This document shows, one piece after another, positions 1-64,000 of a DNA stretch of 64,000 bases (position 1 is the first letter of the stretch; every line of letters starts with the position of its first letter). The DNA comes from an uncultured Slackia sp. (GTDB lineage Bacteria > Actinomycetota > Coriobacteriia > Coriobacteriales > Eggerthellaceae): the NCBI RefSeq assembly GCF_944321625.1, contig NZ_CALUMA010000029.1, forward strand, positions 1 through 64,000, in the 5' to 3' direction. The position numbers and the translations under genes are program-made. The notes under the pieces are model-generated. The model had not been told where the DNA came from, did not search any database, and saw nothing but the letters and a program-made list of their open reading frames with translations.

Positions 1-109
1 CATTCGACCAACCCTGTCTGTAGGACGTGGAAACGAGACAAAGTGACTGACCCCTTTTCTCATGCGGTGCGACGTTGAACGATTCTGGCGACAGGAGCCG
101 ACAGGACCG

Positions 110-1951
110 CTACTCGACCGTGACGCTTTTCGCGAGGTTGCGCGGCTGGTCGACGTCGCATCCGCGCAAAAGTGCGATAGCGCGGGCGAACAGCTGCAAG
201 GGAACGCTTGCGGTAATGGGCGTGAAACAGTCGCGCACTTTGGGAACGTAGATGACATGCCGGGCGATCTTTTTGATCTCTTCGTCCCCTTCCGTCGCAA
301 TGGCGACGATGAGCGCACCGCGGGCTTCGCACTCCTTCAAGTTCGAGACCAGCTTGTCGTACACAGGGCTTTCGGTCGCCACGGCAATGACCGGGAAACC
401 GTCGTCGATCAGCGCAATGGGCCCATGCTTCATTTCGCCGGCAGCATAAGCCTCGGCATGCAGGTAGCTGATCTCTTTGAGCTTGAGCGCTCCCTCGTAG
501 CAGATGGTTGAGCCGATGCCACGTCCGATGAACAGGGCGTTCTGCGCATCCTTGCAGGCGAGCGCCGCCTCTTCGATGGCGCTTGTGTCAGCCAGAATCT
601 GCTCGATTTGCTGGGCGGTGTCAGCCATCTCGCGGAACAGCATGCGAATCTGCGCCGTGGTGAGACCGCCGCGCAGCTGGCCCAGAAGCATCGCCAGAAG
701 CGTGAGCGCCGCCACCTGGCCCAAGAAACTCTTGGTAGCCGCCACGGCGATTTCCTTATTGGCCTTGATGTAAATCACGCCGTCGCTCTCGCGCGCCACG
801 GGGCTGCCCACTACGTTGGTGATGCCGAACACCTTGGCGCCCTTGATGCGCGCGTCGCGGATGGCGGCAAGCGTGTCGGCCGTCTCGCCCGACTGTGACA
901 CGGCCACCACCAGGGTGGACGGCGTGACGATGGGGTTGCGATAGCGGAACTCGCTGGCAACCTCCACCTCGCAGGGGATACGGCTCCACGCCTCGATGAG
1001 GTTCTTTGCGATGAGCCCGGCGTGGTAGCTGGTGCCGCAAGCGATGATGTACACGCGGTCGATGGCGGCAAGCTCGTCGTAGTTGAGCGCCAGCTCGTCG
1101 AACTGCAGATGCCCGTTCACCATGCGGCCGGCCAGCGTGTCGCGGATGGTGCGGGGCTCCTCGTAGATTTCCTTCAGCATGAAGTCGGGGAAGCCGCCCT
1201 TCTCGGCGGCGTCGATATCCCAGTCCACATGCGTGACCTCGGGCTGGATGGCGTTTCCCTCCATGTCCACGTACTCAATGGACGTCTCGCCCGTGGCAGC
1301 GTCGCAGGTCAGCTTGGCGAAAGTGTCGTCCTCGAGCACCACTACATCGCGCGTCTCGTCGATGAGCGCCACGATGTCGCTGGCCACGAGCGCCCCGGTT
1401 TTGCCCTGGCCCACCACGATGGGCGAATCCTTGCGGGCGCACACGATCACGCCGGGCTCGGACTCGCAGATGGCAGCGATGGCATACGCACCGGCAAGGC
1501 GATTGCACGCCGCGCGCACGGCGGTCAGCAGGTCGCCGTCATAGGCCTCCTCGATCAGGTGCGCCGCCACCTCGGTGTCGGTTTCGCTGGAGAACACGTG
1601 GCCACGGCCCTCCAGCTCCTCGCGCAGACTGGCGAAGTTCTCGATGATGCCGTTGTGCACCACGACGATATGGTTTGCGCAGGCGGTGTGCGGGTGCGCG
1701 TTGCGCTCGCTCGGTTTGCCGTGGGTGGCCCAGCGCGTGTGCCCGATGCCGCACGTGCCCTCGATGCTCATGGAGTCCACCATGTTCGCGAGCGCGGCAA
1801 CCTTGCCCACCTTATGCTTGACGTTGATGCCCTCGGCGGTTTGCACGGCGATACCCGCCGAGTCGTAGCCGCGGTATTCCATGCGCTTGAGTCCACGCAG
1901 CAAGATATCTTTCACCTGGAGCGTTCCGGTGTATCCGACGATTCCGCACAT
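110..1951 (-). CDS. glmS: Glutamine-fructose-6-phosphate aminotransferase (isomerizing)
   Basis: Makes glucosamine-6-phosphate from fructose-6-phosphate and glutamine, the first committed step to UDP-GlcNAc and peptidoglycan, in the cytoplasm. The 613-aa protein begins MCGIVGYTG, with the catalytic N-terminal Cys of class II glutamine amidotransferases exposed after Met removal. TRWATHGKPS follows in the glutaminase domain. Two SIS isomerase domains fill the C-terminal half (CGTSYHAG, SQSGETADT) and it ends in the characteristic LAKSVTVE. The start was set at 1951, not at an upstream in-frame codon, because Cys must be residue 2 and GGGAGGG lies just upstream. It stands alone. No glmS ribozyme core was recognised in the leader. 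Confidence 0.97.
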   Translation of the reverse strand: MCGIVGYTGTLQVKDILLRGLKRMEYRGYDSAGIAVQTAEGINVKHKVGKVAALANMVDSMSIEGTCGIGHTRWATHGKPSERNAHPHTACANHIVVVHNGIIENFASLREELEGRGHVFSSETDTEVAAHLIEEAYDGDLLTAVRAACNRLAGAYAIAAICESEPGVIVCARKDSPIVVGQGKTGALVASDIVALIDETRDVVVLEDDTFAKLTCDAATGETSIEYVDMEGNAIQPEVTHVDWDIDAAEKGGFPDFMLKEIYEEPRTIRDTLAGRMVNGHLQFDELALNYDELAAIDRVYIIACGTSYHAGLIAKNLIEAWSRIPCEVEVASEFRYRNPIVTPSTLVVAVSQSGETADTLAAIRDARIKGAKVFGITNVVGSPVARESDGVIYIKANKEIAVAATKSFLGQVAALTLLAMLLGQLRGGLTTAQIRMLFREMADTAQQIEQILADTSAIEEAALACKDAQNALFIGRGIGSTICYEGALKLKEISYLHAEAYAAGEMKHGPIALIDDGFPVIAVATESPVYDKLVSNLKECEARGALIVAIATEGDEEIKKIARHVIYVPKVRDCFTPITASVPLQLFARAIALLRGCDVDQPRNLAKSVTVE

Positions 1952-2448
1952 GTTCGCACCCTCCCTATCGTTCAAAGCGTGCATGCCTTATTCGGCTCCC
2001 TGGGTTCGCCCAAGACGAACACCGAGCGCGTGCGCGACCAGCATCAGAAAGCAGCGAACCAAAAACCCGTGAATTGTATCGCTGCTATATAAAGGGAGAG
2101 TTAACGGCGCGCCGGACGGTACGCACACGCGCCTAACAGGTAGGTCGGAGGCGCGATTGACGCGTTTTGACGCCCCGATATGGCCTCTAATACTAGGCGA
2201 TTCCGAAAATCGGTCTAAAAATCGAGAATCTTTGTGGCTCTCGGCGTCAAAACAAGGGATTAGGCGGCCTTGCGCCAACATAATCCCAGGTGAGTTTTTT
2301 CTTCGAAGCCCGCGAACGGCAAAATCGCCCCAATGGGCACAAAGATTCTCGATTTTTTGACCGAAATTGAGATGTGCCCTGTAGAAAGACATCCATGGGG
2401 CACATTCCGCTAATTATTTGTTCCGATTATCCAGAAAATCGGCCACAG
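1952..2448. other. Intergenic region between glmS and the YhgE gene
   Basis: Holds the glmS upstream region and one 153-bp palindromic element (annotated separately). The open frames crossing it use the inverted-repeat sequence and have no convincing ribosome binding site. No other gene was seen. Confidence 0.6.
2211..2363. repeat. Palindromic intergenic element, family A copy 1
   Basis: Inverted arms at 2211-2236 and 2338-2363 match at 25 of 26 positions (core ATCGAGAATCTTTGTG). A second copy with the same arm core and a similar interior (TCRAAACAAGG after the left arm) lies at 17798-17948. The size is close to 150 bp in both and no ORF is inside. It resembles a MITE or REP-type element, but the mobilising enzyme is unknown. 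Confidence 0.8.
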
Positions 2449-5223
2449 CTACACCGCACGGAGCGCTGGATGCAGGTCGGTCATGCGCACCATGCGTTTG
2501 CGCCATATAGCAAGCGCCGTGAGGGCGAAACATGCGACCAGAAACACCGCAAGCACGACCGCGCTGCTCAGCGCCACGTTGAATCCGATGCCCGTCATGA
2601 TTTGACGCATACCTTCGACCGCATACGTCATGGGAAGAATCGAGCAAAACGCCTGGAAGAGTCCACCCATGGTTTCAACAGGGAACACACCCGACACACA
2701 TGCCGCCTGCAGCATGAGCAAGACGATGGACGTAAGGCGACCGCCCAAGCCAAACGCCGCAGAGAGCAGCTGCGCGATGGCGGCAAACACCAACGCAACA
2801 AGCAGCCCAAACGCATAGAACTGCGGCACGTTTTCCACCTGCATGCCCAGCACGAACTGGAGCACCAGCATCATGATGACGGCCTGCGCCGCAGCGATCA
2901 GGGCAAAGGGGACGAAACCCGCGAACGCCGTCGCAACAGGATTGGCGCCCGACGCGGAGAGTCGCTTGTCGAACGGGCGCAGCGCGAAACTTGCAGCAAG
3001 GCAGCCAATCCACAGGCCGATTGCCAGGAAGTATGGCGCGAGGCCCGCGGCGAAGCTGTTCACATGCGTGTAATACGACTCGGAAAGCTCCACGGGCTCC
3101 GACATCATGTCGGCCTTGTCCTCGATTTCAGCCTTGGGCATGCGCAGACCCTCGGAGTCTTCGGAAAGCTGGTCGGCAAGCGACTGATTGCTTTCGGCCA
3201 CCATGGTCATGCCCTCGCCCATCTGGCCTGATGCCTGGGCGAGCGCGTCGGCTCCGCTCACGAGTGCACCCGTGCTGGATGCAACCGTGGAAATGCCCTG
3301 CGTGAACGCCGGCAGGCTTTGCGCCAAAACGCTCGCACCGCTCACGTAGGCCGAAACGCCCGTGGCAAGGCTCTGCGCGCCCTGGTCGAGTTGATCGATG
3401 CCCTCGGCGAGCGCAGGCGTGGCGGCCGCCAGGGCAGACGTGCCCAAAGACAGCGCCGAGGTGCCCTGCTGAGTGAGAGACAGCCCCTGGCCCAACGCAT
3501 CGATGCCCTGGGTCACGCCGCTGGATGCGGTAGAAACCAGGTCATTGGACTGCGAAATGCCCGACCCGATTGCTCGAGCGCCCTGCAGGCCGGCATCGAT
3601 GCCGTTAGCAGCGGCATAAAGCGTTTTGGTGCCGGACGAACTCGCATCGAGAAGCGGGGCGTCGGACGAGGTTCCAATCGTGTTCGACGAGACGCTTTCT
3701 ACCGCCTGCGCCGCCGCATCTATCTGCGTTGCAATGCCGGAGGAGGTCATGCCGGAAATGGCACTTGCCGCCGTTGATGCAGCACTGGCATTTGCGGATG
3801 CGGAAGTAAGATTATCGGCTGCCGTAGCGAGCGATGCGCTTGCGTTGCCGAGATCGCCAGATGCATCGTTAAGCGAGTCGATTGCGGCGGAAACCGTAGT
3901 AGCATCCGCTTCGCTCAGCGTTCCACTTTGCAAAAGCGCATTGAGCGTAGCCTGCGCATCGGCGATATTTGCCTGGGCATCGACCTCATACTGCTGAGCC
4001 GTGCTAACCGCACCTTGCGCATCGGTCACATTGCCTGCAGCGGCGTTCGCGGCGTCAGACACTTCCGCCACCTGGCCCGCCACAGCCTGGTCGTCCTCGG
4101 CGGCGGCTGCCTGATCGGCCACTGCTCGCAAGTCGGCGGCAACACCGTCAAGCGCCTGCTTGGCGGAAGAAAGGCCCTCGTCGAGGGCGGCCGCGGCGTT
4201 GCCTTCGATAGACGCAAGACTCCCGTCAAGGCTCTCAAGCCCCGCGCCTGTCGCCTGGGAAAGCGACGTGACCGTTTGCGACGATGCCGCAAGCGTGGGA
4301 TTTTCCATATCGAGCGCCTGGTCGGAAGACCCAATGGAGTCGACCGTCGCCTTTAGTCCCTCATCAACCGCCTGAGCGCCCGAGGCAAGCTGCCCGGTCT
4401 GCTCGCCCAATGCGGACGTTTGGCTGGCCAGAGCGGACAAACCCGTCGCCATGCCCTGCGCACCCGCGTCGAGCACCGAACCGGTGGACCCAAGAGCGGC
4501 GGCGCCCTGGGCAATCGCATCGCCGCCCGACGCCAGCGTGCTCAAGCCGCTTTGCAGCGCGGCGGCACCCTGACCCATGCTTGAAATCCCCTCAGTAATG
4601 GCAGAATTGCCCTCCATCACGGTTTCCATGCCTTGGGCAAGCTGCTCGGCGCCGGCGGACGACTCCTCCATGCTCTCGCCCGCGTCGCTCGAACGCGTGA
4701 GCATGGTGTTCCAATATTGGCGCGTCACGGAATTGGTCACCTGGGTCTGAATGGACTGCCACACGCTGCGGCCCATTTGGCTGGCAGCGGCGTTCTTGGA
4801 TTCGTTGTATTCGATGCCCAGGTCAGCCGCCTTGGGCTCGCCGGTGTCGGCCGATGCGATCTTCTCGGAGAAATCGGACGGAATGGTGCACACCATGTAG
4901 TACGCGCCCGACTCCATGCCCGCCTGCGCTTCGTCGGCGCTCACGAAACTCCACTTCAGACCGTCGGTGCGCGCCGCCACATCGTCGCACACCTCCTCGC
5001 CCACGTTGCGCTCTTCGCCGTTGATGGTGGCGCCCTCGTCCTCATTGACGATGGCGACCGGCACGGCCTCAAGCGACTTGTACGGGTCGGCGAGCGAGCC
5101 AAGATAGAACGCAGCGCACAAGCACGGTATCACGAGAAGCGCGACAAGCAGGGCTTTCATGCCCCCGCTCCCTGCGATGTTCTTCAATTCTAAGCCGGCG
5201 AAGCGAAATCCTCCGAATGCCAT
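2449..5223 (-). CDS. YhgE/Pip domain membrane protein
   Basis: A 924-aa membrane protein of the YhgE/Pip (phage infection protein) family. It has an N-terminal TM helix at about residues 24-43, then the family motif VAIVNEDEGA after the first helix. A very long Ala/Gly/Ser/Leu-rich extracellular stalk with repeated LA.G...L heptad-like units spans about 180-690, and a C-terminal block of five to six TM helices of the ABC-2 permease type follows at about 720-910. The start at 5223 follows GGAGGAAG. An ABC-type ATPase gene lies just upstream in the same direction (123-bp gap), so the two probably form one exporter-like system. The substrate is unknown. Pip homologues were first named as phage receptors, but their general role is unclear. 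Confidence 0.85.
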   Translation of the reverse strand: MAFGGFRFAGLELKNIAGSGGMKALLVALLVIPCLCAAFYLGSLADPYKSLEAVPVAIVNEDEGATINGEERNVGEEVCDDVAARTDGLKWSFVSADEAQAGMESGAYYMVCTIPSDFSEKIASADTGEPKAADLGIEYNESKNAAASQMGRSVWQSIQTQVTNSVTRQYWNTMLTRSSDAGESMEESSAGAEQLAQGMETVMEGNSAITEGISSMGQGAAALQSGLSTLASGGDAIAQGAAALGSTGSVLDAGAQGMATGLSALASQTSALGEQTGQLASGAQAVDEGLKATVDSIGSSDQALDMENPTLAASSQTVTSLSQATGAGLESLDGSLASIEGNAAAALDEGLSSAKQALDGVAADLRAVADQAAAAEDDQAVAGQVAEVSDAANAAAGNVTDAQGAVSTAQQYEVDAQANIADAQATLNALLQSGTLSEADATTVSAAIDSLNDASGDLGNASASLATAADNLTSASANASAASTAASAISGMTSSGIATQIDAAAQAVESVSSNTIGTSSDAPLLDASSSGTKTLYAAANGIDAGLQGARAIGSGISQSNDLVSTASSGVTQGIDALGQGLSLTQQGTSALSLGTSALAAATPALAEGIDQLDQGAQSLATGVSAYVSGASVLAQSLPAFTQGISTVASSTGALVSGADALAQASGQMGEGMTMVAESNQSLADQLSEDSEGLRMPKAEIEDKADMMSEPVELSESYYTHVNSFAAGLAPYFLAIGLWIGCLAASFALRPFDKRLSASGANPVATAFAGFVPFALIAAAQAVIMMLVLQFVLGMQVENVPQFYAFGLLVALVFAAIAQLLSAAFGLGGRLTSIVLLMLQAACVSGVFPVETMGGLFQAFCSILPMTYAVEGMRQIMTGIGFNVALSSAVVLAVFLVACFALTALAIWRKRMVRMTDLHPALRAV

Positions 5224-5346
5224 GCTCTTCCTCCGTAATGCGAAATGCCCTGGGAACATTTATTTCACTAGGTGAGGCCGCCCAACGCGACCCGCTCGCC
5301 CCACTCGTCCGCGCAAAGCGAATCGGCTCGGACGAATTTGTTCTTA

Positions 5347-6021
5347 CTAGCTCAACTCGTATATGCAATCGGCGGCCTGCGCCAGATCGCGATCGGCGCA
5401 TGCGGCCATGACGGCGATGCCGCGTTCATGGGCGATGCGCGACAAGCGCTCCATCAGGCGCGCGGACTGCCGCGCGGTCAGGCCGGTTTCCACATCGTCC
5501 ACCGCCAAGGCCTCGGGGTCGCCCGCCATGCCCAAAGCGATGCCCAGCAACACCAGCCGTTCACGCGGAAGGTCGCCCACGCTCATGCGAGACAAATCTT
5601 CGATGCCCCACTCGCGCAGATACGCTTCCACGTCGTCTTGCTTGGAAGGCTTGCCGAACAGCGAAAGCTCCGCCGCAACGGTTGCCGCGACGGTCAGATT
5701 TTCGCGCAAATCGTTCACGCCCGCCACAAGCCCCAGGCCGATGCGGCGTTGCACGCGGCGCGCGCCTTTAGGCATGCGTTCGCCCAGAATGGTGAGTTCG
5801 CCCTGATTGTGCGCCATGCGAGCCGCCAGCGTGAGAAGCAACGCCGTCTTGCCGCTGCCATCGCGGCCGCGCAACGCCGTAAGCTCGCCCTTGCGCACCG
5901 TGCACGTCATGCCGGCGTAAGGGCATCCTTGCGACGTGCGCAAACCGATCTCGCGCGCCTGCGCGTATACCATATCGGCCGAAAGGGCCTCATTCAAAGC
6001 AGTTTCTTCGGCTTCCACCAT
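5347..6021 (-). CDS. ABC-type ATPase partner of the YhgE protein (degenerate)
   Basis: A 224-aa ATP-binding cassette protein. Walker A GRDGSGKT is at residues 52-59. The signature region reads SVGDLPRER in place of LSGGQ, and the Walker B region reads LAVDD, with Asp where the catalytic Glu is usual. The fold is therefore recognisable but both key motifs are weakened, suggesting slow or regulatory ATP hydrolysis. The start at 6021 has AAGGA seven bases upstream; a TTG 15 bases further upstream is less likely. It precedes the YhgE/Pip gene on the same strand and probably energises it. Confidence 0.8.
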   Translation of the reverse strand: MVEAEETALNEALSADMVYAQAREIGLRTSQGCPYAGMTCTVRKGELTALRGRDGSGKTALLLTLAARMAHNQGELTILGERMPKGARRVQRRIGLGLVAGVNDLRENLTVAATVAAELSLFGKPSKQDDVEAYLREWGIEDLSRMSVGDLPRERLVLLGIALGMAGDPEALAVDDVETGLTARQSARLMERLSRIAHERGIAVMAACADRDLAQAADCIYELS

Positions 6022-6420
6022 GCGTATCCTTCTCAAACATGCGCGTTTGTTTCCCTCGAATCACGCAATGGTACCACCTGACCCAATTGTGCGAGGTTGC
6101 CGATAGGCAATCCCTCCATTTTGTTTCCAAGCTGGAAAACGCGAGGGAACGCAAAAGAGCCGTCGCGCATGGCACCGTCGCACCTCACCCTCAGGCATTT
6201 GGGCATATAGAATCTCCTGTTTCCAGCCTTGGGCATTGGGCGCATGGAGCCTCCTGATAAAACCTCCTGGCAAGAAACAGGAGGCGATTCGCAGCCGGCG
6301 GCCTTTTCTCGCGCAAAACAAAACCGCCCGCACAACGAAGGCGCGGGCGGAAGCGATGCTCTTTACTGGGCGGCAGCCAAAAGACGTAATGCCGTTTGGC
6401 GATTGCCGGCGAATGTGATG
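6022..6420. other. Intergenic region between ferritin and ABC ATPase genes
   Basis: Contains the ferritin terminator at 6314-6350. A weak inverted pair (CTCCTGTTT / AAACAGGAG) is visible at about 6212-6285, with the Cys-free, unassigned stretch 6040-6210 beside it. No gene with a ribosome binding site was seen. Confidence 0.5.
6314..6350 (-). terminator. Rho-independent terminator of the ferritin gene
   Basis: On the minus strand a GC-rich hairpin (CCGCCCGC arms with a short loop) is followed by GGTTTTGTTTT. Confidence 0.85.
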
Positions 6421-6939
6421 TTATTCGGCGGTGGCCAGCGGGCTGGGCGTGGTGTACACGCGGGCGGCATACTCCTGGTCCAAGTCGTAGAGCGCCTTGG
6501 CGTCGGAGCCGAACAGCTTCATCTTGGTGATCATGGTGTCAGCGGTGTCTTCCTCCTCCATCTGCTCCTCGATGAACCAATCCAGGAACTTCATGGTGCG
6601 GTAATCCTTGGCCTCGGCGGCGGCGGAGTAGATGTCGTTGATCAGCGAGGTCACGTACTTCTCATGCTCCAGGCCGGCCTCAAGCGGCTCCAGGAAGTTG
6701 GAGAAGGTCTTGTCGGGCTGCGCGATGGCGGAAAGCTTCACCTTCACACCGTTGTCATGCAGGTAATTGCGGAAGATCAGCGCATGGTCGCGCTCCTCGG
6801 CGGCCTGAATCTCGTAGAAGTTGGCGTAGCCCTCCAGGCCCTCCTCCTCGTAGTAATCGGCGAAGGACAGGTACAGGTAGGCGCTGTACAGCTCGGCGTT
6901 GATCTGGGCGTTGATAAGCTCGTAGACTTTCTGATCCAT
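6421..6939 (-). CDS. ftnA: Bacterial ferritin (non-heme)
   Basis: A 172-aa ferritin that stores iron as a mineral in a 24-subunit cytoplasmic cage. The four-helix ferroxidase residues are present at the usual spacing: E16, E49 and H52 in AEERDHA, E93, and Q126 in EEQMEEE. Length matches the FtnA family. AGGAGGAG precedes the ATG at 6939. A Fur/DtxR-like palindrome lies about 75 bp upstream, consistent with iron control. It sits alone next to a membrane LuxR gene with its own terminator downstream. Confidence 0.95.
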   Translation of the reverse strand: MDQKVYELINAQINAELYSAYLYLSFADYYEEEGLEGYANFYEIQAAEERDHALIFRNYLHDNGVKVKLSAIAQPDKTFSNFLEPLEAGLEHEKYVTSLINDIYSAAAEAKDYRTMKFLDWFIEEQMEEEDTADTMITKMKLFGSDAKALYDLDQEYAARVYTTPSPLATAE

Positions 6940-7010
6940 GGTGATTCTCCTCCTGTGTTAAAGCGGAATCGTTTGCGTGGCCCCATTGTACGACGCATCG
7001 TGCTCTTTCT

Positions 7011-7031
7011 TATTGAGAATGAGTATCAATA
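7011..7031. promoter_or_regulatory. Fur/DtxR-like operator upstream of ferritin
   Basis: A 21-bp imperfect palindrome with outer arms TATTGA and TCAATA and an AT-rich centre that resembles Fur boxes. It lies between the ferritin start and the 3' end of the LuxR gene, so ferritin is the only plausible target. Confidence 0.55.
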
Positions 7032-7064
7032 AGCAAAACGACATGGTTTCGTCATGATGAGAAC

Positions 7065-8519
7065 TTATTGGGCTCCAAATTGCTCAATGGCGTCAATGAG
7101 TCCTTGGCGGCCTTCCGACACTTCCATCTTGTCATATATATGGCGCACATGAGTTTGCGCCGTACTTTTGGAAATGCACAGAGCTTCACATATATAAGGA
7201 ATACTGCGCCCCTTTGCCAGCATTACTAGCACCTCAGTCTCACGCGGAGAAAGCGAGAAATGACGGGCAATCTCTTGGAATTTCAAAGCCTCAGCGGGAC
7301 GTTCGTCCAAAAAATAATGTCCGCCCATTTCGCGTGTCTCATGCGCCAAATCGTAGCGTTTGGCCATACCCCACTGCATAACCACCACAACAAACAGGCC
7401 GCAGATGCTCAGCGCGCTGACATAATCTATCGGCATTATCGGCCGGATGGCTAGAAGCGCTGCCGACAGGGCCTCCCCAATGAGCGCCCCCGTGACAACA
7501 AGCAGCATGCCCCATGCACACACCTGAGAGGCATTGGCTCCGCGCTCCTGCGAAATATTACCCATGACTATCACGAAATACACCATGAAGCTTCCAAAGC
7601 CAGCGAACGCAAGCGCCAGACAGCCCATACGCCATATCTCGCTTGCAAAAGGCAAGAGCAACAGTGACACTGCTACCACGATAGCCGAGGGGCGAACCGC
7701 AATGAGAGGATTCGTCCTTCCCGACCCAAACATCATCACCAGCGTGATGATGGCCTCCAGAACAAAAAGTGCCGCCACATGAATCATGCCGGGCGCAGCA
7801 GCGGAAACCCACTGGGCTTCTTGCTCGGGAAGAGCGTGCCCGCACAGCACAAAAAGCACGCCGAACAAGATCGCCGAAGAAGCAAGCTCCGCCTCGAACG
7901 GAAAAGTCGACACCTTCTCTTGAACCGGAGACTCACGCACCGCATCTTCGCCATCAGCAGCAAAAGCGAACGCTGCGGATAGTGCAGGAAGGCATCCGCC
8001 CACGAAAAGCGCAAAAGGTTGAGGGATGATAGCGATGGCCCCATATATCACACAACCAGCCATCACGCCTCCGGCCAAAATGAATACGCGCTCACGAAGC
8101 AACACGGCCGAGACGCGGCATGCCCATATACAGCACAATAAAACAAGCGCCACTGCCGTCATGATTGCCGAAACAACATCAAACATCAAAGCATGGGCAT
8201 ATTCGGAAATAAGCACGCCGAATAAACCGCATACCCCGCAGCAAACCGCCATGGCAAAGGAATGCGAGCGGGCGCTCAAAACCCACTGCCCAACCCGAGG
8301 CACAAACGCAATCGCCGCAAACATGCACGCGACGCCGACACACACAAGGAGTCGCCATGAGAGATATTCCCCCGCAAGCGTTGGCGTACGGGAAAATACA
8401 GGCGATATGGCAAGCAACAATAACCACGCAGAAAGTAAAGCGACCCCGAGCGGCGCATAAATGTGCACGCCCCGAAGCATCTTCTTAAGTCGCACCGGAG
8501 GCATAAGATTTATTGCCAT
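7065..8519 (-). CDS. Membrane-spanning LuxR-family regulator
   Basis: A 484-aa protein with about 12 hydrophobic segments over the first 390 residues (MFS-like topology) and a C-terminal GerE/LuxR DNA-binding helix-turn-helix from about 415 (LSPRETEVLVMLAKGRS, then KSTAQTHVRHIYDKM). This build is typical of Coriobacteriia, where many copies lie next to Tat-exported flavin reductases. The neighbour divergent from it, starting at 8776, is such a reductase, so control of that gene is inferred, perhaps in response to its substrate. The start at 8519 has GAGGGGA upstream at a rather long spacing. Confidence 0.85.
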   Translation of the reverse strand: MAINLMPPVRLKKMLRGVHIYAPLGVALLSAWLLLLAISPVFSRTPTLAGEYLSWRLLVCVGVACMFAAIAFVPRVGQWVLSARSHSFAMAVCCGVCGLFGVLISEYAHALMFDVVSAIMTAVALVLLCCIWACRVSAVLLRERVFILAGGVMAGCVIYGAIAIIPQPFALFVGGCLPALSAAFAFAADGEDAVRESPVQEKVSTFPFEAELASSAILFGVLFVLCGHALPEQEAQWVSAAAPGMIHVAALFVLEAIITLVMMFGSGRTNPLIAVRPSAIVVAVSLLLLPFASEIWRMGCLALAFAGFGSFMVYFVIVMGNISQERGANASQVCAWGMLLVVTGALIGEALSAALLAIRPIMPIDYVSALSICGLFVVVVMQWGMAKRYDLAHETREMGGHYFLDERPAEALKFQEIARHFSLSPRETEVLVMLAKGRSIPYICEALCISKSTAQTHVRHIYDKMEVSEGRQGLIDAIEQFGAQ

Positions 8520-8775
8520 AAAGAATGTTTCCCCTCGTCAGAAGGCATCGTGCGTTTTTACCGATACCCCATATCCCCACAATACATGCATTATACCGAT
8601 TGTGCATAGACAGAGCAGACGGCAATCTGAGGTCACCCGATGCGAAGCGCTCACGAAGTTTTGGTTGATGCGGCATGCGCTTGCGACATGGCACGCAACG
8701 TATCCAAAACGAACGCCAGAACGGAAATTACTAAGCGCAGGACATCGATGCAACGCAAGGAAGAAAGGGAGAATC

Positions 8776-10443
8776 ATGGAACTCACGCGACGCAACTTCC
8801 TCGGAGCCGCCGGTGCAGCAGGAGCCGCCATCTTTGCCAGCAGCGCCCTTGCCGGATGCGCACCCACCCAGGTAAGCTCAAACTCTTCATCTGAGGAGAA
8901 TAACGCACATACCTGGGAGACCAAACCCGAACCTGTAGCAGATATCTCTTCCACCGAAAGTACCGACGTTGTGGTCATTGGCGGTGGCATGTCGGGCTTT
9001 TCCGCCGCATGCTCGGCCGCTGAAAAGGGTGCCAAGGTTGTGCTTATCGAAAAGACGGGTGCCGCCCAGTTCCGCGGAATCGACTATGGTGCCGTAGGCG
9101 GCAAAATTCAGCTTGAGGCCGGCATCGATCTTCGCGACCGCAAGAATGACGTACTGCAAGAGGTGCTTCGCTGGGGAAGCCATCGCGGCGACTACCGCGT
9201 GGTTAAAGCGTGGCTCGATAATTCCGCCGAAGCGCTCGATTGGGCTGCCGACATGCTTTCTTCTCATGGCATTCAGGTTGCCCCCATGCCTATTGAGATG
9301 CAAGTTATTCCCGACGCTTGGTACGAGCATTTCGCAACCGATGCGTTCCAGATTGTTCCCACTGACGAGCTCATCGCCGAGGGCGGCGAAGCCGGCTATG
9401 AGCCTCCCTACGCCATTGGATGGGCGAAGGCATTCACCGCATACGCTGAAGAGCTCGGCGTTGACGTGCGCTTCAACTCCGAAGCGCTCCAACTCGTGCA
9501 AGCCGAAGACGGCACCGTGACGGGCGTAGTGTATGAAGGTGAAGAGGGAACCATCCAGGTTGATGCGAAATCGGTCGTTCTCGCCACAGGCGGCTACGGC
9601 GCTGACGAAGAGATGATGGACGCCTTCATTCCCAACCACGCCGAAGACATTCACAACATCACCACCCCCGCACATAACACCGGCGACGGCATTCGCATGG
9701 GTGCGTGGGCAGGCGCCGCCATCGACCCCGCACCCCATTGCCCGATGTATTTTGACGAAGGTGTTGAGGGTCTCGAGCACATGCCGTCCATCCCGCTGAC
9801 GCGCCAGCCCTGGCTCTACCTCAATGACCTGGGCGAACGCTTCTGCAACGAAGACATGCCTTATGCTTACGTGTGCCGCGCCCACAATGCGCAGCCGCGC
9901 CACATGAAATGGGTCATTTGGGATGCCAAGTGGGAAACCGACGGTCCCGCCATGGGCATGATCGTGTGCAAGGACTTCCGTTCGCCGTTGCACGACCCCG
10001 AGCAAATTAAGCAGTTCATCGAAGACGGCAGCATCATGTCGGCAGACACTATTGACGAGTTACTGGGCAAGATGGAAGGCATCGATGTCGAAACCGCTAA
10101 GAAGACCATCGAGCACTACAACGAGCTGTGTGCCGCCGGGGAAGACACTGACTTTGGCAAGCGCAAACAGTGTCTGAGCTCAATCACCGAGCCCCCGTTC
10201 TATGCGGTGCACGCAGGTACTACGCTGCTCGTTACCCTGGGTGGTCTGCAGATCAACGAGAACCAGCAGGTTATTGACGCTAACGCCCACCCGATTCCTG
10301 GTTTGTGGGCTGCGGGCAACTGCTCGGGCAGCTTCTTCTTCGATGACTACCCTATTACGATTTCCGGCGTAAGCCACGGGCGTGCCTGCACGGGCGGCCG
10401 CCGCGCCGGACAATTCGCCGCCGACGCAGCGCTTGGCGCGTAA
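8776..10443 (+). CDS. Tat-exported FAD-dependent reductase (fumarate reductase flavoprotein-like lipoprotein)
   Basis: A 555-aa secreted flavoprotein. It has a Tat motif TRRNFLG at residues 4-10 and a lipobox LAGC with Cys28, predicting a lipid-anchored protein outside the membrane. The FAD dinucleotide fold VVVIGGGMSGFSAACSAAEK starts near residue 64, and the FAD_binding_2/reductase domain closes with GLWAAGNCSGSFFFDDYP and GRRAG. There is no visible FMN or heme domain, so electrons must come from a separate partner. The substrate cannot be read from sequence: fumarate-like enoates, urocanate and plant or drug compounds are all reduced by this family. The start was chosen at the Tat signal (AAGGGAGAATC upstream), not at the much longer open frame. 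A divergent LuxR membrane regulator adjoins it. Confidence 0.9.
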   Translation: MELTRRNFLGAAGAAGAAIFASSALAGCAPTQVSSNSSSEENNAHTWETKPEPVADISSTESTDVVVIGGGMSGFSAACSAAEKGAKVVLIEKTGAAQFRGIDYGAVGGKIQLEAGIDLRDRKNDVLQEVLRWGSHRGDYRVVKAWLDNSAEALDWAADMLSSHGIQVAPMPIEMQVIPDAWYEHFATDAFQIVPTDELIAEGGEAGYEPPYAIGWAKAFTAYAEELGVDVRFNSEALQLVQAEDGTVTGVVYEGEEGTIQVDAKSVVLATGGYGADEEMMDAFIPNHAEDIHNITTPAHNTGDGIRMGAWAGAAIDPAPHCPMYFDEGVEGLEHMPSIPLTRQPWLYLNDLGERFCNEDMPYAYVCRAHNAQPRHMKWVIWDAKWETDGPAMGMIVCKDFRSPLHDPEQIKQFIEDGSIMSADTIDELLGKMEGIDVETAKKTIEHYNELCAAGEDTDFGKRKQCLSSITEPPFYAVHAGTTLLVTLGGLQINENQQVIDANAHPIPGLWAAGNCSGSFFFDDYPITISGVSHGRACTGGRRAGQFAADAALGA

Positions 10444-10513
10444 AGTAGCCGCCGTTCACCAAGACAAGTAATCGACTTAGCGCCGCCTCATTCAAACCGA
10501 AGCACAACCACTC

Positions 10514-10553
10514 GCCCCGCCTGCACCCCCTCCCTTGGCAGGCGGGGCTCTTT
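10514..10553 (+). terminator. Terminator of the flavoprotein gene
   Basis: An 11-bp perfect GC stem (GCCCCGCCTGC / GCAGGCGGGGC) is followed by TCTTT about 70 bp after the stop codon. Confidence 0.85.
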
Positions 10554-10595
10554 ATGCACTCAAATGGGATGCGATAGATGCATAAAAGGGCCAAG

Positions 10596-10726
10596 CCCCC
10601 TGAATATCAGGGTTTTGCCTCCTTCTGCCAGGCAGTCTCAGTTTTGCTATTACAAAACACCAGGTCACAGGTTTGCTGTTATTCACGTACTTTGCTCGCT
10701 CGCGTATAACCCTGATTTTCAGGGGG
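10596..10726. repeat. Paired hairpin repeat, CCCTGA-N3-TCAGGG type
   Basis: Two copies of a self-complementary site (CCCTGAATATCAGGG and CCCTGATTTTCAGGG), each followed by TTTTG, lie 112 bp apart. Taken as one unit the arms match 18 of 19 as inverted repeats. They could be tandem terminators for the plus strand or operator sites for the DegV gene promoter. The rest of 10444-10775 shows nothing else. Confidence 0.6.
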
Positions 10727-10775
10727 TTTTGCGCGAGCAGGGCGACACAGAAGGAAGAAAAAGGCCTCTGCCGCC

Positions 10776-11693
10776 CTAATCCATGCGCTGCACGCCGATG
10801 CCGATGAGGCCCGGGCCGGTGTGTACCACCAGCGCGGGGCTGATTTGCTCGAAATACACCTCGCGCGCATGGGGGAACAGCTCCGCCGCACGATCGTAGA
10901 TGGCGCGCGCCTCCGCCTCAGCGTCGCCGTGCACGATGGCTACGCGATACGCCTGCGAATTGCCCAATGCTTTTTGGGCCATGGCAATCGTCTTCTTGAG
11001 CGACGCTTTGCGTCCATGCGCCTTTGCGCAGGTCACATACGTGCCTTCTTCGTCACATGTGATAACGGGGCGAATGTCGAACGCCGTGCCCAGCGAATGC
11101 GTCACCTTGCCGATGCGCCCGCCCGCATACAGGTAATCCAGCGTGCCCACGCAGAAAAACACCCGCGTCTTGGCCGCCGCCTCGTGTGCGATTTTCATCA
11201 CCTTATCGAAAGGTTCGCCCGCGCACACCGCCTGCGCCGTTGCGATGGCGACGAACCCCGCGCCCAACGCGATGCTGCGCGTGTCCACAACCTCGATATG
11301 CATGGAGCCGCAGCCCGCGGCAACGCTGCGCATCATGTCGAACGTGCCCGAAAGCCCCGAGGAAATGCTGATGACCGCCACATGCGTGTAGCCCTCGCTT
11401 GCAAGCTGGTCGAACAGCGCAGACACCTCGGCGGGCGAAGGAAGCGACGTCTTGGGGATTTCCTCCGAGAAGCGCGCGTAGACCTCGTTGGGCTGGATGT
11501 CCACGCGGTCGCGGAACGACTCGTTGAGATAGTTGATGTGCAGCGGCACCACGCGAATGCCCAGCTTAAGCGCTGTATCGGCGGGAACGTCGGCACACGA
11601 ATCGGTGACCACGGCGATCTTCTGGCCTGCAGCCTCCTGCGACGAATCGCGCTCGAGCACGCCTCGCACTACCTCTCGGATATCGGGAACCAT
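10776..11693 (-). CDS. DegV family fatty-acid-binding protein
   Basis: A 305-aa DegV-family protein. These bind a fatty acid, and in some firmicutes they serve as FakB, presenting it to the kinase FakA. The N-terminal KIAVVTDSCADVP and the central SSGLSGTF and VVDTRSIALGAG motifs are diagnostic. VGTLDYLYAGGRIGK marks the start of the C-terminal domain. No fakA-like partner lies nearby, so use in fatty acid uptake is an inference from the family. GGAGGCG lies upstream of the ATG at 11693. It is divergent from the DUF1836 gene. Confidence 0.9.
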   Translation of the reverse strand: MVPDIREVVRGVLERDSSQEAAGQKIAVVTDSCADVPADTALKLGIRVVPLHINYLNESFRDRVDIQPNEVYARFSEEIPKTSLPSPAEVSALFDQLASEGYTHVAVISISSGLSGTFDMMRSVAAGCGSMHIEVVDTRSIALGAGFVAIATAQAVCAGEPFDKVMKIAHEAAAKTRVFFCVGTLDYLYAGGRIGKVTHSLGTAFDIRPVITCDEEGTYVTCAKAHGRKASLKKTIAMAQKALGNSQAYRVAIVHGDAEAEARAIYDRAAELFPHAREVYFEQISPALVVHTGPGLIGIGVQRMD

Positions 11694-11925
11694 AATCGGC
11701 GCCTCCTTCGTGCCGCATACGCCTGCAGCCGTCTTCGCCTGCGCCTCGTATGCCCACGAGAGCCACCCGTGCCTAGCGAACCTGCGCAGGAATCAATCTG
11801 GTATTGAAAACCAGATTAAGTAATCGTTGTAACCGTGTCAACCAATGTGGAGTTTAGTTGAACGCCCCGCCGCAAGCCGATTCGCCCATAGCACGAAGCG
11901 CCCCGCACCTGGTAGGCTACGAGCC

Positions 11926-12573
11926 ATGCCTAAGAAACATGAACAGATTCCTCCCATGGGAGAGCACGAATTCGTGGAGCTCATCCGCACGCTGCACCTG
12001 CCGCGCTACGCCGAGCTTCCGCCGATCGATCTCTACATGGACCAGCTCCTCACCTACGTTGAAGAGCACCTGCGTCCGTTGGTCTCGGCCGACGAGAAGC
12101 TGCTCACGTCCTCCATGGTGAACAACTACGTTAAGCAGCACGTGATTCCCACGCCGCAGCGCAAGCGCTACACGCGCGACCACATCGCCTACTTGATTGC
12201 GATTTGCCTGCTCAAGCGCACGTTTTCCATCAGCGACATCAAGCGGCTTCTGGAAGCGCAGGCCGCCACGCACGACGCCAACCGCGCCTACGACTTCTTT
12301 TGCACCACCATCGAGGAAAGCCTGCGCGTGCTGTTCTGCGGCACCGTGAAATCCGACAGCCTGGGAAGCTGGGCGCTCGAGCGCAGCGAAGGGTTCGCGT
12401 TCGCGCTCAAGGTGGCCGACGCCGCCAACCTCACGCCCGAACGACGCATGGCCATCTCGGCCGCCACCTGCGCCGCCAATAAGATTTACGTAGAAAAGTG
12501 TTTCGAGCTGAGCATCCTTGGGGGCGCCTTTGCCCAGCCGAGCGACGAAGGAAACGGCGGAGACGATGACTAG
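11926..12573 (+). CDS. DUF1836 domain protein (putative HTH regulator)
   Basis: A 215-aa protein carrying DUF1836: LPRYAELPPIDLYMDQLLTY near the N-terminus, then a segment (SSMVNNYVKQHVIPTPQRKR..T..H) that resembles a MerR-type winged helix. The family is widespread and probably DNA-binding, with no assigned targets. The start at 11926 was preferred to an in-frame ATG 81 bases earlier because the domain begins soon after and the extra residues look like non-coding translation; the ribosome binding site is weak for both. Its stop overlaps the start of the next gene, implying translational coupling. Confidence 0.75.
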   Translation: MPKKHEQIPPMGEHEFVELIRTLHLPRYAELPPIDLYMDQLLTYVEEHLRPLVSADEKLLTSSMVNNYVKQHVIPTPQRKRYTRDHIAYLIAICLLKRTFSISDIKRLLEAQAATHDANRAYDFFCTTIEESLRVLFCGTVKSDSLGSWALERSEGFAFALKVADAANLTPERRMAISAATCAANKIYVEKCFELSILGGAFAQPSDEGNGGDDD

Positions 12574-13165
12574 CATGCTTCAGGACGAAAAAGACGCGCT
12601 GCCAAACGACGGCATTCCTTCGAACGATGCAACGGATGGCGCAGTGGCATTGAACGATGAGGCATCGCAGAAGAATGAAATGTCGCAGGGCAACGACACG
12701 TCCCGCCCTGCCTCCGACGCCGAAATTGCCCGCAAGACCGATGAACTGACCGCGCGCGCATACGAGCGCAGCCGCGAACGTATTATGGCACGCTTCGAGG
12801 ACAAAGAAGTCGCCCGCGATATTGTCACGCTGGCAGGCATGACCGAAATCTATTGCGCCGACCACCATGATGACTCTCTGCGCACCCCTTATGAAAGCGA
12901 GGCTGTTCGCGCCGGCGTGTACCCCGCGCACAAGATTCCCCGCCTATGCCCCGAATGCGCCGCTCATACCCGCTACGGCGAGGTGCGACGCGCGCTCTGC
13001 CGTCGCGAGCCGCGCCCTAGCTGCAAAACCTGCTCCAACCACTGCTATGCACCAGCTGAGCAGGCGTTCCAGCGCAAGGCGATGGCCTACGCCGGACCAC
13101 GCGCAATGTTCCGCGGACACGCAATCGAGGCAATTCGCCACCTGATTCAGACGCGTTTGAGCTAA
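12566..13165 (+). CDS. YgbA-type nitrous-oxide-stimulated promoter family protein
   Basis: A 199-aa protein whose C-terminal ~110 residues match the YgbA_NO family: a Cys/His cluster ICADHH-like, then LCPECA, C-x-x-x-x-x-x-CKTC-x3-HCYAP and the closing YAGPRAMFRG...IRHLI. In E. coli ygbA is induced by nitric oxide through NsrR; its role is little known, and the Cys set suggests metal or Fe-S binding. The N-terminal ~80 residues are acidic and variable. The start codon lies 8 bases inside the upstream DUF1836 gene with GGAG before it, so the two are likely co-translated. This hints that the DUF1836 protein may sense or regulate the same stress. Confidence 0.8.
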   Translation: MTSMLQDEKDALPNDGIPSNDATDGAVALNDEASQKNEMSQGNDTSRPASDAEIARKTDELTARAYERSRERIMARFEDKEVARDIVTLAGMTEIYCADHHDDSLRTPYESEAVRAGVYPAHKIPRLCPECAAHTRYGEVRRALCRREPRPSCKTCSNHCYAPAEQAFQRKAMAYAGPRAMFRGHAIEAIRHLIQTRLS

Positions 13166-13192
13166 ACCGGGCAAAGGCTCGACCTAGAGCGA

Positions 13193-13987
13193 CTATCCCA
13201 GCGCCACATCCAGGATCATCATTAGGAGGAAGCCCGCCATCACGCCGGCGGTGCCCCAGTTGCTGTGGTCACCCAGGTGCGCCTCGGGGATGAGCTCCTC
13301 GACCACCACGAACATCATGGCTCCGGCGGAAAACGCCAGCATCCACGGCATATACGGCGTGATGAACCCGATGCCCAGCACCACCAGGCACCCAAACACC
13401 GGCTCAGCCAGACCCGACAGGCTGCCCATGGCGAACGCCTTCGCGCGGCTCATGCCCTCCTGCGCAAGCGGCAGCGAGACCGCCGCGCCTTCGGGGATGT
13501 TCTGAATGCCAATACCCAGCGCGAGCGCCGTGGCCATGCCCAGAAGCACCGGGTCGCCGCCCTGCTGAGCGGCCATGCCAAACAGCAGACCCACGCTCAT
13601 GCCTTCGGGGATGTTGTGCAGCGTGACCGCCGTGAACAGGAGAGTCGAGCGGCCCCACCGCGACGGCAGGCCCTCGGCGTGGCTCTTGCCGATGTTCAGG
13701 TGCGGCAGAAGCGCGTGCAGCACGAACAGGAACGCTGCGCCCAGCACGAAGCCGCCCGCCGCAGGAATCCATCCTATCTGGCCCATCTCCTCCGCGCGCT
13801 CGATGGCGGGAATGAGCAGGCTCCATACGCTCGCGGCTATCATGACGCCTGCGGCGAATCCCAAAAACAGCGTCTGCGCGATACCGCCCTTTTTGCCGCG
13901 AATCAAAAACACCGCGGCGGCACCCACCGTGGTGCACAAGAACGTAAACCCGGTGCCAGCGGCGGCACCCAGAAATGCATCAAGCAT
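13193..13987 (-). CDS. ZIP family divalent metal transporter
   Basis: A 264-aa inner membrane protein with eight predicted TM helices. The two diagnostic metal-binding helices are present: HNIPEGMSVGLLFG (TM4) and NIPEGAAVSLPLA (TM5), with HALLPHLN in the variable region. The family imports Zn(II), Fe(II) or Mn(II). The start at 13987 has AGGAGAT upstream and the protein begins directly with TM1. It converges with the YgbA-type gene. Confidence 0.92.
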   Translation of the reverse strand: MLDAFLGAAAGTGFTFLCTTVGAAAVFLIRGKKGGIAQTLFLGFAAGVMIAASVWSLLIPAIERAEEMGQIGWIPAAGGFVLGAAFLFVLHALLPHLNIGKSHAEGLPSRWGRSTLLFTAVTLHNIPEGMSVGLLFGMAAQQGGDPVLLGMATALALGIGIQNIPEGAAVSLPLAQEGMSRAKAFAMGSLSGLAEPVFGCLVVLGIGFITPYMPWMLAFSAGAMMFVVVEELIPEAHLGDHSNWGTAGVMAGFLLMMILDVALG

Positions 13988-14374
13988 ACAATCTCCTATT
14001 CTCGGGCCACTTCCCGAGCCGCTATCGCCCAAATGCCTCCGAGGCACTTGCCCGAAAGCACTCGCGCACGGTTCGTTTTGGCCCTCTCAGCGCGCACCTT
14101 CCGGCTCTGCCTCCTCGGAGCGAGCGGCAAACCGCAAGGCGAACGCACAACATTCCGCGCCCATCATCCCCTATTTTTTCTTTTTTTAACACACGCCGTC
14201 GAAATCATTGCAAAATTCGCCATAGAACAACGTCGCACGCGTTAGACTTGCAGTATGAACTGTTTTCGCCCGCGCATGCCAAAGCGCCCGAGCAGTTTCC
14301 GCCAACTCGGCAGCGTTCATGAGCGCCCCTTCGCCAAAACGCCGCCGCGCTGCCCCAAGTGAAACGAGGATGCC
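13988..14374. other. Intergenic region before the aminotransferase
   Basis: Two divergent promoters are expected here. A plausible -10 (TAGACT) lies near 14243. No ORF with a ribosome binding site was seen. Confidence 0.4.
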
Positions 14375-15571
14375 ATGATCAACCAGCGCATGTATGAACT
14401 AGGAAGCGAGCCTTCCGCCATCCGCGAGCTGTTCGCCTACGGCATGGCGCGCAAGGCTGAGATCGGCGACGAGAACGTGTTCGACTTCAGCCTGGGCAAT
14501 CCCAGCATCCCCGCACCCGCCGCGGTGCACGACGCCATCATCGACCTGATGAAGCTGCCGCCCGAGCAGGTGCACGCCTACACGCCCGCCCAGGGGTCCG
14601 CGGGCGTGCGCACCGCTATCGCCGAGTCGCTCAACCGCCGCTTTGACACCACCTACTCAGCGGACGACCTGTATATGACCGTGGGAGCGGCGGCATCGCT
14701 TTCCATCACCATCAACGCGGTGGCCAACCCCGGCGACGAGTTCATCGTGGTGGCGCCGTACTTCCCCGAATACAAGGTGTGGATCGAGTCCGCCGGCTGC
14801 ACCTGCGTGGAGGTGCTTGCCCGCCTGGACGATTTCCAGCTGAACATCGAGGCCATCGAGGGCGCCATCACGCCGCGCACCAAGGGCGTGATCGTGAACT
14901 CGCCCAACAACCCCACCGGCGCGGTGTACCCCGCGTGCGACCTGACCGAGCTCGCCAGCGCGCTGCGCCGCAAGCAAGACGAGCTGGGAACCACCATCTA
15001 TCTGATCGCCGACGAGCCGTATCGTGAGATTGTGTACGGCGGCCCCGGCGTGCCGTGGGTGCCGTCGCTCTACGAGAACACGTTCGTGTGCTACTCGTAC
15101 TCCAAGTCGCTTAGCCTGCCGGGTGAGCGCATCGGGTACATCCTGGTGCCGCCCGCGATGAAGGACGCACGCAAGGTGTACGCCGCCGTGTGCGGTGCCG
15201 GCCGCGCGCTGGGGTTCGTATGCGCGCCGGCGCTGTTCCAGAGCGTAATCGAGCGCTGCGTAGACGCGCCATGTGACGTGGAAGCATACCGTGCCAACCG
15301 CGAGGCACTGTACGAGGGCCTTACCGAGCTGGGCTATGAATGCGTGACGCCGCAGGGCGCGTTCTACTTGTGGGTGCGCGCGCTGGAGCCCGATGCGCAG
15401 GCGTTTTCCGAGGCCGCGAAGGCGCATGAGCTGTTGCTGGTGCCTTCCGACAGCTTCGGCGTGGGCGGATGGGTGCGCATCGGCTACTGCGTGAGCCACG
15501 AGACCATCGTGAATTCGCTGTCCGCGTTCGCCGAGCTTATGCGCGAGTATCAGCAGAAACTCAAGGGATAA
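14375..15571 (+). CDS. Pyridoxal-phosphate-dependent class I/II aminotransferase
   Basis: A 398-aa fold-type I aminotransferase of the aspartate/aromatic group. Visible residues include FDFSLGNPSIPAP, NSPNNPTGAVYP, the PLP-contacting ADEPYREIVYGG and the Schiff-base lysine in YSYSKSLSLPGERIGY (about residue 246). Substrate cannot be fixed. An N-acetyl-LL-DAP aminotransferase role would fill a gap in the acetylase lysine route encoded at 40.7-47.4 kb, but that is only a suggestion as the gene is 25 kb away. Upstream sequence AAACGAGGATGCC gives the ribosome binding site. Confidence 0.88.
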   Translation: MINQRMYELGSEPSAIRELFAYGMARKAEIGDENVFDFSLGNPSIPAPAAVHDAIIDLMKLPPEQVHAYTPAQGSAGVRTAIAESLNRRFDTTYSADDLYMTVGAAASLSITINAVANPGDEFIVVAPYFPEYKVWIESAGCTCVEVLARLDDFQLNIEAIEGAITPRTKGVIVNSPNNPTGAVYPACDLTELASALRRKQDELGTTIYLIADEPYREIVYGGPGVPWVPSLYENTFVCYSYSKSLSLPGERIGYILVPPAMKDARKVYAAVCGAGRALGFVCAPALFQSVIERCVDAPCDVEAYRANREALYEGLTELGYECVTPQGAFYLWVRALEPDAQAFSEAAKAHELLLVPSDSFGVGGWVRIGYCVSHETIVNSLSAFAELMREYQQKLKG

Positions 15572-15882
15572 TTCGCGCCGGCCCCGCATGGAGTCCCGCA
15601 TTAGACCCTACGCGAGATTCCGCGTTACAAGGTAGATTGGCCGAACCCCAAAGAACGTATGAACTGCCTCCCATTTCTTGGATAAGAAAAAGTCCGAGAG
15701 ATGGGAGGCTTTCTCTTGCCAATCGACATGCGGCGCACACACGACCGCCCGATCAGGAAGCGCGCCGCCCCATGATATTGCCGTCCCATGGTTGCACGGC
15801 GCAGCATTCGCCGCCGCCATCTTGCCTCGTGTGCAACGCAGGAACGTAGTACAATTCTCCCAATATTCAGGGAAAGGGAGCC
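15572..15882. other. Intergenic region with a terminator-like hairpin
   Basis: A hairpin with 9-bp arms (GCCTCCCAT / ATGGGAGGC) at 15666-15709 followed by TTTCT probably ends the aminotransferase transcript. The remainder should hold the promoter of the LuxR gene; nothing else was seen. Confidence 0.5.
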
Positions 15883-17640
15883 ATGCAATTTACCACTGCG
15901 AATCAGGCTGATTTACGCGATTTTTCGGCAGGACCCACGCTGCTCGATGCGGCGAAGGCGCCCTATCGCCTAGGCTGGGCGTTCTTGCTCGCCTGGGTGT
16001 TTTGCGTGTTCTACCTGCAGCTTTTCGGCGTGCCGTCGGGCGATGCGCTCATTGCGGCAGACGCAGTGCCCGGGACCTTGGCCCTGTTCTTTGATGCGTT
16101 TCCCGTTTTCGTGTCCATCGCCACGCTGGCTGCCGTGATTGCCGCGGAGCGCAGGCTTGGCCCTCCATCGGCGCACCCGCGCATCGAACTCGCAATGGCA
16201 GTCATCGCCTCCGTCGGCACACCTCTGCTGCTTGTTTCGGCGGGCGACGTCGCGTTGACGACCGTTTTGTTTGCCGCGGCGTCCCTTTTGACCGGCATCG
16301 GCAGCGGCGTCATGTGGGTGTCGTGGGGCGAGCATTACGCACGCATTCCGCAGGAAGACGTGGAGCTCTTCGGTCCCGTTTCCGCCGTGCTGGGCGCGCT
16401 CATTACGCTGGGCGTTTCTGCCATGAGCGGCTGGGTTGTCGTGGCGGTTGTCGCATCGTTCCCCCTGCTGTCGGGGCTTTGCCTTTTCATCGCACGCAAA
16501 GAGGACGAGGCCAATGGCGCGCCGGCACCTGCCGCGGGTGGCAAGGCGGCACACGTCGCCGTGCTGCCGACCGATAACTTCGCAAGCAGCGCCGAAGCAA
16601 TCCAGAGCACTACCGCCCATACCGACGCTTCCCCGGACAACGCGTCGCATGAAGACGCTTCCCCGTTTTCTGCCCTTGCCATTCCCGCCACGATGGGGCG
16701 CACCATTGTGGGAATCATGGTGGCGTGTCTTTTTGTTTGCGTTGCCGGAGCGCTCGTGGAGGGACGAAACTCTTTCGACAGCTTGGGCATTCAAATTGCG
16801 CTGCTTGTGTCCACCCTATTTACGCTTGCCATCGCGTTCATTTCGGTCGTGGGGCCAAGGCGCATTTCTATTTCGTTCTTTTATCGCTGGATGTGCCCGG
16901 CACTCGTGCTGGGATTTGCCGCCATCATTCTTTTTGGAGACACGCTGGGCAGTTATCTCGCATTTACTATGTCGGTAGCGGCGCGCTTTGCGTTCTGCCT
17001 GATCACGCAGATGTATTTTGCGCGCGTCACTTCGGAGAACAAGATGACCGCCGTTCAGGCGTATGGCTGGGGCTGGATTTCGGTCCACCTGGGCGACTTT
17101 CTGGGAGTGCTCGCCACCGCAGCGTTTGCCGAAGCAATTGCCGACAGTATGATTACACTCGACCAGGTTGCCGCCGCGTCCATGGCGGCGTTGGTGGTGG
17201 CAACGATGTTCGTTATCGACGACAAACGAAGCTTTGCCTCGCCCGCCGACAATTTGGTCGCCAAGGATGCTTCGACCGCCAACGATTCCGCGGATATTCA
17301 GGCAAGTGGCACGACCGCAGCACCTAAGCCCACTAACTCCGCCAAAACCGCCGAAGACGAAAGTGCAATGGACGCCGATCCGTCTACGCTCTCAACGGAT
17401 GACCGTATAGCTTCGATTGCCCAAGAATATGGGCTCACGCGTCGCGAGTCAGAAGTGTTTGCGCTGCTCGCACGCGGGCGCTCCGTACCGTACGTGCGCG
17501 ATGCGCTGGTCATCTCGCGCGAGACCGCAGCCACCCATGCCAAACACATCTACGCCAAACTGGGCGTTCACAGCCGCCAAGAACTCATCGACCTCGTAGC
17601 CGACTATCGCCCCAGCCCAGCAGAGAAGCATGATGCCTAA
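15883..17640 (+). CDS. Membrane-spanning LuxR-family regulator
   Basis: A 585-aa protein with about 12 TM segments split by a polar Ala/Ser/Asp-rich loop at about 205-260, then a second polar linker at about 450-505 and a C-terminal LuxR HTH (LTRRESEVFALLARGRSVPY, then ETAATHAKHIYAKL). It has the same build as the proteins at 7065 and 36837. AAAGGGAGCC precedes the ATG. The nearest flavoprotein gene is the broken one at 18202-19905, which converges on it; the regulator may have lost its target. Confidence 0.85.
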   Translation: MQFTTANQADLRDFSAGPTLLDAAKAPYRLGWAFLLAWVFCVFYLQLFGVPSGDALIAADAVPGTLALFFDAFPVFVSIATLAAVIAAERRLGPPSAHPRIELAMAVIASVGTPLLLVSAGDVALTTVLFAAASLLTGIGSGVMWVSWGEHYARIPQEDVELFGPVSAVLGALITLGVSAMSGWVVVAVVASFPLLSGLCLFIARKEDEANGAPAPAAGGKAAHVAVLPTDNFASSAEAIQSTTAHTDASPDNASHEDASPFSALAIPATMGRTIVGIMVACLFVCVAGALVEGRNSFDSLGIQIALLVSTLFTLAIAFISVVGPRRISISFFYRWMCPALVLGFAAIILFGDTLGSYLAFTMSVAARFAFCLITQMYFARVTSENKMTAVQAYGWGWISVHLGDFLGVLATAAFAEAIADSMITLDQVAAASMAALVVATMFVIDDKRSFASPADNLVAKDASTANDSADIQASGTTAAPKPTNSAKTAEDESAMDADPSTLSTDDRIASIAQEYGLTRRESEVFALLARGRSVPYVRDALVISRETAATHAKHIYAKLGVHSRQELIDLVADYRPSPAEKHDA

Positions 17641-17797
17641 GGAAAAGCACCAGCAATAGCATCAAAGGACCCGACGCCCCACATCAGGTGCATCCTAATC
17701 CATCAGGATATTGATATTCATATACAAGCATGTTATATATTTAATATGCGAATTAATGCATTAATAGCAAACGTGCTACTAGACACCCAAAAATACG

Positions 17798-17948
17798 GGA
17801 CAAAAAATCGAGAATGTTTGTGCCAAGGGTATCGAAACAAGGCACTATCTTGGTTGCAAAAAATTGCGACCTGAGAAAACGCAATCCATGAGACTCGGGC
17901 GACGCCGAAATAAAAGCTGCATACGCAAAGATTCTCGATTTTCTGTCC
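17798..17948. repeat. Palindromic intergenic element, family A copy 2
   Basis: Inverted arms at 17798-17822 and 17924-17948 match 22 of 25 and share the core AAAATCGAGAAT with copy 1 at 2211-2363, in the same orientation. Interior similarity continues (TCGAAACAAGG after the left arm), so the two are true relatives of equal size, not chance hairpins. Confidence 0.8.
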
Positions 17949-18130
17949 AAATTTCGGACGCATCATGTATTGCACCATATATCAAACCTATTTTGCCCTG
18001 AAAATGCCCCTGCCGCCCGCCAAGGAGGCCGGGCACGACCCGCTCGCGGGGCGCACAGGACGCCTCCGGGGATGACGACGGACTGGCAGCCGGAGTTCTC
18101 GCGCAACCTGCATCCCAGCCTAGTGTCATA

Positions 18131-18161
18131 CAAAAGGAAAGAGCCCCGCAGGGCCCTTTCC
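18131..18161 (-). terminator. Terminator of the disrupted flavoprotein gene
   Basis: Minus-strand stem GGAAAGGGCCC / GGGCTCTTTCC with a 4-base loop followed by TTTTG. Confidence 0.85.
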
Positions 18162-18201
18162 TTGGGAGGGTGACATTGAGTTGCCTGGTAAGGAAGATGC
18201 G

Positions 18202-19905
18202 TTACTCCACGCCCAGCGCGTGCTTGGCAGCGATGCGAGCGAAGGTCGCGGTACGGCCGGCGTTCATGCCCGTGAAATTAGACGGGTAGTTGTGCGGATA
18301 GAAGCCGCCCTGGTCGTTGCCGCACACATACAGGCCCTCGATTACGGAGCCGTCGGCGCGCAGCGGCTGGCTGTTGGTGTCGGTGATCACGCCGTGGATG
18401 GTCACCAGCAGAGCACCGGCGATACGGGCAGCGTAGAACGGAGCGGCCTCAACGTCGGACAGACGGTAAGCCGGCTTGCCGAAATCGGTGTCCTCGCCCT
18501 TGGCGCACAGCTCGTTGTAATGCTCGACGGTGGCCAGGAAGGTCTCGGTGGTCTCGGCGTCAAAGCCCATAGCCTCGGCCAGACCCTCAAGAGTGTCGGC
18601 CTTCTTGAGCATGCCGTTCTCCAGGCGGGGCTGCAGCCAGAAGGAATCCAGGTGCTCCTTGGTGAGCGCCTCGCAGTCGTACACGTCGGCGTTGAAGGCA
18701 GTGCCGCTGGGTGCAGGATACAGACGAGAGCATCCGCAGGTGTCGAACTGCTTGATGTCGTCCCAGTAATTACCGTCCCACACGATCCAGCTGTAGTGGC
18801 CGGGCTGGTTGGCGCCGGCGGCGAAGCTCATGGGATAGCACTGGTCCTCGTTCATGAAGCGCTCGCCGCGAATGTTCACATGCAGGAACGGCTGGCTGCC
18901 GGGCAGGAAGATGTCGCCGCCGGTGCGGGAGCCGTCGAACTCGAAGCCGTCGGGCAGGATGGCGCGGTTCCACACCATGCAGCCGCCGCCCGCCTCAAGC
19001 TCGGCGCCGGCCCACAAAGCCATGCGGATGCCGTCGCCCGTCTCGCCGGTGGCGCTGGTCAGGCCGCACCAGGTGGAGTTGCCGGGGGCCAGCTCGTCAA
19101 GCATCTCGAGGTTGGCGCCATAGCCGCCGGTGCACACGATAACGCCCTTGGAGGCATTGATCTGGATGAAGCCGTCCTCGCCCTCGGCGACAACGCCGGT
19201 CACGCGACCGGACTCGTCCTGGATAAGCTGCTAAGCCGGGGTGTTGAAGCGAATCTCGCCGCCCAAATCGTTGGTGAACACGTCGGACATGACCTCGAGG
19301 TGCATGTAGGCGCCGTAGTTGGGGCCATCGGGATTGTACTCATCGAGGCAGGGGTTATAGCACATGGCCGGGTAGTAGGCGTGCGGATCGTCGGGCGCAT
19401 GCCACTCGAACGGGAAGAGCATGCCCTTGGGCTCCAAAGTCTCCTTCATCCACTCGATCATCTCGCCGGATTTCTCGGCCCAGGTCTTGTAGAGCGGGGC
19501 GTTGATGTCGCCGGCGTTCACCGTAGCGGCGTGGTTGATGAGCGTGGGCACATCCTCTTTGTGGTCGGACGCAAGGTTGGAGTTCAGCGCGCCGATGGCC
19601 TCGCGAGCCATGGCGATGGCGCCGGCCTTCTCCAGCACGACGACCTTCGCGCCGTTTTGAGCGGCGGTGGTGGCAGCAACCAGGCCGCCGTTGCCCGCGC
19701 CCACAACCACCAGGTCGCAGTCAACGGTCTCGGCGAACTCGGTGGGCATCTCGGGCTGGTCGCGCCAAGAGCCGGTGGTTGCCGCAGCCTCATCGGAAGA
19801 GCTGCTTGCGGTGCTGGGCGAGCAGCCAGCCAGCACGCCGGCAGTCGCAGCGCCCGCAGCGGCGACGCCGCCGAACTTAAACAAATCGCGACGAGTGAGT
19901 TCCAT
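18202..19905 (-). pseudogene. Tat-exported FAD-dependent reductase, split by an in-frame TAG
   Basis: One continuous reading frame of 568 codons encodes a flavoprotein of the same family as 8776-10443. It has a Tat motif LTRRDLF, lipobox LAGC with Cys28, dinucleotide fold LVVVGAGNGGLVAATTAAQN, and a closing region GLYVCGNDQGGFYPHNYPSN with GRTATFARIAA. Codon 225 (19231-19233) is TAG, between EIRFNTPA and QLIQDESGRVTG, exactly where homologues continue without a gap. There is no frameshift, the ribosome binding site (AGGAGGGAATT) is intact, and the rest looks well conserved, so the lesion is recent, a sequencing error, or a read-through codon. Without suppression only the FAD-binding half would be made. 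Confidence 0.85.
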
Positions 19906-20204
19906 AATTCCCTCCTATTGTCGATGCCAGACGGTGGCTGCATTGCGTGGCACGCGTCGGATGCATGTGCGTTGCGTGTTGCGCATCACACCCGCCAACC
20001 CGCCCTCTACGGCTTGGCCCGCCCGGCTTTGATGATGTGCACTCTACCTGCGCGACGGAGGGGAATCATCGCGTGGTACAGGGGATTTATCAGGGGATTT
20101 GCATGTAATCAGTGAGAAATACCCGAAAGTAGGGTATGCCAGATACGGGATACGCACGGCCAATTCGGAAGGGAGGCCGGTTATCGACACTGCCGCCGAT
20201 TCCG

Positions 20205-20528
20205 TTACGCCTCTTGTTTTTGATGCATCTTGGCGACCTTGCGGGCGGCACGCTGCAGAGCGTTCGTCTTGTCCAGCGTGCGATTGCGAAAATAAATCGC
20301 CCAATTGAAACCAAGGAAAATCATATTGAGGAAGTACACGGCAAGCACCCAATTGATGGCTCCCGCGCAAAACTTAGCGGCGATGCCCGCGACGTACCCC
20401 ATCGTGATAAGCAAAATGAACTGCCAGCTGGTGCCCGCTGCCGTACGCGCGCGATACGCCTTCCAGGCATTCATCGGCCACGAAAGGCCAAAACAAATCA
20501 ACATGACGGCTTCCAGTATCTCAGCCAT
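20205..20528 (-). CDS. Small membrane protein, PQ-loop/SemiSWEET-like
   Basis: A 107-aa protein with three hydrophobic segments. Its pattern (SWPMNAWKAYRARTAAGTSW near residue 17, then GYVAGIAAKF) resembles the half-transporters of the PQ-loop/SemiSWEET type, although the PQ pair itself is not present. The C-terminus is basic. The start at 20528 follows AAGGGATG; a start 36 bases upstream is less likely. Function unknown; transport of a small solute is an inference. Confidence 0.6.
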   Translation of the reverse strand: MAEILEAVMLICFGLSWPMNAWKAYRARTAAGTSWQFILLITMGYVAGIAAKFCAGAINWVLAVYFLNMIFLGFNWAIYFRNRTLDKTNALQRAARKVAKMHQKQEA

Positions 20529-21173
20529 GGGGCATACATCCCTTTCCCAACGCCCGCCGCGCATGGCGCATGACGATCATGACTCAGAGCGCGTATGACG
20601 CTTATGGCGGGCTTCGTCCAAAACAGCTCGGCAGATGGTACGCCCACCAGTCCAAAGCGTCCAGATGGCAAAAGAAAGTTTTAACGCACATTCCATTCAC
20701 GCGCTCAAGACCGCCGAGAATGCCACGCTTTTAGCACGAACAGCTTGGCTCTCGTCCAACAGCCCCTTGTCATAATTTCGCGGTCAATCCCGCATGGCAC
20801 GATCATTCGACACCATGATCTTCCGGTATCTAACGCAAGAAGTCCGACCCGCAGTATCGCGCAGGTCGGGCTTCGCGCAACGGAACATTAAGGGAGGGAT
20901 GGAGGGGCGTCCCATTGTCAGCTACGACACCGTTAAATTACGGCACAAACGGGCGAGAAGCAATGCGGATGCCGTCGTGCTGCAGTTTTTTGGCAATGCG
21001 GCAAGTAGCCCTGTCGTAGCAGAACAATAACGCCAGGTCAGACGAGTACTGATTACGTGCATACTCGCGGCGCCCGCTGAAAACTGCAGCATGACGGCAT
21101 TCTTTTTCGGCAGAGCCCTCGCAAAAGGCTGAAAACACCCAGCGCTCAAGCAAGTCGACCTTTATCCCTGCCC
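20529..21173. other. 645-bp intergenic region
   Basis: Contains a GC hairpin at about 20840-20873 and a palindromic element at 20969-21100. The open frames over it lack ribosome binding sites and include the repeat arms. No gene was recognised. Confidence 0.5.
20969..21100. repeat. Palindromic intergenic element with 21-bp arms
   Basis: Arms at 20969-20989 and 21080-21100 match 20 of 21 as inverted repeats (core TGCTGCAGTTTT). The interior is 90 bp. No other copy was seen in the window. Confidence 0.7.
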
Positions 21174-21593
21174 CTATCCTTTGCGAAAGCCCGTCACGGA
21201 GATGCGCGAAACAGGATTGCCGGCACCGTCGATCACGCGCACGGCAGCGAAACACAGCGAAAGGCCGCTCTTTTCGACCTCGCACTCGGCAATCAGACGA
21301 GCATCCTTGGGCGCGCTCATGAAATCAATCGTGCTCGAAGCGGTAACCGTGGGCGCTTGGCCTACATTGGACGCAATCGCAAACGCGAAATCGGCCAGCG
21401 TAAACGACACGCCGCCCATAAGCGCGCCCATGCCGTTGCGATGATCCGGCCCTATTTCCATGCTTACGCGAGCGTAGCCAGGACGCGCATCTTCGATCGT
21501 GGGCGTAAGCGTTGTGGTGGCATAGCGGTCTTTCTCGAACGTCGCGCGTATCTCGTCAAAGGACGCATCCGCCGCGACCAGGGGTTCTGCCAT
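21174..21593 (-). CDS. PaaI-type hotdog-fold thioesterase
   Basis: A 139-aa single-domain thioesterase of the PaaI/YbgC group that hydrolyses acyl-CoA. The HRNGMGALMGGVSFTLAD stretch is the family's central helix, with Asn/Gly and Asp in the expected places, followed by the SSTIDFM strand. GAGGAGAG precedes the ATG. The neighbouring permease shares the direction, but a strong terminator separates them. Confidence 0.88.
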   Translation of the reverse strand: MAEPLVAADASFDEIRATFEKDRYATTTLTPTIEDARPGYARVSMEIGPDHRNGMGALMGGVSFTLADFAFAIASNVGQAPTVTASSTIDFMSAPKDARLIAECEVEKSGLSLCFAAVRVIDGAGNPVSRISVTGFRKG

Positions 21594-21611
21594 ATTTCTC
21601 TCCTCATCTCA

Positions 21612-21646
21612 TATAAAAGAAGGGGCCGCATATTCTGCGGCCCCTT
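21612..21646 (-). terminator. Terminator of the APC permease gene
   Basis: Minus-strand stem AAGGGGCCGCA / TGCGGCCCCTT with a 5-base loop followed by CTTTTAT, between the permease and thioesterase genes. Confidence 0.88.
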
Positions 21647-21767
21647 CCAAACATCCGGTCTTGCGGCTTGGCGCGATACACGCACGCCACTCAGACTTGC
21701 GGCGCAGCGAAACGCGCAGCCGCCGCTTGGCCTTGCGGCGCACCATGCGCCCACAAAGCCTTCGCCC

Positions 21768-23156
21768 TTACGCGTCCAGGTTCTTGAATGCCTCGGGAAC
21801 CTCCTTGAAGCCCTTGGACTTCACGGCCGCCACGATCATGCCGATAACGAACCAAGTGATGCCCATCGCCCAAGTGAGCGCCTGGAAGCCGGTGAATACA
21901 TACACCAGAATGGCGATGCCGATCCAGGGGCAGATCAGGTACTTCACTACGCCGCCAAAAGAACGCTCCTTCTGCTTCACGAAGAAATACCAGAACACCG
22001 AGAAATTCAGCATGATGAAGCCGAACAGGGCGCCGAAGTTCACCAGGGTAGCGAGGTCAGCCATTCCCAAAATCGCCACCAGGATGAATGCCACAATGCC
22101 AATAAAGATCGAACCTACCCAGGGGGTCTTGTACTTGGGATGTACCTTGCCGAAGATGCGCGGGATAACGCCATCGCGGCCCATGGAGTACAGCAGACGA
22201 GAAGCGGCGAGCTGAGCGTTCATGATGTTGGCAATGCCCACAGCCACGATGTTGATGACCAGCATGATGTTCATGAACAGGTTGCCGCCGATCAGCTGGC
22301 AGCCATAGAAGAACGCGTTGTTGGCGTGCTCTTCATCCCAGCTCATCCAGTCGGGCTGAATCAGCGAAGCGATGTAGGTCTGAACGCTGAAGCACACGAT
22401 GATGATGAGCAGGGCGATCATGATGCCGCGGCCGATGTTCTTCTCGGGCTCGTGGGTTTCCTCAGCCAACGTGGAAATGCCGTCGAAGCCAAGGAAGTTA
22501 AGCGCCGCGATGGAAATGCCCGCAGCAATGAAGGTGGGGGTGACAACGTCAGGCTGCCAAATGGGGTCCATGTTGAACTCGCCAGCGCCGCCGCCGCCCA
22601 TGATGAAGTTGCAGCCCAGAGCCACAAACGCAATAACGGCGATGATCTCGATGGCGAAAATCACGAAGTCGATGCCGCGGGTGAGGGAAACGCCGCGAAT
22701 GTTGACGAAGGTATTGAATGCAACGAACACGATGATCCACAACCACCAGGGGCTATTGGGAACCAGCATAACGCCCCAGTTGGCAACCATGGTGTACAGC
22801 AGAGCAGGAGCGATGCAGTAGTCCAACAGAATCATCCAGCCCGAAATAAAGCCCGCATGCGGGTTCAGACCGCGCTGCACATAGGAGTACACCGATCCCG
22901 CGATGGGGAACTTCTTACTCATGCGCACATAGCTCAGAGCCGTAAAGCCGATGGCCACGAAACCTACCAGGTAGACCAGCGTGGACATACCCAGGCCCTG
23001 CTGCTGCACAAGGCCCCAGATAGAGTGCGGGGCGATGATGACCATGAACAGAACGCCGTACAAAACGACGTCCCAAAGGCCCATGCCGCGGCGCAGCTCT
23101 TGCTTATAGCCGAACTGCTGCTCGAGCTTCTCGGCGCTCGAAAGTTTTTCTGCCAT
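21768..23156 (-). CDS. APC-superfamily amino acid permease
   Basis: A 462-aa transporter with 12 TM helices. The first helix holds the unwound substrate-binding region, GMGLWDVVLYGVLFM, followed by the family pattern FPIAGSVYSYVQRGLNPHAGF. ISTLAEETHEPEKNIGRG before TM7 is also typical of APC permeases. It imports an amino acid or amine; the substrate cannot be told. It lies 770 bp downstream of an amidase gene on the same strand, with repeat-rich DNA between, so co-transcription is doubtful. Confidence 0.9.
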   Translation of the reverse strand: MAEKLSSAEKLEQQFGYKQELRRGMGLWDVVLYGVLFMVIIAPHSIWGLVQQQGLGMSTLVYLVGFVAIGFTALSYVRMSKKFPIAGSVYSYVQRGLNPHAGFISGWMILLDYCIAPALLYTMVANWGVMLVPNSPWWLWIIVFVAFNTFVNIRGVSLTRGIDFVIFAIEIIAVIAFVALGCNFIMGGGGAGEFNMDPIWQPDVVTPTFIAAGISIAALNFLGFDGISTLAEETHEPEKNIGRGIMIALLIIIVCFSVQTYIASLIQPDWMSWDEEHANNAFFYGCQLIGGNLFMNIMLVINIVAVGIANIMNAQLAASRLLYSMGRDGVIPRIFGKVHPKYKTPWVGSIFIGIVAFILVAILGMADLATLVNFGALFGFIMLNFSVFWYFFVKQKERSFGGVVKYLICPWIGIAILVYVFTGFQALTWAMGITWFVIGMIVAAVKSKGFKEVPEAFKNLDA

Positions 23157-23929
23157 TGCCTTTTCCTTCTACTCGCTTTCCTTACCTGCCAAAAGCCAGC
23201 GGCATACGCATGTTGCCCTTGCGTCGGTTTGCTCATTTTCCCAGATGGCGTGCCGCTCTTGCTGTTCCGAGAAACCCATGATCAAACCTTGCAGCTTCGC
23301 GGTATTCCCCCTTTGGCATCGCATGCCCACGTCGCTTGGTTTTGACATATCGCTTTAACGCGATAGAGCAGTTTAGCATCGCCTTTAGCATATGTGGAGA
23401 ACTTGTGCACATGTTTTAGCGCATCGGAAACAGATGCGCGGTGAACGGTCACCCGAGCTAAGCCGGCGGCGCAATTGAGACGAAAAGAGGAGAGGTGGAA
23501 AAGATGCGAGGCACAGATCCCCTCTGCAGATGGAGATGCAAAATGAGCCCCATCGCGAGCATGGTGCGCAACAAAAGTCCCTTCCGCAGTGCGCAAAAAG
23601 AACCCCTTCCGCGAATATCCACGAATACGAGGTAAAGACCCTCGTCCATGGGCTCAGCGCGCTGGCGGGACCCCTTCCGCAAATAGGGGGGTACAAAGCA
23701 GCCTTGTTTTGCAGTGCGCTTACGAATTAGATCCGCTTTGCACCTCCGATTTGCATTCCGAGTCTACTTTGTACCCCTTTTTACAATTCAGGCCCGCTTT
23801 GCACCTCCGGAGAAGTACAAAGCGGGCCTCTTTCGTAAATCGACTCTGCAGTCTGTAGCCGAACCGCCCTTGCTGCCGCGGAGTCAGCCTCCGCGCCTTT
23901 GAGCGTTGCGGCACCTTGCGGGAAACGCC
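23157..23929. repeat. Repeat-mosaic intergenic region
   Basis: A 773-bp gap without a credible gene. CCCTTCCGC occurs three times (about 23578, 23604 and 23672). The segment CCGCTTTGCACCTCCG occurs twice (23734 and 23795), interleaved with forward and reverse copies of GTACAAAGC. A hairpin with 12-bp arms (AGGCCCGCTTTG) spans 23790-23829. The pieces recur in mixed order, suggesting repeated rearrangement of short elements. Confidence 0.6.
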
Positions 23930-24832
23930 TTACGGCTGCGGGATCAGGGGCTCCAGGTCGTAGAGCTTGGGCGTGCCGATGCGCAGCGACAGCTGCACCT
24001 CGCACGGCTCGCAGCCCTGGCTGATTTCCACGTCAGACTGGACGGACATATACATGTACGTCTCCTCGGCATCCCAGCCGGTGATGCGCATGATCAGACG
24101 CTGCATCTCCTTTGCCGCGTTCATCAGCGCCTCGTCATACTTGGGCGCGCAGGCGTTCACGTACCACTTGTCGTGCGTCTCCAGCACGGGCCAGTTGAGC
24201 TCGAAGCCCTTGACCAGCTGAATCTTGACGAGGATCTCGGCCGGAATCTCAATGCCGGTTCCGCACAGCTCGCCATCGCCCATCGTGGCGTGCACGTCGC
24301 CCATCTGCAGTAACGCGCCCGGCACGCGCACCGGGAAGTACAGGCGCGCGCCCTTGGTGATGTGCTTGTTGTCCATGTTCCCACCGTGGTTGCCCACGAA
24401 GCCGTCAATCACGGGCTCGCCGTCGGGCGCGGTGCCAATGACGCCGATCATCGGGTTGATAGGGAACTTCACGCCATTGAAATCGGCTACGCCGTCCTTG
24501 ATCTGGATCTTCTTGGTGCGATAACCCGTGGTTTCGAACAGCGGGCCGCAGTGGTCATCAGTGGCGATGGTGCCTTCGTCGGCCACCTGGATGTCGTAGA
24601 CGTCAACCACCAGCACGTCGCCCGGCTCGGCCCCCTCAACGTATACGGGGCCGGCGGCAGGGTTCGCGAAGCCGTAGGTGTAATCCAGGTCGGCCATGGT
24701 AGTGTCCTCGTCGGGGATGCGGTTGGAGAAGCAGTCCAGCGTCTTGAACAGCAGCATGTCGCCCGGTTTAGCCGTGTCGCACGGGGCGTTCTCCTTATTG
24801 AAGTCGTACACCTGCGCTTCGATGATTTTCAT
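23930..24832 (-). CDS. Acetamidase/formamidase family protein
   Basis: A 300-aa member of the FmdA/AmdA family, which releases ammonia from short amides. Diagnostic stretches are VEGAEPGDVLVVDVYDI (residues about 62-78), TDDHCGPLFETTGY, the IGTAP motif, GNHGGNMDNKHI and QMGDVHATMGDGELCGTGIE. Length fits the family. It lies 15 bp after the stop of the Pro-rich membrane protein gene on the same strand, so co-transcription is possible. The permease further downstream might bring in its substrate or a precursor, which is speculative. Confidence 0.92.
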   Translation of the reverse strand: MKIIEAQVYDFNKENAPCDTAKPGDMLLFKTLDCFSNRIPDEDTTMADLDYTYGFANPAAGPVYVEGAEPGDVLVVDVYDIQVADEGTIATDDHCGPLFETTGYRTKKIQIKDGVADFNGVKFPINPMIGVIGTAPDGEPVIDGFVGNHGGNMDNKHITKGARLYFPVRVPGALLQMGDVHATMGDGELCGTGIEIPAEILVKIQLVKGFELNWPVLETHDKWYVNACAPKYDEALMNAAKEMQRLIMRITGWDAEETYMYMSVQSDVEISQGCEPCEVQLSLRIGTPKLYDLEPLIPQP

Positions 24833-24847
24833 GGTTCCCTTCTTCCC

Positions 24848-26287
24848 CTAATAGATCCCGAACATGTAATCCAGTTCTTCCTCCCAGCTGTCCTGGTCGA
24901 CGACCCACTGGTCGCCCTCTTTCACCAGGTCAACGGTGGCGTAGTACGTGGTCATGTCGGTGGTTTCGTCCATCGCTTCATAGTAGAGTTCGCCGATGCG
25001 CGCCTTGGCCTCATCCTCGGTCATCGTCTTGACTTCCTCGGAGCCATTGAGCGCGTTCACCTTGTCGTAGAAGTTCATCATGAACGCATACGAGTCGCGC
25101 ATCTCGATGTCGGCATACATGGTGCCCTCGCCGTCTTCCTCATACACATACACGCCATCAGGGGTGTAGGTGAGGTCGGTCAGCATCCAACGCGCCAGAT
25201 CTGCGGGGTCGATGCCCAAATCGGTATGGCTCACGTCCATGGCCTCGGTGAATCCCTCGTCCAGCTCGGATGCCAGATACTGCACCGTAGCCTCGTCCTG
25301 GTTGACGAGTTTGTCTAGCTCGGCGGTGGCGGCGGCTTCTGCTTGTTGCTCGGCCTCGGTCAAATCAGTGGAGACGGAGCCGGAATCGCCGGAGTCGATG
25401 ACCGCATCGAGCTCGCTATAGCCCGTGTCGGCGTAATCGTCCATCGAGGAGATCACCGCGCAGCTGACCATGCCCCAGAAAATGAAGCCGAAAACGGCGA
25501 ACACGATGCCGATGATGCCGCACACCTTGCCGCCCGTGGCCTTGCCGTCGCGGCCGAACTGCTTGGCCGATTTGGAGGCAAGCACGATGGCGACGATACC
25601 CAAGATGATGCCCAGCAGGGGCAGCCACGAGAACAGGATGGCGAGAATACCGCAGATGAGCGCGCCGATTGCCTTTCCGTTGCTCTTCTGGGCGTATGCG
25701 GGCGCCACCGGAGGCGGAGGATAAGCGCCTTGGCCGTTATAGCCCATGGGCTGAGCCGGCTGCGCGGGCTGCTGAGGTTGCTGACCGTACGGCTGCTGCG
25801 GCTGGGGCTGAGGTTGCGGCTGATTGCCACCGAACGGCTGCGTGGGGTCGAAGCCCGTAGGTTGAACCGGAGCGGCAGCCTGCTGGGGCTGCGCCGGTGC
25901 AGCGGGCTGGGCGGGTTGCGCGGGCGCGCCCACCGGCTGAGCGGGCTGCTGAGGTTGAGTCGGTTGCTGCGGCGCAGCAGGAGCCACAGGTGCGGCAGGA
26001 GCTTGCGGGGCCGCAGACGCCTCAGGAGTGGAGGGCGCCACAGGGACCTCAGGAGCGGCAGGCGCCTCAGAAGCCGGAGCCGTCGGCTGCGGAGGTGCGA
26101 CCGGTTGCGGCGGCGTCGCGGGCTGAGCGGGGCATGCCGGAGCGACAGGTTCTGCGGGCGCGGCGGGCGTTGCAGGCTCAACCGGCGCAGCAGGTTCAAC
26201 CGGAGCGGCAGGCGCTTCGGGAGCAGGCGGCGTTACGGGGGACTCGGGCTGTTCGGGAGCGGGAACGCCAGGGGTCTTCTCTTCCAT
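24848..26287 (-). CDS. Pro/Ala-rich membrane protein with DUF4190-like hairpin
   Basis: A 479-aa protein in three parts. Residues 1 to about 190 are a cytoplasmic low-complexity tail of PAAPxxP and then QPxQPQQP repeats. Residues about 205-285 form a DUF4190-like pair of TM helices (ALICGILAILFSWLPLLGII, then GIIGIVFAVFGFIFWGM) joined by a basic loop. The extracytoplasmic part, about 300-479, is acidic and resembles lumazine-type DUF4878/DUF5105 domains found in surface lipoproteins. The start at 26287 has GAGGGTGA upstream. Function unknown; cell-envelope sensing or scaffolding is a guess. Confidence 0.75.
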   Translation of the reverse strand: MEEKTPGVPAPEQPESPVTPPAPEAPAAPVEPAAPVEPATPAAPAEPVAPACPAQPATPPQPVAPPQPTAPASEAPAAPEVPVAPSTPEASAAPQAPAAPVAPAAPQQPTQPQQPAQPVGAPAQPAQPAAPAQPQQAAAPVQPTGFDPTQPFGGNQPQPQPQPQQPYGQQPQQPAQPAQPMGYNGQGAYPPPPVAPAYAQKSNGKAIGALICGILAILFSWLPLLGIILGIVAIVLASKSAKQFGRDGKATGGKVCGIIGIVFAVFGFIFWGMVSCAVISSMDDYADTGYSELDAVIDSGDSGSVSTDLTEAEQQAEAAATAELDKLVNQDEATVQYLASELDEGFTEAMDVSHTDLGIDPADLARWMLTDLTYTPDGVYVYEEDGEGTMYADIEMRDSYAFMMNFYDKVNALNGSEEVKTMTEDEAKARIGELYYEAMDETTDMTTYYATVDLVKEGDQWVVDQDSWEEELDYMFGIY

Positions 26288-26423
26288 CTTCACCCTCTTT
26301 TCTAAAGACACATTTTCCTAAAGTTAAGGAACGTTTTCAGAATACCACCACACTGCCATCGCGCCCCCAGCAATACGCGCGCATCGTGCCATAATGGTGC
26401 AAATTACGAGACAGGGAGGCCCC

Positions 26424-26804
26424 ATGTACACGATGACGGACGAAGAATTCGAGGCGGCGGTGGAAGATGCGCTCGATTCCATACCCGACGCCTTCCTCGA
26501 GGCGCTGGACAACGTGATGGTGACGGTTCAGAACGAGCCCAACGCCCGCCAACGCATGTCGTCGGGAAGCGAGGGTCCCGGCGGCGAAATCCTGGGGCTT
26601 TACGAAGGCGTGGCGCTCACGCAACGCGGCGAGTGGTACGGCGAGGGTGAAATGCCAGACGTCGTGACCATTTTCAAAGGCCCGCATGAGCGCTGCTTCA
26701 ACTCGCGCGAACGCATCGTGGAAGAGATTCGCAGGACCGTGGTGCACGAGATAGGCCACCACTTCGGCATGGACGACGCCGCCCTGCGAAAGATTGGGTA
26801 CTAG
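26424..26804 (+). CDS. Metallopeptidase-like protein (zincin_1 family)
   Basis: A 126-aa cytoplasmic protein with the zinc-binding motif VVHEIGHHFGMDD near the C-terminus. This is the hallmark of the small actinobacterial zincin-like family (PF06262 type). GGGAGG precedes the ATG at 26424. No substrate is known for the family. It converges with lemA across a shared terminator. Confidence 0.88.
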   Translation: MYTMTDEEFEAAVEDALDSIPDAFLEALDNVMVTVQNEPNARQRMSSGSEGPGGEILGLYEGVALTQRGEWYGEGEMPDVVTIFKGPHERCFNSRERIVEEIRRTVVHEIGHHFGMDDAALRKIGY

Positions 26805-26805
26805 A

Positions 26806-26829
26806 AAGGCCGCCCGATCAGGCGGCCTT
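26806..26829. terminator. Bidirectional terminator between zincin and lemA
   Basis: Perfect 9-bp stem AAGGCCGCC / GGCGGCCTT with a 6-base loop between two convergent genes. Confidence 0.85.
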
Positions 26830-26857
26830 ATACAAATGATCGGTTGTTGCGCAGCTG

Positions 26858-27412
26858 CTAGAACTGCACCTTGGGAGCGACTTCGGCGCCGGCGACGGCA
26901 TCGAAGCTCTGGCGCTCCTTGAAGCCCATCATGCCGGCGACGAGCACCGCGGGGAACGTCTGGATGGCGGTGTTGTACTTCATCACCGTGTCGTTGTAGC
27001 TCTGACGCATGTAGCTGATCTTGTCCTCGGTGGCGGAAAGCTCGGTCTGGAGCTGCTGGAAATTGGTGTTGGCCTTGAGATCGGGATAGGCCTCGGCAAC
27101 GGCGAACAGGCTTTTCAGCGCACCGGTCAGCATGTTGTCGGCCGCCATCTTGTCGCCCGGCGTGCCAGCGTTGGCCACGGCGGAACGCGCGGCGGTCACA
27201 GCCTCGAGCGTGCCGCTTTCGTGCGCGGCGTAGCCCTTCACGGTTTCCACCACATTGGGGATGAGATCCAAACGGCGCTGCAACTGCACGTCCACCTGCG
27301 CCCAGGCGTTGTCCACCATGTTGCGCAGCTTGACCAGGTTGTTGTAAAGCCCGATGATCGCGACAATCAACACGACCACGATGACGATCAGAACGATGGC
27401 CCAGATAGGCAT
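26858..27412 (-). CDS. lemA: LemA family protein
   Basis: A 184-aa protein with one N-terminal TM helix (residues 4-22) and the LemA coiled-coil domain outside the membrane. The diagnostic stretch is YNNLVKLRNMVDNAWAQVDV followed by QLQRRLDLIPNVVETVKGYA. Near the C-terminus YNDTVMKYNTAIQTFPAVLV is also family-typical. Length is standard. The role is not settled. It stands alone with its own promoter region at 27413-27483. Confidence 0.95.
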   Translation of the reverse strand: MPIWAIVLIVIVVVLIVAIIGLYNNLVKLRNMVDNAWAQVDVQLQRRLDLIPNVVETVKGYAAHESGTLEAVTAARSAVANAGTPGDKMAADNMLTGALKSLFAVAEAYPDLKANTNFQQLQTELSATEDKISYMRQSYNDTVMKYNTAIQTFPAVLVAGMMGFKERQSFDAVAGAEVAPKVQF

Positions 27413-27483
27413 GAGAGAACCTTTCTCTTATCTCAATTAGAACCGCTCCATTATATAGGTAGATAAGCGGCAAAACGCCGGGA

Positions 27484-28461
27484 CTACCAGCTCTTATGCA
27501 CGGCGCCCAAGTTGGTGCGCGCGCTTGCGGGGGCGTCCAGCACGCGAGCGCCGATAGGGGCAAACGAGCAGCTGCGCGCCCACCAACCCTGCAGCTTTGC
27601 GGCCGCCACCAGGGCATACGCTGCATCCATGCTCTCGCACACGGCGAAGCTTGCCGATCCGCTACCGGAAAGCAGCACCTCGGGCTTGCCCGCCGCGTCG
27701 TGTTCAACGCCCGGCTGCACCTCCAGCCACGCACGCACATTTGCAAGCTGCGGCAACACCTGTTCGGAGGCGACCGCTAAGTTGTTGAACAGCGGCAAGT
27801 CTTCTGCCGACTGCACCGCGCAGGCCGCCTGGGTCTCTTCGGTCGACTCCGGCGTGCCACATTCGTCGAACGCCTTGTACGCCGCCGCGGTGGAGACGCC
27901 CGCGTCGGGGCGCACCAGCACCAGTGGCTTGCGCATGGGCGCGAGCTCGTGGTCGAACACGTCTCCCCTACCGGTCATGCACACGCAGCCGCCGTAGAGG
28001 AAGAACGGCACATCGGCCCCAAGGCCCGCCGCCACCTTTACCACCTGGTCAGACAGGGCATCGACGCCCCATGCCTGCGCGGCGCCCGCAAGCGCCGCGG
28101 CAGCGTCGGACGATCCGCCGCCCAAACCCGCCGCATGGGGAATCGCCTTCAGGATATCCACAGTCACCGACTCATCCGCCGTACGCCCCAGCGCCTGCGC
28201 GAGCGCAACAATCGCCTTGTGCGCGATGTTGTCCTCGGAAGCAATCTCGGGCGCCTCGATACCCGGCGCCCCCTGGCAGCGCACCTGCACCGCAAGGCCG
28301 GCGCCCGGCGCCGCTTCCTCGAAGCGCATGGTCAGCGTGTCGTGCAGCGAAACCGCATGCAGCACCGAGGTCGCCGCGTGATAGCCGTCCGGCTGCGCAG
28401 CGCCGATGCCCAAATGCAGGTTCACCTTGGCGGGGGCGATTACTTTAATGGTCTGGCTCAT
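27484..28461 (-). CDS. ispE: 4-diphosphocytidyl-2-C-methyl-D-erythritol kinase
   Basis: Phosphorylates CDP-methylerythritol in the MEP pathway to isoprenoids. The 325-aa GHMP kinase has APAKVNLHLGIG at the N-terminus with the catalytic Lys, and the ATP-binding loop PHAAGLGGGSSDAAAALAGA at about 100-120. LSGSGSASFAVCES is the C-terminal GHMP motif. Start at 28461 with AAGGAATC upstream. Confidence 0.95.
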   Translation of the reverse strand: MSQTIKVIAPAKVNLHLGIGAAQPDGYHAATSVLHAVSLHDTLTMRFEEAAPGAGLAVQVRCQGAPGIEAPEIASEDNIAHKAIVALAQALGRTADESVTVDILKAIPHAAGLGGGSSDAAAALAGAAQAWGVDALSDQVVKVAAGLGADVPFFLYGGCVCMTGRGDVFDHELAPMRKPLVLVRPDAGVSTAAAYKAFDECGTPESTEETQAACAVQSAEDLPLFNNLAVASEQVLPQLANVRAWLEVQPGVEHDAAGKPEVLLSGSGSASFAVCESMDAAYALVAAAKLQGWWARSCSFAPIGARVLDAPASARTNLGAVHKSW

Positions 28462-28596
28462 GGGAGATTCCTTTTCTGGCGTTTTCCGGAGGGTTCTTTT
28501 CCGGGGTCCGGGAGGTTCCTTTTTCGTAAGGCCTCGTTCCTGTTGTCTATCTTTTCGACAATCCTGCGTCTGCTTCCGGCGGCGGGTGCCGTGCCG

Positions 28597-29082
28597 TCAG
28601 CGTCGTCGCTCGAAGAACTCGCGCAACACAGTCGCACATTCATCGGCCAAGACGCCGCTTTTCACCTCGAAGCGGTGGTTGAGGCGCCTATCGTCATGAA
28701 TCGCGTAGAGCGACCCCAGCGCGCCGGCCTTGGGGTCGGCCGCGCCGTACACGCAGCGCCCGACGCGCGCCTGGTGCATAAGGCCCGCGCACATGATGCA
28801 CGGCTCGAGCGTCACGTACACCGTGCAGTCGGGAAGGCGCCATCGCTCCAGTTCGCGCGCCGCCTGACAGATGGCCAAAAACTCAGCGTGACCTGCAGGG
28901 TCGTTATCGCGCTCGCGACGATTGCCCGCCTCGGCGATCGCCTCGCCCTGACACACCACCACGGCGCCGATGGGCACTTCGCCCGCCTCGCCGGCCTCGC
29001 GGGCCAACTCAAGCGCACGGTGCATGAAGCGCTCGTCGGCCTCAATCACCTCATCAGCCGACGGCGGGATTCCCGGCAGCAT
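28597..29082 (-). CDS. tadA: tRNA-specific adenosine deaminase
   Basis: Deaminates A34 to inosine in tRNA-Arg(ACG). The 161-aa protein has the zinc site HAE (PAGHAEFLAI) with the proton-shuttling Glu, and PCIMCAG with the two zinc Cys. The start codon at 29082 shares one base with the TGA stop of the upstream TetR gene and has AGGGGG in front, so the pair is coupled. Confidence 0.95.
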   Translation of the reverse strand: MLPGIPPSADEVIEADERFMHRALELAREAGEAGEVPIGAVVVCQGEAIAEAGNRRERDNDPAGHAEFLAICQAARELERWRLPDCTVYVTLEPCIMCAGLMHQARVGRCVYGAADPKAGALGSLYAIHDDRRLNHRFEVKSGVLADECATVLREFFERRR

Positions 29083-29711
29083 CACAGCCCCCTTCCGACA
29101 ATGCGCTCAAGCAGGGCACGCACCTCAGAAACGTCGGGCACGCGGTCGTCGCGAATGGATGCCACGAGGCGAATGCGCATAACAGAGGCGACGGCAGATG
29201 TGGCGGCCAATATCTCAACCGACAAAGGCTCGTCAGGGAGGAGACGGCATTCGGGGTGGCGCGTGAGGTGCGTCCGAAGCGCGCGGGCAATAGCGGCCTG
29301 CATCTCGGCTATGTCTTTATGCCCGCGGAACAACAGCTGAGGGCTTTGCACAAACACATTTTGGCGCAGCTCTTTGACCTGCGGGTCCTCCTGGAGCTCG
29401 GCAGTAAGATCAGGCTGCGCGGCCTCCACCACCACATCGATGTAATTCTTCTTGAGATCGGATTCCAGCGCCTCCACCAACTCACCGTCGGAAGGAGTGG
29501 GTTCGAACCGCCCGCGCACAGCTGCGTCTTTGGAGGGAAAGTAGTTGAAGAACGTCTTTTTTGACACGCAAGCACGCTCGCACACATCGCCCACGGTAAC
29601 GTCTTCATACCCTCGATCGAGTACGAGCTCCAGCATGGCACGCTCGATATCGCGCCTGGACTGTGCCTTTTTTCGGCTGCGAAGCCCCTCGTTCGCACCG
29701 GCCTCTTCCAT
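29082..29711 (-). CDS. TetR family transcriptional repressor
   Basis: A 209-aa TetR regulator. The N-terminal HTH is clear (RRDIERAMLELVLDRGYEDV, then TVGDVCERACVSKKTFFNYF, residues about 18-58). The ligand domain is variable. It is divergent from an MFS exporter gene; the space between holds two palindromes that fit TetR operators. Repression of the exporter and of its own promoter is inferred. The start has GGAGGATTCCC upstream. Confidence 0.92.
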   Translation of the reverse strand: MEEAGANEGLRSRKKAQSRRDIERAMLELVLDRGYEDVTVGDVCERACVSKKTFFNYFPSKDAAVRGRFEPTPSDGELVEALESDLKKNYIDVVVEAAQPDLTAELQEDPQVKELRQNVFVQSPQLLFRGHKDIAEMQAAIARALRTHLTRHPECRLLPDEPLSVEILAATSAVASVMRIRLVASIRDDRVPDVSEVRALLERIVGRGL

Positions 29712-29758
29712 GGGAATCCTCCTTGTTGCTTATGGAGGCTTTATTATAGTTCTTCCTC

Positions 29759-29787
29759 ACACCTGGTGGATTTTTACACCGGGTGTA
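29759..29787. promoter_or_regulatory. Twin operator palindromes in the TetR/MFS intergenic region
   Basis: ACACCTGGTG (29759-29768) and TACACCGGGTGTA (29775-29787) are two related palindromes with CACC-N-GGTG cores, 16 bp centre to centre, placed between the divergent start codons and overlapping AT-rich promoter-like sequence (TTTATAT). Confidence 0.6.
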
Positions 29788-30021
29788 CACTTTATATGCA
29801 ACAAAACGAGGCGTTCTGCCGCTCTTCCATACCGTTGCCTTCCAAACGCTTCCGCGGGTCTGCCCGTCGGGAGCGTTTTTTACCGAGCGAAGCGCATCTG
29901 CCGAACGCTTTTCTGCCAAAAGCGGGCCCGGCGGCCGCACCGCCGCGCGGGCAATGCCCACGCCGTTACGCCAAGGTCGTCTTCGTCGAACGATTGACCC
30001 ATACGAAGGAGGAATAAGTAC

Positions 30022-31944
30022 GTGAAACTTACTCGCAAGCAGTTTCTGATGCTGGCAGTCATGGTGTTCGGCACCTTCGTCGCCATCCTGAACCAAACCG
30101 TCGTGACCCCCGCCCTGCCGTCCATCATGGCGGAAACCGGGGTCGACGCGTCTATGGCGCAATGGCTAACCACCGGATTTACCCTGGTCAACGCCATCAT
30201 GGTGCCTGTGACCGCCTATCTGACCGACCGCTATAAGACGCGCACGCTGTTCGCCATCTCCATGGCGGTGTTCGCCGCGGGCAGCGCGCTTGCCGGCTGG
30301 GCGGCCAACTTCCCCATCCTGCTTGTGGGCCGCCTTTTGCAAGCCGCCGGCGCAGGCGTCAGCATGCCGCTGGTCATGACCACCCTGATGCTCACCTTCC
30401 CGCCCGAGCGCCGCGGATCGGCCATGGGCATCTTCGGCATCGTAATCGCGTTCGCCCCGGCCGCCGGCCCCAGCGTCGCCGGCGTGGTAATCGACTCCTA
30501 CGGCTATCACGTGCTGTTCTACGCCATCGCCATCCTTTCGGTGCTGGTGGTTATCGCCAGCGTGGTGTTCATCGACAAGGCTATGGGCGGCTTCAAGCCT
30601 GACTCCACGCTGGACAAGCCCTCGGTCATCCTTTCCACGCTGGGCTTCGGCGGACTGCTATATGGCCTTTCGACTATCGGATCCACCGGCGTGAATGTGG
30701 CCGACATCGCCATTACGCTTGTGGGCGTGGTCATTCTGGTGCTGTTCTTCCGCCGCCAGCTGAGCATGGACGAACCCATGCTACAGGTGCGCGTGCTGGC
30801 CAACCGCAAGTTCCTGATCGGCACCATCATCGGTATGCTGGTGCAGGGCTCGCTGCTGGCGGCGGGCATCCTGATGCCTATCTACCTGCAGTCCTACATG
30901 GGCTACTCGGCAACCGTATCGGGCCTGGTCATCCTGCCGGGCGCCGTCATCATGGGCGCCATGGGCCCCATCGCCGGCCGCCTGTTCGACAAGCACGGGC
31001 CGCGCGTGCTGAGTCTCATCGGCATGACGCTGCTCACCGCCTCCACGCTGGCGTTCGCGTTCTTGGGCGACGCCACGGGCGTAATCTACCTGACCGTGCT
31101 GTACGCGGTGCGTATGTTCTCCATGTCGCTGGTGAACATGCCCATCAACACGTGGGCCATGAATGCGCTGGATAACTCGCTCATCAACCACGGCACCTCG
31201 GTGGGCAACACGTTCCGCCAGGTGGCGGGCTCGCTGGGCACGGCCATTCTGGTTTCGGTGTCCACAATGGCCACCAACATGGCGGCGCAAAGCGGCATGG
31301 ACGGCACGCACGCCGGCATCCTGGGCGTAAACGCGGCGTTCTTCGTGGGCACGCTGCTGTGCCTGATTGGCCTGATCATCACCATCGTGTGCGTGAAGGA
31401 CAAGCCGGGCGAGGCGGCAGCGGTGGATCCCGACAGCCGCAACCGCAGCACGCTCGAGCGCATCATGCAGCGCGACGTGTACACGCTGCCCGACACCGCG
31501 ACCGTATGCGACGCCGTGGAGCTGTTCGTGAGCAAGCACATCAGCGCCGCGCCCATCGTGAATTCCGAGGGGCACGCCGTGGGCTTCATCTCCGACGGCG
31601 ACGTGGCGCGCGTGCTGGCCAAGCGCAAGACCACCTTCACCGACCCGGTGCTGTTCACCCAGCTCACCACCGATGCCGACAACGATGAGTTCGATGACAA
31701 GGCGCAGAGCGTCATGGAATCCAACGTGTGCTCCATCGGCGCGCGCGGCGTGATCACCGTGGACGTGCACACCGACCTGCGCGAGGTGTGCCGCATCCTG
31801 GGCGAGAACCACCTGAAGAAGATTCCCGTCACCGACGAGGGGCACCTGGTTGGCGTGGTCAACCGCTCCGACATCGCGCATTACACCATGTCGAAGTACC
31901 TGGAGGCGCGCAACCAGAGCGAAGAGACAGCACCCGCAAATTAG
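30022..31944 (+). CDS. MFS (DHA2/EmrB-type) transporter fused to tandem CBS domains
   Basis: A 640-aa protein. Residues 1 to about 455 are a 14-TM drug:proton antiporter of the DHA2 group: LNQTVVTPALPSIM in TM1, LTDRYKTR between TM2 and TM3, and GRLLQAAGAGVSMPLVMT in TM4. Residues about 478-625 form a pair of CBS domains (IMQRDVYTLPDTATVCDAVE, SAAPIVNSEGHAVGFISDGD, then MESNVCSIGARGVITVDVHT and KKIPVTDEGHLVGVVNRSDI). CBS pairs bind adenine nucleotides, so the fusion suggests export gated by cell energy state. It starts with GTG after AGGAGGAATAAGTAC. It is divergent from TetR, which probably represses it. Confidence 0.9.
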   Translation: MKLTRKQFLMLAVMVFGTFVAILNQTVVTPALPSIMAETGVDASMAQWLTTGFTLVNAIMVPVTAYLTDRYKTRTLFAISMAVFAAGSALAGWAANFPILLVGRLLQAAGAGVSMPLVMTTLMLTFPPERRGSAMGIFGIVIAFAPAAGPSVAGVVIDSYGYHVLFYAIAILSVLVVIASVVFIDKAMGGFKPDSTLDKPSVILSTLGFGGLLYGLSTIGSTGVNVADIAITLVGVVILVLFFRRQLSMDEPMLQVRVLANRKFLIGTIIGMLVQGSLLAAGILMPIYLQSYMGYSATVSGLVILPGAVIMGAMGPIAGRLFDKHGPRVLSLIGMTLLTASTLAFAFLGDATGVIYLTVLYAVRMFSMSLVNMPINTWAMNALDNSLINHGTSVGNTFRQVAGSLGTAILVSVSTMATNMAAQSGMDGTHAGILGVNAAFFVGTLLCLIGLIITIVCVKDKPGEAAAVDPDSRNRSTLERIMQRDVYTLPDTATVCDAVELFVSKHISAAPIVNSEGHAVGFISDGDVARVLAKRKTTFTDPVLFTQLTTDADNDEFDDKAQSVMESNVCSIGARGVITVDVHTDLREVCRILGENHLKKIPVTDEGHLVGVVNRSDIAHYTMSKYLEARNQSEETAPAN

Positions 31945-31969
31945 TAGTTCGTTTGCGCCCGCAGACACC

Positions 31970-32000
31970 TTGCATGACCCGCAGAGACGCATGCTATAAT
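31970..32000 (+). promoter_or_regulatory. Promoter of the convergent small RNA, locus 1
   Basis: TTGCAT at 31970-31975 and an extended -10 TGCTATAAT (TATAAT at 31995-32000). The small RNA is predicted to begin near 32006. Confidence 0.65.
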
Positions 32001-32005
32001 GCAGC

Positions 32006-32091
32006 TGACCAGCGAAGCCCGGTATGGGTTTAGTGGCGGGCGGAGCCGGTCTGACGATTAGAGAGCCTGGTTGCCGCCAGGCTCTTTTGTT
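32006..32091 (+). ncRNA. Candidate antitoxin RNA, locus 1
   Basis: About 85 nt from a strong promoter to a terminator hairpin (AGAGCCTGG / CCAGGCTCT followed by TTTTGTTT). Its first 50 nt fold by hand into a stem: GACC, then GC, then a GAA/GGA internal loop, then GCCCG/CGGGC, closed by GGTC. Its 3' part is complementary to the last codons of the 48-aa peptide gene on the other strand. The same arrangement recurs at 45.7 kb. It contains no ORF with a start signal. Confidence 0.6.
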
Positions 32092-32204
32092 TCTTCCGAC
32101 TTCATCTGCTTTTGTGCTTTATATTTCCCCCATAGGCCGAGCAAGAACTCGCCTATGCTGGCTACCGCAGCCAGGGCACTGAGAATTTCGAGAACGATGT
32201 TCAT
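32058..32204 (-). CDS. Small hydrophobic peptide, candidate type I toxin (locus 1)
   Basis: A 48-aa peptide too short for ordinary gene calling. It begins MNIVLEILSALAAVAS and has one hydrophobic helix up to Trp25 with a single Glu19, then a basic/polar tail (KYKAQKQ). The last nine residues are encoded within the terminator hairpin of the convergent RNA. The 41-aa peptide at 45604 shares MN-hydrophobic-LEIL, the Ala/Val core, the Trp and the basic tail, which argues that both are translated. A TACAAT box (32268-32273, minus strand) and GGAAAGAG precede it. The layout recalls Fst/Ldr-type membrane toxins, but no close similarity to those was recognised. Confidence 0.65.
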   Translation of the reverse strand: MNIVLEILSALAAVASIGEFLLGLWGKYKAQKQMKSEETKEPGGNQAL

Positions 32205-32231
32205 GGGACTTCACTCTTTCCAAGAGGATAA

Positions 32232-32273
32232 GGCTCCGCCCCGCACGCAGACTTCGCTGGTCGCACAATTGTA
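32232..32273 (-). promoter_or_regulatory. Promoter and structured leader of the locus 1 peptide mRNA
   Basis: A -10 box TACAAT at 32268-32273 is followed at 32262-32232 by GACCAGCGAAG...GGGGCGGAGCC. This is the same motif that starts the convergent RNA, so the locus is bounded by inverted copies of it. Confidence 0.55.
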
Positions 32274-32386
32274 ACGTGGCACTTTAGGCGAAAAAACTAT
32301 CCGGTGATTAGGGTTATGCGGTTCAAATCCTTTTGGCCCACAATGCAAAACAGGCCCGGGCATCGCCGGACCTGCAAGATTTCCTG

Positions 32387-32474
32387 TGGCGGAGGAAGTA
32401 GGATTTGAACCCACGAGAGCTTTCGCCCTGCTTGTTTTCAAGACAAGTGCCTTCAACCACTCGGCCATTCCTCC
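32387..32474 (-). tRNA. tRNA-Ser(TGA)
   Basis: 88 nt including an encoded CCA. Acceptor GGAGGAA pairs with TTCCTCC, discriminator G. The anticodon arm is CTTGT-CTTGAAA-ACAAG with anticodon TGA. A long variable arm (GCAGGGCGAAAGCTCTCG region) and GGTTCAAATCC in the T arm confirm a class II serine tRNA. Confidence 0.97.
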
Positions 32475-32604
32475 GTAAGCCGTATGAGTTTACCACAACA
32501 GCATTCGCCCACGCCACGCGATCCTTAAGCAGGAGGCCTCGTTTATCGAAACTGTTGTATCATGCATCCATAATAGCCTCAGCAAAATCCACGGAGGAAA
32601 ACCC

Positions 32605-33216
32605 ATGGAATTCCGCCACGCCACGCTTGCCGACCTCGACGATGTGATTCGCGTTACCAGCGAAGGGCGGGCGGCGCTTGCCGCGTTCGGCCTCGATCAA
32701 TGGCAGAACGGGAGCCCCACGCCGGAGCGCCTGCGCGCCGACATAGAGGCGGGGTACACGCGCGTAGTTGCAGCGACCGAAGCAGATGAAGCCATCGACC
32801 GTCAAAACGGCCTGCCGCGCATCGCCCCTGGAACCATCGTCGGAACCGTCGCCTTCTGCCCCGATGGAGAGGCAGATTACTCGTGCGTCACTCAGGGCGC
32901 ATGGCTCTGCGATTCCCCCAACTCCCCTGATGAGGCACGCGCGACGGGAAGGCGCATCGAGTACGTCACCCTTCATCGCCTGGCCACATCCGCACAGGCG
33001 GTTCGCCGCGGCGTGGCGAGTCTCATGGTGAAGCGATGCATTGACGACGCGCTCATTCGCGGATTCCGCAGCGTGCGCGCTGATACTCACGAAGGCAACA
33101 TCCCCATGCAGCGAACCTTCGAGAAACTGGGGATGAAGCGCTGCTGCGAAATCGAAATCAGCAATCCGCTCGAAGCGACCAAAAAGCGCGTCGGTTACGA
33201 GATCGTACTGTGGTGA
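32605..33216 (+). CDS. GNAT family N-acetyltransferase
   Basis: A 203-aa acetyltransferase. It opens MEFRHATLADLDDVIRVTSE, a common GNAT start. The acetyl-CoA site is seen in LHRLATSAQAVRRGVASLMV, a variant of the Q/RxxGxG/A loop, and in the closing ADTHEGNIPMQRTFEKLGM. The middle (about 60-110) carries an unusual insertion with two Cys. GGAGGAAAACCC precedes the ATG. Substrate unknown. Confidence 0.88.
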   Translation: MEFRHATLADLDDVIRVTSEGRAALAAFGLDQWQNGSPTPERLRADIEAGYTRVVAATEADEAIDRQNGLPRIAPGTIVGTVAFCPDGEADYSCVTQGAWLCDSPNSPDEARATGRRIEYVTLHRLATSAQAVRRGVASLMVKRCIDDALIRGFRSVRADTHEGNIPMQRTFEKLGMKRCCEIEISNPLEATKKRVGYEIVLW

Positions 33217-33430
33217 TCTGCCCGAATCGCCCATAGATATCTACGCATCACAAATCGCATCGGCTCCCACGATGCGCACTGCGCCCAACGCACATCATAG
33301 GTGTTGCGTCTACTCGTCCTCATGGTGTGCGCTGGATGCAGCGCATCGTGCCGCACACGTTGACCCATCTGCGACTCCACTCATCCGATAGCTGCTACAA
33401 ACTGCACAAATAGTATCTTTTGACGGGGTT

Positions 33431-33641
33431 CGTGCTAAAAAACTTCGAGAATAGTATGCTTTTGGTAAGCCCCGTGAGACTCATTTCGCCTCTCTTGCAC
33501 CCTATGCAGCAATCAGATTAATCTGACTCAGTTCCGATAACCTTCTGACCTGGGGATTCGTCGATAGGTGCTTTCGAACCTTTTATCCTCCTGTCTCCCA
33601 GCCGGCTTTCAGGGAGTACTATTCTCGCGATTCGTAGCACG
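33431..33641. repeat. Inverted-repeat element with CGAGAATAGTA arms
   Basis: Arms at 33431-33456 and 33617-33641 share CGTGCTA and CGAGAATAGTA in inverted orientation with a few mismatches between. A third partial copy (AATAGTATCTTTTG) stands in direct orientation at 33409-33422. Confidence 0.55.
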
Positions 33642-33686
33642 AGACGCCCGAAACAATACCATTCGCGGCTTTTTTAGCGGCAGCCT

Positions 33687-33925
33687 GCCCCCATTGGGCG
33701 CATGACGCCCTAGATCGCCCGCCATCGAACCGCGGCGTCCCAGATCCTTCACTATTGAGCGCGTGATGCCCTGAATTCCCCGCCAACCCGCGTATGCTCT
33801 TCGGCATCAACCATCCTTGGGCGCGTACGCATCGCATCAACCATCCTTGGGCGCATGCGCTCGCACCAACCGCCATCAATCACATGCCACCCTGCGTCAT
33901 CCGTCATTAATCGCACGCCGCCTCA
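33687..33925. repeat. Degenerate direct repeats around TTGGGCGCATG
   Basis: At least six copies of a unit like ATTGGGCGCATGACGCC occur at 33693-33925, drifting in sequence. The best pair is CATCAACCATCCTTGGGCGC at about 33806 and 33836, 30 bp apart. Confidence 0.55.
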
Positions 33926-33951
33926 TGCCGTCTATGAGAGTGGGTACCGTT

Positions 33952-34281
33952 CGGTATAAAAAACGCCTTATTGGCTAAGATTTTGGGCATCAGGTATAAA
34001 AATCACCTTATTGGCTGACTTCCAAGGGGTCGAGTATAAAAACGGCCTTATTTGCGGGGGCGGCAAGCTCATCCGCGAGGGCATCGATGACGCACATGGC
34101 GAGATGGCGCAAGAAGAAACCTTCTGACCTGGGGCTTTGCGGTTATCGGCGAAAGAATCCCAGCAAAAGGGTGCGCAAAAGGGCTCTCGAAAGGCGCCTT
34201 GAGCCCGAATTCACCACGCAAATAGAGCTGTTTTTCTACCGAACATCGAAAATCTTAGCCAATAAGGCGTTTTTTATACCG
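33952..34281. repeat. Perfect 33-bp inverted repeat with 40-bp phased direct copies
   Basis: Arms at 33952-33984 and 34249-34281 are perfect inverted repeats over 33 bp (from CGGTATAAAAAACGCC to GCTAAGATTTT). The left arm is followed by two further direct copies of its core (GTATAAAAA..C.CCTTATT). The three GTATAAA boxes start at 33954, 33994 and 34034, exactly 40 bp apart. Confidence 0.85.
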
Positions 34282-34325
34282 GCCGGCACCGAGCCATGCC
34301 AGCGTAAAGCGCGAGAAAGCGTCCA

Positions 34326-34430
34326 CGCGCATAGGGTCTAGGGGGGCGGCGCGCATGAGGGTCCATGGGGAGACAGTGCGCATGAGGGGTCAATGGGGGA
34401 CACGCGCATGAGGGTCAATGGGGCACGCAG
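34326..34430. repeat. Tandem ~27-bp repeat array
   Basis: Four units of the type GCGCATGAGGGTCAATGGGG lie end to end starting at about 34326, 34350, 34377 and 34404. The unit resembles the reverse complement of the degenerate repeats at 33687-33925. Confidence 0.65.
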
Positions 34431-34603
34431 TGAAGGAGCCCACACAAAAAGACCCGCTCCGGCGCTTTGAGAGGCATGCCGGAGCGGGGATCAGCAGAAG
34501 ATGGACGCATCGGTAAAGGGAGGGGATGGGGACCGATGCGCCCGCGAGTTGGTTGTGGTTGCTAGCAGGCCGCGCCAACAGGCAGGCCACGCCAGCTAGT
34601 GAA

Positions 34604-36403
34604 CTACTTGCCAGCTGCAGCGTTCTCGCCGGCGATCTTGCCGTACACCATGCACATGCCGGCGGACAGGCCCTTCAGCGAGATGGGGTACTGCACGGCG
34701 AAGCGGCCACCCTGCATGCCGCCAGCCACATACAGACCGGGGATGCGCTCGCGATTGGTGTTGTACACGTGGCAGTCGGCGTCAGACTCAAGGCCGCCCA
34801 GGTTGCCCAGCGTCAGAGCGCATCCGCACTCAGCCGCATAGAACGGGCCGTTCTCCAGGGCAAACAGGCGCTGCGAGCTCTTGAAGAAATCGGTGTCCTC
34901 GCCAGCCTTGCACAGCTCGTTGTAGCGCTCGATGGAAGCCTTGGCGGTCTCCACGTCCATGCCCTCGATCTGGGAGAGCAGCTCCTCGATGGTGTCGGCC
35001 TTCAGGCAGCGGCCTTCCTCAACGGCAAGGTCGATGTCCTCGGGAGTGCGCACGTTAATGCGCAGGCCGGAAGCGGTGTACTCGGGCAGAGCCTCTTCCT
35101 GATAGAAGCAAGCCACGCCGTGCGCCGCGGGGAAATACTGCAGCTGCTCGGGCCACGAGGAGTCGAAGAACTGGTAGGCCTTGCGCTGGGGCTGCAGCTC
35201 CACCTGGTTCTCAAGCTGCTGACCAGGAATGTCCTCATTCATGAAGCGTTCGCCGCGCAGGTTCAGCCACAAATAGCCGTTGTTACCAATAACGCCACGG
35301 CCGTCGGCGCCGGCACCGCCGCCCATGTGGTGGATCATCGGGGCATGCCACTGATCGATTGCGGCACCTGCCCACACGCCCATCTTGTAGCCTTCACCGA
35401 TGTTGGTGTAGTTGCCTTCGTCGTCAAAGTCGATGGAGAGAATCTGGATGCCGTTCTCAACGCACTCGGGGGCGTAAAACTTCATCATGTCCTCGTTGGC
35501 CAGATAGTCGCCGCACGCAAGGATAACAGCGGGCGCATTGATCTGAATGTAGCCCTCGGAACCGGTGGCCTGGGCATAGATGCCGGTCACAGCGCCAGAG
35601 TCATCGGTGATCAGCTTGACGCCCTTGGTGTGGAAGCGCACGTCGGCACCGGCGTCGATAGCCACCTGCAGGTTGTCCTGCATGACGGTTGCCAGGCTGG
35701 AGAAACCGACCGAAGTGGGATAGCAAGGCAGGTCTTCCTTGGTGTAGTCATAGGTCTCAGGCACGGGATACATGTAGGGGAACATGTAGTTGGCCTGGTT
35801 CTCCTCAGGAACCTCCTCGTAGCTGCTGTCCTTGACCATGTAGAGGCTGGGGCTGCCCGCCACGAACCAGTCGAGCGCGGCACCGGATTCGTCGTAGTAC
35901 TTGGAGATGATGCTGTAGCTGGTGTGGTGGCTGCACTCTTCCATATGCATGTTCACGACGGTCTTCTTATCCATGAAGCCGTCGCCGCGGCCCCACTTGG
36001 CCTGCGTCTCGCCGCCGAAAATGGCCATGTCGGATGCGGCGCTATTCAGCTGAGCAGAAGGCTCCAGGCACACGACCTTGGCGCCCGCCTCTGCAGCGGC
36101 GCGAGCGGCAGGAACGCCGGCGCAGCCCAGACCCACGACTACGACGTCGGCATCAACGGTCTCTTCGATGGCGGATTCGTCGATGGTGGGCGCCTCGCCC
36201 AGCCACGGCATGGTGCCGGTGCCGTCGTAGCCAACCGTGGCGCCAGAGGTGGTGACAGCAGCGTCATCGGCGGCGTCGTCGGAGCTGCTCGCAGTGGTGG
36301 GCGAGCATGCGCTCAGGCCGGCCATGCCAGCAAGCGCCGCGCCGGCGACGGCAGCGCCAGACAGGAAATTGCGGCGAGTAAGACCCTTGGTTTCTTCGGA
36401 CAT
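34604..36403 (-). CDS. Tat-exported FAD-dependent reductase lipoprotein
   Basis: A 599-aa secreted flavoprotein of the fumarate-reductase flavoprotein family. Tat motif LTRRNFLSG at residues 8-16, lipobox LSAC with Cys33, FAD fold VVVVGLGCAGVPAARAAAEA near residue 80, and ASDMAIFGG. The C-terminal FAD contact region reads GLYVAGGMQGGRFAVQYPIS. There is no FMN or heme domain. It differs from the proteins at 8776 and 18202 in the middle (VEGSP, YPTSVGFSS), so a different substrate is likely. GGGAGGATTAATC precedes the ATG. A membrane LuxR gene is divergent from it. Confidence 0.9.
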   Translation of the reverse strand: MSEETKGLTRRNFLSGAAVAGAALAGMAGLSACSPTTASSSDDAADDAAVTTSGATVGYDGTGTMPWLGEAPTIDESAIEETVDADVVVVGLGCAGVPAARAAAEAGAKVVCLEPSAQLNSAASDMAIFGGETQAKWGRGDGFMDKKTVVNMHMEECSHHTSYSIISKYYDESGAALDWFVAGSPSLYMVKDSSYEEVPEENQANYMFPYMYPVPETYDYTKEDLPCYPTSVGFSSLATVMQDNLQVAIDAGADVRFHTKGVKLITDDSGAVTGIYAQATGSEGYIQINAPAVILACGDYLANEDMMKFYAPECVENGIQILSIDFDDEGNYTNIGEGYKMGVWAGAAIDQWHAPMIHHMGGGAGADGRGVIGNNGYLWLNLRGERFMNEDIPGQQLENQVELQPQRKAYQFFDSSWPEQLQYFPAAHGVACFYQEEALPEYTASGLRINVRTPEDIDLAVEEGRCLKADTIEELLSQIEGMDVETAKASIERYNELCKAGEDTDFFKSSQRLFALENGPFYAAECGCALTLGNLGGLESDADCHVYNTNRERIPGLYVAGGMQGGRFAVQYPISLKGLSAGMCMVYGKIAGENAAAGK

Positions 36404-36836
36404 GATTAATCCTCCCTGTTCCCTTTTTGGTTTCAGGATCGCGCGAACCATATGGCTCGCGGTGTCTCGCGCAGCGGTCCGCGGCAAACATCAAACGGCG
36501 GCAAGGAGGGGAGTGCCGCCGATGTTCGTGCCGTAATCCGCAACGCATCCCGCGGCTTCCCTCCGCCGCGGCGATGCCCGTATTGTGCGCCGCCCGCCCC
36601 ACGCGCGCACCAACCGTAAGGGTCGAATTGGGGATGAATAAGATTTGAGGGCTTCTTATGGGGTGACTAACTGCCCGCCAAATTGGGCGTTTTGGGCGCA
36701 TATGCGCATTTTGCCTGGTAAAAGCATCAACCCTTATGGTCGAATTTGCCCTTTTCCTAGAAGAAAGCCTTTCAACCTTCTCGCCCGCGGATAACGACAC
36801 CTGAGGTTTGTGCCATAATTCACCGAGGAGGGATTC
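36404..36836. other. Divergent regulatory region of the third flavoprotein/LuxR pair
   Basis: 433 bp between divergent starts. GGTCGAATT occurs twice in direct orientation (36621 and 36738), and a short palindrome GGGCGCATATGCGCA lies at about 36694. These are candidate sites for the LuxR protein. No gene was seen. Confidence 0.45.
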
Positions 36837-38561
36837 ATGATAGGTTTTCGCACGGTTGATATGGCACCAGCCCAGGCTCGCTACGCGCTTGGGTATGCAT
36901 GCGTATGCGCGTGGGCGGTCATCTTGCTCATCGCGCCCGTTTTTGGAATCGGCTCACCGGCCGTGCATGCCGCACCCGCCTCAATGCTCCCGGGGCTTAT
37001 CACCTGTCTGGCGAGCCTCGTCTTCACCAAGCAATTCCCCTCCATCGCAGGACGCACCGGCACGGTGGCGCTCTCCGCATTGCTCATGGCGGGCGGTACG
37101 CTGCTGTGCACGTTTCCCGCAACCTCGTCCGTAGCCATTACGCGTTTCGCGGGGCTTGCGCTTTCGGGGCTTTTTGCCATCGTTCTCATCATGGCGTGGT
37201 TCGACGTGTTCGCCCGCCTCAAACCGCGCGCCGTCATCGTGCTAGCAGGTTGCACGATTACGCTCTCCGCTCTGATGTGCTGGGGCATCCTGTCGTGCGA
37301 CTCCACCACCTCGAGCGTGCTTGTGTCGCTATTGCCCATGCTTTCGTTCGTGGTGCTGCCCGCATCGGGCGCAGGCGAGACCATCATCCATGCCGAGCGT
37401 GTGCCTTACGACGAAAACCCCAACCCCACCGCCGATCGCAGCGTGGTGGAAATCGTGGCAGCGGCGCTCCCCATTCGCACACTTATTGGGCTGGCCATCA
37501 CGTTTTTTATCATGAACTTGCTGGGCATGCTTGCTCCGGCGTTCGGCAGCTTTTCGAGCGCTGTGTCGCCCATTTCGCTCCTGGTGCCGTTGGGTGTGAC
37601 GGCGTTCTTCATCGCCAGCGCATTCGTGGTGCGCAAACGGATTGACCCATCGATTCTCTTTAAAATTCTGATGTTCACATTCGCGGCGCTGGTGCTGTTG
37701 CTCACGTTCTCCATCGGCATCAACGCATCGCTCGTGTTCTACGCCTATATCATTGCCGAAGTAGTGATGTGGGCGGTGCTGGCACTGCTGGCCAAAAAGA
37801 CACCCGTACGACCGCACCATGTGTTTGCCGTGGGGTGGATTGCGGAATGCGCCGGCAGCTCGCTGGGGCAGGTGCTCGCGCCGCTGTTTATCGGACAGCC
37901 GCAGGCGTTTTTCGCCGTAGCGCTCATGCTGATTCTTGCGGCGGTCGGCTTCGCGTTTTCTGAAGGCTCGCTCATGCTCGACGTGGGGTTTGAGGACGAG
38001 GGAGATGACCAGCCGAAACGTGATAAGGTTGGCGCAAGCACAAGCGAGGCGACCGGAGATGGCGCAGCAGCGCGCATGGCAGGAAGTGCCGGGGATGCTG
38101 CCGGAGGCACCCTTGATGCATCCGGTGTCGGCTCCCTACCCGGCATCGGCCCCGCATCCGGCACCAGCTCCGCGTCCAGCACCAACTCCTTGTCCAACGC
38201 GGAAGCCGCGGCTGCCGAACCCAGCGCGGCAGCCAACACGGGCTTCTCCCAGAGCGGAATGGGTGCCACGTCCGGTGCAGCGCCCGCATCTGGCACGGCA
38301 TCCACCGACACCAACGCGGCCGCCACCGCGCCCGATCCCAATGCGCCCAATCCACTGGATGCCTTCGTGGCCGACTACGACATCTCACCGCGAGAGCGTG
38401 ACGTGCTCGAGCTGTGGCTAGCCGGACGTGGACTCAAATACATCGAGAACACCCTGTTCATCAGTGAGTCCACCGTGAAATCGCACCTGCGCAGCATCTA
38501 CCGCAAGTGCGATACGCACAATCGCGACGAAATCATCTCGCTCTACGAGAGCAGGCTCTAA
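36837..38561 (+). CDS. Membrane-spanning LuxR-family regulator
   Basis: A 574-aa protein with about 12 TM segments (residues 15-385), a long Ala/Ser/Gly/Pro low-complexity linker (about 395-505), and a C-terminal LuxR HTH (ISPRERDVLELWLAGRGLKY, then STVKSHLRSIYRKCDTHNRD). GAGGAGGGA precedes the ATG. Divergent from the flavoprotein at 34604, which it probably controls. Its stop codon overlaps the stop of the convergent DUF1653 gene by 2-3 bases. Confidence 0.85.
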   Translation: MIGFRTVDMAPAQARYALGYACVCAWAVILLIAPVFGIGSPAVHAAPASMLPGLITCLASLVFTKQFPSIAGRTGTVALSALLMAGGTLLCTFPATSSVAITRFAGLALSGLFAIVLIMAWFDVFARLKPRAVIVLAGCTITLSALMCWGILSCDSTTSSVLVSLLPMLSFVVLPASGAGETIIHAERVPYDENPNPTADRSVVEIVAAALPIRTLIGLAITFFIMNLLGMLAPAFGSFSSAVSPISLLVPLGVTAFFIASAFVVRKRIDPSILFKILMFTFAALVLLLTFSIGINASLVFYAYIIAEVVMWAVLALLAKKTPVRPHHVFAVGWIAECAGSSLGQVLAPLFIGQPQAFFAVALMLILAAVGFAFSEGSLMLDVGFEDEGDDQPKRDKVGASTSEATGDGAAARMAGSAGDAAGGTLDASGVGSLPGIGPASGTSSASSTNSLSNAEAAAAEPSAAANTGFSQSGMGATSGAAPASGTASTDTNAAATAPDPNAPNPLDAFVADYDISPRERDVLELWLAGRGLKYIENTLFISESTVKSHLRSIYRKCDTHNRDEIISLYESRL

Positions 38562-38833
38562 CAAAACCACTCGGGATGCGCCGCGCGCAGGGCCTTAACC
38601 TCGGGTGCGTCGTTCGCGATCTTCTCGAAGCGCATCTCCTGCGCCACATCGGGATGCTTCGCCCTATCGACTGGCTCCAGGAACATCGCCAGCGGGCGCG
38701 CCCACAAGCCGCCTTCGCCATACAGCGCGCGATACACCACCAATGGCTCCTCGGTCTCGGAATGGCGCGCCACGCCAAGCACCCAGTACAGATTCCCTTT
38801 GAAATGCCTATATGCGCCTAGCTCAATCGCCAT
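38558..38833 (-). CDS. DUF1653 domain protein
   Basis: A 91-aa protein matching DUF1653: YRHFKGNLYWVLGVARHSET, then PLVVYRALYGEGGLWARPLAMF. Small single-domain proteins of this family are widespread and uncharacterised. The start at 38833 has AAGGGTGG upstream. The promoter region holds a cluster of TACAGAATT sites. Confidence 0.88.
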   Translation of the reverse strand: MAIELGAYRHFKGNLYWVLGVARHSETEEPLVVYRALYGEGGLWARPLAMFLEPVDRAKHPDVAQEMRFEKIANDAPEVKALRAAHPEWFC

Positions 38834-38876
38834 GCATACCACCCTTCGAAACAACTCAAGCAATCGTCATCGAAAA

Positions 38877-39009
38877 GTACAGAATTCTGAAATACTGTAC
38901 AGAATTTCGTACAAAAGTAAGGTTTTTGGAGTCCTGAATGCAGAATTTCGGAATACTGTACAAAATTCTGTACTTGAGAGTGAGGAATTTCGTGTTTGAA
39001 TACAGAATT
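38877..39009. promoter_or_regulatory. Cluster of TACAGAATT sites between DUF1653 and hipA-like genes
   Basis: Five copies of TACAGAATT or close variants: direct at 38879, 38898, 38939 (TGCAGAATT) and 39001, inverted at 38964-38972. Two also form the palindrome GTACAGAATTCTG. The cluster is AT-rich against its surroundings. It could be an operator array for the DUF1653 promoter or a hairpin ending the hipA-like transcript. Confidence 0.55.
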
Positions 39010-39045
39010 TAAGATGGAAATGCACGCCGCATTCAATTCAAACCA

Positions 39046-40449
39046 CTAGCGTCCACGGAGTATTCGCGGGCCAAGCACCCGTGTGGCTTGAATTACGGTA
39101 TCAACATTCCTTTCAAGACCCTCTCTGATGAAGTCAATTCTCCCCGGCTTTGTAGCGTATGTGCTTTGCTCAAGAATGCTCACAGCCTCTTCGACAAAAC
39201 CCTCAAGGTGGGACGCGTCAAACCACTCGAGAGAATCTACGCACGCCAGCGCCTCGGCAACACTATGCGCAAATGGCCTCGGCATAAAAGTCCAATCGCA
39301 CGCTGCAATCTCGACATCGGTCTTATTAAACCACAGGCTATTGCCCGTATCGAACAACGGTGCCGGGCGCAATTCGAGCGTCACCACGTCGCGAATGAAT
39401 CCGAAATTCCGCCAGTGCCTGTCAAAATTTGCCAGAATCACATCACATATGATCATTTTGGACATCGCATCTCGAACCGCGTCATCGCGTACACCGAGAG
39501 AAGAAGCCGTCCTGCAAAACCGATCATACACGCTTGCCGCGCGAAGACGACCTCCAAGCTGGCGAATCGAAGAAGCCGGAACATACTCCTCGTGGCCATT
39601 GAGAAAGTTCTTGCAGCGCGCAGCAGGACCATTCTTCGTTGCGACAACGTCATACGCAGCATAATCTCCGGGCAAAAGAAGCCGTTTGAACAGAGCCGTT
39701 GCAACAGCCTCGTTGTACGGACGCTGGTCATCCGCCTTGCAACCTTTAAGCAGGCAGCGATTGCCGACTTCGTCAATGACCCACCTTTTGGGAAGCTCCC
39801 CTTCCGATGTGTTGTCGGGCGAGCTCAAGCCCACGCCTGAAAGCCAATCATCCCACGTGTCAGGCGAGGAATCCACGAAGTCGTTTTCGAAATAGTTCAC
39901 GTCATCCCACCGCAAGGCAGGCGACGCAGCCGGGCGGAGCCAATAGCAATCCGAAAGCGATAGGCCTAGATTCTTCACCGGAAGGTTACTCGAGACGCTA
40001 ACCCCCAACGATAGCAACTTGGCGTCGAGGCCAGGACGAGAGCTTGGAATAGAACGATGCCGCCACCAGTCATTTAGCTCGCGCTTTTTGGGCGCGCCTC
40101 CCGACGTGAGGACGCCGAAAGGCGCACGTGAGGCGTCGAACACACGCCCCATAGAAATCGGATCATCGAGCGCAGTGTCAAAGACTATCTCGCCGACTTC
40201 GTACGTCGCGTTCATCAACGTGTACTCGGCTGCTGTCGCGTAAGAAACGGCAGTGGGACGACCCAGACGGCGTGCTTGCGCATAGGCTTGAATAGACTCA
40301 CCAGAAATACGAATCTTGCCATTGATGGCTGTGGAATCGAGTTGCTTTGAGGCGATGAGCTGCGACACTCTGCCGAGTGACACTCCTAATGCTTGTGCCG
40401 CTTTTTTCTCGCTGAACTCGTATTTCTTCATGTTTAGTATTTCTTTCAT
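39046..40449 (-). CDS. HipA-like kinase with an N-terminal helix-turn-helix
   Basis: A 467-aa protein. Residues about 10-60 form an excisionase/MerR-like HTH (EKKAAQALGVSLGRVSQLIA, then GKIRISGESIQAYA). The C-terminal half has HipA-type kinase motifs: the ATP lysine in CLLKGC (about 235), the catalytic loop NFDRHWRNFGF at 341-351 and the metal-binding APLFDTGNSLW at 364-374. HipA kinases phosphorylate a translation factor and are kept in check by a DNA-binding HipB; here the DNA-binding part is in the same chain. The start may instead be the in-frame ATG at 40431; ribosome binding sites are weak for both. A palindrome covers the start region. Confidence 0.8.
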   Translation of the reverse strand: MKEILNMKKYEFSEKKAAQALGVSLGRVSQLIASKQLDSTAINGKIRISGESIQAYAQARRLGRPTAVSYATAAEYTLMNATYEVGEIVFDTALDDPISMGRVFDASRAPFGVLTSGGAPKKRELNDWWRHRSIPSSRPGLDAKLLSLGVSVSSNLPVKNLGLSLSDCYWLRPAASPALRWDDVNYFENDFVDSSPDTWDDWLSGVGLSSPDNTSEGELPKRWVIDEVGNRCLLKGCKADDQRPYNEAVATALFKRLLLPGDYAAYDVVATKNGPAARCKNFLNGHEEYVPASSIRQLGGRLRAASVYDRFCRTASSLGVRDDAVRDAMSKMIICDVILANFDRHWRNFGFIRDVVTLELRPAPLFDTGNSLWFNKTDVEIAACDWTFMPRPFAHSVAEALACVDSLEWFDASHLEGFVEEAVSILEQSTYATKPGRIDFIREGLERNVDTVIQATRVLGPRILRGR

Positions 40450-40471
40450 TTAAAATATCATTCAAATGAAA
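40444..40471. promoter_or_regulatory. Palindromic operator at the hipA-like start
   Basis: TTTCATTT and AAATGAAA separated by 12 bp, in an AT-rich stretch overlapping the predicted start codon. Suited to self-repression by the N-terminal HTH. Confidence 0.55.
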
Positions 40472-40627
40472 ATAATTCTAAACATGTAGGCCGGCCATTT
40501 CAAGCGAAACCAGAAATACAGCTCTGAAGTCTCATTGGGGTCGTCCTCCTTCATGACGACCCGTTTTGGCATTTGAAGCACACCATGGTCCAATAGGATT
40601 TATCCCAAAGTACAAAGCGAGGCAAAG

Positions 40628-40667
40628 CAAAAACACGCTGAGCCGAGAGAGGATTCCCGGCCCAGCG
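40628..40667 (-). terminator. Terminator of the lysine biosynthesis cluster
   Basis: Minus-strand stem CGCTGGGCCG / CGGCTCAGCG, with one mismatch, followed by TGTTTTTGC, about 90 bp after the dapH stop. Confidence 0.8.
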
Positions 40668-40754
40668 TATCGCAATAGACTCATATATGTGATGCGCCCG
40701 ACGGCATCAGGGCGCCATTTACGTCAGACGCAACGCGACGGGCAAAGGTGCGCT

Positions 40755-41474
40755 CTACAGCGTACGCAAGGCGTCAACCAGGGCGGTCTTGCTCTCGGTC
40801 TTGGCGTCCTTCATCTTGATGACCTTCGCGGGAACGCCTGCCACCACAGCACCGGCGGGGACGTCGTTCACCACCACGGCGCCGGCGGCCACCACGGCGC
40901 CCTCGCCCACGCGGATACCCTCGAGCACCACGGCGTTGGCGCCCATCATCACGTTGTCCTCGATCACGACGGGCGTAGCGCTTGCGGGCTCAACCACGCC
41001 GGCCAGCACGCTGCCAGCACCGATGTGGCAATGCTTGCCCACGATGGCGCGGCCGCCCAGCACCACGTTCATGTCGATCATGGTGCCTTCGCCCACCACA
41101 GCGCCGATATTGATGACGGCACCCATCATGATGACCGCGTTGTCGCCAATCTCCACCTGGTCGCGGATGATGGCGCCGGGTTCGATGCGCGCGTTGATGT
41201 TCTTCTTGTCCAGCAGCGGCACAGCGGAATTGCGGCAATCGTTTTCGACCTCGTAGCACTTGATCGAGCTGGCGTTTTCCTCAAGCACGGGCGCAAGATC
41301 GGCCCAGTCGCCGAACACCACTCGACCCTTGGGGCCGCCGAACACCTTGACCTCGCCCTTCTTGGCATGGGCGGCGTAATCGATCTTCGCACCCTTCTTT
41401 TCGCGCACGTACAGCTTGACCGGCGTCTTCTTGGGCGACGTGGCGATAAAATTGATGATTTCCTCTGCGTTCAT
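40755..41474 (-). CDS. dapH: Tetrahydrodipicolinate N-acetyltransferase
   Basis: Acetylates L-2,3,4,5-tetrahydrodipicolinate in the acetylase branch of DAP and lysine synthesis. The 239-aa protein has an N-terminal DapH domain ([20 protein letters not shown]) and a left-handed beta-helix of hexapeptide repeats from about 95 ([40 protein letters not shown]). GGAGGAAAACGTTC precedes the ATG. It is last in the lysA-dapA-dapB-dapH series, but 340 bp with a palindromic element separate it from dapB. Confidence 0.95.
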
Positions 41475-41814
41475 GAACGTTTTCCTCCTTAATCGGCCTG
41501 CTTTCGGCAGGTGATACTCGAGATTTCAAAAAACTGCGCAAAAATTTGCGGTTTTCTACCGTTGGCAGAGAAAATGGCGACGGGTCGAGATGACCTTGGG
41601 GCCGTTTGCCCGTTTTAAGAGCGGTTGGACGCGCTTCTTGACTGCGCGCTCACAGTCTAACGGTAGAAAACCGCAAATTATTTACCCAAATCCAAATTGT
41701 GCCATATATACCCACGCAGTTCGAGCGTATTCGCTCTAGCAAGCCGCTGGATTGCACGCAGTTTGCCGGAGGATCGCCTGCACGAGCCCGTGAACGCAAC
41801 CCTCCGGCAATGAC
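41475..41814. other. dapB-dapH intergenic region
   Basis: 340 bp interrupting an otherwise close gene cluster. It is mostly occupied by the inverted-repeat element at 41543-41679. No gene was seen. Confidence 0.5.
41543..41679. repeat. Palindromic intergenic element with perfect 21-bp arms
   Basis: Arms at 41543-41563 and 41659-41679 are exact inverted repeats over 21 bp (TTTGCGGTTTTCTACCGTT core). The interior is 95 bp and GC-rich. It lies between dapB and dapH. Confidence 0.82.
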
Positions 41815-42534
41815 TTATTCAAACATCAGCTGGTCAAACGTATAGAATCCCGGCTTCTTGCCCACGAGTTTCTTGGCGGCGGCGTGCGCGCCGGTCGCGA
41901 AAATGCGACGGCTGGTGGTGCGATGCGACAGCGTGACCTCTTCGTCCTGGCCGAAGAAATGCACGTCATGCACGCCAGCCACCGTGCCGCCGCGCAAGGC
42001 ATGCATGCCAATCTGCTTCGCGGGACGCACTCCCGTAAAGCCCTCGCGGCCATATGCGACTTCGCACTCGCCCTCAGGATCGACGGCTTTGAGCAGCAAG
42101 TTTGCCGTTCCGCTGGGGGCGTCCACCTTCTGATTGTGGTGCGTCTCTACGATTTCGATGTCCCAACCGTCGAGCGCCTGCGCGGCCTCGGCGGCGAGGC
42201 GCTTGAGCACCGCCACACCCAACGAATAGTTGGCGGCATGAATGACCGGCGCGAACTCGCCCAGCGCGCGCAAACGCGCCATCTCGTCGTCATCGTAGCC
42301 GGTGGTACCGCTGACCAGCGCCGCGTGCGTACGCTTCACATACGCCTCCACCTGCTCAAACATAGATTTATGAGAAAAATCGATGGCAACAGCCGCAGCG
42401 GGCGCTGCCTCCAGCAAATCCTCGCGATTGTCGGAGTTGATGACCCCCGCAAGCTCCATATCAAGATCGGCCTCAACCAGCTCGCGGATGATGGTGCCCA
42501 TGCGGCCGTCGCCAATTACCAGTACATTTATCAA
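41815..42534 (-). CDS. dapB: 4-hydroxy-tetrahydrodipicolinate reductase
   Basis: Reduces the DapA product in DAP/lysine synthesis. The 239-aa protein has the nucleotide fold INVLVIGDGRMG at the N-terminus, ETHHNQKVDAPSGTAN with the catalytic His and Lys of the DapB signature, and a C-terminal Rossmann-completing segment. It starts with TTG (GAGGGATGAG upstream); no in-frame ATG fits. It follows dapA after 255 bp in which nothing else was recognised. Confidence 0.95.
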   Translation of the reverse strand: MINVLVIGDGRMGTIIRELVEADLDMELAGVINSDNREDLLEAAPAAAVAIDFSHKSMFEQVEAYVKRTHAALVSGTTGYDDDEMARLRALGEFAPVIHAANYSLGVAVLKRLAAEAAQALDGWDIEIVETHHNQKVDAPSGTANLLLKAVDPEGECEVAYGREGFTGVRPAKQIGMHALRGGTVAGVHDVHFFGQDEEVTLSHRTTSRRIFATGAHAAAKKLVGKKPGFYTFDQLMFE

Positions 42535-42789
42535 AACTCATCCCTCACATTCTTGGAAACACGCGGAGCAGACACGGGGTTCGCGGCGCCTCGTGACGGG
42601 AGCACGCGGGTCGTGACGGGCGCCTTGCGCATGGCACGCGAAGCAAGCGCACCGCTGCCGCGTCGCCCGACACCATGCCGCACCGCATCGCACACGTGCG
42701 TGGCAGCCAGAGCGGCTGCATGCCCTTACGCGGGTGACAGCTGACGCGATGCGCCGTGCGCGGCGGGCGCCTTGCACATGCCGCGCCTC

Positions 42790-43686
42790 TTACTTCAAAA
42801 TCAGCCCGAGTTCGCGCATGGCCTCGGCTACCTGCGCACGGCCGGCATCGGAAATGGGACCCAGCGGCTGGCGGTACACAGCCTCGCCAAAGCCCATCAT
42901 CTCGAGCGCCGCCTTCACGGGAATCGGGTTGACCTCGCAGAACAGCGAATTGATGAACTTCAGGCACTTGAGCTGCGTATACAGCGCTCGATCGGTGTCG
43001 CCGTCGATGAACGCCTGGCACATCTCGTGCACCTCGGCCGGCATCACGTTGGCCCACACGCTGATCACGCCGCGCGCGCCCAGCGCCATCATGGGCACCA
43101 CGATGTCATCGTTGCCCGAGAACATCACGAAGTCATCGGACAGGTGCCGTGCGATCTTGGCGGCGTACGAAATGTTGCCCGACGCCTCCTTGATGCCGAA
43201 CGCGTTGGGGTGCGACGCCAGACGAATCACGTTGTTCTCGCTGATGGAGCAGCCGGTGCGGCCAGGCACGTTGTACAGGATGCATGGGATGTCCACCGCG
43301 TCGAGCACCGTCTTGAAATGCTGATAGATGCCCTCTTCGTTGCTCTTGTTGTAGTAGGGCGTAATCAGCAGCAGGCCGTCGGCGCCAAGCTTCTGGAAGC
43401 TCAGCGACTTCTCCAGCATGGTCTCGGTGGAGTTGGAGCCGCTGCCCGCGATCACCGGCACGCGCCCCACCACGCGTTGCACGGCGAACTCGCACACCGC
43501 GTCGTCTTCCTCGTGCGACATGGTGGACGACTCGCCCGTGGTGCCCAGCACCAGAATGGCATCGGTGCCGTTTTCCAGGTGGAAATCAATCAGACGGCCC
43601 AGCGCGTCAAAATCGACGCTGCCGTCCTTCGCGAACGGCGTCACCAGCGCGACGACGGAACCCTGCAGATCCTTCATGTTTGCCAT
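42790..43686 (-). CDS. dapA: 4-hydroxy-tetrahydrodipicolinate synthase
   Basis: Condenses pyruvate and aspartate semialdehyde. The 298-aa class I aldolase has VLGTTGESSTMSHEE (signature 1), YYNKSNEEGIYQHF, YNVPGRTGCSI and the Schiff-base lysine in GIKEASGNI. AAGGAGG lies 6 bases before the ATG. It follows lysA by 21 bases on the same strand, so both share the riboswitch-controlled transcript. Confidence 0.97.
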   Translation of the reverse strand: MANMKDLQGSVVALVTPFAKDGSVDFDALGRLIDFHLENGTDAILVLGTTGESSTMSHEEDDAVCEFAVQRVVGRVPVIAGSGSNSTETMLEKSLSFQKLGADGLLLITPYYNKSNEEGIYQHFKTVLDAVDIPCILYNVPGRTGCSISENNVIRLASHPNAFGIKEASGNISYAAKIARHLSDDFVMFSGNDDIVVPMMALGARGVISVWANVMPAEVHEMCQAFIDGDTDRALYTQLKCLKFINSLFCEVNPIPVKAALEMMGFGEAVYRQPLGPISDAGRAQVAEAMRELGLILK

Positions 43687-43707
43687 AGCAACCTCCTTCA
43701 GGTTGGA

Positions 43708-44985
43708 TTAGTGACGCTTGGCCAAATCGGCGTATTCGGGGAAACAATCAAGCGTTGTGAAGTAATCCGCCGGCGTTTCGGCGCGACGGATGAGCTGGGC
43801 CGTTCCGTTCTCGCGCAGCAGCACCTCGGCGCTGCGGAGCTTGCCGTTGTAGTTGTAGCCCATGGAGTGCCCGTGCGCGCCCGTGTCGTGGATGACCAGC
43901 AGATCGCCCATATCGATGCGGGGCAGCGCGCGGTCAATGGCGAACTTGTCGTTGTTCTCGCACAGGCCGCCCACCACGTCGTAGGTGTGGTCGCAGGGCC
44001 AATCCTCCTTGCCCGCCACCGTGATGTGGTGATACGCGCCGTAGATGGCCGGGCGCATCAGGTTGGCCGCGCATGCGTCCACGCCGATGTACTCCTTGTA
44101 GATATGCTTCTCGTGAATGGCGCGCGTGACCAGGCAGCCGTAAGGGCCCATCATGAAGCGGCCGAGCTCGGTGTAAATGGCCACGTCACCCATGCCGGCG
44201 GGCACCAGCACCTCCTCGTACACGCGGCGCACACCCTCGCCGATCACGCGGATGTCGTTGGGTTCCTGCTCGGGCGAGTAAGGAATGCCCACGCCGCCCG
44301 AGAGGTTGATGAAGCTAATGTGCGCGCCCGTTTCCTCCTGCAGGCGAACGGCCAGGTTGAACAGCACCTTTGCCAGCTCGGGGTAGTAGTCGTTGGTCAC
44401 GGTGTTGCTGCAGAGGAAGGCGTGAATGCCAAAATTCTTGGCGCCCTTGGATTTGAGGATGCGGAACGCCTCGAACAGCTGCTCGGTGGTCATGCCGTAT
44501 TTGGCATCGCCGGGGTTATCCATGATGCCGTTGCTGATCTTGAACAGACCGCCCGGATTGTAGCGGCAGCTGATGGTTTCAGGGATGTGCCCGATGGTCT
44601 GCTCGAGGAAATCGATGTGCGTGATGTCATCCAGGTTGATGATGGCGCCCAGCTCATCGGCCAGCGCGTAGTCGGTCGCTGGGGTCTCGTTGGACGAAAA
44701 CATCAGGTCATGGCCGTGTGCGCCGCACGCGTCGGCCAGCATGAGCTCCACGCCGGTGGCGCAGTCGCAGCCGCAACCATACTCGCGAAGGATGTTGATG
44801 AGGAACGGGTTGGGTGTTGCCTTGACGGCAAAATACTCGCGGAACCCAGGATTCCATGCGAACGCATCACGCATGGCCTCCATGTTGCGGCGAATACCGG
44901 CCTCATCATAGAGGTGGAACGGCGTAGGAAACTGGGCCGCGATGGCCTCCATCTGCTCTTTTGTGGCGAAGGGCTTCTTCTCCAT
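43708..44985 (-). CDS. lysA: Diaminopimelate decarboxylase
   Basis: Decarboxylates meso-DAP to L-lysine. A 425-aa fold-type III PLP enzyme. The PLP lysine is in FAVKATPNPFLI, SGGVGIPYS gives the phosphate-binding glycines, and the C-terminal barrel has CENNDKFA and GAHGHSMGYNYNG. The start at 44985 (MEKKPFATKEQM) is favoured by domain position; an ATG 12 bases upstream is possible, and both have weak GA-rich ribosome binding sites. First gene of the cluster, behind a lysine riboswitch, a terminator and a palindromic hairpin. Confidence 0.95.
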   Translation of the reverse strand: MEKKPFATKEQMEAIAAQFPTPFHLYDEAGIRRNMEAMRDAFAWNPGFREYFAVKATPNPFLINILREYGCGCDCATGVELMLADACGAHGHDLMFSSNETPATDYALADELGAIINLDDITHIDFLEQTIGHIPETISCRYNPGGLFKISNGIMDNPGDAKYGMTTEQLFEAFRILKSKGAKNFGIHAFLCSNTVTNDYYPELAKVLFNLAVRLQEETGAHISFINLSGGVGIPYSPEQEPNDIRVIGEGVRRVYEEVLVPAGMGDVAIYTELGRFMMGPYGCLVTRAIHEKHIYKEYIGVDACAANLMRPAIYGAYHHITVAGKEDWPCDHTYDVVGGLCENNDKFAIDRALPRIDMGDLLVIHDTGAHGHSMGYNYNGKLRSAEVLLRENGTAQLIRRAETPADYFTTLDCFPEYADLAKRH

Positions 44986-45056
44986 AGGTGTGCGCATCTC
45001 TCTTTCTCTTGCTGTGCGGCGGCTGGCGATGTTTATAGGCGGCTGTAGCATCTACT

Positions 45057-45119
45057 ATCCCGTCATTTTGACGTTAAAATCTGCCCTTATCGCGATTTTT
45101 AGCGCCAAAATGACGGGAT
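45057..45119. repeat. Compact palindromic element in the lysA leader
   Basis: Arms at 45057-45081 and 45094-45119 (ATCCCGTCATTTTG / CAAAATGACGGGAT plus flanks) match at about 22 of 26 positions, with a 12-base loop. In RNA this would be a long hairpin between the riboswitch terminator and the lysA start. Confidence 0.75.
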
Positions 45120-45143
45120 TTGCCTCGCGCCGCGCTGCCGCAC

Positions 45144-45180
45144 AAAACAAAAAAGCCAGCAAGGCGGCTGCCCTGCTGGC
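45144..45180 (-). terminator. Riboswitch-controlled terminator upstream of lysA
   Basis: Minus-strand stem GCCAGCAGG / CCTTGCTGGC followed by TTTTTTGTTTTG, 40 bases after the aptamer. The strong U-run and the position before the coding region indicate premature termination when lysine is bound. Confidence 0.9.
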
Positions 45181-45220
45181 GAATGTCACGCGCGACCCGC
45201 CGCAGACGAGCCTTCAGCAA

Positions 45221-45377
45221 GATAGCGCACCTGCGTAATGCCGCAGACAGTCCTGCAGGTGTTTCCCACAGGCCCACCCGGAACGCCGCGCCCGGCGCCC
45301 GAATTCGGCGAGCTCGCCCCGCCCTGGCATCGTAGCCTGCCGGCTCCGCCAAGGGTCATCTCGCTCGCGCCTCTATC
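45221..45377 (-). ncRNA. Lysine riboswitch (L box)
   Basis: 157-nt leader on the lysA strand. Conserved pieces in order: GATAGAGGCGCG at the 5' side, GAGATGA, a GGCGAGC...CGCCGAA segment, the GGGTGGG...GTGGGAAACAC arm, ACTGTC, and finally GCGCTATC which pairs with GATAGAGGCGC to close P1. This order matches the Thermotoga and Bacillus L boxes. With the adjoining terminator it should switch off lysA-dapA when lysine is abundant. Confidence 0.9.
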
Positions 45378-45538
45378 GTCGTTCGAAAGTACCGCTTGAG
45401 CGCGATGGAGTCAACAATGAAACGGCAGGCTGCATGAAAAGTAACCTGTTTGCAATATGACGCATAAGAATGCAGGGTGAGCTCTCATAAATATGGGATG
45501 TGTTGGTTGTGGCCCAACGGGCTGCCCAAAACCACTGT

Positions 45539-45579
45539 TAGAATCAAATTGCCAGCGAAGTCCGAGTTGCGGGCGGCGC
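45539..45579 (+). promoter_or_regulatory. Promoter and structured leader of the locus 2 peptide mRNA
   Basis: A -10 TAGAAT at 45539-45544 is followed by TTGCCAGCGAAGTCCG...CGGGCGGCGC (45549-45579). The motif folds as GC, GAA/GGC internal loop, GTCCG/CGGGC. The same sequence begins the convergent RNA on the other strand. Confidence 0.55.
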
Positions 45580-45603
45580 TTCTTGAGAGAGGAGTGTTCG
45601 CCT

Positions 45604-45729
45604 ATGAACTTGTTTCTTGAAATCCTGAACTGCCTCGCCTCAGTGGCGACCGTAGCTACACTTGCTCTTGAGCTTGCCGAGCTATGGCGGGACCATAAGC
45701 AACAACAAACGGATGACGAAGGGAGATAG
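45604..45729 (+). CDS. Small hydrophobic peptide, candidate type I toxin (locus 2)
   Basis: A 41-aa peptide starting MNLFLEILNCLASVAT, hydrophobic to about residue 28 with two Glu near positions 23 and 26, then Trp and a charged tail (RDHKQQQ). It is clearly related to the 48-aa peptide at 32058. AGAGAGGAG lies about 11 bases before the ATG. An upstream in-frame ATG at 45493 would add 37 residues across the structured leader and is not credible. It ends just before the shared hairpin at 45731-45757. Confidence 0.65.
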   Translation: MNLFLEILNCLASVATVATLALELAELWRDHKQQQTDDEGR

Positions 45730-45730
45730 C

Positions 45731-45815
45731 GGAAAGCCCGGCGGCAACCGGGCTTCCTAAATCGTTGACCTGCGCCGCCCGTAACATTGTAAGACCCACA
45801 CGGGCTTCGCTGGCA
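45731..45815 (-). ncRNA. Candidate antitoxin RNA, locus 2
   Basis: About 85 nt, convergent with the 41-aa peptide gene. An extended -10 TGGTATACT (plus-strand 45821-45826) precedes it. The 5' half pairs as GTTG-CC, AGC, GAA/GGC loop, GCCCGT/ACGGGC, closing with GG and CAAC. It ends in hairpin GGAAGCCCGG / CCGGGCTTTCC. The U-run is weaker than in locus 1. Confidence 0.58.
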
Positions 45816-45940
45816 ACATCAGTATACCATGCGCTTGCAAACCGAATAGCGCAGTCGATAAAGAAATGTATAATGCGCAGGACTCATTTTTTACAGGATG
45901 ACCTGCCGAAAAAGTACGAAATCACACCCGAAGGACGCCC

Positions 45941-47350
45941 ATGGACGTAATGCAGACGAAGCAGCCGAAATACCCCGCCATCCCCGTCGACCCGGCCGAT
46001 GCCACCGCAAGCATTGAGATTCCGGTGCTGCAGATGTTCCGCCGCAACCTGCATCGCATCCCCGAGCTGGACTTTGACCTGCCCGAAACCATCGAGTACG
46101 TAACCTCGCGCCTGGATAGCGTGCGCATGTCCATCGACGAGCGCTTCGGGCCGGGGTTCTGCCGCGTGTTCTCGCCCTGCGAAGGCTCCGTGTGCGCGTT
46201 CTTCGACCGCGGGTCCGAGCACACCACCGCCATCCGCGCCGATATGGACGCGCTCCCGGTGACCGAGCGCACCGGCGCCCGCTACGCCTCGCAGCACGAA
46301 GGCCGCATGCACGCGTGCGGGCACGACGGCCACATGGCCATGGTGCTCATGCTCGCGCAATGGATTTCGGCATATTATGACCAGCTGCCGCGCAATGTAC
46401 TGCTGGTGTTCCAACCTGCGGAGGAAACCACGGGCGGCGCCAACAACATCTGCAAGTCGGGCGTGTTCGAGGACTACCGCGTGGACCGCATCTTCGGGTT
46501 CCACCTGTGGCCCGACCTGCCCGCCGGCCAGATCGCCAGCCGCCCCGGCGCGCTGCTCGCCGCCGGCAACGAGACCCTGGTCACGTTCCACGGCAAGAGC
46601 TCGCACATCGCCAAGGCGGCCGAAGGGGCCGACGCAATGGAGGCGTGCGCGCGCTTTTACCTGGACGCATACGATTACATGGCGCAGCGCCAGAAGGAAG
46701 AGCCGTGCCTGCTGAAGTTCGGCCGCATGGAGGCGGGTACCGTGTGCAACGCCATCGCCGCCACGGCGTACATCCATGGCAGCCTGCGCACGTTCAGCGT
46801 CGAGATGGGTGAGCGGTGCCGCCGTGAACTGGCCGAACTCGCGCAACGCCGCGCCGCCGAGGCGGGATGCACCGTCGATGTGCATTTTGCCGACGGGTAT
46901 CCGCCCGTGGTGAACGATGCGGAACTGTACGCGATGGCCGCCGACGCGCTCGCGAAAGCCGACGTCCAACGCGCGAAGGAACTGCAAACCGAAGAAGCTG
47001 CCATGCGTAGGAATGCCGAAATCGCCCAAAAGGGGCTCGACCAGAAGGCCAACTCTGGCGACTCGCTTGGCGAAATGGACGCCCTGGATGCCGCGCACCT
47101 CGCCTACATGGCCCAGGCCGCCAAGTCGCCCGACGGCATGGTGCCCGCCCCCGCGCTTGCCCCCGTCGAGCTGCCCGAGCCGCTGCTGATCGCCGAGGAT
47201 TTCGCGTTCTACCAGCGCCATCTGCCCGGCGTGTTCATGCTGCTGGGCACCGGCACGGGCATCCCCCTGCACGCCGACACGTTCGATTTCAACGAGAGCG
47301 TGCTGCTGCAGGGCCTGACCGCTTACAAGGCCCTCGTGATGATGGAATAG
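45941..47350 (+). CDS. M20 family amidohydrolase, possible N-acetyl-DAP deacetylase
   Basis: A 469-aa metallopeptidase-fold deacylase. Motifs: RRNLHRIPELDFDLPET near residue 35, IRADMDALPVTE (metal Asp region), HACGHDGHMAMVLMLA, and FQPAEETTGGANNI with the catalytic Glu pair; the late His is in IPLHADTFDFN. A helical, charged insertion at about 325-400 is not usual in the family. The genome uses DapH (acetyl branch), which needs an N-acetyl-DAP deacetylase of just this family, and the gene lies 900 bp from lysA, so that role is plausible. GAAGGACGCCC precedes the ATG. It is not in the lysA operon (opposite strand). Confidence 0.82.
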   Translation: MDVMQTKQPKYPAIPVDPADATASIEIPVLQMFRRNLHRIPELDFDLPETIEYVTSRLDSVRMSIDERFGPGFCRVFSPCEGSVCAFFDRGSEHTTAIRADMDALPVTERTGARYASQHEGRMHACGHDGHMAMVLMLAQWISAYYDQLPRNVLLVFQPAEETTGGANNICKSGVFEDYRVDRIFGFHLWPDLPAGQIASRPGALLAAGNETLVTFHGKSSHIAKAAEGADAMEACARFYLDAYDYMAQRQKEEPCLLKFGRMEAGTVCNAIAATAYIHGSLRTFSVEMGERCRRELAELAQRRAAEAGCTVDVHFADGYPPVVNDAELYAMAADALAKADVQRAKELQTEEAAMRRNAEIAQKGLDQKANSGDSLGEMDALDAAHLAYMAQAAKSPDGMVPAPALAPVELPEPLLIAEDFAFYQRHLPGVFMLLGTGTGIPLHADTFDFNESVLLQGLTAYKALVMME

Positions 47351-47383
47351 GGCTCCAGCCAAATACTCATAGAAGCAAACCTT

Positions 47384-47484
47384 GGTAACTCAATCAGCTA
47401 ACTGGTTGAGTTACTGTCTATTTCGGCCTGATTTCTGGTTGTGTTACTGTCATTTTGAGGCAGTTTTACGGTTGTGTTAGTGTC
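47384..47484. repeat. 33-bp period direct repeat with a flanking hairpin
   Basis: GGTTG(A/T)GTTA(C/G)TGTC begins at 47404, 47437 and 47470, exactly 33 bp apart. The first copy also pairs with an upstream inverted segment (GTAACTCAA / TTGAGTTAC, 47386-47414), which may terminate the M20 transcript. Confidence 0.65.
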
Positions 47485-47519
47485 ACACGGCGTTGGCCGG
47501 CCACCAAATTCATTCATAT

Positions 47520-47555
47520 ACAAAACGAGCCCCGAGGGATTCCTCAGGGCTCGTT
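47520..47555 (-). terminator. Terminator of the small membrane protein gene
   Basis: Stem AACGAGCCC / GGGCTCGTT extended by GAGG/CCTC, followed on the minus strand by TTGTAT. Confidence 0.8.
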
Positions 47556-47572
47556 GCATTTAGCGTGGGGCG

Positions 47573-48136
47573 CTAGCCGATGATGGCGGCAAGCTCCTCG
47601 CGCGAGGCGAAGGGCTTGGTGGTGCCGGTAGCAACCTCGACCACTTCGCCCTCCCAGGTTTCCTGGGACTCAGGCTGGCCCTCAGCGGCGGGCTGGGCAT
47701 CGCCCTGCGCCCCCGTCTGCGAGCCGGCCTCTGCGGGCTTGAACGTGTCGGTGCGCACGACCCACTTGTACTCGATGGGGTTGTTCGCATCCTTCAGATC
47801 GGGCTCGTTGGCCTTGGAGAAGCCGTACTCCAGGTTGGCGAGCGCGCCTGCGATGGAGGCGGTGGCGGTGGCGCCGGGAGCCACGGAACGCAGCCCCGTC
47901 TCGCTGTTGTAGAACTGGCCATCGGACACGAACATGGTGCGGATCTGGTGCTGGCGCTTCTGCTCGGTTTTCACCACAGCAATCACGCCAATCACGATGA
48001 CCGCCCACCAGACGATGCTCACGATGAGGTCCAGCGGCTGGTCCACCTGGTTAAAGCCCAGCCAGTACCACAGCCAGAGCAGGAAGGCGGAAACGGCTGC
48101 CAGGACAACGGTAAGAACAACGTTGATCTTCTTCAT
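47573..48136 (-). CDS. Small membrane protein of unknown function
   Basis: A 187-aa protein with two N-terminal TM helices (about 6-28 and 37-55) and a soluble remainder. It contains the stretch MFVSDGQFYNSETGLRSVAP and a Gln/Glu/Ala-rich tail before the end. Not recognised as a known family. It lies 15 bp downstream of the giant surface protein gene on the same strand, so it may be co-transcribed and act in its export or anchoring. GGGAGGAGGATTAGG precedes the ATG. Confidence 0.7.
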   Translation of the reverse strand: MKKINVVLTVVLAAVSAFLLWLWYWLGFNQVDQPLDLIVSIVWWAVIVIGVIAVVKTEQKRQHQIRTMFVSDGQFYNSETGLRSVAPGATATASIAGALANLEYGFSKANEPDLKDANNPIEYKWVVRTDTFKPAEAGSQTGAQGDAQPAAEGQPESQETWEGEVVEVATGTTKPFASREELAAIIG

Positions 48137-48151
48137 CCTAATCCTCCTCCC

Positions 48152-51100
48152 TTACGCGGCGGCGTTCTGGTTGGGGTTCTGCTCGTCGTCGACGCCCAGA
48201 ACCTGGTTCTCGTAGCTGTGCAGGTCGCTGGTGTAGCGGCTGCGGCGGACGCCCACGCCCGCGAAGTAGATGCCCGAGAGCACGATGCCCACGATCATCA
48301 GCCAGTGGACCCAGCAGTTCTCGTGCTGGTCGGCGCCGGTGTCGGTGCCGGATGCCAACGGCGTGGAGTCGTCAGCGATGGTGGACTCGGTGCGGCCGGA
48401 GGTCAGCGGAGTGTCATCGTCGTCGATGGTCTCCTCGGTGGCCTCTTCGTCGCCCTCGTCGGTGGCGTCGTCATCGCCCGCGGCGGGAGTGGGAACTCCC
48501 GTGCCGGGGCCAGGCGTCGGCGTGCCAGGAACGTCCGGGCCGGGCGTCGGGTTGTCCGGAGTGTCCGGGCCGGGCGTCGGCGGAGTAGGTTCGTCACCAC
48601 CCTGGTCGGGTGCGGCCGTAATGGTAAGCGTGCCAGGCACAACCGTCAGCGTGTAGTTGCTGGCCAGGAAGTTGCCGTTCGGGTTGTCAGCCAGAGCAAG
48701 GCTACCCTGGTTGATTGCGTACGTGCCCACTGCCTCGCCACGATCGCGGGTGAAGCCGCCGGACCAGCCGGGAATCTCACCGGCCACGACGCCGCTGTAG
48801 CGGGACGTGAACGTCGGATCAGCGGAGCCGGCAACCTTGGTCTGATCGTTGATGCGAACCACAACCTCGGCAGGATTGATCTGGTACGTGCGCTCCACGG
48901 AGCCAGCATAGTCGCCCATGCCCGTGATGGTCACCGTGATGGTGCCGGTCACGTTGGTGCGGTCGTCCGTGCTGTAGGACACGGTGTAGTCCTCGCCCTC
49001 AGTAAGCACGTTGCCCTCGGAATCGGTGACAACGGGTGCCCACGTCTGGTCGTTGCCGTTATAGGTAACGTCAGTCGGGCTGCCCACGGTCGCGCCGGTG
49101 TAGAACGGCTGGTCCGGGTTGTCCGGGTCGGGATCGCTCGGATCGGGGTCGCCAGGCTCCGGGTTGTCCGGATCGGGATCCTCGGGGTCAATCGACTGCG
49201 GGAACACGGTCAGCATGCCAGGGTTCTCAATAACCTTGTAGTTATTGCGATCGCCGGTGCTGATTTGGAAGCTGAAGGCGTTGGAACTCTGACCGACTTC
49301 GGTCTGAGAACCGTACACGTCAACGTCGATGGCGTCCTCGCCCTGCAGGCCCTGAACGTTGTAGTCGTCAGCAGTCAGCGGCGTGCCATCGAACACCTTG
49401 CTTGCGCTCGGCGTAGTGATGGTGAGCTCGACCTGCAAGATCTCATAGGTCTTCTCAACCGTACCCGCATACTGACCGATGCCCGTGATGGTCACCGTAA
49501 CAGTACCAACGTTGGTCACATCATCAGAGTAGCTGACGGTGTAGTCAGCGCCCTTAGTGAGAACCTTGCCCTGCGCGTCCGTAACGACGGGCTCCCAAGC
49601 CTGGGCAGAACCGTTGTAGTACACGTCGCTCGGGTCGCTAACCGTCGCGCCGGTGTAGAACGGCTGGTCCGGGTTGTCCGGATCGGGGTCGCTCGGGTCA
49701 GGATCCTCAGGGTCGATGGACTGCGGGAACACGGTCAGCTTGCCAGGTACAACGGTAACGTTGTAGTTACCAGCCTGCGCCGTATACTCGTTGCCTTCGC
49801 CCGCGAATACCATAGTGGCATCGTTGGCGCTCTGGCCAATGGTCAGCTGACCGCTGTCGCCAAAGTCGACGCCATAGGTCTCACCCTCGACGAACGAACC
49901 GGAAGTAACCTCGTAGGTTTCATTGGTGAGCATGGTGCCGTCATAGACCTTAGAAGCGCTGTCGGTGGTGATGGTCACCGGGCGCTGCGTCACCTGAACG
50001 GTAGCGCTCACAACTGCGGAATCCTCGAAGTTGGGGTTCGTCGCCTTCACGTAGATTGTCAAGGTGCCCACGTTGGTGATGCTGGGCTTCTCAGTGGTCC
50101 AGGTCTCACCGTCCGTAGAGAACAGCAGCGTGGAGCCGGACTCGGAAGCCGTCGCATCGATGCTCAGAGGCTGGCCGTCGTAGACCTTAGTGTTGTCCGC
50201 AGCCTGCGAGGTGAGCTTCACCTCATTGCCGCCAGCGGCGGTAATGGTGAAGTTGCCCCTGTCAACCGTGTAGGCATAGTTGGCATTCTGGTTGGCAACG
50301 GTGGCGTCCAGAGCGTCCTCGTATACATCAACATTCTCATCGGTGCCTTCGCCCTCGCGGACGATGGCGATGTCGCCGAGGGTATCAACGGTCTTGGTCT
50401 CCACGTTGGTGTAGAGCGGCAATTCGGTACCCGCGAGCACCACGGAGTAGCCGTTGTAGTCCTCGGGATCCTTCTCGCGGTACACCTTGGTGGAGTCATT
50501 CACCAGGATGGTCGCCTTAGCAGGAGCAATCTGGAAGGTCTGAGCAACCTCACCAGAGTAGTTGTTGATGCCCTTCACGGTAACAGTCGCAGGGCTGTCC
50601 TCAGACGTAGCGTTGACGTTGTTGTCGTAGGTGACAACGTAGTCGCCCGTCACGCCACCATCAGTGCTAGCAATAAGTTTGTTGCCGTCGGAGTCAGTTA
50701 CGACAATCTCAGGCAGCTGGTAGTCGCCATCGTACGTCTGGTCGGCAGGCGCGGAGATCTTAACGCCCGGGTTGGAGGGATCGTCAGGATCAATCGACTG
50801 CGTCGTGATGGTGCCGGTAGCCGTCACCTCAACGAGCTCGTAATTGCCCGCGTCCTCTCCGGTCAGGCCGGTCAACGCAATCAGGCCGCCCTCGTTGCTC
50901 GTGACTAGAGGCTCGTCCTCATGCTTGTCGGCCTTAGCATACGCAGCATCTGCCTTGGCAATAGCGCCAACACTGATGTCGTCACCATTGACCACGCCGG
51001 ACTGGGGTGCACTCGTGGCACCAAGCGTCAGAATCACATCCTCAAGCAGAGCATCCGTGCCGTCGTACGTCTTCATGGCAGAGCCAGAAGCGGTCACCGG

Positions 51101-54100
51101 GCGCGGGTTGATGGTCAGCTTGCCGTCGACGCTCTCGCCGAAGGTGTAGCTCTTGGTGACGTCGGTCTCGCCGCGCATGACCTTGTAGGAGGTCACGGCG
51201 TTCTTGCCCTCGTCGCCCACGTTGGTGGCGGAGCCCTCGACGGTCACGACCAGCTTGTCGCCCTCGAGCAGGATGTCCTCGGCGTTGGAGGTCCAGCCGT
51301 CGTCGGTGAGCGCGGCGCCGTCGTAGACCTTGTCGGCGGAGTCGGCCGTGATGACGATGGTGCCCTCGACGCCGGTGATGGTCAGCGTGCCGGCGACGGT
51401 GGTGACGGTGTAGTTGGCCGTCACGTCGTTGCCGTCGGCGTCGGTGATCTCGACGTCGTCCTTGCCGGTGATGGTGCCGGGGTAGGTGCCGGCGACGGTG
51501 CCCTTGGCGGACGCCTTGACGTTGGAGGTCTGGCCGGAGACCAGGCCGGTGCCCTCGCCGTCGTTGGTGGTGACGCCGGTCAGCTCGATCTCGGAGCCGG
51601 TGTAGTCGCGCGTGGCGGACTCGCCGGTGAAGGTCACCGGGCGCTTATTAATCTTAAACTGGCCAGGGTTAACGGTAACCGTAAAGCGATCGGTCACGTC
51701 ATTGCCGTCAGCATCGATGACTTGGAGGTTATCCCTATTGACTTCGGTGTCTACAGCTTCACCCATCGCGTTAGCGCCGGAAGCAGTCGAAGTCACGCCC
51801 TTAACATAATAGGTTTGGCCATCGACATTCACAGAAACGCCGTTCTCGGTTTCATTTTCAAAACCAGAAACTGATTGCTTGGAACCGTTATAGACGAGGT
51901 CGATTGCAGACTTACCAGTGATGGAAACTTCCATCTTCTTGGCGAAATGCGCCGTATAAGTCGCATCCTCCTTGACGTTCTGAGGAGCGAACTTCGCGTC
52001 GGTACTTACCTCTTTGCCCTCAGCATCGGTCCAGTTAACGAAGTAATAGCCCTCGCTGGGAGTAGCGGTGGAGCCATTGGCGTTTTCACCGTACTTGACC
52101 GTCTCGGATTCCGGGTCAACCTGACCGCCGTTTTCGGCCTTATAGTTAACAGTAAATTCCTTCTTGGTGAGTTTTACGGTAACGGTTGCGCCGCCGGGGA
52201 CGTTGTCCAGCATCCAGCTATCGCCGCTGCCCTTCAACTCGAACTTCGCAACCTTGCTGTTGTCGACTTCACCAACCGTATCATTGGTTTTATCAGACAC
52301 AACATCAACGTCATAGCCTTCAGGTACGTCGATATTAAGCGCGATATCTGCGCAGTTCAGATTGTCGTAGGTATACGTAATCTTGAGATTATCGCCGTCA
52401 GGGGCCGCATTGAAGTTATCTGTGCCGCCGCCAGCTGTGTATTCCGTTGCCTCAACAATGCCATTAGCCGAAACGGGCGTACCGTCTTTCTCCACTTTCA
52501 CGGTAATAGCGTCGCCATCAAAAGTGACCTGGGTGAACTTCGCCGTGAAAGAGCCGCCCGTAAACACGCCTTCGTCATTCTTGATGGGCGTCAGCGTGTC
52601 GCCTTCAAGCTTAACGCCGTTTGCGGCAGCATTTTCGGTTGTAATCTCTTCGCCATCAGAGTTGTACCAGCCGGCAAACTCATAATATTCATTAGCTGTC
52701 GGAGTAGAGCCCTTCGGCTCGCCCGTGTCGGGTTTGACGCTGTCCCTGTAATTACTCAGGGTACCGCCTTCATCCGGATCAACCGAGTATGTGTAAACTA
52801 CGGCGTCCTTCTCTTGCCAGATTGCGTAGAGGGTGACGCTGCTACCGGGCATCTCAAAGCTATTGGTGCCGTCCTCGGTATAGGTCGGAGTTGTGGCGCT
52901 AGAGTCAGTATCCCACCCCAAGAATGTATAGCCGGCCTTGCTAGGAATGGCGGTGAAGTCGACGTCGACAGTCGCACCCTCCATGTACTGCTTACTGGTA
53001 GGCACGTAATTTGAGCCGCCATTCGGATTGTACGAAACCCAATGCTCGGCCTTGTCAACAATTACGCCATCGACATGGTAGTGGTCGCCGCTCTTCTTGA
53101 TTACATACCAGACAATCTCCTGCGTCTCAGGGTCGTAGCTCATCCTGTTTTCGCCAGTATGAGTCCGATTCCACTCTTGAATTTTCGCCTGAATAGTAGC
53201 GTCACTCGGCGCCTCGTTGATGTTCGCCGCTACAAGTGCATTGTTGTTGTTGATTGCGACTCCCTGTTTGATGGAGCCCCGCATACCCGTACCGCAGCCT
53301 CCGGGGAAGTAGCCAGCGCCGCCACCGCCGATATTCGCATCGGGCTCGTAGGGAATGTCGCCCTTGATGCGGAGGAAGAACTCTGCGCGAACGTTGTCCT
53401 CTGCATCGTCATCCGCCCAAATGGCGTAATACGTCTCTCCGTTGCTAACAGTAATCTCCTGCGGCGTATACGTCAGATTCTGACCGGTCTTATCAGTGGA
53501 CCACCCGACGAAGGTGTAGCCGTCCCTGCTGAATCCACTCTCCTCAAGCGTGGGGAGGGACATCCTATAATTGCCGTTCTCTATCTCAGAGGTGGTCTTA
53601 GTGAAGCCCTCTCCCTGCCCGCCATTCGGATCGAAGGTGACGGTGATCTCGGAGACCTCAACATGAACGCGGAGGATTTCTTCGCCATTACATGTAATAA
53701 CAGCGTCGCCGGGAGCAACCGCGGTGACCGTCTGGGTGTTGTTTTGGCTGAATCTGCCAGACGTCGTTACGGTCGCCACCTTGGTGTTCGACGACCTCCA
53801 GTTGTGGCTATGAAACCATCCGTCATCGTTGCAGGTCACATCCGTTTCGTCTCCGACATTCATGTCCTTGGTAGCGGCACGCGCAGCCTGAGCGCTCGCA
53901 GCGGTAACCGCAGAAACCTGGATGTTGGATCCCTCGATAACCTGCTCGGCAGGAATGGTATAAACGCCGTCCTCGCCGGAAACCTCAGAGGTCTCGCCGG
54001 CGTCCGTCACGGTGACGCTCTCGAGCTCGTAATCCTCGGCAGGCTCGACGGTCAGGGCGAGGTCCTCGTCAGCTGCAACCTCAACGTCCTGGGACTCGGA

Positions 54101-55012
54101 GACCTTCTGTTCCTCGCCCTCGGCGTTGGTCAGGGTGACGGTGCTATTCTCGATCCCAACGGAAAGGGTGACAGCATTGTTGGCCTCTTCGGAGCCTTCC
54201 TCGGTTTCTTCTTCAGTTGCCTCCTCGGAGCCCTCTTCGGTTGCGGACTCTTCCTCGGTTGCTTCTTCTTCGTTCTCCACGACCTCGGTGGTCACGTCGA
54301 TCTCGAGCCCGTCAGCCACGTTGGCGGCGTCCACCACGTAGGTGTCGCCGGCCTTTTCGGTCAGCTGGATTTCGGCGCCGTTGCTTTTCGCCTTGACCGT
54401 ATCAAGCGTGTAGCCGTCTGCTGCGACGGCCTTGAACTCGAGCTTCTTCTGGGCGTCAACCTTGACACTGGGCGTGCCGCTGACGACGTTTTTGTTGTTG
54501 TCGCTCTTGATGACCAGCGACGCGTTGTTCAGCTTCAGCTTGACGGTTGCGTCAGCGGGCGCGGCCTGCTCGGACTGGTCCTTGTCCTGCGCGGGCTTGG
54601 CTGCCTCGGAGGATTCGGTGCTCGAAGAGCCCTTGTCGCTCGAGGTTGCTGCGTTGTTCTGGGATTCCTTCGCGGGAGCGGGATCTGCCGCGGACTCGGG
54701 TTCGGGCTCCGGTGCGGGCTCAGGCTCGGGCTCGACGACCTCCTGGGTTGCCGGCTCGGCGGCCTGCGGCTCCTGCGCTGCGGGCTGGGCGGGTTCTGTC
54801 ACCTCCTGCGCCGCGTCGGTCGACGACGTGTCAGCGGACGCCTCGGTGGCGCCGCGGTCGTCGATAGACTCCTGGTATGGAGTTGTGGAATTGCCCTCCT
54901 CGCCTGTGGCGAATGCGGCTACGTTGACCAGCGACGTAGCCAGGAGGATGGATACGAACACGGCCAGGACCTTGCCGACAAACGTATCCTTAAGTTCGAT
55001 TAGCCTCATCAT
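48152..55012 (-). CDS. Giant MBG/InlB-repeat cell surface protein
   Basis: A 2286-aa exported protein. Signal peptide within residues 1-36; acidic Ser/Glu/Pro-rich spacer to about 160 and a Glu-rich stretch near 245-290. Two Listeria-Bacteroides (InlB B) repeats are clear: VTFDPNGGQGEG...GYTFVGWSTD (about 455-535) and VSYNPNGGS...GYTFLGWDTD (about 657-735), with related glycine-tryptophan modules to about 1035. A long array of MBG-type beta modules (KVYDG, NYTVTVVPG, RPVT) runs from 1035 to 2135, with DPEDPDPSDPD linkers. After a Thr/Pro spacer, a WVHWLMIVGIVLSGIYFAGV helix and a basic, then acidic tail end the protein. No LPXTG was found. It is probably an adhesin. Confidence 0.88.
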   Translation of the reverse strand: MMRLIELKDTFVGKVLAVFVSILLATSLVNVAAFATGEEGNSTTPYQESIDDRGATEASADTSSTDAAQEVTEPAQPAAQEPQAAEPATQEVVEPEPEPAPEPEPESAADPAPAKESQNNAATSSDKGSSSTESSEAAKPAQDKDQSEQAAPADATVKLKLNNASLVIKSDNNKNVVSGTPSVKVDAQKKLEFKAVAADGYTLDTVKAKSNGAEIQLTEKAGDTYVVDAANVADGLEIDVTTEVVENEEEATEEESATEEGSEEATEEETEEGSEEANNAVTLSVGIENSTVTLTNAEGEEQKVSESQDVEVAADEDLALTVEPAEDYELESVTVTDAGETSEVSGEDGVYTIPAEQVIEGSNIQVSAVTAASAQAARAATKDMNVGDETDVTCNDDGWFHSHNWRSSNTKVATVTTSGRFSQNNTQTVTAVAPGDAVITCNGEEILRVHVEVSEITVTFDPNGGQGEGFTKTTSEIENGNYRMSLPTLEESGFSRDGYTFVGWSTDKTGQNLTYTPQEITVSNGETYYAIWADDDAEDNVRAEFFLRIKGDIPYEPDANIGGGGAGYFPGGCGTGMRGSIKQGVAINNNNALVAANINEAPSDATIQAKIQEWNRTHTGENRMSYDPETQEIVWYVIKKSGDHYHVDGVIVDKAEHWVSYNPNGGSNYVPTSKQYMEGATVDVDFTAIPSKAGYTFLGWDTDSSATTPTYTEDGTNSFEMPGSSVTLYAIWQEKDAVVYTYSVDPDEGGTLSNYRDSVKPDTGEPKGSTPTANEYYEFAGWYNSDGEEITTENAAANGVKLEGDTLTPIKNDEGVFTGGSFTAKFTQVTFDGDAITVKVEKDGTPVSANGIVEATEYTAGGGTDNFNAAPDGDNLKITYTYDNLNCADIALNIDVPEGYDVDVVSDKTNDTVGEVDNSKVAKFELKGSGDSWMLDNVPGGATVTVKLTKKEFTVNYKAENGGQVDPESETVKYGENANGSTATPSEGYYFVNWTDAEGKEVSTDAKFAPQNVKEDATYTAHFAKKMEVSITGKSAIDLVYNGSKQSVSGFENETENGVSVNVDGQTYYVKGVTSTASGANAMGEAVDTEVNRDNLQVIDADGNDVTDRFTVTVNPGQFKINKRPVTFTGESATRDYTGSEIELTGVTTNDGEGTGLVSGQTSNVKASAKGTVAGTYPGTITGKDDVEITDADGNDVTANYTVTTVAGTLTITGVEGTIVITADSADKVYDGAALTDDGWTSNAEDILLEGDKLVVTVEGSATNVGDEGKNAVTSYKVMRGETDVTKSYTFGESVDGKLTINPRPVTASGSAMKTYDGTDALLEDVILTLGATSAPQSGVVNGDDISVGAIAKADAAYAKADKHEDEPLVTSNEGGLIALTGLTGEDAGNYELVEVTATGTITTQSIDPDDPSNPGVKISAPADQTYDGDYQLPEIVVTDSDGNKLIASTDGGVTGDYVVTYDNNVNATSEDSPATVTVKGINNYSGEVAQTFQIAPAKATILVNDSTKVYREKDPEDYNGYSVVLAGTELPLYTNVETKTVDTLGDIAIVREGEGTDENVDVYEDALDATVANQNANYAYTVDRGNFTITAAGGNEVKLTSQAADNTKVYDGQPLSIDATASESGSTLLFSTDGETWTTEKPSITNVGTLTIYVKATNPNFEDSAVVSATVQVTQRPVTITTDSASKVYDGTMLTNETYEVTSGSFVEGETYGVDFGDSGQLTIGQSANDATMVFAGEGNEYTAQAGNYNVTVVPGKLTVFPQSIDPEDPDPSDPDPDNPDQPFYTGATVSDPSDVYYNGSAQAWEPVVTDAQGKVLTKGADYTVSYSDDVTNVGTVTVTITGIGQYAGTVEKTYEILQVELTITTPSASKVFDGTPLTADDYNVQGLQGEDAIDVDVYGSQTEVGQSSNAFSFQISTGDRNNYKVIENPGMLTVFPQSIDPEDPDPDNPEPGDPDPSDPDPDNPDQPFYTGATVGSPTDVTYNGNDQTWAPVVTDSEGNVLTEGEDYTVSYSTDDRTNVTGTITVTITGMGDYAGSVERTYQINPAEVVVRINDQTKVAGSADPTFTSRYSGVVAGEIPGWSGGFTRDRGEAVGTYAINQGSLALADNPNGNFLASNYTLTVVPGTLTITAAPDQGGDEPTPPTPGPDTPDNPTPGPDVPGTPTPGPGTGVPTPAAGDDDATDEGDEEATEETIDDDDTPLTSGRTESTIADDSTPLASGTDTGADQHENCWVHWLMIVGIVLSGIYFAGVGVRRSRYTSDLHSYENQVLGVDDEQNPNQNAAA

Positions 55013-55592
55013 GCCGATACACCTCTACTAGCTTGCAACGACTTTTTGCTTATCCAGCTGTGGGCTAACGTGCTTATTACGTTGTCGGACGTGCCTGTGA
55101 ATTCGTGAGTCGCGGGGTTCTACATCTGGTTTGCTACAGATATACACCAGTAGCTTAACACGTTAGCGGTGGTTTGTTCCCAAAAGTTTCTCGGTGATAC
55201 TGTATTTTTCTCGCGATTGGCGCCCTCGCGTCGTCCGGGTGGGTGCTTTCGGGGTGCGCGAGGGGTTGCGGAGGGCTGATTTGCGCTGCGAGAGCGGCGC
55301 GCCCGAGGGTGCTTTTGCCGGGCGGCGTCCGGCTCCACGCGAGCGCGGGGCGCTGCGGGCACCCGCCCCCAAACGCGAGCGTACGGGGACCCGCTGCCCG
55401 GCACGGGCACGGAGCACCGCAAGCATCCGCCCCAAACGCGAGAGCAATACGCCACAGGCACCTGCCCCAAACACGAGCGCGCTATATGGTATCAGATTGG
55501 TAGCATTTTCCTGTGTGGGGAATTGATGACGCCGTGTGATGTCGGGGAGCGGCGGCGCCAGTGGTTTGGTGTCTCCTTGCCCATCGCCCGCC
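55013..55592. other. Upstream region of the giant surface protein gene
   Basis: Carries the promoter of the surface protein near 55030-55160. At 55357-55480 three degenerate copies of GCACCCGCCCCAAACGCGAG occur (near 55359, 55422 and 55457). A long minus-strand open frame here is GC-rich noise with no ribosome binding site. Confidence 0.5.
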
Positions 55593-55777
55593 GGCAAGAT
55601 TCCGGCAAGGTTCCCGCAAGGTTTTGGGGAGATGTCGAGGGGCTGGCGGCGATGTTTCAATCCGCCCGCAACGGCCACATCCGCAAGATTCCACATGCTC
55701 GCACACCCCTCTTCCGCATAATCCGCGCCGCAAAACACGCATCCACCGGCAAGGGTTCTGCAAGGTTTCCAAGCTAG
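55593..55777. repeat. ~190-bp intergenic repeat, family B copy 1
   Basis: Begins GGCAAGATTCCGGCAAGG and ends GCAAGGTTTCCAAGCTA. It is closely similar to 58116-58319 in the same orientation; the best block is GCATAATCCGCGCCGCAAAA. No ORF is shared by both copies. Confidence 0.8.
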
Positions 55778-55827
55778 GATGGATTCATAGAAACGCCTGG
55801 TAGACCTTGCGAAAGGATCCGATAACA

Positions 55828-56532
55828 ATGCAGGAATGTAGCCGCCATCTTGTCCCCGATGACAAAGACGGGCTCCGATTCCCGGAAAATCGTCCCGGTC
55901 AGCCTTTCTCCCAGCAAACCGACCAATATCCAAAAGAACACTTTGCCGCCGAGGAGCGACTCGTCGCATTGAGCCCACAGAGCAACGCATTTTCGGTGTC
56001 CCCTGTGGTAAACACCAAGGAGTATCACGACGCGTTCGAGCGTATGCCCCTCGCCAAGCCTGTTCGCGAAGGTGCATATCAACAGGCGGGCCGCATCCTC
56101 CAGGCTGCCGACGGCACCGACTACGAATACATGGCTGCAATAGACGCAAGAGATGGGCGCCTCGTGGTAGACAACTTGGCACGAGAACCTTCTCGCAAAC
56201 AGACCACATTTTCGGCAGAAGAGGCGTCCATTGCCTCCAATCACCGAGGTGCGCTGGTCATCATTCACAACCACCCATCAAGCAGTCCGCCATCCTTCAC
56301 GGACTTCGTCATGGCATCATGGAATAACCAGGTGTTCGGCTCAATTGTTATTGGCCATGACGGCAGCGTATGGTTCATTTCCATCAATGACAACAAGGTG
56401 TTTGACCTGATCATGGAGTTGAGATTTAAATATAGAGACGCCTACGGCGACTTCTCGGAAATCAAGGCCGTCGACGATCTCATCAGCTATAATGAGCGTC
56501 GTGATCTATTCATTTTTCGAAAGGAAAGATGA
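55828..56532 (+). CDS. JAB/RadC-like metalloprotease-fold protein
   Basis: A 234-aa protein whose C-terminal part (about 85-200) has a JAMM-like signature, HNHPSSSPPSFTD with His147, His149 and Asp159, preceded by strands typical of the RadC/JAB fold. The N-terminal 80 residues are polar and unrecognised. JAB proteins of this type occur in prokaryotic deconjugation and mobile-element or defence settings; activity here is inferred only from the motif. The start at 55828 (AAAGGA upstream) is preferred to a TTG 21 bases earlier. A 62-aa ORF overlaps its end by four bases. Confidence 0.7.
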   Translation: MQECSRHLVPDDKDGLRFPENRPGQPFSQQTDQYPKEHFAAEERLVALSPQSNAFSVSPVVNTKEYHDAFERMPLAKPVREGAYQQAGRILQAADGTDYEYMAAIDARDGRLVVDNLAREPSRKQTTFSAEEASIASNHRGALVIIHNHPSSSPPSFTDFVMASWNNQVFGSIVIGHDGSVWFISINDNKVFDLIMELRFKYRDAYGDFSEIKAVDDLISYNERRDLFIFRKER

Positions 56533-56717
56533 TGAATTCGCATGAGAAACAATTTGTGGAGCCAGTGGATTGCTGGGCAATCGACGACACATCCTGCTTT
56601 CTTGACCCCAAAGACATGCCCCAAGTTCCCCCTGAGGTGGAAGAGCGGCTCCATGCGGAAGCGATTGCCATCCTTGACTCCATGCTAGAGGAAAGCAAGG
56701 AGCGCTCCATAGCGTAG
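56529..56717 (+). CDS. Small acidic protein coupled to the JAB gene
   Basis: A 62-aa acidic protein whose ATG lies in the overlap ATGA with the JAB gene and has GGAAAG upstream. It contains two Cys, a Pro-rich middle (PKDMPQVPPEVEE) and a C-terminal helix (EERLHAEAIAILDSMLEESK). No family was recognised. Overlap implies co-translation and suggests a partner or regulator of the JAB protein. Confidence 0.65.
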   Translation: MMNSHEKQFVEPVDCWAIDDTSCFLDPKDMPQVPPEVEERLHAEAIAILDSMLEESKERSIA

Positions 56718-57009
56718 CCGCAGAATGCGCGGCACACCACCAGCGCAGCCCCGCAACATCCAGCGCCGTCCTTATTCGGGCGGCGTTTTTGCTTACCAAG
56801 CATTTGCCACTTGTCAAAAAGGCTCGAATCGTTTCGGGGACAATAGGGCCAAGGCTCCGGGTTGAGGTCAACGGTGGTATACTGATATAACTGACATTGT
56901 GTCAGAAGATTTGCCTGCGCCTGCTCACGCAGCGCGATCCTGGCACATGCCACGTTGTCCAAAAATGACGTTTTCACCTATCGGCAGCAACAGAGAGCGA
57001 GGAAAACGC

Positions 57010-57906
57010 ATGGCATCCAAAGTCTATTTCACCCGCGAAATCACTCCTGAAAAAGTGGTCGAAATCTATCACAAGCTGGGCATTCAGCTGCCGGGCAAGG
57101 TGGCCGTGAAGGTTCATTCCGGCGAGAAGGGCAATCAGAACTATCTGCATCCCGAGTTTTGGAAGCCCATGGTGGAGGAAGTCGGCGGCACCATCGTCGA
57201 GTGCAACACCGCATACGGCGACGCGGCGGGCGGCGTGCGCGACAACACCGAGTCGCACCTGAAGCTCATCGAGGAGCACGGCTGGAACAAATACTTCGAC
57301 GTGGATCTCATGGATGCCGAAGGCCCCGACCTGGTGTGGCCCATCGAGGGCGGCAAGCAGCTCAAGGAAAATCTCGTGGGCAAAAACATCGTGAACTACG
57401 ATTCCATGCTGGTGCTGGCCCACTTCAAGGGACATCCGGCGGGTGGCTACGGCGGCGCGCTCAAGCAGCTGTCCATCGGCTGCGCTAGCCGTGCGGGCAA
57501 GGCGCTTATCCATTCCGCCGGCGCAACCGACGACCGCTATAAGTGCTGGGAGCAGCACGCCAGCAACGTCGCGTTTCCCGAGGCCATGGCCGATGCCGCG
57601 ATGACGGTGCACCAGCATTTCGCCGGCAAGATCGCCTACGTCAACGTGATGGCGAACCTCTCGGTCGACTGCGACTGTGTGGGCTTCGGCAATGCCGAGG
57701 ATCCGTGCATGGCCGACATCGGCATTCTGGCGTCGCTTGACCCGGTGGCCATCGACCAGGCGTGCATTGACCTGGTGATGCAGTCCGACGATCCCGGCCG
57801 CGACCACTTCATGGAGCGCGTGAACAGCCGCAACGGCATCCACACCATCGAGACCGCCGCCGAACTTGGCTACGGCTCGCGCAAGTACGAGCTGATTGAG
57901 TTTTAG
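57010..57906 (+). CDS. DUF362 domain protein
   Basis: A 298-aa cytoplasmic protein of the DUF362 family: VYFTREITPEKVVEIYHKLG at the N-terminus, KVHSGEKGNQNYLHPEFWKP, VLAHFKGHPAGGYGGALKQL, and LASLDPVAIDQACIDLV near the end. A few Cys (CASRAGKA, CDCVGFG, DPCMAD) occur, but the ferredoxin-like domain present in longer members is absent. Function is unknown. The start at 57010 has GAGG seven bases upstream; an upstream in-frame start would run through the promoter region. Confidence 0.88.
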   Translation: MASKVYFTREITPEKVVEIYHKLGIQLPGKVAVKVHSGEKGNQNYLHPEFWKPMVEEVGGTIVECNTAYGDAAGGVRDNTESHLKLIEEHGWNKYFDVDLMDAEGPDLVWPIEGGKQLKENLVGKNIVNYDSMLVLAHFKGHPAGGYGGALKQLSIGCASRAGKALIHSAGATDDRYKCWEQHASNVAFPEAMADAAMTVHQHFAGKIAYVNVMANLSVDCDCVGFGNAEDPCMADIGILASLDPVAIDQACIDLVMQSDDPGRDHFMERVNSRNGIHTIETAAELGYGSRKYELIEF

Positions 57907-58031
57907 GAGCTGCAGGATTCCCTGCACGCCCGATAAGATGCTCGCGGCGCAACCCGCAGGCGCAGCTCACGCCGGACGGCCCACACGATGCACCAGCGCT
58001 GAGAGGGGATCGCTGATCTTCGCCCTTACAG

Positions 58032-58063
58032 AACGGACCTCGATAATTCGGGGTCCGTTTTTT
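58032..58063 (+). terminator. Terminator of the DUF362 gene
   Basis: Perfect stem AACGGACC / GGTCCGTT with a 12-base loop followed by TTTTTT. Confidence 0.88.
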
Positions 58064-58115
58064 GGTGCGAACAAGCACTGCACGATTGAAAGCACCTTTT
58101 GACGCAATCCATCTT

Positions 58116-58319
58116 GGCAAGATTTCGGCAAGGTTTTGAAGAAAGACCGAGGAGAACCAACAATCTTTCCTGCAAAATCACGGGAGAATTGAGCAAGATT
58201 TCACACCCAAGCGATGAGCACTTCCGCAAGATTCTACGCACCCGCACACCCCCGCCGCGCATAATCCGCGCCGCAAAAACCGAATGCACGGGAAAGGGTC
58301 CGGCAAGGTTTGCAAGCTA
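58116..58319. repeat. ~200-bp intergenic repeat, family B copy 2
   Basis: Starts GGCAAGATTTCGGCAAGG and ends GGCAAGGTTTGCAAGCTA, with the block GCATAATCCGCGCCGCAAAA shared with copy 1 at 55593-55777. Both copies have the same orientation and enclose the JAB, small-protein and DUF362 genes. Confidence 0.8.
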
Positions 58320-58434
58320 AGCTTATCCCATAGAGCAGACGCATATAGCGAGCCACCGCCCATTCCAGTCACGGAGCCATCGGCACGCAAATACAAGCTG
58401 CTCCTAAATAAATGAACCGACTCAGGGAGCAGCC

Positions 58435-59532
58435 ATGTCACCGATCTTCCTCACCCACGACACAGCCCGCCGATTTTGGCAGCTCACCACCGACCCGAAT
58501 CGCTGGAAGCGTTCGCGTCGAATCACCTGGCCACGCGATACTCCGACTTCCCCTACCCGCACCTCACTCGATGAAGCTATTCTCGCACTCGACAAGATGG
58601 GCGTTATGGAGCTGGGTAAACCCATCGATGTGCTAGTTGATTCGGACGCATCCCGACGCCACATACCTGGAATCACCTGCCACATCTGCAAAGCATCACT
58701 CCCGGAAAACTCGTTTGTCAGAATTGCGCCCGGTATCTTTGTCGCATCGCCTGAGCTGCTGTTCGTGCAAGAAGTGGCAAGGTTAGACTTTCCAAATACC
58801 GTTCTTTTGGGGTTCGAATTCTGCGGCAGATACAGCGTTCCCCCGATACGCAACCTCTCGCTCCTCGAACATCAAGACCAAACCGCAGCTGAGGATTTTC
58901 GCAACCGAGGCTTCTTCAATCGTCCGCCGATTTCCAGCGTCGAGCGTTTGTCGGCATTTCTGGCCAAAACCAAACGCTTGCACGGCAAGAAAAACGCGCT
59001 GGATGCGATCCCCCACATTCTCAACGAATCCGCTTCGCCAATGGAGTCAGTGTGCGCGATGCTCCTGTGCCTCCCTGTTTTCCGCGGCGGTTTTGGCATC
59101 GAGCAACCCCTTTTGAATGCTCGCGTCGATATGAAGGGCAAGCTTGCACCTCTTGCAGCATTCGGCAGCTACGAATGCGATATGCTTTGGCCCCAAGCCA
59201 ACCTTGCAATCGAATACGACAGCGAGCTCGAACATTCCGGCGAACGTCGAATTGCGAAGGACTCCCGTAAAAGAGCCGACCTTGCAGCGGCCAACATTTC
59301 GGTGATTACCGTAACAAAGCAACAGGTCATGGGCGTCGCGTCCATGGAGCAGATTGCGCGTAAGGTTGCTAAGCTCACGGGCAAGCGCATACGCAAGGGG
59401 ACGTTTGGCCTTACGGATGCGAGAATCGCCCTGCGTAAAGCAATTCTTTGGGACAGACTGAACCGATTAAAACATGAGCGCTGGGAAGAGCAGCGGCGAT
59501 TGACTGGCTCCGCCCAGCACCCCGCCCCCTAG
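58435..59532 (+). CDS. AbiEi-like/DUF559-type putative nuclease or regulator
   Basis: A 365-aa protein. The C-terminal part has a PD-(D/E)xK-like arrangement, YECDMLWPQANLAIEYDSEL followed by KRADLAAANISVITVTKQQV, as in Vsr/DUF559 endonuclease-like domains. The N-terminal 200 residues resemble proteins called AbiEi-type or conserved hypothetical in Coriobacteriia, with CHICKASLPENSFVRIAPGI. AGGGAGCAGCC precedes the ATG. It stands alone, so an AbiEii partner is missing. Nuclease activity is inferred from the motif only. Confidence 0.6.
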   Translation: MSPIFLTHDTARRFWQLTTDPNRWKRSRRITWPRDTPTSPTRTSLDEAILALDKMGVMELGKPIDVLVDSDASRRHIPGITCHICKASLPENSFVRIAPGIFVASPELLFVQEVARLDFPNTVLLGFEFCGRYSVPPIRNLSLLEHQDQTAAEDFRNRGFFNRPPISSVERLSAFLAKTKRLHGKKNALDAIPHILNESASPMESVCAMLLCLPVFRGGFGIEQPLLNARVDMKGKLAPLAAFGSYECDMLWPQANLAIEYDSELEHSGERRIAKDSRKRADLAAANISVITVTKQQVMGVASMEQIARKVAKLTGKRIRKGTFGLTDARIALRKAILWDRLNRLKHERWEEQRRLTGSAQHPAP

Positions 59533-59612
59533 CCATGCTCCAAGCGGTACCCATCGTTTTCACGCGCCCAGACTGCTGCTGGCATTCGCGGTCATGTACA
59601 ACGATTTTCGCG

Positions 59613-59917
59613 AAAAACGCCACTTTTCTCGAGTTACGAACTCCGCGTACAAGACAATTACGCCTCGATGCTCGTATTCGAGAACCATCTTGATCGCTCC
59701 ATATGAGACAGACAATTCCAAAAGACCTGTGACCTGGGAAAACTCGCGTGTTTCGAAAATGGGGCTCTTTCCGCAAGAGGCGCCCAACAAGCAGGAACGA
59801 AACAGCGCGTCATTTTTCAGCGCCGTAAGGCTCATTTAGGGTTCGTAACTCGAGAAAAGTGGCGTTTTTGGAGCCAACCGTTGTACGCGAGGTTCGCAAC
59901 TCGATATTTTTGGCGCC
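59613..59917. repeat. Palindromic element with perfect 29-bp arms and a third partial arm
   Basis: Arms at 59613-59641 and 59841-59869 are exact inverted repeats over 29 bp (core CACTTTTCTCGAGTTACGAA). A third segment at 59881-59917 again pairs with the left arm and its inner flank (TCCGCGTACAA), so two right arms compete for one left arm. Confidence 0.85.
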
Positions 59918-59939
59918 TCGTCGGGCGAGGTGGTCACGG

Positions 59940-60170
59940 TTCCGGGAGAGCCGCGGTTTTCGGCGGACACGAGCCCGCAAGCGCTGCAGTGGCCTGGGAC
60001 CGCAAGAACTGCGGCGAGGGAGCCGCGGTTTTCGGCGGCGGTGAGCCCGCGACCGCGACAAGCCTGTGGCGGCCGCAACCACCGGGGGCACGGTTCTTCG
60101 GCGGCGGCGATCCCGCGGCGGCCGTAACCACCGGAGGAGCCGCGGTTTTTCGGCGGCCGCAGCCTTCAGA
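59940..60170. repeat. Degenerate GAGCCGCGGTTTTCGGCGG repeats
   Basis: Four copies begin near 59948, 60020, 60088 and 60137, with a second motif (GGCCGCAACCACCGG) repeated at 60071 and 60118. Located just downstream of pilT. Confidence 0.6.
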
Positions 60171-60208
60171 GGCCGCGGCCCCGCACTGGTTGCTGCGGCC
60201 TTCCTTAC

Positions 60209-61282
60209 TTACAGCCCTTCGGCTTCGAAGCGTTTGGTGAGCGCTTCTTGGTGCACGGCGAACTGCAGGGCCGTCTCTTTCTCCACGCGACCCTGTTTTA
60301 CCAGGTCGAACAGGCTCTGATCCATCGTGCGCATCCCGGAGGCACCGCCCGCGGCGATCACGCTGTCGATCTGGTGCGTCTTTTCCTCGCGAATCAGATT
60401 GCGAATCGCATGGTTGGCGCACATGATTTCGAACGCGGGCGCCACCGAGCCGTCCACCGTGGGCACCAGTTGCTGACTCACCACGGCCTGCAGCGACATG
60501 GAAAGCTGGATGCGAATCTGGCGCTGCTGGCTGGGCGGGAACGCGTCCACGATGCGGTCGACCGTGCTTGCCGCGCCCGTGGTGTGCAGCGTCGAGAAGA
60601 TGAGCTGCGCCGTTTCGGCCGCGGTGACCGCCGTGCCGATGGTGTCGGCGTCGCGCATCTCGCCCAGCAGGATTACGTCGGGGCTTTCGCGCATGGCGCT
60701 GCGCAGCGCCTCGGAATACGTGGCGACGTCGGTAGGCACCTCGCGCTGCGTCACGATGCAGCTCTCGTGCCTGTGCACGTATTCGATCGGATCTTCCATG
60801 GTGATGATGTGTCCCTGGCGCGTGTGGTTCAGGCGGTCGATGATGCACGCGAGCGTGGTGGACTTACCGGAGCCTGCGGGGCCCGTGACCAGCACCAATC
60901 CTTTTTGGAAGTCCGCGCACGACAGCACTTCCTCGGGAATGCCGAACGCCGCCGGGTCGGGCAGACCAAAGGGAATCACGCGAATGACGGAGGCAAGCGA
61001 CCCGCGCTGGCGGAACACGTTGGCGCGGAAGCGGCCGATGCCGGGCAGCGCGAACGAGAAATCGTCGTCGTGGTTCACGTTGGCGGCGAAAACGCCCATG
61101 TCGCGGCGAGCCGCTTCGTAGACGCTGCGCACGAACTGCTCGGTGTCGGCGGGCATGAGCGGCGCGGCATCGGCGCGAACCTGGCGGCCATCGACGCGGT
61201 AGGTGAACGGCAGGCCGGGCACCACGAATACGTCGGAGGCCTTGGCGTCTACCATTTGCTTCAGGATGTCCTTGAGTTCCAT
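60209..61282 (-). CDS. pilT: Type IV pilus retraction ATPase PilT-like
   Basis: A 357-aa hexameric ATPase that disassembles type IV pili. It opens with the PilT N-terminal domain (MELKDILKQMVDAKASDVFV), Walker A GPAGSGKS at 134-141, the Asp box ITMEDPIEYVH, Walker B LLGEMRD, the His box STLHTTGA, and the PilT-specific AIRNLIREEKTHQI near the C-terminus. A separate extension ATPase is not in the window. It follows the minor pilin-like genes on the same strand after a 224-bp GGTCGGG-rich gap. The ATG at 61282 has AAGGAGAAAGCACCC upstream. Confidence 0.93.
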   Translation of the reverse strand: MELKDILKQMVDAKASDVFVVPGLPFTYRVDGRQVRADAAPLMPADTEQFVRSVYEAARRDMGVFAANVNHDDDFSFALPGIGRFRANVFRQRGSLASVIRVIPFGLPDPAAFGIPEEVLSCADFQKGLVLVTGPAGSGKSTTLACIIDRLNHTRQGHIITMEDPIEYVHRHESCIVTQREVPTDVATYSEALRSAMRESPDVILLGEMRDADTIGTAVTAAETAQLIFSTLHTTGAASTVDRIVDAFPPSQQRQIRIQLSMSLQAVVSQQLVPTVDGSVAPAFEIMCANHAIRNLIREEKTHQIDSVIAAGGASGMRTMDQSLFDLVKQGRVEKETALQFAVHQEALTKRFEAEGL

Positions 61283-61506
61283 GGGTGCTTTCTCCTTTAT
61301 CGTTTGGGCAGGTCGGGGGCGGGTTGAGGATTAAGAGTGGTGGTCGGGGTCGGGATTTGCAGGTTGATTGGGTTCGGCAGGTCAGTTGGGTCGGTCGAAA
61401 TCGGGGGCGAACGGAATAGGAGGTGGACGAGGACGGGTAAGTCAGTGGGCGGTCGGGGACGGGAAGTCGGGGTCAGGGCGGTCGGGGGCGAAACCTGGCG
61501 AAGCGA
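61283..61506. other. Low-complexity GGTCGGG-rich spacer
   Basis: Runs of GGTCGGGG, GGTCGG and GGTTGGG units fill most of 61300-61500 on the plus strand. No gene was seen. Confidence 0.5.
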
Positions 61507-62166
61507 TTAGCTGCTTTGCCAGAGCTTGGTTTCTTCGGGTTCTTGGTTCCATGCGGTGGTCACGGCCCAACGCTCAAGCGAGTACGTAAGGTCGTCGCGC
61601 ACGGTAAGCTCCACGTCGAGCGTGCGGCCATCCTCCGTCGAGAACGTCATGCGCACGGAGGCGCCATTTACGGACGATTCCGCGGTGCAGCCATCTGCCA
61701 CCTGTCCCTGGGGGAGCACGGCGGAAACAGCCTCCATGGCCGCATCAAGGTCAGGGGCGGATACAGCCGAGGCTTCAGACGCAGATGGCGCGGCAGATTC
61801 AGCGTCTTGCTCAGCGTTTGCAGCGCCCTGCTCGCCACGTGTGGATCCCGAATCGTTTTCCGCTTCCGCATTCTCGGCGGACATGGCCGCGGTGGCGTCC
61901 GCATCGCCCCACTCGGCATCCACGGTGGTTACCTCCCGGGCGGACGCAGCCTTGGCAAGCGCGGCGTCGATGTCGGCGAGGGCCTGAGCCGCGGCCGCAT
62001 CGTTCACGTAGGCGCTCCGCGTGAAATCCGCCTGGGCCTGCGCCTCCGTGTACGAAGCGTGCGCAGTTGCGGCAGAAAGCACCGCCAGCACGGCAAGCCC
62101 CAGAATAACCACCAGCGCAAACACACTCACGGGGCCGATGCGCACCGAGCCTTTCTCACGCGCCAT
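61507..62166 (-). CDS. Putative pilus-associated exported protein
   Basis: A 219-aa protein with a short basic N-terminus and one TM helix (VSVFALVVILGLAVLAVLSA, about 13-33), then an Ala/Glu/Ser-rich extracytoplasmic region and a small C-terminal domain with VRMTFSTEDGRTLDVELTVR. It has the size and topology of a minor pilin or PilX-type protein, but no prepilin cleavage motif. It starts 2 bases after the previous stop, in a tight pilus operon. Confidence 0.65.
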   Translation of the reverse strand: MAREKGSVRIGPVSVFALVVILGLAVLAVLSAATAHASYTEAQAQADFTRSAYVNDAAAAQALADIDAALAKAASAREVTTVDAEWGDADATAAMSAENAEAENDSGSTRGEQGAANAEQDAESAAPSASEASAVSAPDLDAAMEAVSAVLPQGQVADGCTAESSVNGASVRMTFSTEDGRTLDVELTVRDDLTYSLERWAVTTAWNQEPEETKLWQSS

Positions 62167-62168
62167 GA

Positions 62169-62867
62169 CTATCGTCCCCCTTCATCCAAGGAAAGGGTGG
62201 ATGCCGTGGCATCGGCGGGCGCTGCTGTATCAGAGGCGGCTGCCTCATCGGACGCCGGCGCGGCATCGGAAATCACCACGTTACCGGATGCTACGTCATC
62301 GGAAGACGTCGCAGCATCGGGAGCGGTTGCGCTATCGGGTATCGCTGCGGCATCGGGAGCCGTCGCGTCATCAGATGACGCCGCAGCATCGGACACGACA
62401 TCATTTGCGCGGGCGCTCACGTAGGCGGAGGTTTCAAGTTCGTATAGCACTTCGTCGTCACGCGTCACGGTGATGGTCGCGTCGTACAGCGCGCCGAATT
62501 CGGTCGCGTGCCGCTCGACCACGCGCGTCACCTCGCACGCGTTGTTCGCCGTGGGATCGCACGCGGAGACCGAGCCTGCGGCCACGGCATAATACGTGGT
62601 CGAAGCGCCTTCTTCAAAAGCTGCTTCGGGGTCGGCGGCGAAGTCTTCCGCACCGTTGGACGCGCCGGACGCGGCAAGCGTCACGGCATCCGTCAGGCGG
62701 ATGGCGTCGATGCCGCGCATCTGTGCGCCCGAGAAGACCGCCGCCAGCACGGCAAGCGACGCGGCGACAAACGCCACGAGCACCATGACTTCCAGCACGA
62801 AAGCGGCGCCATGCCACGAGGCGCGGTCGCGCGAGGCGGCGGCGCGCGCGAACAAGGGCTTACTCAT
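62169..62867 (-). CDS. Putative minor pilin-like protein
   Basis: A 232-aa protein. After a basic leader, WHGAAFVLEVMVLVAFVAAS (about residues 17-36) looks like a class III or prepilin signal: a small residue, then a hydrophobic helix with Glu at about +5. The rest has a pilin-like region (GAQMRGIDAIRLTDAVTLAA) and a C-terminal Ala/Ser/Asp low-complexity tail of repeated AASSDDA and APDAAA units. GAGGAGGCCG precedes the ATG at 62867, which overlaps the upstream gene by 8 bases. Confidence 0.68.
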   Translation of the reverse strand: MSKPLFARAAASRDRASWHGAAFVLEVMVLVAFVAASLAVLAAVFSGAQMRGIDAIRLTDAVTLAASGASNGAEDFAADPEAAFEEGASTTYYAVAAGSVSACDPTANNACEVTRVVERHATEFGALYDATITVTRDDEVLYELETSAYVSARANDVVSDAAASSDDATAPDAAAIPDSATAPDAATSSDDVASGNVVISDAAPASDEAAASDTAAPADATASTLSLDEGGR

Positions 62868-63606
62868 CGTCGGCCTCCTCTCCCGCGGCGGGACCGGTGG
62901 CGGTAGCCGAGAATTCCGCGGCCCCTTCTTCCTCATTGGCGGCTGACGCGGGCCGCGATTCTCCGGTCGATGAATCCGCAGAAGCGGAAGAGGAAGCGGC
63001 ACCGGCAACATCGGCCGCACCATTCGCGCAACGCAACGCAATACGCGCCTCGCCCGCATCCGTCACGACCGTGAGCAGGCCCGACGTCTCATCGTACGAA
63101 AACTCGAACGTCTGCGAATCCGCCACTTGCGTGGCGCTCGCCGGGTCGTAGTCCGCGCCCGCCACGACGTATTCCTGCATGATGGCACCCCGATACGCGT
63201 ACAGCCGCGTCTCATACGTGCCCGAATCCAGGCGCTCCACCAGCACGAGCGACGGACCTTCGGGGCCTTCGCCCACCACGACCGCATCGCCCGTATCGTT
63301 GGCACGCACCGTATTCAGCAGCAGACCCGACTCCTGGCGCAGCGCCGAGGCATCGGTCCGGTCCTCGGCAAGCGTGCGATATGCGTTGACGCCCAGGGCA
63401 AGCAGGCCCAGCAGCGCGAAAATCACCACCGCAAACAGCAGCAGCATGACCGCTCGATCCGCCGTGCGCGAAAAACCGCCCGACCTGCCGGAACCGCCCG
63501 CGCCCACGCGCGCGAGTGCGCGCAGGTCAGCCGCCTGCACAGCACGCGCCGCCGCATCTTTGCGAAGGTCGCCCGATGCACCGTATATGTCGCGGCGGTC
63601 GCTCAT
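62860..63606 (-). CDS. Pilus cluster membrane protein, DUF4860-like
   Basis: A 248-aa protein with a basic cytoplasmic N-terminus (1-50), one TM helix (VMLLLFAVVIFALLGLLALG, about 53-72), and an extracytoplasmic domain (ASALRQESGLLLNTVRANDT, LVLVERLDSGTYETRLYAYR, MQEYVVAGADYD) that fits the pseudopilin-like DUF4860 pattern. An acidic Ala/Ser tail ends it. It overlaps its neighbours on both sides. Confidence 0.68.
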   Translation of the reverse strand: MSDRRDIYGASGDLRKDAAARAVQAADLRALARVGAGGSGRSGGFSRTADRAVMLLLFAVVIFALLGLLALGVNAYRTLAEDRTDASALRQESGLLLNTVRANDTGDAVVVGEGPEGPSLVLVERLDSGTYETRLYAYRGAIMQEYVVAGADYDPASATQVADSQTFEFSYDETSGLLTVVTDAGEARIALRCANGAADVAGAASSSASADSSTGESRPASAANEEEGAAEFSATATGPAAGEEADDE

Positions 63607-63929
63607 CGCGGCACCACCGTCACCGTGGGCATCACGTTGGACGCGAACGCCTCGTACGTGATGACGTAATCATCGTGATTCACCGTCACGCCGTAGTGAT
63701 TTTCCAGATACGACAGCGTGGCGGGATACGACCCTTCGATGGCGGCGCACTGCACGGCTGCGTCAAGAATGACCTGACGCATGGACTCGGCGCCCTGTTC
63801 GCGCAGGTCAGCCGATATCGCCGCCCAGGCGAACCAGGCGATGACCGCCGCAAGCACGCACGCCACGATCGACGCGACAAAGCGCCGGCGCCGCACGCGA
63901 GGATCGGTCTGTTCGTAAAGGCCGCGCAT
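63603..63929 (-). CDS. Small pilus cluster membrane protein
   Basis: A 108-aa protein with a basic start (RVRRRRFV), one TM helix (about 18-38) and a short outer domain containing AAVQCAAIEGSYPATLSYLE and NHYGVTV. Similar to small proteins found within Coriobacteriia type IV pilus clusters; the outer part looks like a pseudopilin tail. Its stop overlaps the next start by four bases (ATGA). Confidence 0.65.
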   Translation of the reverse strand: MRGLYEQTDPRVRRRRFVASIVACVLAAVIAWFAWAAISADLREQGAESMRQVILDAAVQCAAIEGSYPATLSYLENHYGVTVNHDDYVITYEAFASNVMPTVTVVPR

Positions 63930-63932
63930 GAT

Positions 63933-64000
63933 TTACCCTATCGCTCCCATGATGCCGATGAGCGGCAGCATGACCGCCACCAGCGTAGCGCCCACGCTCA
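63933..64000 (-). CDS. Partial gene: C-terminus of a membrane protein in the pilus cluster
   Basis: The last 21 codons are visible, ending TLVAVMLPLIGIMGAIG and TAA at 63933-63935. The hydrophobic end and the position suggest an inner-membrane pilus platform (PilC/GspF) or a similar protein. The rest lies beyond the window. Confidence 0.5.
   Translation of the reverse strand, partial: SVGATLVAVMLPLIGIMGAIG

What the first reader, a model, noticed from the sequence alone, without database searches (positions are those of the whole stretch)
31970..32273. Candidate new type I toxin-antitoxin locus with convergent RNAs (locus 1)
A 48-aa one-helix peptide gene on the minus strand faces a ~85-nt RNA on the plus strand. 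The RNA has an extended -10 promoter (TGCTATAAT) and a clean terminator that is also the 3' end of the peptide ORF. The layout matches par/fst-like systems, but the end repeats are inverted, not direct, and the peptide was not recognised as Fst, Ldr or TxpA. A homologous locus exists in the same window, which makes chance unlikely.
Basis: partly seen in the sequence, partly recalled or inferred. Interest (0 to 1): 0.85.

Follow-up and report, generated by a model that had tools for sequence, protein, structure and literature searches.

The report
Gut-bacterial toxin gene with antisense RNA
This is one copy of a widespread family of small gene pairs in gut Coriobacteriia, in which a tiny membrane peptide faces a small RNA that most likely keeps it switched off, and it suggests a role for Collinsella-1, an RNA catalogued in 2010 without a function.

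Summary
Locus 1 (window ~31,992-32,273) and its homologue (45,538-45,826) belong to a family present in 60 of 138 genomes of the same taxonomic family, and in Collinsella and Atopobiaceae, with 1-6 copies per genome. Every clear member has two -10 boxes, an anti-Shine-Dalgarno hairpin, a 30-49 aa one-helix peptide under purifying selection (median dN/dS 0.27), and a convergent ~85-nt RNA with its own terminator.

The inverted end repeats covary within each locus. Mismatches are almost always G.U-compatible in the toxin mRNA only, so the mRNA very probably folds 5' end to 3' end, as in hok and aapA. A second, competing, covarying pairing links the 5' UTR (GUCCG) to a CGGAU box near the ORF end.

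The RNA half is homologous to Rfam Collinsella-1 (RF01700), an orphan since 2010. About 20 copies keep the RNA but have lost the peptide, once by a clean deletion at an orthologous site. Clear orphan peptides were not found.

Best reading: a new type I toxin-antitoxin family. It is not a member of Fst/Ldr, whose tested defining features fail. Toxicity and both transcripts remain untested.

The parts
31992..32000 (+). Locus 1: extended -10 promoter of the antisense RNA (RNA II), TGCTATAAT
   Evidence: TANNNT at this place in 92 of 100 relatives, TGn in 74
32007..32093 (+). Locus 1: RNA II, predicted ~86-nt antitoxin RNA (relative of Collinsella-1 RNA)
   Evidence: covariance model R1, 76 bits; Rfam link through relatives
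32009..32046 (+). Locus 1: conserved 5' hairpin of RNA II; on the opposite strand it is the 3' arm of the toxin mRNA
32062..32092 (+). Locus 1: terminator hairpin plus U-tract of RNA II (U-rich on this strand only); [quoted passage not shown]
32058..32204 (-). Locus 1: 48-aa predicted toxin peptide MNIVLEILSALAAVASIGEFLLGLWGKYKAQKQMKSEETKEPGGNQAL (one helix, W, charged tail)
32104..32108 (-). Locus 1: CAGAU box near the ORF end, pairs with GUCUG of the 5' UTR (compensatory to CGGAU/GUCCG elsewhere)
32114..32117 (-). Locus 1: GCAC, partner of GUGC in the 5' UTR
32205..32242 (-). Locus 1: 5' UTR stretch whose hairpin is predicted to sequester the ribosome-binding site
   Evidence: family-wide test; locus fold (locus 1 has a weak Shine-Dalgarno sequence)
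32232..32260 (-). Locus 1: 5' arm of the toxin mRNA (CCAGCGAAGTCTG ... GGGGCGGAGCC)
32268..32273 (-). Locus 1: -10 box TACAAT of the toxin mRNA
45539..45544 (+). Locus 2: -10 box TAGAAT of the toxin mRNA
45552..45579 (+). Locus 2: 5' arm of the toxin mRNA
45576..45603 (+). Locus 2: anti-Shine-Dalgarno hairpin (GCGCTTCTTGAGAGAGGAGTG...)
45604..45729 (+). Locus 2: 41-aa predicted toxin peptide MNLFLEILNCLASVATVATLALELAELWRDHKQQQTDDEGR
45699..45714 (+). Locus 2: GCAAC plus CGGAU box, partners of GUUGC and GUCCG in the 5' UTR
45724..45816 (-). Locus 2: RNA II with terminator hairpin (45731-45757)
   Evidence: R1, 78 bits
45821..45826 (-). Locus 2: -10 box TATACT of RNA II

Best explanation
A new family of type I toxin-antitoxin loci, lineage-specific to Coriobacteriia. 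The - strand makes a ~255-nt mRNA for a small one-helix membrane peptide (toxin: inferred). Its ribosome-binding site sits in a hairpin (supported by covariation), and its 5' end pairs with its own 3' end over ~23 bp (supported by covariation), giving a stable closed message as in hok and aapA. A competing pairing of the same 5' segment with a CGGAU box near the ORF end (supported by covariation) is probably the form taken by the nascent or 3'-trimmed message. The + strand makes an ~86-nt RNA (Collinsella-1-like) that is fully complementary to the 3' end of the mRNA and necessarily carries the same sequence as the mRNA's 5' arm, so it competes with that arm for the 3' end. Pairing would displace the 5' arm, lock the start site shut and make a duplex for RNase III (inferred, by analogy with SR4/bsrG and RatA/txpA).
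For: Family with fixed anatomy in 60/138 genomes. Reading frame under purifying selection, dN/dS 0.27, third-position changes 245 vs 154 and 122. Helix plus charged tail. Paired promoters, 92% vs 5-16%. U-tract on the RNA II side only, 6.2 vs 3.25 T, 87 of 96. End arms covary in cis even against sibling loci in the same genome (982 vs 958+-5.4), and the mismatches are G.U in the sense RNA: 85 wobble-compatible vs 12 A.C (expected 121 vs 52). Pair count 98.3%, 52 double-change cells vs 11.3+-6.0, 0/500 shuffles. Divergent subfamilies with other arms stay complementary. Box pairing: loop helix 561 vs 470+-11, GUCCG/CGGAU 278 vs 270+-1.1. Anti-SD hairpin -14.24 vs -12.86+-0.24. RNA kept and peptide lost in ~20 copies, clean deletion at an orthologous site; clear orphan peptides not found. 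Mechanistic precedents: PMC6733600, PMC5848175.
Against: No transcript, 5' or 3' end or toxicity data. No conserved intrinsic terminator for the mRNA downstream of the 3' arm (10 of 69 loci), so its 3' end is unknown. Predicted Shine-Dalgarno accessibility differs little between the full and the trimmed message (0.23 vs 0.17), so which form is translated is not resolved. The peptide shows no match to any known toxin family. Window loci themselves do not score against RF01700.
Confidence: 0.8

Rival explanations
1. The peptide is a regulated, non-toxic small membrane protein (for example a stress modulator) and the antisense RNA merely tunes it; the anatomy is that of a type I pair but there is no toxin.
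For: No toxicity test; peptide unlike known toxins; several loci sit at the same chromosomal place in different genera, as for housekeeping genes.
Against: The peptide is what is lost and the RNA what is kept; some copies have a broken frame or start (L047, L017); up to six divergent paralogues per genome with tandem copies is typical of toxin-antitoxin loci; two layers of translational locking are unusual for a benign protein.
Confidence: 0.13
2. The main functional unit is the RNA (Collinsella-1-like trans-acting sRNA); the peptide ORF is a secondary attachment, and solo RNAs are the ancestral state.
For: ~20 solo RNA genes with intact promoter and fold; Collinsella-1 was described as a stand-alone RNA (PMC2864571); one solo RNA (L111) carries an exact complement of the toxin-mRNA box.
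Against: Most copies (~75 of ~100) have the peptide; at an orthologous site the solo is a clean deletion of promoter, UTR and peptide; the own-genome solo keeps a remnant of the toxin promoter and arm; the mRNA arms covary with the RNA.
Confidence: 0.06
3. Mobile element with terminal inverted repeats (MITE-like) that happens to carry two promoters.
For: Inverted repeats at both ends, several copies per genome.
Against: Copies in one genome are highly diverged and their arms match in cis, not in trans; wobble asymmetry needs RNA pairing; conserved sites across genera; the toxin half can be deleted while the other end persists.
Confidence: 0.01

Closest known systems
Collinsella-1 RNA (Rfam RF01700; Weinberg et al. 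2010, PMC2864571)
   Same: RNA II of relatives scores above Rfam's cut-off (L238 48.8 bits, L077/L231 44.8, L009 43.3, L143 43.2, L043 37.8; cut-off 35): same -10 GGUAAAAUCA, 5' hairpin, CGGGCaACGCAgg and terminator. Two of these (L238, L009) face a toxin ORF.
   Different: Listed as a probable RNA, not cis-regulatory, without function or partner gene. Its upstream helices lie before the RNA start predicted here. The window's own copies score below Rfam's threshold.
par/fst (pAD1) and the Fst/Ldr superfamily
   Same: Convergent toxin mRNA and small antisense RNA; 5' hairpin over the Shine-Dalgarno sequence; one-helix peptide with Trp before a charged tail (31 of 43; signature from PMC7472228).
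   Different: End repeats inverted, not direct, so the 5' ends of the two RNAs are alike instead of complementary; terminator not bidirectional; [PDST]xxxG motif in 1 of 43; no Pfam or profile match.
hok/Sok and aapA/IsoA
   Same: Toxin mRNA with covarying 5'-3' long-distance pairing and local anti-SD hairpins (PMC6733600).
   Different: Peptide unrelated by the scans made; here the antisense RNA covers the mRNA's 3' arm, not the start region; 3' processing not shown.
txpA/RatA, bsrG/SR4, yonT/SR6 (B. subtilis)
   Same: [quoted passage not shown] SR4 also reshapes the distant ribosome-binding site (PMC5848175).
   Different: No sequence similarity by Pfam/NCBIfam; here the antitoxin shares sequence with the mRNA's own 5' arm.

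Membership tests
Type I toxin-antitoxin (mechanistic class) | Small hydrophobic peptide ORF under selection | tested here: met
Type I toxin-antitoxin (mechanistic class) | Antisense RNA gene with its own promoter and terminator, complementary to the toxin mRNA | tested here: met
   sequence-level only:
Type I toxin-antitoxin (mechanistic class) | Toxin mRNA structure that hides the ribosome-binding site | tested here: met
   predicted and covarying:
Type I toxin-antitoxin (mechanistic class) | Peptide toxic; RNA neutralises it | not testable with these tools
   only indirect: peptide lost, RNA kept
Fst/Ldr (par family) | Sequence match to family profile | tested here: not met
Fst/Ldr (par family) | Trp between TM helix and charged tail | tested here: met
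   31 of 43
Fst/Ldr (par family) | P/D/S/T-xxx-G motif (majority of members) | tested here: not met
   1 of 43
Fst/Ldr (par family) | Direct repeats DRa/DRb at both ends | tested here: not met
   repeats inverted in all aligned loci
Fst/Ldr (par family) | Shared bidirectional terminator | tested here: not met
   U-tract on RNA II side only, 87 of 96
hok/aapA-type mRNA | Covarying 5'-3' long-distance pairing | tested here: met
hok/aapA-type mRNA | 3' processing activates translation | not testable with these tools
   predicted Shine-Dalgarno accessibility inconclusive
Collinsella-1 RNA (RF01700) | Score above Rfam gathering cut-off | tested here: inconclusive
   met by relatives L238, L077/L231, L009, L143, L043, L219; not met by the two window loci

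The most novel reading that the evidence does not exclude
A type I toxin-antitoxin family in which the antitoxin RNA and the toxin mRNA's own 5' end carry the same sequence and compete for the mRNA's 3' end, with a third competing site inside the ORF; the orphan Collinsella-1 RNA is its antitoxin, and the many solo RNAs are antitoxins kept after toxin loss.
Probability: 0.6. Interest if true: 0.8.

Novelty: new variant of a known kind. Interest (0 to 1): 0.72.

Why it matters
It would give a partner and a likely function to an RNA family that has been an orphan since 2010, and add a large chromosomal type I toxin-antitoxin family in Coriobacteriia (Adlercreutzia, Enterorhabdus, Gordonibacter, Slackia, Senegalimassilia, Collinsella), a group of common gut bacteria for which the held library has no type I toxin-antitoxin paper. 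The set of ~75 paired and ~20 toxin-less loci makes the logic of competing mRNA folds, and of antitoxin retention after toxin loss, directly testable.

Tried and rejected
Rfam at gathering threshold over the window gave only the lysine riboswitch and a tRNA. Two pattern calls failed on syntax. Anchoring the box on GACGAAGGG misplaced it; redone on the full alignment. Pfam, NCBIfam, PHROGs, PADLOC and PDB profile searches: only chance-level hits. Plasmids and phages: no match. One viral-contig pattern match (L267, 20 bits) is too weak to use. MITE reading rejected. Predicted Shine-Dalgarno accessibility did not separate full from trimmed mRNA well. A 3-D model was not run: a 40-aa single helix would not discriminate. 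RNA family matches elsewhere in the phylum were at chance level.

Full report
OBSERVATION. On the minus strand, ORF 32058-32204 encodes MNIVLEILSALAAVASIGEFLLGLWGKYKAQKQMKSEETKEPGGNQAL. On the plus strand, TGCTATAAT (31992-32000) is followed by ~86 nt ending in a hairpin and U-tract at 32062-32092, which overlaps the last codons of the ORF. A homologous locus lies at 45,538-45,826 in the opposite orientation (71.5% identity over 165 nt, E 1e-11; peptide 37%). The end repeats are inverted.

FAMILY. A protein search of 100 relatives already showed the same anatomy in many genomes. A covariance model of the small RNA (R1) then found it in 60 of 138 genomes of the same taxonomic family, many hits at E < 1e-15, up to six per genome. 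It also occurs in other families of the order, but elsewhere in the phylum only at chance level. An exact pattern in named genomes places it in Adlercreutzia, Enterorhabdus, Gordonibacter, Slackia, Senegalimassilia, Rubneribacter, Collinsella and Atopobiaceae, with some tandem copies (the non-Coriobacteriia hits in that list were not examined and may be chance). The window is from the same genus as a Slackia MAG (inferred from the match between G003:C149 and JAUNLI010000132.1). Several loci share flanking genes across genera. No match on plasmids or phages.

PEPTIDE. Length 30-49 aa, median hydropathy of the best 17 residues 1.99, Trp after the helix in 31 of 43, charged tail. Median dN/dS 0.27 over 162 pairs; in disjoint pairs the changes at codon positions 1, 2, 3 are 154, 122, 245. 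Caution: the pairs are not all independent and the loci in that test were chosen to have an ORF. No match in Pfam, NCBIfam, PHROGs, PADLOC or PDB beyond chance.

TWO TRANSCRIPTS. A -10 box stands at a narrow distance (mostly 7-9 nt) before the conserved arm at both ends in 92% of loci, against 5% and 16% in control windows; TGn precedes it in 74 of 100 on the RNA II side. The ORF-end hairpin has a U-tract on the RNA II side (6.2 T vs 3.25 T, 87 of 96 loci). So RNA II ends there, whereas the mRNA probably reads on through the RNA II region. No conserved terminator for the mRNA was found further down (10 of 69 loci); its 3' end is unknown.

FOLD OF THE mRNA, PART 1. The two arms of the inverted repeat match each other within a locus better than they match sibling loci of the same genome (982 vs 958+-5.4). 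Where they differ, the difference is of the kind that leaves a G.U pair in the sense transcript: 85 cells, against 12 that would give A.C (expected 121 and 52), with 11 transversions (expected 42). In the opposite-strand RNA the same differences would be mismatches. Direct counting gives 98.3% paired cells, nine pairs with double changes, 52 such cells against 11.3+-6.0 in shuffles, 0 of 500. The arms were located by similarity to a consensus, which raises overall pairing but not covariation. Four subfamilies with different arms (CCRGCRAAGUCCG; CCGGCGGUGUCCG; GCUGGUARGUCCC; GGCAGUGCUCGCC) each stay complementary to their own 3' arm. [quoted passage not shown]

FOLD OF THE mRNA, PART 2. In one search, position 10 is U.G in all 52 rows and never the stronger C-G. 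The likely reason is a second partner: a CGGAU box near the ORF end, conserved at nucleotide level even where it lies beyond the stop codon. GUCCG/CGGAU changes to GUCUG/CAGAU (locus 1 and L142), GUUCG/CGAAU (L013) and GUCCC/GGGAU (L037, L044, L153). A neighbouring helix covaries richly (GUGC/GCAC, UUGC/GCAA, UCGC/GCGA, ACGC/GCGU, UGCGC/GCGCA): 561 vs 470+-11 in shuffles; GUCCG/CGGAU pairs 278 vs 270+-1.1. Both pairings use the same 5' bases, so they exclude each other: a switch is implied. A local hairpin over the Shine-Dalgarno sequence is near-universal and locus-specific (-14.24 vs -12.86+-0.24 kcal/mol for chimeras). Which form is translated is not settled.

RNA II IS COLLINSELLA-1-LIKE. 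With permissive thresholds RNA II of relatives hits Rfam RF01700 Collinsella-1: L238 48.8, L231/L077 44.8, L009 43.3, L143 43.2, L043 37.8, L219 36.2 bits (cut-off 35). L143, L238, L231/L077 and L219 were not used to build R1. The aligned Rfam consensus contains the -10 box, the 5' hairpin and the terminator hairpin. L238 and L009 face a clear peptide ORF; L077/L231 and L079 do not. The 2010 table lists Collinsella-1 as a probable RNA, not cis-regulatory (PMC2864571); the held library has no other paper that names it. The window's own two copies do not reach the Rfam model, so the link is through the family.

TOXIN LOSS. About 20 of ~100 RNA II genes have no peptide. At one orthologous site, L065 has the full locus and L107 lacks promoter, UTR and peptide by a clean deletion that spares RNA II; L122/L118 vs L109 is similar. 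In the window's own genome, G000:C14 keeps a toxin-side -10 and CCAGCAAA joined directly to the terminator. A peptide-profile search found no clear orphan peptide: the candidates checked proved to be paired divergent loci, or one broken copy (L271). This one-sided loss is what a toxin-antitoxin pair predicts, but it is indirect, and solo RNAs were found with the RNA model, solo peptides with the peptide model, so the two counts are not strictly comparable.

MECHANISM. Shown by comparative evidence: the peptide frame, the promoters, the RNA II terminator, the SD hairpin, the 5'-3' pairing and the box pairing. Inferred: toxicity; that RNA II pairs with the mRNA 3' end in the cell; that this frees the 5' arm to take the closed form; RNase III decay. 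Precedents: 5'-3' pairing and metastable SD hairpins in aapA and hok (PMC6733600); antitoxins that bind the 3' end and reshape the start site (SR4/bsrG, PMC5848175).

COMPARISON. Against par/fst: similar layout, and the Trp signature is met, but no profile match, inverted instead of direct repeats, no bidirectional terminator, [PDST]xxxG in 1 of 43 (features from PMC7472228). It is therefore not filed as Fst/Ldr. It works like a type I system that combines hok/aapA-type mRNA folding with RatA/SR4-type 3' overlap.

VERDICT. A genuine, large, previously undescribed (as far as the held library shows) type I toxin-antitoxin-like family; the RNA half was catalogued as an orphan. New variant of a known kind.

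Noticed in passing
G000:C14:4977-5076(-) (L143, L269): Own-genome solo RNA II: toxin-side -10 box and CCAGCAAA joined directly to the terminator, peptide gone.
   Followed up: partly
G000:C47:28303-28407(-) (L274); sisters L275, L276: A further, divergent toxin locus in the own genome with other arm sequences (GGCAGUGCUCGCC / GGCGGGCGCUGCC) that remain complementary.
   Followed up: partly
L111 (G103:C1:2248889-2248994): Solo RNA whose loop CCTTCGTCATCC is the exact complement of the consensus box GGATGACGAAGG of toxin mRNAs; no other loop had such a match. The one toxin found in that genome (L065) has a slightly different box. A trans-acting variant is possible.
   Followed up: partly
window 45215-45383(-): Lysine riboswitch (75 bits) upstream of the diaminopimelate decarboxylase-like gene (43708-45051); locus 2 lies directly behind it.
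   Followed up: no
L157, L160, L171, L237: Peptide subfamilies that depart strongly from the consensus, for example MPIWEILVALAFSALAADSPTVIDRLARLALAAWRRWKKHKRE in L237, yet share the RNA II anatomy.
   Followed up: no
L007, L034, L047 (same flanking genes): The locus sits just upstream of what looks like a leuB-like gene in two genera, without an intrinsic terminator between; toxin mRNA may read into the downstream gene.
   Followed up: no
L267 (IMGVR_UViG_3300025009_000320) 1977-2073: The only viral-contig pattern match; 20 bits with R1, probably chance.
   Followed up: partly
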